Assembly: GCF_009711445.1 (NCBI RefSeq)
Contig: NZ_SMMC01000184.1
Coordinates: 611 to 32,799 of the forward strand
DNA from: Curvivirga aplysinae
GTDB lineage: Bacteria; Pseudomonadota; Alphaproteobacteria; UBA8366; Aestuariispiraceae
Direction of reading: 5' to 3'
Length of the DNA stretch: 32,189 bases
Below are positions 1 to 32,189 of this stretch, piece after piece. Every line of letters starts with the position of its first letter. Positions within the stretch are counted from its first letter, which is position 1. The position numbers were made by a program, and so were the translations under genes. The notes under the pieces are model-generated. The model saw only the letters and a list, made by a program, of their open reading frames with translations, ran no database searches and had not been told where the DNA came from.

Positions 1-383
1 AACCAGTCATGGAAATGGAGCCTGAACCTGAGCCGGAACCAGAGCCGCTTGAGCTTATGGAAGAGTATGAAGAATACGAAGAAGAGGAGCCTTTGGAACT
101 CATGGAAGAGTATGAAGAAGAGCCTCTTGTTCTTGAGGATGAGCGAATTATCTCCAATTATACGGAAGAAGTTGGGGTTGCATCGCTTGCGCATCTTGAA
201 AATTCCATTCGAATGGGGCATTCAGGGGAAACACTGGAAGAAATTGTAAAAGGTCTTTTACGTCCAATGCTGAAAGTTTGGCTGGACGAGAACCTGCCTG
301 AGATGGTAGAGCGCATGGTTCAAAGAGAAATTGACCGTATGGCTTCCGGTGCACGTCGAGTCTCCGATAGAGACGACTACTGA
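1..383 (+). CDS. popZ: PopZ-like polar organizing protein (DUF2497), 5' end cut by window
   Basis: The reading frame is open to the left edge, so the first visible ATG (position 9) is probably internal and the N-terminus is missing. The visible part begins with Glu-Pro dipeptides, then a very acidic stretch in which EPLELMEEYEE occurs twice, and ends in a conserved helical domain with LEEIVKGLLRPMLKVWLDEN and a MVQREIDRM segment. That C-terminal domain is the signature of PopZ/DUF2497 proteins, and in Caulobacter popZ likewise sits beside valS. PopZ forms polar condensates that anchor ParB/centromeres and recruit cell-cycle kinases: an acidic, Pro/Glu-rich linker keeps the condensate fluid and the C-terminal helices drive oligomerisation. 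A strong terminator follows, so it probably does not share all its transcripts with valS. Family assignment is firm; the polar role here is inferred from the family. Confidence 0.85.
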   Translation, partial: PVMEMEPEPEPEPEPLELMEEYEEYEEEEPLELMEEYEEEPLVLEDERIISNYTEEVGVASLAHLENSIRMGHSGETLEEIVKGLLRPMLKVWLDENLPEMVERMVQREIDRMASGARRVSDRDDY

Positions 384-405
384 TTTTGCACCGTTGAGAG
401 TTACA

Positions 406-439
406 CGCCCCGCTGGGAATTCTCTTAGCGGGGCGTTTT
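406..439 (+). terminator. Rho-independent terminator after popZ
   Basis: A perfect 9-bp GC-rich stem (CGCCCCGCT at 406-414 with AGCGGGGCG at 427-435) closes a 12-base loop and is followed by TTTT. It lies 22 bases after the popZ-like stop and only about 35 bases before the valS start. Confidence 0.88.
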
Positions 440-474
440 GTATTTGTAATTGATTAATTGGATTGAAGGCCAAA

Positions 475-3129
475 ATGCTGGATAAAACATACGAACCTGC
501 GACGGCAGAGGATAAACATTACGCCAAATGGGAACAGACTGGCAGTTTTAAACATGGACAGAATACATCCGAAGATGCATTTACCATCGTCATCCCGCCA
601 CCAAACGTCACAGGTAGCCTGCATATGGGCCATGCGTTGAACAACACATTGCAAGATGTGATGATCCGCCACAAACGTATGCAAGGGCTTGATGTGCTTT
701 GGCAACCAGGTACTGACCATGCGGGTATTGCAACGCAAATGGTTGTGGAACGTAAACTTGGCGCGGAAGGCATTAAACGCCGTGATTTGGGACGTGAGAA
801 ATTCCTTGAGAAAGTATGGGAATGGAAAGACGAATCTGGCGGTACAATCATTAACCAATTACGCCGCCTTGGTGCGTCATGTGATTGGAGCCGTGAACGT
901 TTCACCATGGATGAAGGTCTAAGCGCTGCCGTATTAGATGTGTTTGTACGTCTTCATAAAGAAGGTTTGATTTATAAAGACAAGCGTCTCGTGAACTGGG
1001 ATCCTGCCTTTGAGACTGCGATTTCTGATCTGGAAGTAATCCAGAAAGAAGTGCAGGGCAATATGTGGCACTTCAAATATCCTGTTGAAGGTGAAGACGG
1101 TGTATTCCTAACCGTCGCAACAACACGTCCAGAAACCATGTTGGGCGATTCCGGTGTTGCTGTTCATCCGGAAGATGAACGTTACAAACATTTGATTGGC
1201 AAGAATTGTATTCATCCGCTAACAGGCTTTAAATTAAAGATCGTTGGCGATGATTACGCGGACCCTGAACAGGGGACTGGTGCGGTGAAAATGACACCTG
1301 CACATGACTTTAACGATTTTGAAGTGGGTCGTCGTCATAACCTTGAAATGATCAACGTGATGACTCCAACCGCGCATATGAATGATGATGTGCCAGAAAA
1401 ATATCGTGGTATGGATCGTTTCGAATGCCGTGACGCTGTTATCGCGGATATGGATGAACTTGGTTTTTATGCAGGTAAAGAAGATCACGTACATATGGTG
1501 CCTTATGGGGATCGTGGTGGTGTGCCGATTGAGCCTTATTTGACGGATCAATGGTTCGTTGATGCGAAAACTTTGGCAGAGCCAGCGATCAAATCTGTTG
1601 AAGAAGGGCGCACCAAATTCGTCCCTGAGAACTGGACAAAAACATATTACGAATGGATGCGTAACATCCAACCGTGGTGTATTTCCCGTCAACTTTGGTG
1701 GGGGCATCAAATCCCGGCATGGTATGGCCCAGATGGTGAAACCTTTGTTGAGAAAACAGAAGCGGAAGCTATAGCCGCTGCTGAAAAACATTATGGTAAG
1801 ACAGTTGAGCTTACCCGTGATGAAGATGTTTTGGATACATGGTTCTCTTCTGCGCTTTGGCCTTTCTCTACATTAGGTTGGCCAAATGATACACCGGAAT
1901 TGGTAGCAAAACATTATCCAACAGATGTGTTGGTAACCGGTTTTGACATTATCTTCTTCTGGGTTGCCCGTATGATGATGATGGGCTTGAAGTTTATGGA
2001 AACTGAACCATTCCATACCGTGTACGTTCACGCGCTTGTACGTGACGAGCATGGTCAAAAAATGTCTAAATCTAAAGGGAACGTTATCGACCCATTGAGC
2101 TTGGTAGAGCAATATGGGGCAGATGCGCTTCGCTTCACATTGACATCCATGGCGGCACCAGGCCGTGACATAAAACTCGCCACCTCCCGTGTGGAAGGCT
2201 ATCGCAACTTCACAACCAAGCTCTGGAATGCGGCACGTTTCTGTGAAATGAATGAATGTGTTGTGACCAACGACTTTGATCCGAAGGATGCGAAAGCAAC
2301 TGTAAACCGTTGGATCGTAGGTGAGGTGGCAAAAACACGTATCGAAATCGATCGTGCTTTATCTTCTTATCGATTTAACGATGCAGCAAGCGTTGTTTAC
2401 CAGTTCGTATGGGGAACCTTCTGTGACTGGTATTTGGAATTGGCGAAACCATTGCTTAACAGTGATAACGAAGCTGCAAAAGCGGAAACACGCAAAGTTG
2501 CGGGCTGGGCTTTGGCACAAATACTGAAATTGATGCATCCATTCACACCATTTGTGACAGAAGAGATCTGGGAAAAACTTGGCGATAAACCAGATGAGCT
2601 TTTGATTACTTCTGAATGGCCACAATGTGGCGAAGACTTGATCGTTGATGATGTTGTGAAGGAAATGGAATGGGTGATCGGTATGATTACTGGTATCCGT
2701 TCTGTACGTTCCGAAATGAATGTACCGCCATCTGCACAAGTACCAATGATCTTGAATGGTGCATCTGATCAAGCTAAAGGTTGGTTGGAAACACATTGGG
2801 TATTGTTGAGCCGCTTGGCACGTGTATCTGAATCTTCTGTGGATGCGGAAGCGCCTAAAGGTGCACTAGAAATGGTGCATGACGGCGCAACAGTTGCCTT
2901 GCCAATTGCTGATGTGATTGACCTTGGTCAGGAAAAAGCACGTCTTGAAAAGGCAATTAAAAAGGCTGAAGGTGAATTGAAGAAAATCTCTGGCAAATTG
3001 TCTAATGAGAAATTCTTGGCGAATGCCCCAGAAGCTGTTGTCGAAGAAAACAAAGCTCGTTTGGCGGCTGAACAAGATGCTTGTGACAAGTTAAAAGCTT
3101 CTTTGGAGAAAATCGTCGCTGCGATGTAA
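475..3129 (+). CDS. valS: Valyl-tRNA synthetase
   Basis: Class I aminoacyl-tRNA synthetase that charges tRNA-Val with valine using ATP in the cytoplasm and edits mischarged threonine. The 884-residue product has the family's full layout: an N-terminal catalytic part with PPNVTGSLHMGHALN (the HIGH motif as HMGH), the CP1 editing domain with TTRPETMLGD, the SRQLWWGHQIPAWY block, the KMSKSKGNVIDP signature, an anticodon-binding helical domain, and a lysine/glutamate-rich C-terminal coiled coil. I chose ATG 475 because GAAGG lies five bases upstream and MLDKTYEP matches the usual ValRS start; an in-frame TTG at 463 would add four residues. The gene is flanked by terminators on both sides, so it is probably a single-gene unit despite its conserved position beside popZ. 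Nothing appears truncated. Confidence 0.97.
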   Translation: MLDKTYEPATAEDKHYAKWEQTGSFKHGQNTSEDAFTIVIPPPNVTGSLHMGHALNNTLQDVMIRHKRMQGLDVLWQPGTDHAGIATQMVVERKLGAEGIKRRDLGREKFLEKVWEWKDESGGTIINQLRRLGASCDWSRERFTMDEGLSAAVLDVFVRLHKEGLIYKDKRLVNWDPAFETAISDLEVIQKEVQGNMWHFKYPVEGEDGVFLTVATTRPETMLGDSGVAVHPEDERYKHLIGKNCIHPLTGFKLKIVGDDYADPEQGTGAVKMTPAHDFNDFEVGRRHNLEMINVMTPTAHMNDDVPEKYRGMDRFECRDAVIADMDELGFYAGKEDHVHMVPYGDRGGVPIEPYLTDQWFVDAKTLAEPAIKSVEEGRTKFVPENWTKTYYEWMRNIQPWCISRQLWWGHQIPAWYGPDGETFVEKTEAEAIAAAEKHYGKTVELTRDEDVLDTWFSSALWPFSTLGWPNDTPELVAKHYPTDVLVTGFDIIFFWVARMMMMGLKFMETEPFHTVYVHALVRDEHGQKMSKSKGNVIDPLSLVEQYGADALRFTLTSMAAPGRDIKLATSRVEGYRNFTTKLWNAARFCEMNECVVTNDFDPKDAKATVNRWIVGEVAKTRIEIDRALSSYRFNDAASVVYQFVWGTFCDWYLELAKPLLNSDNEAAKAETRKVAGWALAQILKLMHPFTPFVTEEIWEKLGDKPDELLITSEWPQCGEDLIVDDVVKEMEWVIGMITGIRSVRSEMNVPPSAQVPMILNGASDQAKGWLETHWVLLSRLARVSESSVDAEAPKGALEMVHDGATVALPIADVIDLGQEKARLEKAIKKAEGELKKISGKLSNEKFLANAPEAVVEENKARLAAEQDACDKLKASLEKIVAAM

Positions 3130-3154
3130 TTTCTTCTAAACAAAGAATCTGTTG

Positions 3155-3193
3155 AAGGCGTTGTAGGGTGATTTCTACAGCGCCTTTTCTTTT
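3155..3193 (+). terminator. Rho-independent terminator after valS
   Basis: AAGGCGTTGTAG (3155-3166) pairs with CTACAGCGCCTT (3175-3186), 12 bp with one wobble pair, around an 8-base loop, and runs into a T-rich tail (TTCTTTTCT). It begins 25 bases after the valS stop. Confidence 0.88.
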
Positions 3194-3245
3194 CTATTGA
3201 AAAATAACAAAAATATTAAATAAACTTATTTTGTTAACTTTTTAT

Positions 3246-3357
3246 GTCGCAAATTTGATTAAAGTGGGCGCAAATTGTCGCAGAGCTTCGGGCGGGCTCC
3301 ATTAGCGTAGGCGTCAGTTAACGAGATAATTCATTCAAGTAATAGCGCGCTTTACTT
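3246..3357 (+). promoter_or_regulatory. Repeat-rich upstream region of creatinase gene
   Basis: CGCAAATT occurs twice in direct orientation (3248-3255 and 3269-3276), starts 21 bp apart (two DNA turns), and a further GTCGCA follows at once. Nearer the gene, AAGTAA (3337-3342) and TTACTT (3352-3357) form an inverted repeat around the self-complementary AGCGCGCT (3344-3351). These are candidate operators for control of the creatinase; the binding proteins are unknown and no clear -35/-10 pair was assigned. Confidence 0.35.
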
Positions 3358-3391
3358 ACGATAACCTATTGAAAATTAGGAGGGATTCCTC

Positions 3392-4606
3392 ATGTTTAAT
3401 GATATGGACCGTCTGGTAAAGTGGCATAATGGTGAAAAAGAATATTCCCCTTTCTCCGATGCTGAAATGGAACGTCGTCAAAATGACGTTCGCAAGTGGA
3501 TGTCTGAGAATGATGTGGATGCATGTCTGTTTACATCTTATCACTGTATTAACTATTATTCTGGTTTCATGTATTGCTACTTTGGTCGTAAATACGGCTT
3601 CGTCGTAGATCAAAATAACGCAACATCTATTTCCGCAGGTATTGACGGTGGACAACCATGGCGTCGTACATTTGGTGACAATATTACCTATACTGACTGG
3701 CGCAAAGATAACTTCTTCTACGCTGTGCAGGGTCTAGTAAAAGGCGCGAAGCGTATCGGTATCGAATATGACCATGTACATCTTGATTACTTACAACAGT
3801 TAAAAGATGCATTGCCCGGTGTTGAATTTGTTGATGTCGGTCAACCATCTATGTGGATGCGCTCCATTAAGTCTGCAGAAGAAATTAAACATATCAAAGA
3901 AGGCGCACGTGTTGCAGATGTTGGTGGTTTCGCTTGTGCAAAAGCGATCGCAGCAGGCGTGCCTGAACATGAAGTTGCGATTGCAACAACCAATGCCATG
4001 ATCCGCGAAATTGCCAATAGTTTTCCATTTGTGGAATTAATGGATACATGGACATGGTTCCAATCTGGCATCAACACAGATGGTGCGCATAACCCGGTTA
4101 CAAATAAGAAGATTGAATCTGGTGATATTCTAAGCTTGAATACTTTCCCGATGATCTTTGGTTACTATACAGCGCTAGAACGTACTTTATTCTGTGACCA
4201 TGTATCTGATGCGCATTTAGACCTTTGGGAAAAGAATGTGAAGGTACATGAACGTGGCCTAGAATTGATCAAGCCGGGTGCAAAATGTTCTGAAATCGCA
4301 GCTGAGTTAAACGAGATGTATCGTGAATGGGATTTGTTGAAATACCGTTCCTTCGGTTATGGGCACTCCTTTGGTGTATTAAGCCATTACTATGGTCGTG
4401 AGGCAGGTGTGGAGCTTCGTGAAGATATTGATACAGTTCTAGAACCAAATATGGTTGTTTCCATGGAGCCAATGATCATGATCCCGGAAGGTAATCCGGG
4501 TGCTGGTGGCTATCGTGAGCATGACATCTTGGTTGTTGGCGAAGATAGTGCAGAAAACATCACCAAATTCCCGTTCGGCCCGGAACATAACATTATTAAA
4601 AACTAA
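3392..4606 (+). CDS. Creatinase (creatine amidinohydrolase)
   Basis: Predicted to hydrolyse creatine to sarcosine and urea (EC 3.5.3.3) in the cytoplasm. The 404-residue length and many blocks match Pseudomonas creatinase as I recall it: FTSYHCINYYSGFMYCYFGR, SAGIDGGQPWRRT, DTWTWFQSGINTDGAHNPVT, GYYTALERTLF, FGYGHSFGVLSHYYGREAG and PGAGGYREHDIL. It has the M24 'pita-bread' fold; the catalytic histidine corresponds to His233, with Glu263, His325, Glu359 and His377 as the other conserved active-site positions. Creatinase uses this pocket without the dinuclear metal of M24 aminopeptidases. The start has a strong AGGAGG site 8 bases upstream, which could pair with the CCTC just before the ATG. 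No sarcosine oxidase, creatininase or transporter gene adjoins it. A related guanidino compound could be the real substrate. Confidence 0.93.
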   Translation: MFNDMDRLVKWHNGEKEYSPFSDAEMERRQNDVRKWMSENDVDACLFTSYHCINYYSGFMYCYFGRKYGFVVDQNNATSISAGIDGGQPWRRTFGDNITYTDWRKDNFFYAVQGLVKGAKRIGIEYDHVHLDYLQQLKDALPGVEFVDVGQPSMWMRSIKSAEEIKHIKEGARVADVGGFACAKAIAAGVPEHEVAIATTNAMIREIANSFPFVELMDTWTWFQSGINTDGAHNPVTNKKIESGDILSLNTFPMIFGYYTALERTLFCDHVSDAHLDLWEKNVKVHERGLELIKPGAKCSEIAAELNEMYREWDLLKYRSFGYGHSFGVLSHYYGREAGVELREDIDTVLEPNMVVSMEPMIMIPEGNPGAGGYREHDILVVGEDSAENITKFPFGPEHNIIKN

Positions 4607-4646
4607 GAATAAAAACCAAGACCCATCTAAGAGGTCGCAGGAAGCA

Positions 4647-4676
4647 AAAAGCCCGAGAAGAAAATCTCGGGCTTTT
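4647..4676. terminator. Bidirectional terminator between creatinase and chemoreceptor genes
   Basis: AAGCCCGAGA (4649-4658) and TCTCGGGCTT (4665-4674) form a perfect 10-bp stem with a 6-base loop. It is flanked by A's on the left and T's on the right, so it can end transcripts from both converging genes. Confidence 0.9.
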
Positions 4677-4704
4677 CGTCTAAATAATTTATAGTTAAAC
4701 GGAC

Positions 4705-6537
4705 TTAACTGTTACGAATGTTATTCAGGAAACGATCAACCTCACGCATCATATTGGATGCCTGTTCAGAGAGTTCGTCTGAAGCATGTTTCACATCACG
4801 TGCGGCACTGCCTGTTTCATCAGACCCAGTTTGAATGCTTTGCATGCGCATTGATACATCCTGCGTACTGGCAGAGGAAAGTTGTACCTTACCCGTGATA
4901 GATGAGGTGATATTTCGTTGATCATCCACGGCAACGGATACGTCGCTTGAAATTTGATCAATCTCATCAATTGTTGTGTGAATTTCTTCGATACTTCGAA
5001 CCGTTGCACTTGTTGCCTCTTGCATTTCTTTGACCTGTGCACCGATTTGATCCGTCGCATTAGTTGTTTGATTGGCAAGCGATTTCACTTCATTCGCCAC
5101 CACAGCAAAACCTTTACCCGCATCACCTGCACGTGCAGCTTCAATAGTTGCATTAAGGGCAAGTAGGTTAGTTTGATCTGCGATTTCACTGATTAAATCA
5201 ACCACTTGCTCAATATCCTGTGCCGTTGTCGAAAGTTTCTGGACCATTGCATTGGCTTGTTCAGCCTTGTTTACAGCATCATGGGCAATTTGTTGAGATC
5301 GAGATACCTGTGTATTGATATTTTCAATTGAGCTATTCAATTCACTTGTTTCTGCTTCAACCTGTTGTGCGTTTTGAGTTGCTTGTTCCGAAGCAGCTGA
5401 TACTTCAACACTTTGCGAATTTGTATCATCAGCTGTATGGGACATGCTACTTGCTTGACTGGACATTTCGGTAGCTGCTGCTGATACGGCTTCAACGATA
5501 CCTTTTACGCTTTCCTCGAAGTTATCGGCCAAGGCATGCATTGCTTGACGCTTTTCCTCTTCGGCCAGTTTTTCTCGTTCTACTTGCTCTGCTTGAAGGC
5601 GTTGACGATCTTCAATGCCTTGGCGAAAAACATGTAAGGCACGGGTAATGTCGCCAATTTCATCCTTACTTGGTTTTGGTATGTCTACATCTGTCTGGTC
5701 CTGGCTTAATTTTTCACTGATCGCTGTTAGGTTTATCAATGGCTTAACGATTTGTAGGCGCGCAAGTAATAGGGATAATACCAGTAAAACCAAAGAAACG
5801 ACAGAAGCAGTAATGATGATCATATTTTGAAGTTCAGATGCTTTTGCACTTTCCTCTTCAATATAGGTCATATTGGTTTGGTTACTGACCATTAAAATTT
5901 GTTCAATAGCTATTTCCAGAATATCTGCAGTCTTATTGATGCGATCAACCATCGCATTCAAAACTGGAGTTTCGTAATAAAGGAAACTGCTATTAGCATC
6001 TTCAAAACGATAGACGCCTAATAGATCAAGAGTACGATCATTCGCTTTTTCGTATTGAGCGAAGAGAGCCGGTATCGTCACTAGACTGCGTTGGATATAG
6101 TAAACAGATTTTGCTAGCTCACTATCGGTATTATCTCCATAGAGCGCATCCAGAATAATGGGAAGTTCAGTTATAGCATCAATCTTACTAGCTAACTCCT
6201 TAATACCATCTTGAAGCTTTATCCTATTTGCCTTGATTGTTTTTGCGTTTTCGCTATCCCGCAGAACAAGCGTATTTTGATGTTCACCTAGAAAACCATT
6301 TAACACCCCTAATGTTTTGGTCATTTGACCTTCAAGTTGAGTTATAATCTGGGTTTGTTGAGCTGTTGCAGCAAGATTGTCACGTTTGGATTGGAATAGA
6401 TCATCGATGATATTCCCATTCCATAAATTCGAGATTGCAGTGGCTGCACCAGTCAATAAAATTACCAAAATAATAAGTCCAGCAAGCTTGGTAGTGATAC
6501 TTTGATACCAATGGTTCTTATTTATGTTTTCAGTCAT
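4705..6537 (-). CDS. Methyl-accepting chemotaxis protein
   Basis: Transmembrane chemoreceptor that would signal to CheA/CheW. The 610 residues read as: short cytoplasmic N-terminus; TM1 about 18-38; a roughly 200-residue, mostly helical periplasmic sensor region (about 40-238); TM2 about 239-262; HAMP domain about 262-315 (contains [15 protein letters not shown]); and a long signalling coiled coil whose hairpin tip is the highly conserved [20 protein letters not shown] near 451-470, followed by [18 protein letters not shown]. The all-helical sensor is compatible with a four-helix or HBM-type bundle, but I cannot assign its ligand. There is no obvious C-terminal CheR-binding pentapeptide. It starts 9 bases after the stop of the exported-protein gene, with AGGGGGT before its ATG, so the two are very likely co-transcribed. 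Confidence 0.95.
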
Positions 6538-6546
6538 ATCACCCCC

Positions 6547-7464
6547 TTAAGATGCTTCAGCTGCGGCATCTTCCATAGCGAAGATGATGTCATATGCGAA
6601 GACTAACTGCTTATACACATCGGCCGGTGTACGATTGCTATCGACTTCAGGAGTTACGAGGGCGGTCTTATCACCCATTGCGATCTTGAGTGCGACAAGA
6701 TCTGCAATAATGGTTTTTAAAACAGCAATAGTATCATCGCTGGTTGCTTTTCCATCTTGTGGGTTTGGTACAACAATGCCGCCAGGAATATCTTTCTTAA
6801 GGTATTCGGTTTGATAATACTGAAGTTCTGCGGCCACAGATAGCGCATATAAATAATTATCATTTGGACGTTTATCTTTTTCGACTTCCGTATTTGGACG
6901 CGGTAGTAAGACTTTTTGATGCTTTGCGAGTTGTTTTACAATACTCAATAACATCGTTGCATATTGATAACTATCTCCTGGTTTTTGCCCCGGCAGGCCC
7001 AAGGATTTTAGTTGTTGTTCGATTTGTAAAAGGGCTATGTAGATTCCGTCTGTTGACCCGTCAACTGTCATAAGTTCATTAGATTGACCTTCTTTAATAT
7101 TATAAACCACATTTAGTTCATCTAGGCTCTTCATCTGAGCATTCAGGATATTTTCTATATCCGCCTCATTCCATGCTTTTAGCTCAAGCGGGGAGATGTC
7201 CATTATGGGTAAGCCATTGATAGTTCTTAATAGATTAATATGAGCAGAATTCGTTCTTGCCTGAACATAAACATGTCTCAAGCTGCGTGGTTGAACTTTA
7301 AACTCTGTACTTGCGAATTGTATGTAATCTGCTTGTTGTAATTGATTGATATGTGCAGAGATTTTAGATGTGAGTTGGGCAACGGAGTTAAGGTCCGCGG
7401 CCTGTGACATGGTAGATAGCCCACCAATACATAGAAGGCTGCCCGCAATAAGTAATTTTTTCAC
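6547..7464 (-). CDS. Exported protein of unknown function, paired with a chemoreceptor
   Basis: I do not recognise this 305-residue protein. It begins with a clear Sec signal peptide (MKKLLIAG, hydrophobic core, likely cleavage after SQA near residue 22) and has no further membrane segment or lipobox cysteine, so it should be periplasmic or secreted. The rest is predicted mostly helical, without cysteines in the mature part, and contains a Pro/Asn-rich middle (LLPRPNTEVEKDKRPNDNY). The start is GTG at 7464, with AGGAAA upstream. The next gene, 9 bases downstream on the same strand, is a chemoreceptor with a periplasmic helical sensor. A plausible but unproven role is a periplasmic partner or ligand-binding protein for that receptor. 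Confidence 0.8.
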   Translation of the reverse strand: MKKLLIAGSLLCIGGLSTMSQAADLNSVAQLTSKISAHINQLQQADYIQFASTEFKVQPRSLRHVYVQARTNSAHINLLRTINGLPIMDISPLELKAWNEADIENILNAQMKSLDELNVVYNIKEGQSNELMTVDGSTDGIYIALLQIEQQLKSLGLPGQKPGDSYQYATMLLSIVKQLAKHQKVLLPRPNTEVEKDKRPNDNYLYALSVAAELQYYQTEYLKKDIPGGIVVPNPQDGKATSDDTIAVLKTIIADLVALKIAMGDKTALVTPEVDSNRTPADVYKQLVFAYDIIFAMEDAAAEAS

Positions 7465-7723
7465 CCTGAGTTTCCTGTGAATTTATATGTCAAAAATTTT
7501 TATTATTACGACAATTATGAGACGTTTATTTGCTAATTGCAAATGAATGAGTAAAAAATCATTTCAAATTTTATCTAATTTGGGTATCCAGATATTTAAC
7601 TTGTATTTGAGTTGGGCGGAAAATCTGAAATGCTAGTTGCGCATGGGTGCAAATATGTTGTCTTGTATTCGGTTTGGAATCCTGACCATATAAAGCCAAA
7701 TTGGTTTCTTCAGAGGGAAAAGA

Positions 7724-8302
7724 ATGGCAAAGCTGCATTTTTATTTTTCAGCGATGAACGCTGGTAAAAGTACGATCTTGTTGCAATCAAGTTATAACTA
7801 TCAAGAACGCGGTATGAATACTTTAATTTTCACAGCCGCGCTAGATGATCGGTATGGTGTTGGCAAGGTAACCTCACGCATTGGATTAGAAGCAGATGCA
7901 GTGATCTTTCAAACTGTGGATGATCTCCTATCAATTACCAAAGAACGTCATTCAAATACCCCACTTTCCTGTGTTCTAGTGGATGAAGCTCAGTTTTTGA
8001 CAAGGCAACAAGTATTACAGTTATCCGATGTGGCAGACCATATGGGAATTCCTGTGATTTGTTATGGATTACGTACAGATTTCCAAGGTCAGTTATTCCC
8101 GGGAAGCGAAGCATTACTCGGTCTTGCCGATGAGATGCGTGAGGTGAAAACGATTTGCCACTGCGGAAGCAAGGCAACTATGGTTGTACGTTATGATGAC
8201 AAAGGAAATCCAGTGAAAGCCGGGGATCAAGTAGAAATTGGTGGAAATGACAGATATGTGTCCATGTGTCGAAAACATTGGAAAGAGACTTTAGGGATAT
8301 GA
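7724..8302 (+). CDS. tdk: Thymidine kinase (type II)
   Basis: Phosphorylates thymidine to dTMP with ATP in the pyrimidine salvage pathway. The 192-residue protein is collinear with E. coli Tdk. It shows the P-loop SAMNAGKST (9-17), [10 protein letters not shown], the [11 protein letters not shown] segment with the catalytic/metal acidic residues (DEAQ 87-90), [10 protein letters not shown], and a zinc site made by C145-x-C147 and C182-x-x-H185. A purine-rich ribosome site (AGAGGGA) precedes the ATG by about 8 bases. It is transcribed alone: divergent from the exported-protein gene and convergent with the GST gene. Confidence 0.96.
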
Positions 8303-8306
8303 AAGA

Positions 8307-8337
8307 AAGGCCGGAAATTCCGGCCTTAATCGTTATT
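8307..8337. terminator. Shared terminator between tdk and GST gene
   Basis: AAGGCCGG (8307-8314) and CCGGCCTT (8320-8327) form a perfect 8-bp stem with an AAATT loop, just after the tdk stop and 11 bases beyond the GST stop on the other strand. The flanking T-rich run (TTATTTTA) and the A/T sequence on the left fit bidirectional use. Confidence 0.8.
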
Positions 8338-9027
8338 TTATGATACTTTAACTCTTCGACCCAAGCCATCATACATATCAAGCATCTTTTCGTACCATTC
8401 ATTCACACTATCATCATCTTTTAAAAATTTCTTGGTTGAAGAGGCACGCGCAAACATAAAACACCCCATCAGGATATAATCTGCGTAACCCGGTTCCTCA
8501 CCAGATATAAATGGTTGTGTAGAGAGCATCATTCTCACTGGGGTAAGATTATTGAACAGTATTTGAATCTGTTCATCATCATATTTCTGAAATTCTTCCA
8601 GTTTCCTAGCTATACGCTTTTCTCTTGTTTCACGGAAGTAATCTTTGTCTCCTTCATCTAATCCTTCAAAGATATCAAGTATAATCATTCGAAAAATTAC
8701 AGCCATAATCTGTGTGTTTGCCCACGATTCAATGAAGCGTGCTTGACCAATCGCAATATCGGAACCCATCAGTGTCGGTGCATTTGGATATGCATTGTCT
8801 AAATATTTTGCAATTTCAAAGCTATCGGATACTGAAATATCACCGTCATCGATAACAGGGACTGTAGGTGAGCCAGAATGTACTATCGCAGATTTCTCGG
8901 TAAAGCGGATGATGTGGGGTTCTGGCGTGATCCCTTTATGGGCAAGGGCATATTTTACCCGCCAGCAATAAGGGCTAAAGCGTCGATTGCTATCTGCACC
9001 CGCAAGTTCGTATAATTTCACAGACAT
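8338..9027 (-). CDS. Glutathione S-transferase family protein (LigE-like N-terminus)
   Basis: A 229-residue cytosolic GST-type protein. The N-terminal thioredoxin-like domain carries RFSPYCWRVKYALAHKGI, then the cis-proline segment SPTVPVIDDG and the DSFEIAKYLD block that binds the gamma-glutamyl part of glutathione. The C-terminal half is the usual all-helical domain, with a GEEPGYADYILMGCF segment. The SPYxWRxKYALxHKG pattern resembles LigE-type beta-etherases and their fungal relatives, but the protein is shorter than LigE (about 280 residues in Sphingobium) and the substrate cannot be read from sequence. The gene stands alone, with its promoter in the 244-bp divergent spacer before the unknown two-gene module. 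Family is firm; subfamily is moderate. Confidence 0.85.
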   Translation of the reverse strand: MSVKLYELAGADSNRRFSPYCWRVKYALAHKGITPEPHIIRFTEKSAIVHSGSPTVPVIDDGDISVSDSFEIAKYLDNAYPNAPTLMGSDIAIGQARFIESWANTQIMAVIFRMIILDIFEGLDEGDKDYFRETREKRIARKLEEFQKYDDEQIQILFNNLTPVRMMLSTQPFISGEEPGYADYILMGCFMFARASSTKKFLKDDDSVNEWYEKMLDMYDGLGRRVKVS

Positions 9028-9233
9028 TTTATGAATTCTCCTGAAATCCGATAATCTTTTAGTTTACGTTTAAATTTGATCTCACGGTAACGAAATGACT
9101 CAAATTTATCCAGTTCAAATTAACCCTTCGATGGCTATCTAATTTTTTATGGGAAAAAATGTTGATGGCTGTTGCCACCTAAGTGAAAATACTCGAATAT
9201 GCTAATAAATAAAAATTATGGCAGGAAATAATA

Positions 9234-9275
9234 ATGCATCGTAAAGGTGCTTCATTTTGGGATAAAAATCTATGA
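9234..9275 (+). CDS. Candidate 13-codon leader peptide overlapping the next start
   Basis: A short ORF, MHRKGASFWDKNL, starts at an ATG preceded by a good AGGA site seven bases upstream. Its TGA stop overlaps the ATG of the next gene (ATGA at 9272-9275). The downstream gene has only a weak ribosome site of its own, so translational coupling is plausible. The alternative is that a frameshift has separated a true N-terminus from the main frame, or that it is chance. Confidence 0.4.
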   Translation: MHRKGASFWDKNL

Positions 9276-10387
9276 ATAGTAAGTCAGGGATCGGTGGCAG
9301 TTTACCTGAAACCTTTGCTGAACGCGGATATTCCGTACCCTTTACAACATCTGTCTTGGAACATTTACGCGTTCGCGTAGGAAGAGAAGGGGGGCTGGAA
9401 GCGTTATTACCCGGGCTTTCCGGTGGCAAAGGAACCTATATTATCCCTTGGTCTGATTTACCCAGTGTGATCTCCATGAGCTTACATGATAGATCATTAT
9501 ATAAAAAGATGAATGAGCTGTCTTCGCATACACCTGATAAAATTCGCCAAGCTGCACTGGAAGTGCAACAAGATGGATATGATGGACCTGATGTAGCTGA
9601 AGCAGCCACTAATGCCATTCAAAAAGATCATGAAATTAGTTTGATGACCAATTTTACTTTGGTTTCAGAAGCTGTTCGACAAGTTGGTGACGGCGTGGAA
9701 TATACGCCCATGGATCTTATCAATGAAGAAAATATGAAGAAAGCACGTGCATCCGTTAAAAACTACGCTGATAAGTTGGGAATGTCGACGCAGGACATGA
9801 TGGATATTTTGACGACTTGGGCGGACACAAGTGCTGCTGTAGGATCACCAGGTGGGGATCACCCAGGATATTTGATGAGAACGGTATCTGATCTTGCGCG
9901 TATGAGCGCGGAAATGTCTGATTGGGCAGAGGAAGAGATGCCGGAAATAGTGGTTTTAGTGCAACAGATTATTGATGCAGCTGAGATGGCAGGAAGATTG
10001 GCCTATGAAGAGATTGAAGGTATGCAGCAGCAAGCTTCCTCCATGTCTACAGTTTTATCCAGTTGGAATATGAATTTGAGGCGCTTGCAAGATTCTGTTG
10101 CTAAAATCGCTAGTATTTTGGATGGCTGGGATCGCGTTACTCAGAAATGGGACCATGTGAAAGAGGGATTCAGACATCAACAACGTGATATGGTCGGTGA
10201 AGCTGTGCAGCATCTGCCGCTGTTACCCGCCGAAGTTTTGAACATGAATCAGCAAGTCATATGGCAGAAAATTACCTCAGAACAAAATCGCCTTCTGACC
10301 GAAAATGGGGCAGTGGATTTTGAAGATTATGACGAGGTCGAGGGTGATATTGAAGAGTTTATGCAGCCGCAATCTGCATGGACTTAA
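9272..10387 (+). CDS. Hypothetical helical protein, first gene of unknown pair
   Basis: I do not recognise this 371-residue protein. It has no signal peptide and no membrane segment, so it should be cytoplasmic. The N-terminus (about 1-70) looks globular, with an FTTSVLEHLRVRV segment, a Gly-rich LPGLSGGKGTY stretch and an IPWSDLPSVISMSLHDR segment. The rest is predicted largely helical, with a possible coiled coil around 230-290, and the C-terminus is acidic (FEDYDEVEGDIEEF). No catalytic motif is evident. The start at 9272 is set by an in-frame stop at 9263-9265 and overlaps the leader ORF stop. The second unknown gene follows after 73 bases on the same strand. Base composition looks like that of the neighbours, so no sign of recent transfer. 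Confidence 0.75.
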   Translation: MNSKSGIGGSLPETFAERGYSVPFTTSVLEHLRVRVGREGGLEALLPGLSGGKGTYIIPWSDLPSVISMSLHDRSLYKKMNELSSHTPDKIRQAALEVQQDGYDGPDVAEAATNAIQKDHEISLMTNFTLVSEAVRQVGDGVEYTPMDLINEENMKKARASVKNYADKLGMSTQDMMDILTTWADTSAAVGSPGGDHPGYLMRTVSDLARMSAEMSDWAEEEMPEIVVLVQQIIDAAEMAGRLAYEEIEGMQQQASSMSTVLSSWNMNLRRLQDSVAKIASILDGWDRVTQKWDHVKEGFRHQQRDMVGEAVQHLPLLPAEVLNMNQQVIWQKITSEQNRLLTENGAVDFEDYDEVEGDIEEFMQPQSAWT

Positions 10388-10460
10388 TTTATATCAATAC
10401 ATGGTATAAGTATTGCATTTATAATCTTATTAATCTTCAAGGTTTAGGGGTATGTGATTG

Positions 10461-11879
10461 ATGGAAATCGGTCAGGATAAAAAAGATGCGCTCAGAGCGT
10501 TTTTGTCTCAGTTAGGTGAAAGCCAGCTTGTCCTGCTTGTCTCCGCTATGGATTATGCACGTAGCCATGGAGCAGAAGATATACCCTACGAATTCATCTT
10601 GTCAGTCTTACGACCAACCCTTTTTAGAATTCGTCCCCCACGTAATGGTACGGCGCAGAGAATTCTATGTAACCCATTCGAAGATTTGTTGATACCGCGT
10701 GATCCGAAGGTAAAGAAAGAAACAATGATTGCCCGCGCCTCGCTGCAACCCGTGTGGGAATGGCTTCAAGCTGAAGGCGGTACAGCATTTCAAGAGATAT
10801 GTAATAAATGTGAAAAGGCATTAACGAAAGAGGACCTCGAAAAACGTTGGGAGGCTCAAGTTAATCTGTGGCAGGCAGCTGTTGAATTAATGCAAAAAGC
10901 GTTGCAAAAAGCAGATGAAAGTGCAGCTAATGCCAATGATCTGTTAAAGAAGCTTGGTGGTTCGACACGCCTAGAGGATATGGAAGAAATGAGCCACGTT
11001 CTTTCTGTGGCCCCAGAACTTGAAACGTTAAAAAAGAAGTTGCCAGTAAAACCAATTTCCAAGTTTTTGGATGGTCATATTACGTCCGTCAAAAATTGTT
11101 ACAATGATACCGCTGATAGTCAGCCGGGTGAAGAAAGCTGGATTATCGTAGCTGCGATGCGACGGTTACTTAAGCAAGCCGATATCCTGAAGGTTGTAAA
11201 AAGTATTAGCCCCGATGGTGATGATTCTATTGTGGCGATTAGTGATCTTGCCAAAGTCGGAGATGTTGTAATTGGTGATTTGGAAGAACTGGTTCAACAG
11301 ATTGATGCAATGGCATCTGAGGGCGGAACGGAAGAAACCTTGCTCGGCTTAATTAAGGAATATGTGAAAACTTTTGAAGCAATTACGATGAATCTAAATA
11401 TTCGTCGTGACGGGGCTTGGGGACAAAGGTTATTTACCACGAGAAAAGTTGTATCGGATGCTTTGACGCGTACAATTTTGGCCCAAGCGCCAGAAAAACT
11501 GAAAACAGCGTTGAAACAACGTAGTGTGAAAGCTGGGCGTACTAAGCGAACTATTAGTGACTTACGCGCGGATTTAGATCCAGAAGCATATCGCATGGCG
11601 CGAAGCGCTGCGCGTTCTATGAAAGAGAGCCTTCGCATAGCTGATAAAATCGGAATGATGAGTAATGCACGTTCTGTGGCGAATGGAATGGTTGATCAAT
11701 TAGAAAAGTTTTCAGATCAATTGTTAGAAGATATTCATACAGTACCAGCAGATTATAAAAAACGTGCACGTGATCATGTGATTATGATTGCCCATCTTAT
11801 GGAATTTCTTGTTGATTCGGAACAAGCGGACTTCTTTTTGCGGCGGGCGATGCGTCGAATTGATGAATCAGAAGGTTAG
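10461..11879 (+). CDS. Hypothetical helical protein, second gene of unknown pair
   Basis: An unrecognised 472-residue protein without signal peptide or membrane segments. The first 110 residues look like a globular domain (SQLVLLVSAMDYARSHG, TLFRIRPPRNGTAQRILC, NPFEDLLIPRD, SLQPVWEWLQ). The remainder is a series of amphipathic helices rich in Lys, Glu and Ala, including a basic KAGRTKRTISDLRADLD linker and ending in FFLRRAMRRIDE. I chose ATG 10461 over the adjacent TTG at 10458; AGGGGT lies about 9 bases upstream. With the gene before it, it forms a probable two-gene unit between the GST gene and fabD. No enzyme motif is visible; a structural, scaffold or regulatory role would fit, but this is speculation. 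Confidence 0.75.
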   Translation: MEIGQDKKDALRAFLSQLGESQLVLLVSAMDYARSHGAEDIPYEFILSVLRPTLFRIRPPRNGTAQRILCNPFEDLLIPRDPKVKKETMIARASLQPVWEWLQAEGGTAFQEICNKCEKALTKEDLEKRWEAQVNLWQAAVELMQKALQKADESAANANDLLKKLGGSTRLEDMEEMSHVLSVAPELETLKKKLPVKPISKFLDGHITSVKNCYNDTADSQPGEESWIIVAAMRRLLKQADILKVVKSISPDGDDSIVAISDLAKVGDVVIGDLEELVQQIDAMASEGGTEETLLGLIKEYVKTFEAITMNLNIRRDGAWGQRLFTTRKVVSDALTRTILAQAPEKLKTALKQRSVKAGRTKRTISDLRADLDPEAYRMARSAARSMKESLRIADKIGMMSNARSVANGMVDQLEKFSDQLLEDIHTVPADYKKRARDHVIMIAHLMEFLVDSEQADFFLRRAMRRIDESEG

Positions 11880-12055
11880 GAAACGCAGTTTTCTTGTTGC
11901 AAATACAGATAACCTCATTAATCCCTCAGAAATCTTGACTTTTCGATTGCCACATGGTCCTTTCGGGATAGATTTGCCTGTCACTTTGTCAGGTGCTGAT
12001 AGCAATTAATACACGTTATCTGAATAATAAATTTACCATTAAAGGATTTCTATAG

Positions 12056-12997
12056 ATGACATCTGCATTTGTATTTCCCGGTCAGGGATCTCAAGCGGTC
12101 GGAATGGGTAAAGAGCTTGCAGACGCTTTCCCGGCAGCACGTGAAGTTTTCCAAGAAGTTGATGAGGCTTTGGAACAAAATCTTTCTCGTTTGATGTGGG
12201 AAGGCCCAGGAGAAGATCTAACTCTAACTGAAAATGCACAACCTGCATTGATGTCGGTAAGTCTCGCTGTTTTGCGGGTTTTGGAAAGTGAAAGTGGTAA
12301 ATCTCTTTCAGATATGTGTGCTTTGGTGGCAGGACATTCTTTGGGTGAATATTCTGCGTTAGCAGCTGCGCGTTCTTTAACAATCAGTGATGCCGCAAAA
12401 TTGTTGAAACTTCGTGGACAATCCATGCAAGAAGCAGTGCCTGTCGGTGAAGGTGCCATGGCAGCGGTCTTAGGTCTCGATCTGGACGCAGCAGAAGCGG
12501 TTGCTGCTGAAGCCGCACAAGGTGAAATATGCACTGCGGCAAATGATAATGCACCTGGCCAAGTAGTTCTCAGTGGTGCGAAAGCTGCGATTGAACGTGC
12601 TTTGGTTATTGCTAAGGAAAAAGGTGCAAAACGTGCTGTTCTACTACCTGTATCTGCACCTTTCCATTGTGCAATGATGCAACCTGCCGCAGACAAGATG
12701 GCGGAAGCATTGGCTTCTGCAGATATTCAAGCGCCTTCTGTGCCGTTAGTTGCAAATGTCGTTGCGGAAAAAATCATTGATCCGTCTCGTATCCGCGATT
12801 TGCTTGTGGAGCAGGTTTGTGGACGTGTCCGTTGGCGTGAATCTGTATCTTATATGAAAAATCAAGGCGTTGAGCAGTTGGTAGAAGTTGGAGCTGGTAA
12901 AGTTCTAAGTGGACTTGTTCGCCGTATTGAGCGTGATATGACAGGTGTGAATGTTGGAACACCTGCTGACGTTGAAGCATTTTTAAATAGTCTTTAA
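12056..12997 (+). CDS. fabD: Malonyl-CoA:ACP transacylase
   Basis: Moves the malonyl group from CoA to the phosphopantetheine arm of ACP, supplying the extender unit for type II fatty-acid synthesis. The 313-residue protein opens with the family pattern FVFPGQGSQAVGMG, carries the nucleophile in GHSLGEYSA (Ser95), and the catalytic histidine in VSAPFHCAMM (His205). The NDNAPGQVVLSG segment is also typical. AAGGA precedes the ATG. It is the first of a fabD-fabG-acpP set in one direction and lies 176 bases after the unknown pair, so it probably has its own promoter in that gap, though I could not assign one with confidence. Confidence 0.97.
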   Translation: MTSAFVFPGQGSQAVGMGKELADAFPAAREVFQEVDEALEQNLSRLMWEGPGEDLTLTENAQPALMSVSLAVLRVLESESGKSLSDMCALVAGHSLGEYSALAAARSLTISDAAKLLKLRGQSMQEAVPVGEGAMAAVLGLDLDAAEAVAAEAAQGEICTAANDNAPGQVVLSGAKAAIERALVIAKEKGAKRAVLLPVSAPFHCAMMQPAADKMAEALASADIQAPSVPLVANVVAEKIIDPSRIRDLLVEQVCGRVRWRESVSYMKNQGVEQLVEVGAGKVLSGLVRRIERDMTGVNVGTPADVEAFLNSL

Positions 12998-13037
12998 TTT
13001 GTGATTAATTTTGAACCTTAAGAATAGGGGAAAGAAT

Positions 13038-13775
13038 ATGTTTAATTTAACTGGTAAATGTGCCCTTGTAACAGGTGCGTCCGGTGGTATTGGTAATTCC
13101 ATCGCCAAAGCTCTTCATGCACAGGGAGCTACCGTTGCCTTGTCTGGTACACGCGTAGAGCCTTTGGAAGCATTGAAAGCTGAGCTGGGTGAACGCGCTT
13201 TTGTGACACCTGCTAATTTGTCCGATATGGAATCTGTTGTGCAATTGGCAAAAGATGCAGAAGAAGCAATGGGGGCTATCGATATCTTGGTAAATAATGC
13301 TGGTTTAACTCGTGATAATCTTGCAATGCGCCTTAAAGATGAAGATTGGGATTCTGTATTGGATGTGAACTTGAAAGCCGCTTTCAAGTTATCTCAAGCT
13401 TGTCTTCGTGGCATGATGAAACGCCGTTTTGGCCGAATCATTGGTATTACTTCTATCGTTGGCGTAACAGGTAATCCGGGCCAAACAAACTATGCGGCAT
13501 CAAAAGCTGGTATGATTGGTATGTCAAAATCTTTGGCACAAGAGGTTGCAACACGGGGAATCACTGTAAACTGCGTCGCACCTGGTTTTATTGCCACACC
13601 AATGACTGATGCGTTGAATGAAGACCAACAAGCGAAGATTAATGCGCAGATCCCTGCAGGCCGCATGGGCACTGTAGATGAAATTGCATCTTCCGTTGTA
13701 TATCTTGCTTCTGAAGAAGCTGCATATATGACTGGTCAAACATTGCATGTTAATGGTGGCATGGCGATGATCTAG
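13038..13775 (+). CDS. fabG: 3-oxoacyl-[ACP] reductase
   Basis: NADPH-dependent reduction of beta-ketoacyl-ACP in fatty-acid elongation. The 245-residue SDR has the cofactor motif TGASGGIG (12-19), NNAG (87-90), Asn111 and the catalytic Ser139, Tyr152 and Lys156 (YAASK), plus the closing HVNGGMAMI typical of FabG. I chose ATG 13038, which follows AGGGGA closely; an upstream TTG at 13011 would add nine residues that do not fit the family start. It follows fabD by 40 bases and precedes acpP by 184 bases. Confidence 0.97.
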   Translation: MFNLTGKCALVTGASGGIGNSIAKALHAQGATVALSGTRVEPLEALKAELGERAFVTPANLSDMESVVQLAKDAEEAMGAIDILVNNAGLTRDNLAMRLKDEDWDSVLDVNLKAAFKLSQACLRGMMKRRFGRIIGITSIVGVTGNPGQTNYAASKAGMIGMSKSLAQEVATRGITVNCVAPGFIATPMTDALNEDQQAKINAQIPAGRMGTVDEIASSVVYLASEEAAYMTGQTLHVNGGMAMI

Positions 13776-13784
13776 GTATTAGGT

Positions 13785-13835
13785 GATCGAAGCTGGTTGA
13801 ATTTTTTTGCCTTTAAGGTCTGGTCAGTTTCGATC
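13785..13835 (+). promoter_or_regulatory. Stem-loop in the fabG-acpP spacer
   Basis: GATCGAAGCTG (13785-13795) can pair with CAGTTTCGATC (13825-13835), 11 bp with one G-T pair, around a 29-base loop that includes a run of seven T's. It lies just after the fabG stop and well before acpP. It might be an RNA processing, attenuation or 3'-end stabilising element; it lacks a terminal T-tract, so it is not a standard terminator. Confidence 0.4.
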
Positions 13836-13959
13836 TTCTATGCTAAACACCCGCGCTGTCGACTGCAGTTTCATGAATTTGAAACATTGTAAGGCAGACG
13901 GAATTAATTTTATCACCTTGGGATTTTGCCCAAACTATAGAAGAGTAAGGATTAGGTTC

Positions 13960-14196
13960 ATGAGCGACGTTGCAGAACGCGTAAAGAAAATCGTAGTTGA
14001 TCACTTGGGCGCAGATGAAGCCAAGGTTACAGAAGCTGCTAGCTTCATCGACGACTTGGGTGCAGACAGCTTGGACACAGTTGAATTGGTAATGGCTTTC
14101 GAAGAAGAATTCGGTTGCGAGATTCCTGATGATGCTGCTGAGAACATCCAGACAGTTGGTGATGCAGTTAAATTCATCTCCGAAAACCAAGGTTAA
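13960..14196 (+). CDS. acpP: Acyl carrier protein
   Basis: Small acidic carrier that holds growing acyl chains on a 4'-phosphopantetheine arm. The 78-residue protein carries the attachment serine in [19 protein letters not shown] (Ser37) and ends in the usual [16 protein letters not shown] segment. The frame is open further upstream to 13807, but [12 protein letters not shown] is the standard ACP start, preceded by TAAGGA. A 184-base spacer with two potential hairpins separates it from fabG, and a strong terminator follows, which suits the separately tuned, high expression usual for acpP. Confidence 0.97.
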
Positions 14197-14224
14197 TTTT
14201 ACCTAATCGTTTTCGATACTGTTT

Positions 14225-14267
14225 AAACGGCGCGTCGGTGAAAACCTTGACGCGCCGTTTCAGTTTT
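14225..14267 (+). terminator. Rho-independent terminator after acpP
   Basis: A perfect 12-bp stem, AAACGGCGCGTC (14225-14236) with GACGCGCCGTTT (14249-14260), closes a 12-base loop and is followed by CAGTTTT. It begins 29 bases after the acpP stop. Confidence 0.88.
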
Positions 14268-14276
14268 CTAAATATA

Positions 14277-14346
14277 TTTTTGTGATGTAATACGATGTTA
14301 TTGGCAGATTTGATTCTAGACAGGAATCAGGTCAATATCACAAAAA
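14277..14346 (+). promoter_or_regulatory. Nested inverted repeats upstream of fabF
   Basis: TTTTTGTGAT (14277-14286) is mirrored exactly by ATCACAAAAA (14337-14346). Inside it TGATTC (14311-14316) is mirrored by GAATCA (14324-14329). A TATACT element follows at 14369-14374, without a convincing -35. Together these may form the fabF promoter/operator region or a structured element; this is only suggested by the symmetry. Confidence 0.35.
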
Positions 14347-14445
14347 TTTCATCAAGAAGGGCGGTTTCTATACTTTTCCCTTTAAGATGATTATTCTATA
14401 AAATCATGTTTCAGACTATTTAAAGATCAATAAAGTGAAGCGAAA

Positions 14446-15708
14446 ATGAAAAGACGCGTTGTTGTAACTGGATTAGGGATTGTTTCTCCGCTTGGCAGTG
14501 GTATCGATCATGTATGGAATTCTATTACCAATGGTAAGTCAGGCTTACGTAAAGTAGAACATATGGACCTCTCTGACATGCCATGTCAGATCGCAGGCGT
14601 AGTTCCACGTGGTGATGGCAGTAACGGCACATTTGATGTTGATTCTTTTGTTGATAAAAAAGAACAACGCAAGATGGATACATTCATCACTTTTGGTATG
14701 GCTGCGGGAATTCAAGCCGTGCAAGATTCTGGATGGATGCCAACAGAGGAAGAAGAACTTAATCGTACAGGTGTTATGATTGGTTCTGGTATTGGTGGGT
14801 TACCTGGCATAGCGGATGGTACAACTTTATTGAATGAACGTGGCCCGCGTCGCATTAGTCCGTTTTTTATTCCGGCAAATTTGATCAACTTGGTTAGTGG
14901 TTATTTGTCTATCAAATACGGTTTCCGTGGTCCGAACCATTCTGTGGTGACAGCTTGTGCAACAGGTACACATGCGATTGGTGATGCATCTCGTATGATC
15001 GAATATGGCGATGCGGATGTAATGATTGCGGGTGGTGCTGAATCTGCGATCAGCCGTATTGGTATTGCCGGTTTCGCTTCTGCACGTGCATTGTCAACAA
15101 GTTATAATGATTCCCCTGAGGAAGGGTCTCGTCCTTGGGACCAAGGCCGTGATGGCTTTGTGATGGGTGAAGGCGCTGGTGTGGTAGTTCTGGAAGAATA
15201 CGAACATGCCAAAGCACGTGGTGCAAAAATTTATGGTGAAGTACTTGGTTATGGCATGTCTGGCGACGCTTATCATGTAACTGCACCTGCATCTGATGGT
15301 AACGGTGGTTATCGTGCAATGGAAGCGGCACTTCGTAATGCTGGTAAAAACGCAGACAGCATCGATTACATCAATGCACATGGCACATCTACACCACTAG
15401 GCGATGAAATTGAACATGGTGCAGTGAAACGCTTACTTGGTGATCATGCTATGAATGCAGCCATGTCTTCTACCAAATCTTCTATTGGTCACTTATTAGG
15501 CGCAGCTGGTGCGGTTGAAGCGATCTTTGCCCTAAAAGCAATTGAAACTGGTGTTTGCCCACCGACATTGAACTTGCATAACCCATCAGAAGGTTGCGAC
15601 ATGAATCTTGTGCCACATACAGCACAAGAACGTGATGTGAATGTAGCCATTTCTAACAGCTTCGGTTTTGGTGGCACAAACGCATCTCTTGTCATGGGTA
15701 AAGTATAA
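14446..15708 (+). CDS. fabF: 3-oxoacyl-[ACP] synthase II
   Basis: Condenses malonyl-ACP with acyl-ACP in chain elongation (KAS II). The 420-residue protein has the thiolase-fold Cys-His-His triad: Cys171 in VVTACATGTHAIGD, His312 in NAHGTSTPLGD and His349 in SSIGHLLGAAGAVEA, with the C-terminal NSFGFGGTNASLV. AAGTGAAG precedes the ATG. It is separated from acpP by a terminator and a 250-base spacer, so it has its own promoter. mltG follows within about 25 bases, suggesting co-transcription. Confidence 0.97.
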   Translation: MKRRVVVTGLGIVSPLGSGIDHVWNSITNGKSGLRKVEHMDLSDMPCQIAGVVPRGDGSNGTFDVDSFVDKKEQRKMDTFITFGMAAGIQAVQDSGWMPTEEEELNRTGVMIGSGIGGLPGIADGTTLLNERGPRRISPFFIPANLINLVSGYLSIKYGFRGPNHSVVTACATGTHAIGDASRMIEYGDADVMIAGGAESAISRIGIAGFASARALSTSYNDSPEEGSRPWDQGRDGFVMGEGAGVVVLEEYEHAKARGAKIYGEVLGYGMSGDAYHVTAPASDGNGGYRAMEAALRNAGKNADSIDYINAHGTSTPLGDEIEHGAVKRLLGDHAMNAAMSSTKSSIGHLLGAAGAVEAIFALKAIETGVCPPTLNLHNPSEGCDMNLVPHTAQERDVNVAISNSFGFGGTNASLVMGKV

Positions 15709-15731
15709 GTTCGTTTGTGGATCGAGTTTTT

Positions 15732-16721
15732 ATGAAGAAGAAACTTCTGATCCTTTTAACTATCTTGTTAGGCGCTGTCGGGCTTGGGCTCGGTGGCGTC
15801 TATCTTTATGTGGATACAAAAATTCATGAAGTTGGTCCGTTGGCCGAAGACGTGACCGTTGTTGTGCCACGTGGACAAGGCGTTCGCGCTATTGGGCGGG
15901 CATTACAAGAAGCAAACGTGATCCATGACGAAAGATATTTTACCTTACAGGCTCGTCTTAGTGGCGCTCATAAGCTTTTAAAGGCTGGGGAGTATAAGTT
16001 TGTGCCCGGGATGAATATTCCTGAAATCCTGGCACATTTAAGCAGTAATGATACGGTTGTCAGATCAATTACAATCCCGGAAGGGCTTACGAGTCGGGAA
16101 ATTGTTGATCTTTTATATGCTGAAGAGGCGCTTCAAGGTGATGTATCAGACATGCCAGAGCAGGGAAGTGTGCTACCTGAAACATACCACTATAATTTAG
16201 GGGATACACGTGAAGATATTCTAGGACGCATGAGAGTGTCTTTAGACCAATCTCGTGCAAAATTGATGCAATCTGCTCGCCTTCAAGAGCTACCATATAA
16301 AACATGGGAAGAGGTTTTGACGCTCGCTTCTATTGTTGAAAAAGAAACTGCTGTTGGTGCTGAACGCCCGCAAGTGGCGTCCGTCTTTGTTAATCGCCTT
16401 AAGAAGGGGATGCGGTTACAATCTGATCCGACAGTTATTTATGCTCTGACGGATGGCTTGAAACCGTTAGGACGTAGTTTAACACGTCAGGATTGGAAGG
16501 TGAACCATCCTTATAATACATATGTTGTTAAGGGATTACCCCCTGGTCCGATTGGAAACCCTGGTTTAGATTCGATTAAGGCAGTTTTGAACCCGTTACA
16601 AACGGATTATTTATACTTTGTTGCGGATGGATCTGGTGGCCATGCTTTTGCAAAAACCTTGAAAGAGCATAATCGGAATGTTGCTGCATGGCGGAAATTC
16701 AAAAAACAGCAACAGAATTAA
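15732..16721 (+). CDS. mltG: Endolytic murein transglycosylase MltG
   Basis: Inner-membrane lytic transglycosylase that cuts nascent glycan strands and so sets their length. The 329-residue product has a single N-terminal membrane anchor (about 4-26), a LysM-like segment (VVVPRGQGVRAIGRALQEAN), and the YceG/MltG catalytic region with TLASIVEKET (catalytic Glu203) and the conserved RLQSDPTVIYAL and PYNTYVVKGLPPGPIGNPG. I prefer ATG 15732, which places Met-Lys-Lys-Lys directly before the anchor; GTG 15717 would add five residues. Neither has a strong ribosome site, which fits coupling to fabF. It ends two bases from the stop of the converging SDR gene. Confidence 0.95.
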   Translation: MKKKLLILLTILLGAVGLGLGGVYLYVDTKIHEVGPLAEDVTVVVPRGQGVRAIGRALQEANVIHDERYFTLQARLSGAHKLLKAGEYKFVPGMNIPEILAHLSSNDTVVRSITIPEGLTSREIVDLLYAEEALQGDVSDMPEQGSVLPETYHYNLGDTREDILGRMRVSLDQSRAKLMQSARLQELPYKTWEEVLTLASIVEKETAVGAERPQVASVFVNRLKKGMRLQSDPTVIYALTDGLKPLGRSLTRQDWKVNHPYNTYVVKGLPPGPIGNPGLDSIKAVLNPLQTDYLYFVADGSGGHAFAKTLKEHNRNVAAWRKFKKQQQN

Positions 16722-16723
16722 AG

Positions 16724-17485
16724 TTAACCTTTTTCTTCTTTAGATTGGCTCAATATTTTTAATGCCCAACTGCTTGGTAAGGCACGAAAAAACCAGCTGA
16801 TTAAGCGCATCTGCCATGGAAATGCGATGATCGTTTTCTTAGCATCAATCCTGCTTGTTATGATGTCAGAAGCTTTTTCGGCCGTCATGAAGAAAGGCAT
16901 TGGAAATTTGTTTTGATCCGTAATTCGCGATTTTACAAAACCCGGAAAAATCACAGATAAATGAATATTCATTGACTTTAAACTTGGTGATAGGGCTTCG
17001 GCATAGGCTTTAACAGCTGCTTTCGAAGCAGAATAAGCAGGGGCGGTAGGCAGGCCTCTATATCCTGCAAGGGAACTTACGACAGCAATAGACCCGCCTC
17101 CTGATCTCATCAGATCAATAGCTGGATGTATCGTATTCAACACACCATTTAGATTTACATCAAAAATTGTTCTGGCGGTATCTTCATAATCATGATCACG
17201 AGGAGATGTATTGCCAATCGCAATTCCTGCATTTGCGATAACAATATCCAGATGTGAAAGGGAGGAGATCCAATCGCGCATTTGCATTTTATCTGCTACA
17301 TCGATGGTCTTTACATACACGAGCGCCCCGAATGATTCGCAAATTTTACCTATTTCTGATAAGCGATCTTTGTTTCTACCTGATAGATAAAGAGTGTGAC
17401 CATCTTTGGCATAATTTTGGGCTATTGCAGCGCCAATACCGCTGCTTGCACCAGTAATCAGAATATGTTTTTTAGGATTTTTCAT
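16724..17485 (-). CDS. Short-chain dehydrogenase/reductase
   Basis: A 253-residue NAD(P)-dependent oxidoreductase of the classical SDR type. It has TGASSGIG at 11-18 for the cofactor, a NAG motif (IVIANAGIAIG), a catalytic serine in AVVSSLAGYRG and the YSASK tyrosine/lysine pair. The C-terminal section contains a hydrophobic/aromatic stretch (MRLISWFFRALPSSWALKIL), as in membrane-associated SDRs, so a lipid-like substrate is possible. It is inverted between mltG and yicC, which run the other way, and its stop lies two bases from that of mltG without an obvious terminator between. The substrate is unknown. Confidence 0.9.
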   Translation of the reverse strand: MKNPKKHILITGASSGIGAAIAQNYAKDGHTLYLSGRNKDRLSEIGKICESFGALVYVKTIDVADKMQMRDWISSLSHLDIVIANAGIAIGNTSPRDHDYEDTARTIFDVNLNGVLNTIHPAIDLMRSGGGSIAVVSSLAGYRGLPTAPAYSASKAAVKAYAEALSPSLKSMNIHLSVIFPGFVKSRITDQNKFPMPFFMTAEKASDIITSRIDAKKTIIAFPWQMRLISWFFRALPSSWALKILSQSKEEKG

Positions 17486-17567
17486 CTGCTATCCAAGTAA
17501 GGCGGTTGTTGTCATTCGCAAGCTTGTTTATACATGATGCTACTGAAATTAAAAGAAAGGCCGTCTT

Positions 17568-18440
17568 ATGGGCTTACAAAGCATGACAGGCTTTGCTCGT
17601 ATCTCCGAGCAAAATGATAAGTTTCAATGGGCGTGGGAATTGCGTTCTGTAAATAGTAAGGGGTTGGATTTGCGCCTTCGTATCCCATCAGGTTGGGAAC
17701 GATTGGATCCGATTGTGCGTGCAACTGTACAAAAAACATTTAAACGCGGATCTGTTTCAGTAAATTTGGATTTGAAGCCTGTTGCAGGACAACAGTCAGT
17801 TGAGATAAATAAAACACTGCTAACTCAATTGATTGAAACATGTAAGGAACTTGGTGAAGAACCGCGTGTTGATCGTTTGTTAAATGTGCGTGGTGTATTG
17901 GAGCAATCTGATGAAAAGTCCGATGCAGCCAATGACAAAGCTCTTCAACAAGAAATTATTCAGTCTTTAAATGAAGCCTTACAATCCTTGAAGGCACATC
18001 GCTTGGAAGAGGGCGCGCGCACTAAGGATATGCTTGAGGCCCATTTAAAACATATTTCTCAGTTGGTTTTGGATGCTACCGCTTCAGCGGGTGCACAACC
18101 TGATGCGATTCGTCAAAAGATCGAAGGACAAATCACTGAACTGCTTTCTAAGCGAGATGATATTACAGAAGAACGATTGTCACAGGAAGCAGCGTTATTA
18201 GCAGTAAAGGCCGATGTACGTGAAGAGATTGATCGTTTAAATGCGCATATCAAGGCATGTGGTGATCTTCTATCACAAGGAGTCGTTATTGGTCGTAAAC
18301 TAGATTTCCTATGCCAAGAGTTTAATCGTGAGGCAAATACTCTTTGTTCAAAATCGGCGGATATACAGTTAACTCAAACAGGTTTGGAACTAAAGGCAAC
18401 AATTGACCAGTTGCGCGAACAAGCAGCAAATGTTGAATAA
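17568..18440 (+). CDS. yicC: YicC family endoribonuclease-like protein
   Basis: The 290-residue protein starts with the family signature MGLQSMTGFAR and contains RSVNSKGLDLRLRIPSGW near the N-terminus and the C-terminal block IGRKLDFLCQEFNREANTLCSKS, with a conserved acidic EIDRL segment. YicC/YloC proteins have been described as endoribonucleases acting in RNA turnover in E. coli and Bacillus. The usual length is about 287-292 residues, so this copy is intact. GAAAGG precedes the ATG. It is followed by gmk after 27 bases, the common order, and the two are probably co-transcribed. Confidence 0.95.
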   Translation: MGLQSMTGFARISEQNDKFQWAWELRSVNSKGLDLRLRIPSGWERLDPIVRATVQKTFKRGSVSVNLDLKPVAGQQSVEINKTLLTQLIETCKELGEEPRVDRLLNVRGVLEQSDEKSDAANDKALQQEIIQSLNEALQSLKAHRLEEGARTKDMLEAHLKHISQLVLDATASAGAQPDAIRQKIEGQITELLSKRDDITEERLSQEAALLAVKADVREEIDRLNAHIKACGDLLSQGVVIGRKLDFLCQEFNREANTLCSKSADIQLTQTGLELKATIDQLREQAANVE

Positions 18441-18467
18441 TGATACAAGTTATGGATAGAGGAAAAT

Positions 18468-19112
18468 ATGAGTAACGACGCTATGAAAATTAATCGCCGT
18501 GGCTTGATGTTAGTTTTATCTTCACCATCAGGGGCTGGTAAATCCACAATTGCACGTGAGATTTTAGCAACTGATCCAGATATCCAGTTATCTGTTTCTG
18601 CGACAACACGTCAAAAACGCCCGGGTGAAGTTGCTGGCACCGATTATCATTTTGTTGATAAAACAGAATTTAACCTAATGGTGAATAAAGGTGAATTGTT
18701 AGAGCATGCGAAAGTGTTCGATAATTATTATGGCACCCCTAAGAAACCGGTTATGGATGCTTTAGAGGCTGGTAAAGATGTGATGTTTGACATTGATTGG
18801 CAAGGCACGCAGCAATTGTCAGATCATGCGGAAAAAGATTTGGTAAGAATTTTTATTCTACCACCATCTGTACAAGAGCTGGAACGTCGCCTTCATTCAC
18901 GTGCTCAAGATAGTGCTGAAGTTGTTGCTAAGCGTATGGCAAAGGCATCTGATGAAATGAGCCATTATCCTGAGTATGATTGGGTTATTGTGAATTACAG
19001 TTTACCCGAAAGTATTACACAGGTGCGCTCTATTTTAACATCCGAACGTTTGAAACGCACTCGCCAAGTAGGGCTTGGAGATTTTGTGAAGCGTCTTCGC
19101 CACGAAGTGTAA
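18468..19112 (+). CDS. gmk: Guanylate kinase
   Basis: Phosphorylates GMP/dGMP to GDP/dGDP using ATP. The 214-residue protein has the P-loop SSPSGAGKST (18-27), the GMP-binding SATTRQKRPGEVAGTDYHFV segment, LEHAKVFDNYYGTPKKPV, and VMFDIDWQGTQQL, all characteristic of guanylate kinases. GAGGA precedes the chosen start; a second in-frame Met at residue 6 is also possible. It forms a pair with yicC and ends before a short hairpin terminator shared with the convergent rsmA remnant. Confidence 0.97.
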   Translation: MSNDAMKINRRGLMLVLSSPSGAGKSTIAREILATDPDIQLSVSATTRQKRPGEVAGTDYHFVDKTEFNLMVNKGELLEHAKVFDNYYGTPKKPVMDALEAGKDVMFDIDWQGTQQLSDHAEKDLVRIFILPPSVQELERRLHSRAQDSAEVVAKRMAKASDEMSHYPEYDWVIVNYSLPESITQVRSILTSERLKRTRQVGLGDFVKRLRHEV

Positions 19113-19120
19113 AAAGAGTT

Positions 19121-19148
19121 AAGGCCTGAATTATTCTCAGGCCTTTTT
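19121..19148 (+). terminator. Terminator after gmk, overlapping the rsmA 3' end
   Basis: AAGGCCTGA (19121-19129) pairs perfectly with TCAGGCCTT (19137-19145) around a 7-base loop and is followed by T's. It starts 8 bases after the gmk stop; its right arm includes the rsmA stop codon on the opposite strand. Confidence 0.85.
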
Positions 19149-19981
19149 CATTTTTTCATATATTCTGGCGAGAGTACAGAATTCTTCAAGTGATACATTC
19201 TCAGCGCGAATTGTTGGATCAATTCTAGCTTCGGTTAGCAAGGCTTCTACGTCGATATTTAATAGTTTTAAGGAGCGACGTAGCATTTTACGGCGTTGAT
19301 TAAAGGCTGCGGCGGTCACTGTTTCCAATGTATCTATTGTACAAGGATATCTGGGTTCTTTAAGGGGGCGTAAGCTAACCACAGCTGATTCCACTTTGGG
19401 AGGAGGCGTAAAGGCACGAGCAGGTAAAGTGAATTCCAAACGTGTGTCACAGCGCCAATTGGCTAATACTGCCAAACGTGAATAGTTTTTATCATGCTCA
19501 GTTGCGACTATACGTTCTGCCACTTCTTTCTGGAACATGAGGGTCATTTGCTTAAAAGCATGAGCATTTTTTAGCCAACTAATAAGTAGCGGCGTTGCAA
19601 CATTAAATGGGAGATTCGCAACAATACGGCGGGGCTCTTCTCCCAAGTTTGGGATATCGACCTCTAAGGCATCCCCTTCGATGACATGTAATCGGCCACC
19701 GGAGGCCTCATTAATTTCAGCCAAGATATCACGCGTGCGATCATCTTTCTCAATTGCGTAAAGATTTTGTGCTCCTTCAAGAAGTAATGCGCGTGTTAAA
19801 CCGCCTGGGCCAGGACCAATTTCGATCACACTACCTGCGTCTAAGGGGGCGGCACAGCGAGCAATTCTGCGAGTTAAGTTCGATCGAATAAAAAGTTTTG
19901 TCCAAACTTCTTTTGTGCAGAGAGTCCATGATTAGAAATAACCTCACGTAGAGGGGGGAGATCGTCAACTGTGTCGGTCAT
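19137..19981 (-). pseudogene. rsmA: 16S rRNA dimethyladenosine transferase RsmA (KsgA), split by a one-base frameshift
   Basis: RsmA normally dimethylates A1518 and A1519 of 16S rRNA using SAM. From ATG 19981 the frame reads a normal start ([20 protein letters not shown], then QNFLFD) but meets TAA at 19876-19874. Homology continues at once in another frame from about 19880: [33 protein letters not shown], the catalytic VANLPFNVATPLL, MFQKEVAERI and PPPKVESAVVSL. One base is missing near 19885-19881 (GATCGAAC, where GATNCGAAC or similar is expected). Restored, the protein would be 281 residues, the usual length. The longest remaining ORF starts at GTG 19829 (230 residues) and lacks the N-terminal region of the Rossmann domain. 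This could be a true null mutation, a sequencing error, or a recoding site. It lies 8 bases after pdxA in a conserved order. Confidence 0.88.
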
Positions 19982-19989
19982 ACTAATTC

Positions 19990-20982
19990 TTATTTCTGTT
20001 GAGCTTTGGCCATAGTATAGGCCATCTTGATTGCATTAACAAAGCTAGATGGATTAGCGATACCTTTCCCAGCAATATCTAGAGCAGTTCCATGATCTGG
20101 TGAGGTTCGAATAAACGGAAGTCCAAGAGTCACATTTACACCACCATGAAAATCCAGCGTTTTAATAGGTATAAGTGCCTGATCATGATACATACAAATT
20201 GCAATGTCATAGTTTGCACGTGCTTCTGCATGAAACATTGTATCAGCAGGAAGAGGGCCAAAAGCATTAATGCCTTTGTTTTTAAGTGAGGTAATTGCAG
20301 GTGCGATGATTTCCTCATCCTCATGGCCCATCTTACCACTTTCACCTGCATGGGGATTGAGGCCGGATATTGCTAATCTTGGCTCTTTGATATCATATAA
20401 GTTTTTTAAGGCCTTATGGGCGATTTCAGCTGTATAGATAATTTTTTCTGTCGTTAGACCATCAATAGCTGTTTTTAAAGATTGATGAATAGTGACGGGA
20501 ATAACACGTAAGCTATCACATGCTAACATCATGATTGATGGTTTATTTTCGCCACCTAGTGCCGCTAAATATTCAGTATGACCGGGATATGTGAACCCGG
20601 TTTCATACAATGCAGCCTTGTGGATAGGATTGGTCACTACTGCAGCAGCCTTGCCTTCAATTGTATGTTCAACTGCTAAGGAGATAGAATCCAAAACCGT
20701 CTGTCCATTTGCAGAATCCAACTGACCAGGAATAGAGACTGTTTGAAGTGGTAAATCAAATACTGGAAGAGCGTTTGGAAAAACGCTTTTCGCTTCATTT
20801 GGCGTCCGAATTACTTGAATTTTAGTATCAAGATTTAGATGGTCTATAATGTTCTGAAGTCGATCAACGTTGTCTAAGCAATAAAACGGAATTTGGCTAT
20901 CTTTCAGATTTTGCCAAGCTTTAAGGCTTAATTCACCACCGATACCAGATGGATCACCCATTGTGATTGCAATTGGACGCAT
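19990..20982 (-). CDS. pdxA: 4-hydroxythreonine-4-phosphate dehydrogenase
   Basis: NAD-dependent oxidation of 4-phosphohydroxy-L-threonine in the DXP-dependent route to pyridoxal phosphate. The 330-residue protein starts with [13 protein letters not shown], and has the substrate segment YPGHTEYLA, three metal-binding histidines at His166 (TIHQSLK), His211 ([13 protein letters not shown]) and His266 ([11 protein letters not shown]), and the closing [16 protein letters not shown]. It follows surA after about 9 bases and precedes rsmA by 8, the classic surA-pdxA-rsmA order. Confidence 0.97.
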
Positions 20983-20991
20983 AAATAATCC

Positions 20992-22239
20992 TTAATTACG
21001 CACGTCAATAAATGCAGCATTGCGGAGGTCGCGCAAACGCTGTCGAGCGAGGATATCTAATTTCGCGTTAAAGAGTTGTTTTCTTATCTCTCTGCGCGAA
21101 GGTAAATTCGATTGTGGCTCTTTTCGGCTACAAATGGTTAGAAGTATAACTGCATCTTGTACAGGGATGGGTGAGGTAGATTGATTTATCTTTAAATCCC
21201 TTACTTGAGACTGAACAAGGTCTGACAGATCGCGTAAGAATATTTTATTTGTCTGGGTATGGCTGATATTTGAATTATTATTGGCTAATGTAACTGCGCC
21301 TTCGCATGAATTAATTTGTGATTTTAAATTATTCATTTGGCCTAGTACGACATCACGCGCAGTTGAGGCCGTTGACATACTTAATTGAACAAGGCCCAAT
21401 TCTGTCTGTCCTATATCACCAGCTAAATTACGTTCCTCGGTAACTTGGAAAAGATATAATCCTGTAAGTGTTTCAATTGGTTCCGAAATTTCTCCAATTT
21501 TTAAGGCTTGCACTTTTGAATCGATTTCCTCAGGTAGCTGACCTGGGCTTAACCAACCTCGATCACCACCTAACTGAGCAGAACTAGATTTTGAATAGTT
21601 GCGTGCCAATGTAGTAAAAGTAGAACCTTCTTCTAATTCTTTTTTCAGCTCCAATGCAATTGCTCTTGTATCTGATTCTAATTCGGCACCGTCAAATGGT
21701 AAGTAGATTTCAAAAATACGTTTCTGGGACTGATTTGTTTGAGCTGCGATGATATCGAGTTCATCATCTACTTGATCTTCTGTGATTTGTACATTGCGTC
21801 TTAAGTTCCGTGATACAAAGCGTGCCCATGATAAGTTAGCTGTAACACGATCTTTTAAAGTCTGGACGTCGATATTATTTCTCTGCAATAAGATAGGTAA
21901 TTGACCTTCAGAAAGATTATTCCGTTTTTCCAATTTACCAATCTCTTTATCCACTAAAGACGAAGAAATCGTAATATTGCTCTCTGTTGCGGATTGAATT
22001 TTTAACTTCTCATCAATAAGTGCGCGTAGTGCCTGGTTTTGAATCCGTTTTAAAGCTGCTTGATCAGGTTTTGCCTGAGTGGAGAAAATAATGAACCTCA
22101 TGCGATTTTGCAGATCATAAACAGTAATTACGTCTTCATTCACAATTGCAGCAATTTTTAAAGATTGCGCAAAACTATCTTTTACAAATAGCGGGAAAAC
22201 TAACAATGACATAATGAGGAAAGATAAAATTTTTCGCAT
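20992..22239 (-). CDS. surA: Periplasmic chaperone / peptidyl-prolyl isomerase SurA
   Basis: Exported chaperone that escorts unfolded outer-membrane proteins to the BAM complex. The 415-residue product has a signal peptide (MRKILSFLIMSLLVFPLF, cleavage near SFAQ, residue 25), a SurA N-terminal domain (IAAIVNEDVITVYDLQNRM) with the Lys/Arg-rich helices, and a parvulin-type PPIase domain around 170-275 with ARNYSKSSSAQLGGDRGWLS and GQLPEEIDSKVQALKIGEIS. The second parvulin region is degenerate, as often in alphaproteobacteria. It sits 21 bases after lptD; LptD is a major SurA client in E. coli. Confidence 0.92.
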   Translation of the reverse strand: MRKILSFLIMSLLVFPLFVKDSFAQSLKIAAIVNEDVITVYDLQNRMRFIIFSTQAKPDQAALKRIQNQALRALIDEKLKIQSATESNITISSSLVDKEIGKLEKRNNLSEGQLPILLQRNNIDVQTLKDRVTANLSWARFVSRNLRRNVQITEDQVDDELDIIAAQTNQSQKRIFEIYLPFDGAELESDTRAIALELKKELEEGSTFTTLARNYSKSSSAQLGGDRGWLSPGQLPEEIDSKVQALKIGEISEPIETLTGLYLFQVTEERNLAGDIGQTELGLVQLSMSTASTARDVVLGQMNNLKSQINSCEGAVTLANNNSNISHTQTNKIFLRDLSDLVQSQVRDLKINQSTSPIPVQDAVILLTICSRKEPQSNLPSRREIRKQLFNAKLDILARQRLRDLRNAAFIDVRN

Positions 22240-22260
22240 GGTGTTTTCTATTTTATTAAA

Positions 22261-24543
22261 TTAATTAGGGACGAAACCGGAAACATCTTGATTAACTTCG
22301 CCAAGAGTTTTGAAGGTTAGCTTTAACATAACAGTATCTGATGGTCCATCTACTCCGTCATTTGTGAAATCGCGCACATAACTGGTATCAAAAATGAAAC
22401 ATTCATCTTCATAAGCTAAAGATAATCCTGCGTATCGAGAATCACTACCCAACAAGTCATATAACCAATATCCTCTTGTACTCCAATAATCATCAATAGC
22501 TATAGAAGCACTTAAGTAACTCTCTTCTATAGCTGTTGAGCTCGGGGCTTGAGTTTGATCAATATCTGTGTAACGTGCACTGAAATATGTATCTTCAGTC
22601 CCTAAACGGAATTGAGCTTCATTTCGATTTAGACTTAAGTTTTCACGTTCGGCTCTAAAGCGATAGGTTATATTAAAATAATCAACTGGTTTAATCGTTA
22701 ATGCACCAAAATAGTCTGAGGCACCTTCATCTATACCTGTTTCGTCTAACAATGTTTTGTCTTCGCTAAATCGATAATATTGGGCGATGGTAGATTCAAT
22801 TGCTAAACCATCGTCAAAATAATGACCCATCCGGAAGCCATATGACGTGCGGGTTCCAGTCTCCATACGGTCAATACCCGGTGTCATATCATCTTGAAAC
22901 AAACTCGTTTCATCTTGTTCGACAACTAGGCTATCATCATTTCGAATGTCTCGATCATATCCACTATTCGGTGATGCATAAAACCCTGCAATCGGTTCAA
23001 TAACTTGCGAGCCAGAATCAACGCTACGGTAAAAAGGCATTCTGGCTGTTGTTGAAATTCTTGGAGTTAATCTTGTTTGAGGATCTTCACTTAAACTACT
23101 ATTATCTAGATGTTTTGTATCATATAAATCACCTTGTAAGGACACGCTTGATACAGTGGCTAAGCCGAAATCGGTTGTGTTAAACAGATCATAGCCAGCT
23201 TTGATACTATTTCTTAAACTTTCAGATTTTGCGCCCTGTCTTAAACCTCGAATATTTCCATCTAAAGTCCAATGGCCTCCAAGTTTATCCGCGGGGCCGA
23301 CGCCTGCATAAGTAATATTTGGAAAGATTGTGGATTGTTTCGTGGGAACGGATGAGCGTAACTCTTGCCAGTAAAGACCTTCTGCGCGAAAGTAGTTGCG
23401 CCCTTTAATACCTTCAATATTAATTTGGCTATCAAGAGTATTTCCCGGATCACCCCAAAAAGAGAATTGATCCATATACAATCTATCACTTTGTTTATTC
23501 GCGTCAAAACCCCAATTCCAAGTTTCATCTATATCAAAAGCGCCTCTACTGGCAATATGCCATCGGGTATGTCCTCTATTATTGCTATCATTGTCGAAAT
23601 ATTCGTTATCGTTAACAATGCTTCCTTGAAGAAATAGATCTCCACTTTCAAATGCTTGTCTATATTCTCCGGACGCTACCCAACCACTTTTGGATGTATA
23701 AATTGGATCAAATGTAAAGTCTTTATCTTCTGAGATGGCCCAGTAATAGGGTAGTCTGAAAAATGTACCTATATTGTTATTACTGCCAAAGCTTGGAGGT
23801 AGTATTCCTGATGCACGATCTACACTTGGATCAGGATGCTGGAAATACGGGAAATAGGCAACAGGAAGGCCAAAAAGCTCCATCCAACTGTTGTAATATT
23901 CTATGGTTTTTGCGTCACCATCGTGAACAACTTTGTCGGCTTTCAATTGCCATAAAGGATCTTTATCAGGGTTTTCTTTGCATACGTCACATGGGGTATA
24001 AACTGCACGTGCCAATTCAGTTTTAACTTCACTAAATCGTCTTGCACCATTTGCTGCCAAACGAGCGTTATCGCTCATCAGGAACCGGATTTGACGCAAG
24101 GTGCCTTTTGTCATTTTATCCGTAAGTTCCATATATTCAGCAAACATTACATCGCCTGTTGTTTCAAGTAATTTAACATCACCTGAAGCAGTAATAGTGT
24201 CATCCGTTTGATTGTAACTGAGAGTATCAGCAAGTAGTACCCGACCTTCTTGAACGAGTTCTACATTTCCACGCGCTGTAGTGATGTTGAGCGTCTCATC
24301 ATAATTGACTTCGTCAGCACTCAGAAGGACAGGGCTTTCAGTGTTTTGAGAAGGCGTATCTAGTTGGCCTGCCATGACCGGGATCCTGCGTTTTAGGTCA
24401 GGTGTTTGCTCTTGCGACTTTGTTGGCATCAACTCATCATTAGTTAACTGCGCGAAGCTATCTGAAGATGCAACTGACACAAGAAAACCTGTACCGATTG
24501 CGGTAGAAGAGGATAGGATTTTTTTTACCCAGTTCTTAGTCAT
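22261..24543 (-). CDS. lptD: LPS-assembly outer-membrane protein LptD
   Basis: Beta-barrel that, with LptE, inserts LPS into the outer leaflet. The 760-residue product has a signal peptide (MTKNWVKKILSSSTAIG, cleavage near SFAQ, residue 32), a periplasmic LptA-like domain (about 75-150; LLSADEVNYDETLNITTARG), then the LptD barrel with YFPYFQHPDPSVDRASGILPP. Its only mature cysteines are a CDVC pair before the barrel and one near the C-terminus (EDECFIF), so disulfide wiring differs from the four-cysteine E. coli scheme. I chose ATG 24543, with AAGGA upstream; the open frame extends to 24705 but would overlap lptG and spoil the signal peptide. It follows lptG by 14 bases and precedes surA. Confidence 0.95.
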   Translation of the reverse strand: MTKNWVKKILSSSTAIGTGFLVSVASSDSFAQLTNDELMPTKSQEQTPDLKRRIPVMAGQLDTPSQNTESPVLLSADEVNYDETLNITTARGNVELVQEGRVLLADTLSYNQTDDTITASGDVKLLETTGDVMFAEYMELTDKMTKGTLRQIRFLMSDNARLAANGARRFSEVKTELARAVYTPCDVCKENPDKDPLWQLKADKVVHDGDAKTIEYYNSWMELFGLPVAYFPYFQHPDPSVDRASGILPPSFGSNNNIGTFFRLPYYWAISEDKDFTFDPIYTSKSGWVASGEYRQAFESGDLFLQGSIVNDNEYFDNDSNNRGHTRWHIASRGAFDIDETWNWGFDANKQSDRLYMDQFSFWGDPGNTLDSQINIEGIKGRNYFRAEGLYWQELRSSVPTKQSTIFPNITYAGVGPADKLGGHWTLDGNIRGLRQGAKSESLRNSIKAGYDLFNTTDFGLATVSSVSLQGDLYDTKHLDNSSLSEDPQTRLTPRISTTARMPFYRSVDSGSQVIEPIAGFYASPNSGYDRDIRNDDSLVVEQDETSLFQDDMTPGIDRMETGTRTSYGFRMGHYFDDGLAIESTIAQYYRFSEDKTLLDETGIDEGASDYFGALTIKPVDYFNITYRFRAERENLSLNRNEAQFRLGTEDTYFSARYTDIDQTQAPSSTAIEESYLSASIAIDDYWSTRGYWLYDLLGSDSRYAGLSLAYEDECFIFDTSYVRDFTNDGVDGPSDTVMLKLTFKTLGEVNQDVSGFVPN

Positions 24544-24557
24544 TTTACGGTCCTTGT

Positions 24558-25658
24558 TTATCCGTCTTCTGTATGAAGTAAAGCCGTTATACCTAACATC
24601 AAGCTTACAATTGCAGGAATCCATGCAGCGATCCATACGGGAATCGTAGTTGATAGCCCAAGAGCTTGCACAACATTTGTAAAGAAATACAAGACAAAAC
24701 CGCATGCGATACCCGAAAGAATTGTAAAAGTAGCTCCGCGACGATTACTGGTTCGCATTGAGAATGTTGCTGCAATTAACACCATTGCTACAAGAAGGAA
24801 AGGGGTCGACAATAAACTATGCAAGCGCATTTTATGACTGCTTGCATCAAAACCAGCATCTTCTAGTGTTTTGATAAAATCTGGTAGAACCCAGAAAGAT
24901 AGAGTATCTTCAGAGTTGTAACTATCTTCGATTTTCTTACTCGTCAATGTGGTAGGAATACGGTAAATACTTTTCAGTTGCAGGGGGGTATTTGGCTTGA
25001 AGATCGTCGCATTTCTTAATGTCCAGTGCCCTTCAAACAAAATGGCTACCTGAGCATCAATTCTTCCGACATAATTATTATCCCCTTCAAATTGATAAAC
25101 GGTTACACGCTGTAATCGTTTGCCACCATCTAGCGCGACTTGAGCATGAATAACCTCTTGGTGTTCCTTATTTCCCTGTCTTAGCCAAAGCCCAGTGCCT
25201 GACAAAGATAGTCTTTCTCCTCCGCGTTTGAGGTATTCATTCTCTAACTGTTCAAATTGGTTATACATTTGAGCGGCAAATGGCCCGAAAGATGTTATCT
25301 GTAAGACACCAATGCCAAATGCTAAAACGATAGGTAATCGTAATATTTGCCAAGCGGAAAAACCTGCAGCACGTGCAATTACGAGCTCTGAAGTCTTCGA
25401 CAGTCGCCAAAATGCCACGATCGAGCCAAATAACATGACAAAGGGGAAGATATCCTGCAGAAGATGCGGGAGTTTTGCTAAACTCATTTGCAAAATAATG
25501 CTGAAACTTGCATCGGCTTTGCCTGAGGCACGTCTCATTAACTCAACGAAATCAAATAATGCGAAAAGAAAGCTCAGTGCAAAGAAAACAAATATAATCC
25601 AAAAGAGAAATTGTCTGGATATATAGCGGGGCATAGTACCTGTGAGTGTGCGAAACAT
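24558..25658 (-). CDS. lptG: LPS export ABC transporter permease LptG
   Basis: Inner-membrane permease that with LptF and LptB2 extracts LPS and passes it to LptC/LptA. The 366-residue YjgP/YjgQ-family protein has paired helices at the N-terminus (IIFVFFALSFLFALFDFVEL and about 60-90), a large periplasmic beta-jellyroll (roughly 130-275, with LSLSGTGLWLRQGN), and three to four C-terminal helices. The cytoplasmic segment FWRLSKTSELVIARAAGFSAWQ contains the coupling helix. A second Met at residue 9 (MPRYISRQF) is an equally good start. It lies 5 bases after lptF and 14 before lptD. Confidence 0.95.
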   Translation of the reverse strand: MFRTLTGTMPRYISRQFLFWIIFVFFALSFLFALFDFVELMRRASGKADASFSIILQMSLAKLPHLLQDIFPFVMLFGSIVAFWRLSKTSELVIARAAGFSAWQILRLPIVLAFGIGVLQITSFGPFAAQMYNQFEQLENEYLKRGGERLSLSGTGLWLRQGNKEHQEVIHAQVALDGGKRLQRVTVYQFEGDNNYVGRIDAQVAILFEGHWTLRNATIFKPNTPLQLKSIYRIPTTLTSKKIEDSYNSEDTLSFWVLPDFIKTLEDAGFDASSHKMRLHSLLSTPFLLVAMVLIAATFSMRTSNRRGATFTILSGIACGFVLYFFTNVVQALGLSTTIPVWIAAWIPAIVSLMLGITALLHTEDG

Positions 25659-25663
25659 TATAT

Positions 25664-26776
25664 TTAAGCCTCGCTTCCAACAGCACGTGTACGAGGTGCT
25701 TTTAATTTACGTCGTCCATGGATCATATAAAAACTAGCTAGCATCGGTATAACAACATTTGCATACATTACATAGAGTAATGTCGGGTTTTTTCCTGCTG
25801 CATTAGTTAACCAAATATGTAGAATTAAATTTATGAGCATACCTACAATGGCTGTGCTCACCTGTTTAAATTGTCCTCTACGGCTATGCTGTCCTGATAG
25901 CAGAGATGCAATTGCGATCAGAGGTAAGCATAAACAAAAAATAGGCAAGAGAATACGAGCATGCCCTTGTGCAATTAATTTATCAAAGTTTTGCACATCA
26001 TTTGGATCATTTGGATTAGGAAATAGTAGATCGGGTAAATATCGCTCGTTTGCTTCTCTCCAACGCAATAGTTTTTGATCTTTTGTCAAGCCAATATCCA
26101 ATGTTGATTTTTGGAATTCTAACAGGTGTAGTTCACCGTCTTTCTTGACTTGTTTATTACCATTGAAAACTACGACACGAGGACCTTCAATAGTTTCAAC
26201 AATATTTCCTCGTTCAGCTATGATAGTAAGATTGTCAGCACCATTATGATAAATGATACCTAACAGTGTATTTTCGCTCTGTTTTTCGCGGATGTAAATT
26301 GTCGTATCACCCGTAATATTAGTAAACTGTCCTTCACGTAAAACTGCTGATCCGATTTGGGAACGGGCGTGAGTAATAATACTTCGGAATTCGACTTGAG
26401 AAGCAGGCATTAGATATAAAGTTAAACTATAACATATTAACATACCCAAAAAACCCGCGACAAAACCGCCGCGCGCTAGCTTTCCGCGGCTTAAACCTGC
26501 TGCTCGCATCACCACAATTTCACTATCCGATGTCATTCGGTTATAGGTGAACAGTGTTGCGCCAAACAAAACAATTGGTAAAAGATAGCTCAGATAACGC
26601 GGGGTTGCGAGCAAAGACATACGAAAGAATTCTTCGATTGGCAGGCCATTTGTAATTATCATATCAATGAATTTGATAGATTGTACGAGGGTTACCAAAA
26701 GACACATGGAAATTGTCGCGACAAACGTCACACTGCCAATTTGCTTAGCGATATAGCTTGTGATTCGAGACAACAT
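25664..26776 (-). CDS. lptF: LPS export ABC transporter permease LptF
   Basis: Partner permease of LptG in the LptB2FG LPS extractor. The 370-residue protein shows the YjgP/YjgQ layout: N-terminal helices (SVTFVATISMCLLVTLVQSI), the coupling segment NRMTSDSEIVVMRAAGLSRG, a periplasmic domain with IYIREKQSENTLLG, and C-terminal helices (ARILLPIFCLCLPLIAIASL). It heads a minus-strand run lptF-lptG-lptD-surA-pdxA-rsmA with gaps of about 5-21 bases, very likely one operon, and diverges from pepA across a 270-base spacer. Confidence 0.95.
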   Translation of the reverse strand: MLSRITSYIAKQIGSVTFVATISMCLLVTLVQSIKFIDMIITNGLPIEEFFRMSLLATPRYLSYLLPIVLFGATLFTYNRMTSDSEIVVMRAAGLSRGKLARGGFVAGFLGMLICYSLTLYLMPASQVEFRSIITHARSQIGSAVLREGQFTNITGDTTIYIREKQSENTLLGIIYHNGADNLTIIAERGNIVETIEGPRVVVFNGNKQVKKDGELHLLEFQKSTLDIGLTKDQKLLRWREANERYLPDLLFPNPNDPNDVQNFDKLIAQGHARILLPIFCLCLPLIAIASLLSGQHSRRGQFKQVSTAIVGMLINLILHIWLTNAAGKNPTLLYVMYANVVIPMLASFYMIHGRRKLKAPRTRAVGSEA

Positions 26777-26952
26777 GAAGGTTGTTATTTCCCATGCGTA
26801 GATAGATGAATGAATTCAATTATTAATCAAATAATGAAAAATAGCTGGATTCTTATTGTAAGTAAAAATTTCTTTGTATGTGTAACTAATATCTTCCACT
26901 GTTCATGTCTAGCCTGATAGGGATTAATTCTATGCTTTTTTTCCTACAATAC

Positions 26953-26980
26953 TTGACGTGAAGGTTTGGATGTTTATCAC
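26953..26980 (+). promoter_or_regulatory. Candidate sigma-70 promoter of pepA
   Basis: TTGACG (26953-26958) and TATCAC (26975-26980) are separated by 16 bases, in the divergent lptF-pepA spacer, and would give a leader of about 60 bases before the pepA start. The -35 matches consensus at five of six positions, the -10 at four. An alternative -10-like TATATAA lies at about 26992-26998. Confidence 0.4.
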
Positions 26981-27046
26981 TTTATCTCAGCTATATAAAA
27001 GAACGGGCGGTGTTGCCTGCAATTATTTTGAAAAGAGATTGCTATT

Positions 27047-28516
27047 ATGAAAATTACTTTTTCAACAAAAGCACCCAAAAAAGCGGACTCAATTCTGGTT
27101 GGCGTAGAAGAAGGGCGTAAGTTAACTGCATCAGCACAAGAGTTGGATGATGTTACATCTGGCATGGTGTCACGTGCGGCAAAAACAGGTAAGTTTAGTG
27201 GGAAGACAGCGCAGGTAGCAGAAGTTTTGGCTCCTGCAGGCCTAGACGCAGATCGAATCTATTTACTTGGTTTTGGTAAGGAATTCGATCAACTTTCTGC
27301 ACAGAAGCTTGGCGGAACTATTATTGGGCGTTTGATGGGGGCAGGGTCCAAAACTGCTACCATTTTTGTTGATGCTGCGGATGAAGCTGAAGTTGCAGCA
27401 CAAATTGCTTTCGGTATTAAGCTTGGTGCCTATAAATTTGAAAAATACATCACTAAGAAAGAAGAAGGTGATTCTACGGAAATTTCTGAAATCACGATTG
27501 TTACCAAGGCTGCCACATCTGCGGATCAAAAGTTTGATAACTTAAACGCAGTTGCGGAAGGTGTATATCTGACACGCGATGTTATTTCTGAGCCACCGAA
27601 CGTTCTTTATCCGGAAACAATGGCAAATGAAGCAGAAAAGTTAAGTGAACTTGGTGTTAAGGTGACCGTATTGGGTGAGGCAGAGATGACCGAACTAGGT
27701 ATGGGCGCTCTTTTAGGTGTTGGTCAAGGATCTGCGCGTGAAAGCAAGCTTGTTGTGATGGAATGGAAAGGTGGAACAAAGTCCGAAGCACCTGTTGCAT
27801 TTGTAGGTAAAGGTGTGACTTTTGATACAGGCGGTATCTCTTTGAAACCTGGTCCTGGAATGGACGAGATGAAATGGGATATGGGTGGTTCCGGTGTCGT
27901 GCTTGGTCTTATGAAGGCTTTGGCAGGTCGTCAAGCAAAGGTAAATGCTATCGGTGTTATAGGTCTTGTCGAAAATATGCCGGATGGTAATGCACAACGC
28001 CCTGGTGACATCGTGACATCCATGTCTGGTCAAACAATTGAGATTTTGAATACTGATGCGGAAGGGCGTTTGGTTCTGGCTGATGCACTTTGGTATACTC
28101 AAGACAAGTATAAGCCGCAAATCATGATTGATTTGGCGACATTGACTGGTGCGATTATGGTGAGTTTGGGGCAAGAACATGCAGGCCTGTTCTCAAATGA
28201 TGATCAATTGGCAGAGCGTTTAACTGCAGCGGGCTTAGCGACGGATGATAAAGTTTGGCGCATGCCGTTAGGGGATGCCTATGACAAGCAAATTAAATCC
28301 AGTGTAGCAGACATGAAAAATATTGGCGGGAAATATGGCGGCTCTATAACAGCTGCGCAATTCCTACAAAGATATGTGAATGGCACCAAATGGGCACATT
28401 TAGATATCGCCGGTGTGACATGGTCTGCAAAAAGCACAGCAACTGCACCAAAAGGTGCAACTGGTTTTGGTGTTAAGCTTCTGGATCGTTTTGTTTCTGA
28501 ACATTACGAAGGATAA
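27047..28516 (+). CDS. pepA: Leucyl aminopeptidase (M17)
   Basis: Cytosolic dizinc/manganese aminopeptidase that removes N-terminal residues, especially Leu, from peptides. The 489-residue protein has the variable N-terminal domain and the conserved C-terminal catalytic domain: metal/catalytic Lys255 and Asp260 in GKGVTFDTGGISLKPG, Lys267, Asp278 in KWDMGGSGVV, and Asp337, Glu339 and Arg341 in NTDAEGRLVLADAL. In E. coli PepA also binds DNA for XerCD recombination and carAB control; that role cannot be assumed here. It is divergent from the LPS export operon and followed by holC after 11 bases, a common gene order. Confidence 0.97.
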   Translation: MKITFSTKAPKKADSILVGVEEGRKLTASAQELDDVTSGMVSRAAKTGKFSGKTAQVAEVLAPAGLDADRIYLLGFGKEFDQLSAQKLGGTIIGRLMGAGSKTATIFVDAADEAEVAAQIAFGIKLGAYKFEKYITKKEEGDSTEISEITIVTKAATSADQKFDNLNAVAEGVYLTRDVISEPPNVLYPETMANEAEKLSELGVKVTVLGEAEMTELGMGALLGVGQGSARESKLVVMEWKGGTKSEAPVAFVGKGVTFDTGGISLKPGPGMDEMKWDMGGSGVVLGLMKALAGRQAKVNAIGVIGLVENMPDGNAQRPGDIVTSMSGQTIEILNTDAEGRLVLADALWYTQDKYKPQIMIDLATLTGAIMVSLGQEHAGLFSNDDQLAERLTAAGLATDDKVWRMPLGDAYDKQIKSSVADMKNIGGKYGGSITAAQFLQRYVNGTKWAHLDIAGVTWSAKSTATAPKGATGFGVKLLDRFVSEHYEG

Positions 28517-28527
28517 GTATCTATATC

Positions 28528-29001
28528 ATGTCTGAAACCATGTATTACCATTTGCAGACCAAACCTTTGGAGCAAGCATTGCCTCAATTATTGGCAGCAA
28601 CCCTTAAACGTGGTTGGAAAGCGGTGGTAATGACTGGTGAAGCTGGGCGTGTGGAAGCATTGACAGAGCATCTTTGGTCCTATGAGGAAGATAGTTTTCT
28701 TCCTCATGGGAATACCAAAGATGGGAATGCTGAATTACAGCCGATTTGGTTTACGGATCAGGATGAAAACCCGAATCAGGCAGAAGTGCTTTTCCTTGTG
28801 GATTCGGCGGAAAGCCAGAACCTAAATTCATATGCACGTGTTTGTCGCATTTTCAACGGAAATGATGATCATGCAGTCCAACAAGCACGTCTTGCTTGGA
28901 AAACAGAAAATGAAGCCGGACGAACATTAACCTACTGGCAGCAAACTGATCAGGGGGCTTGGACGAAGAAGGCGGACGCGAATACCAAAGAATCGCCCTA
29001 A
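28528..29001 (+). CDS. holC: DNA polymerase III chi subunit
   Basis: Accessory subunit of the replicative clamp loader that contacts single-strand binding protein. The 157-residue protein has the HolC layout: a short N-terminal strand (YYHLQTKPLEQALPQLL), KRGWKAVVMTGEAGRVEALTEHLWSY, and the conserved SFLPHGNTKD segment, then PIWFTDQDENPNQAEVLFLV. The C-terminus has a slightly extended polar tail. It starts 11 bases after pepA and is probably co-transcribed with it. E. coli chi is 147 residues, so length fits. Confidence 0.93.
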   Translation: MSETMYYHLQTKPLEQALPQLLAATLKRGWKAVVMTGEAGRVEALTEHLWSYEEDSFLPHGNTKDGNAELQPIWFTDQDENPNQAEVLFLVDSAESQNLNSYARVCRIFNGNDDHAVQQARLAWKTENEAGRTLTYWQQTDQGAWTKKADANTKESP

Positions 29002-29073
29002 TATTTAGCTATTATCGTAATTAAAGGGTTACATCTAACGCCAGCTTATATAGCATTATTGTTTATAGGTTGA

Positions 29074-30183
29074 ATGGCGAAACTTAAAGTACCCATCATA
29101 ACAAAAAGAATCAGGGTTTCGATGGCTAGACATTTTAAAAGTAGACGTATGACTCCTCGCAGTCGGTTTATGCCGTCTACTGGGCGTTGGGCACATACTT
29201 ATGGTGCAATTGATCTAGGTACTCATAATTGTCGTTTACTTGTTGCTCGTCCCTCTAAAAACGGTTTTCGCGTTATCGATTCATTTTCCCGCATTGTGCG
29301 ATTAGGTGAGGGAATTGCTTCTACAGGACGATTAAACGAAGCGGCACAACGAAGAGCTATTCAAGCTTTGCAGGCATGTATGGAAAAAATACGTTTTCGT
29401 AAAGCGACGCGTATTCGTGCGATTACAACTGAAGCCTGTCGTCAAGCTATTAACGCTGATCAATTTATTGCAAGAGTTATGAGTGAAACAGGTGTTTTAC
29501 TGGAAGTGATCGGTGCGAGAGAGGAAGCTCATCTTGCGATTGCTGGCTGTGTTCCTTTAATGGAAGAGAATAAAAAATATGCTTTGGTATTTGATATTGG
29601 CGGCGGAAGCACACAAGTTATTTGGGTGCGCACAAATACAGGTAGTAAGCAGGGACCAGAGGTAATTGATTGTATATCAATACCTTATGGTGTCGTTACA
29701 CTTGGTGAACAAGTTGGGTTGTCAAAATTAGCGGGACCAGATTTCGAACTCTGGGTGGAAAAAGTTTCATCTTTATTTCAAGACTTCGATCAACAACATG
29801 GTATATCTAGTGAAGTGGTCAAAGGATCCGTACAAATGCTTGGTACTTCGGGCACAGTTACGACTGTAACAGGCATTGATTTAGGATTGCCTCACTATAT
29901 TCGATCAAAAGTTGATGGTGCGGTCTTGAGTTTTAAGTCCGCAGAGGATATTGCCTCTCGTCTACGATCTATGACATTACAGGAGCGTGAAGATTGTCCA
30001 TGTGTGGGCAAGGAACGAGCCGACCTTGTTTTAGCGGGATGCATTATTCTGGAAGCGATCTGTCAGGTTTGGCAGGTTGGTCGACTTTGTGTAGCTGATC
30101 GTGGTATTCGTGAAGGTGTATTAATTGATTTAATGGCAGCGGCCGATCAGGAAGCTGAGGAGAATTGGAGCCATGGCAGCTAA
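29074..30183 (+). CDS. ppx: Exopolyphosphatase / guanosine pentaphosphatase family protein
   Basis: ASKHA-fold phosphatase that degrades inorganic polyphosphate and/or converts pppGpp to ppGpp; which of the two cannot be told here. The 369-residue protein has the first phosphate loop [14 protein letters not shown] (about 45-58), the ITTEACRQA segment, and the second phosphate loop [13 protein letters not shown], then [13 protein letters not shown]. It is much shorter than E. coli Ppx (about 510), lacking the C-terminal HD-like domain, as is normal for many alphaproteobacterial copies. A basic N-terminal extension of about 42 residues precedes the domain; Met17 or Met26 could be real starts. 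It overlaps rlmE by 11 bases, so the two are coupled. Confidence 0.9.
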
Positions 30184-30961
30184 TGGACGTAACCGTTCTG
30201 GTGGCGGTAAGAAATCAGGTTCAAAAGGATCTGGAAATATTAGAAATGTGACAGATGGCCGTCAGCAACGCGTTCGCGTGAAAACCGCGAAACGTCGTAA
30301 GATTTCTTCTACGCGCTGGTTAGAACGACAATTGAATGACCCATATGTTGCGGAAGCGCGTCGTTTAGGATATCGGGGTCGTGCTGCATTTAAGCTTGCT
30401 GAGCTGGATGACAAATATGATTTTTTGCATCCGGGACAGGTTATCGTTGATTTAGGTTGCGCACCAGGCGGTTGGGTTCAGGTTGCGCAAGAACGTATCG
30501 GTAAAGAAGGTAAAGTCGTCGGTATCGACCTTCAAGAAGTTGAGCCTATTCCGGGAGCTGACTTGATTCAGGGTGACTTTATGGAGGACGATGCTCCGGA
30601 TAAGCTGAAAGCTCTTTTAAAAGGGGCTGACGTTGATGCGGTATTGTCTGATATGGCACCGTTTACCACGGGCCATGCCCCAACGGATCATTTACGTATT
30701 GTAGGCCTTGTGGAAGCTGCAGCTTATTTTGCAATGGAAGTTTTAAAACCCGGCGGCATTTTTGTGGCAAAAGTATTCGCTGGCGGCACTGAAAGTGAAT
30801 TACTTTCGTTACTGAAGAAACATTTCAAAAAAGTGGCTCATAATAAACCAGCATCAAGTCGTAAAGATTCTGCCGAGATGTTCTTGGTTGCTCAAGGTTT
30901 TTCTGGTGAGCGTCCTGACCTGCCAAATTATGATGAGTATAATCCGATGGATATGACGTAA
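30173..30961 (+). CDS. rlmE: 23S rRNA (uridine-2'-O-)-methyltransferase RlmE
   Basis: Methylates the ribose of U2552 in the 23S A-loop with SAM, late in 50S assembly. The 262-residue protein has a basic, Gly/Ser/Lys-rich N-terminal tail of about 45 residues, then the FtsJ/RrmJ fold: [12 protein letters not shown], the SAM loop [13 protein letters not shown], and the K-D-K-E tetrad at Lys74, Asp160 (VLSDMAP), Lys200 (FVAKVFAGG) and Glu235 ([12 protein letters not shown]). Its ATG lies inside the end of the ppx/gppA gene, with GGAG just upstream. dtd starts two bases after its stop, suggesting a three-gene unit. Confidence 0.96.
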
Positions 30962-30963
30962 TT

Positions 30964-31401
30964 ATGCGGGCTGTTGTACAACGTGTTAAAGAAGCAGCGG
31001 TGCATGTTGAAAGCGAGATCGTTGGAAAAATTGAACAAGGTTTGCTCGTATTGATCTGTGCAGAAGAGGGGGATGAAGATAGTCAGGCAGACTATTTTGC
31101 CCGCAAAATTGCAGCCATGCGTATCTTTTCTGATGAAAATGGAAAGATGAATAAATCTGTTAAGGATATTAACGGATCTATACTTGTCGTAAGCCAGTTT
31201 ACCTTAGCTGCTGACTGGAAAAAAGGAAATCGTCCGGGCTTTTCAAAAGCAGCTTCACCTGAAGAGGGGCGTCGATTATATGAATATTTTGTTCAAAGAA
31301 TAAAAGAAGAAGGCCTGCCAGTCCAGACAGGCCAGTTCGCAGCTGACATGCAGGTGTCTTTGGTAAATGATGGTCCGATCACAATCCCTATGGAGGGGTA
31401 G
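30964..31401 (+). CDS. dtd: D-aminoacyl-tRNA deacylase
   Basis: Hydrolyses D-aminoacyl-tRNAs (and Gly-tRNA-Ala), recycling mischarged tRNA. The 145-residue protein is full length and shows the family start MRAVVQRVKEAAVHV, the SQFTLAADWKKGNRPGF motif with the catalytic-site serine/threonine region, and the closing NDGPITIPME with the Gly-cis-Pro chirality filter. It starts two bases after rlmE, hence probable co-translation. It converges with the RTX gene, 16 bases between stops. Confidence 0.96.
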   Translation: MRAVVQRVKEAAVHVESEIVGKIEQGLLVLICAEEGDEDSQADYFARKIAAMRIFSDENGKMNKSVKDINGSILVVSQFTLAADWKKGNRPGFSKAASPEEGRRLYEYFVQRIKEEGLPVQTGQFAADMQVSLVNDGPITIPMEG

Positions 31402-31417
31402 GGACAAAACGATTATC

Positions 31418-32189
31418 TTACCAATCGACCCGTTCTACATCTTTCACAGCAATGTCTATATCATTTATTGAGATACTAAACGCTCCAGCCTCAGCCTTGA
31501 TGGCTGCGTTAACGTCTTTTTTACTTGAGGAAGAATCAAAGGTCTCATCACCGACCTTAATTTCCCAGTTTTCATCGACTAAATCATCAAGATAGAGCCG
31601 GTCTTTATTACCTTCTCCACCATCTATGATGCCTGCTTTTGTTGGCGTGCCGTCTACATCTGTTAGGTAAAATCTATCATTTCCTGCGCCCCCCAACATG
31701 GTATCATTGAGGCCACCTGTTAGGCGATCATTTCCAGATCCAGCATTCAAAATATCTATACCTTCGCCAGCAAATAAGCGATCCGCCCCCCCGCCCGCAA
31801 TAAGTGTATCGTTACCTGCACCACCATATAGATGGTCATTGTTATCACCCGTTGTCAGTTGGTCATTACCATCCTCACCATAAAGGCGGTTTCTTCCTGA
31901 TGTGTCTGTAAGCGTGTCATTAGCATCTCCACCATAGAGACGATCATTTCCTTCATTGCCATTTAGCTGGTCATCATCTGCGCCACCGCGCAATATGTCA
32001 TTTCCTAAGCCACCAGAAAGCATGTCTTCGCCGGAACCGCCCGTTAATCTGTCATTTCCAGAACCGCCATCTAGATTATCATTTCCTTCACCACCATAAA
32101 GACGATCTGTACCGCCGCCTGAGACAAGTGTATCATTACCTGATCCGCCATATAAGCGATCATTGTTATCACCTGTCGTCAGTTGGTCA
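31418..32189 (-). CDS. RTX (hemolysin-type calcium-binding) repeat protein, C-terminal part
   Basis: The minus-strand frame is open to the right edge, so only the last roughly 256 residues are visible; the Met at 32023 is an internal codon. The protein is a run of GGxGxDxLx-type nonapeptides ([32 protein letters not shown], and so on) that bind calcium in parallel beta-rolls, followed by a last block of about 85 residues beginning RFYLTDVDG and ending in [12 protein letters not shown]. Such proteins are usually exported by type I secretion, with the signal at the C-terminus. The enzyme or adhesin part, if any, lies outside the window. No type I transporter genes are visible here. Confidence 0.88.
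31542..32189 (-). repeat. 324-bp higher-order repeat inside the RTX gene
   Basis: The DNA string GTCAGTTGGTCA (plus strand) recurs at 31854-31865 and 32178-32189, exactly 324 bp apart. In protein this is QLTTGDNND, which recurs after exactly twelve nonapeptides (108 residues). The units after each copy also match in order ([41 protein letters not shown] in both). The right copy is cut by the window, so the boundaries given are approximate. Confidence 0.65.

Follow-up and report, generated by a model that had tools for sequence, protein, structure and literature searches.

The locus and its two genes

The DNA analysed here (the window) is a stretch of 32,189 nucleotides from Curvivirga aplysinae, in which two open reading frames lie between a GST gene (8338-9027, - strand) and fabD (12056-12997, + strand), both flanking genes scoring above their Pfam cut-offs. 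An earlier note, made from the sequence alone, had described them as same-direction ORFs of 371 and 472 residues, 73 bases apart, and these coordinates were confirmed. The genes are referred to as P1 and P2; the features of the locus are as follows.

9028..9271, no strand: GST-P1 intergenic region, 244 bases; putative promoter region of the pair
9272..10387, + strand: P1 gene, 371 aa, ATG to TAA; a small N-terminal part (three short strands), then a helical body
9305..9448, + strand: conserved N-terminal motif of P1, residues 12-59; P12, R18, G19, R33, R35 and P59 invariant in 17 alignment rows
10121..10129, + strand: D-G-W motif of P1, residues 284-286; invariant in 16/16 alignment rows
10388..10460, + strand: P1-P2 gap, 73 bases; a stop-start overlap stands at this place in many other copies
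10461..11879, + strand: P2 gene, 472 aa from ATG; helical almost throughout
10611..10736, + strand: conserved N-terminal motif region of P2, residues 51-92; R51, R67, C70, P72-F73-E74-D75 and R92 invariant in 24 rows

An alternative P2 start, a TTG three bases before the ATG at 10461, gives a protein of 473 residues. Codon use had been called normal for this window, and it is: the mean log-odds are 0.123 (P1) and 0.151 (P2), within the range of 0.049-0.260 for 20 other window genes (leave-one-out), and the other five reading frames of both genes are all negative. P1 and P2 are two real codirectional genes. No CtrA site was found upstream of P1 in 9028..9271. Elsewhere in the window, a 305-residue ORF (6547-7464, - strand) with no Pfam match at E 1e-5 adjoins a chemotaxis-receptor gene.

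Features and predicted folds of the proteins

Neither protein possesses a hydrophobic stretch, the maximum 19-residue Kyte-Doolittle mean being 1.26 for P1 and 1.30 for P2, in agreement with the earlier statement that membrane segments are absent. AlphaFold2 models, built on alignments from which short or chimaeric rows were excluded, reached a mean pLDDT of 88.2 and a pTM of 0.87 for P1 (16 rows), and 88.8 and 0.77 for P2 (24 rows). The P1 model begins with three short strands and continues in helices, roughly the globular N-terminus and helical remainder that had been proposed for both proteins; P2 is modelled as helical almost throughout. Both are probably cytoplasmic, mostly helical proteins, and hhalign reveals no homology between them (probability 0.8%).

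Foldseek, one of the checks that the note had named, gave no match in the PDB at E <= 0.001 for either model, and at the same threshold no viral relative of P2 was found by fold; a family missing from the structure matches listed proves nothing. The best VIA-align result for P2 has a Z of 8.7, rmsd 5.9 and 184 aligned residues, a middling Z as is usual for helical proteins. The best alignments, which cover P2 residues from about 225 to 472, are to helical solenoid or stacked-helix scaffolds (Exo70 and the cullin N-terminus), but their scores (Z up to 8.7) fall within the range of unrelated helical proteins. For P1 the best alignment is to unrelated membrane receptors (Z 7.7, rmsd 3.5, 110 aligned); BAR/F-BAR-like bundles give Z 5.1-5.8 (rmsd 3.3-4.6, 107-119 aligned), not above unrelated rows.

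Search for known families

Profile searches, also proposed in the note, revealed no strong match. With Pfam nothing came near cut-off for the window P1 and P2, 16 P1 relatives, 24 P2 relatives or N-terminal fragments of both, and the same was true of NCBIfam for the two window proteins. A PhaR-type polyhydroxyalkanoate synthase subunit (TIGR02132) was rejected at 13.6 bits and E 0.046, where 148.4 bits are required, as was a kinetochore (Dad2) match far under its cut-off. Searched by sequence against solved structures, P1 has its best match at E 0.0028 (a translation factor, 19.8 bits) and P2 at E 0.08, both taken as chance; a PRC-barrel, whose sole match was 8onw at E 1.7, was likewise set aside.

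The short N-terminal strands of P1 were presumed, by eye, to resemble a PilZ domain. This candidate was rejected: hhalign of 76 P1 rows against five same-genome PilZ domains gave a probability of 0.05% and E 0.82, whereas the PilZ-versus-PilZ positive control gave E 6e-5, and the Pfam scans contain no PilZ match to P1 either. No HATPase_c, HisKA or receiver domain was matched by Pfam in any of the 16 P1 or 24 P2 proteins, and the P2 profile matches DesK at chance level (E 0.08-0.17).

PADLOC returned 0 matches for six proteins at E 0.1, PHROGs yielded weak matches only, all of them to unnamed families (E 0.003-0.03), and no P1 was found in phage records; a defence or phage origin is unsupported by these searches. 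A search of titles and abstract openings, with most subscription journals outside its scope, found no publication on P1 or P2. The two families are new, that is, without a match among Pfam, NCBIfam, PADLOC, PHROGs and solved structures compared by sequence or fold, as the note's failure to recognise a family had suggested.

Occurrence across genomes

The search of 59 close genomes detected P1 in 14 and P2 in 17. Within the window's own family, Aestuariispiraceae, whose named relatives are Hwanghaeella and Aestuariispira, both proteins are present in all 14 genomes sampled (window genome included), often in several copies. Even sampling of the class (385 genomes) gave P1 in at least 37, P2 in at least 61 and both in at least 33, and the phylum samples (299 genomes) yielded at least 16 P2 and at least 3 P1 matches, every one within Alphaproteobacteria; the class and phylum counts are lower bounds, since the first 4-6 candidates per genome were scored. 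The neighbourhood analysis across alphaproteobacteria that had been recommended finds the pair as a pair in relatives, both in the family and in the class sample. The conserved pair envisaged in the note is real; its description as lineage-specific is not upheld, the pair reaching many families of the class.

Plasmid records with P1 number 17 (16 from Azospirillum and one from Indioceanicola), and those with P2 number 12, Azospirillum throughout; where a gene is annotated on them it is a "hypothetical protein", and mostly none is listed there. Up to four P1-P2 pairs occur in one genome. Curvivirga aplysinae itself carries a further P1 and P2 on a different contig; they have diverged from the window copies (26% and 29% identity), and their genes overlap. 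3′ of this second pair stands an ORF (L004, 2844-3617) whose product, by eye, resembles a pentapeptide-repeat protein. In another genome (G271; L187, 4354-9556) two pairs lie in direct tandem. A record titled Mesoflavibacter sp. (CP051228.1, L115) contains an Aestuariispiraceae pair at nearly the coordinates of genome G011, and its label looks wrong.

Genomic neighbourhood of the pair

The main copy in Aestuariispiraceae is found close to MeaB and GNAT genes, a place conserved across the family. The window copy belongs to a second type, distinct from this one; its closest P2 relatives are the two copies in genome G004, one of which (L057) is also near fabD and a GST gene. A lone, diverged P1 stands beside fabD in genomes G009 and G011. 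The position at the edge of a fatty-acid and envelope cluster, to which the note had drawn attention, thus holds locally, in the window and G004 and for these lone P1 genes; the remaining family copies lie away from fabD, and those of other lineages have other neighbours. As the neighbours vary between copies and lineages, the pair is self-contained, and its function cannot be read from the genes around it.

Regulation by CtrA was considered and rejected. A full or GTTAAC-form site upstream of P1 was present in none of 21 family copies and a half-site in one, which leaves the cell-cycle role that the note had offered unsupported.

P1 and P2 as a unit

In G+C-rich loci, longest-ORF calling placed genes on the wrong strand, an error that an improved caller repeated at some of them; P1 and P2 positions were for this reason taken from profile searches. 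In the pairing counts, second pieces of matches split by BLAST or HMMER were merged or dropped by hand. Of 65 P1 places in the class sample, 39 have P2 after them and 3 have it before them, no more than 600 bp away and on the same strand. The other 23 have no adjoining P2 by count, at least one of them (G387, L175) being actually adjacent. Of the P2 places, 42/82 are paired, and 28 of the 61 genomes with P2 have no detected P1. Neither protein therefore strictly requires the other.

Among 49 pairs, P1 ends in a TGA with an overlapping ATG or GTG in 31. This figure sets a ceiling on true stop-start overlap, because some P2 may start further on; the window copy has the 73-base gap instead. All ten comparisons of close relatives gave dN/dS values of 0.03-0.36 for P1 and P2, which indicates purifying selection on both proteins. 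Trees of 50 pairs, chosen by hand and with identical contigs retrieved twice excluded, have their main clades in common, and their distances correlate with r 0.72; when paralogues were re-paired within genomes, 9 of 768 pairings (the true one included) fitted as well. In genome G409, a single draft in which the arrangement is unconfirmed, P1 and P2 form one uninterrupted reading frame of 849 codons, joined by an Ala/Pro/Lys-rich segment; its relative G129 has them as two genes. Conservation as a unit, shared clades, purifying selection, stop-start overlap and the G409 fusion together make a physical P1-P2 complex very likely.

Solo P2 and neighbouring histidine kinases

In a tree of 28 solo P2 proteins (without P1) and 33 paired ones, chosen by hand, the two groups fall on opposite sides of one branch with a support of 98. 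Where a solo locus extends at least about 4 kb upstream, the same response regulator and kinase occur within a few kb in 13 of 14 cases (L073, L074, L075, L116, L118, L121-L124, L129, L178, L180 and L181; the exception is L179). The best NCBIfam matches of these neighbours are PmrA/PhoP and PhoQ, below curated cut-offs. They resemble PhoP/PhoQ-like two-component systems (OmpR-class regulator and HAMP kinase) and often point in the same direction as P2, whereas P1 and P2 themselves match no kinase or regulator family.

Kinases of the DivJ/PleC/PdhS type also neighbour some P1 genes. One lies directly 3′ of the pair in L125, with best matches to PdhS and DivJ below curated cut-offs, and a related kinase signal takes the same position in L126-L127 and also adjoins the lone P1 in L064 and L065; the likeness is one of gene neighbourhood alone, these kinases being unrelated in sequence to P1 and P2. 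The lone P1 of these last two loci (L064, 6563-7780; L065, 6582-7772) is strongly diverged, has a PAS histidine kinase on one side and fabD on the other, and points away from fabD. Within 5-7 kb, most paired loci lack a kinase of this kind. A tie of the pair to kinase signalling is possible but weak, because the kinase linked to solo P2 lacks a clear orthologue in the window genome (best 28% over the kinase part).

Interpretation

The best reading of the whole, to which we give a probability of roughly 0.4, is that P1 and P2 are two subunits of one stable cytoplasmic complex, encoded by a two-gene operon and acting as a non-enzymatic scaffold or adaptor. Its parts differ in strength. That P1 and P2 bind each other is strongly suggested by conservation as a unit, congruent trees, helical predicted folds and the fusion. 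In such a complex the long helical body of P2 would be the binding surface, on which P1 may dock or which it may gate. Granted the complex, a scaffold or adaptor role is a reasonable expectation, since the folds are helical and have no recognisable active site. The most speculative step is the client, which might be a histidine-kinase pathway; it is proposed because solo P2 is tied to a PhoP/PhoQ-like pair and some P1/P2 loci have a DivJ/PdhS-like kinase next door, and as a guess from gene neighbourhood we hold it to be improbable.

A rival reading, in the sense of the scaffold or cell-cycle/envelope factor offered in the note, is a structural or spatial organiser: a cytoskeletal, envelope or cell-cycle factor and not a signalling adaptor. 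Both proteins are indeed helical and motif-poor, the pair lies near fabD in the window and G004, as does the lone P1 in G009 and G011, and in Azospirillum an AsmA-family gene is positioned divergently, upstream of the pair. Against this, the neighbours differ between copies and lineages, the 21 upstream regions offer a single CtrA half-site, and no fold match points to such a protein, so that we regard an organiser as rather unlikely.

The 24 P2 rows share invariant charged residues and a single cysteine, which raises the thought that P1, P2 or both are enzymes of an unrecognised fold, with C70, P72-F73-E74-D75 and R67/R92 of P2 as a putative active site; yet a core or an interface would just as readily account for an invariant motif at the N-terminal edge, and with no family or fold match an enzyme seems distinctly unlikely. 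A defence or stress system, or another accessory module with multiple copies and large plasmids as carriers, would suit the several diverged copies per genome and the presence on Azospirillum replicons, but it is highly improbable given no PADLOC match, weak and unnamed PHROG matches, no phage record with P1, purifying selection, and a main copy held family-wide in a constant MeaB and GNAT setting.

The history of the pair may have run as follows, although we consider this scenario doubtful. An ancient alphaproteobacterial signalling scaffold, solo P2, would serve a conserved PhoP/PhoQ-like envelope kinase, and P1-P2 would be its duplicated, paired form: in the Rhodospirillales and their kin, P2 would have gained P1 as a dedicated partner, left the kinase and spread as several paralogous complexes per cell.

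What is claimed as new is the protein families, not a mechanism. Two families that have confidently predicted folds and lack a named relative have been kept as a unit across many alphaproteobacteria, Azospirillum included, and represent a widespread, unnamed putative complex ready for testing in cultivated strains. Solo P2 with its kinase neighbour provides a concrete first hypothesis on function.

Additional genes at related loci

A third small, unnamed gene (about 122-124 aa) is found 3′ of P1-P2 in Azospirillum (L161, 11428-11796; L162, 11438-11812; L166, 11435-11809; L168, 8435-8809). This gene (124 aa) and the AsmA-family gene were rejected as fixed partners of the pair, being confined to Azospirillum among the loci compared, except that the third gene is partly present in L144. 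At another locus (L070, 9240-13514) a protein of 1425 aa is encoded convergently to the pair, with apolipoprotein-like and coiled-coil matches below cut-off, and long proteins related to it occupy the corresponding place in L066, L069 and L071.
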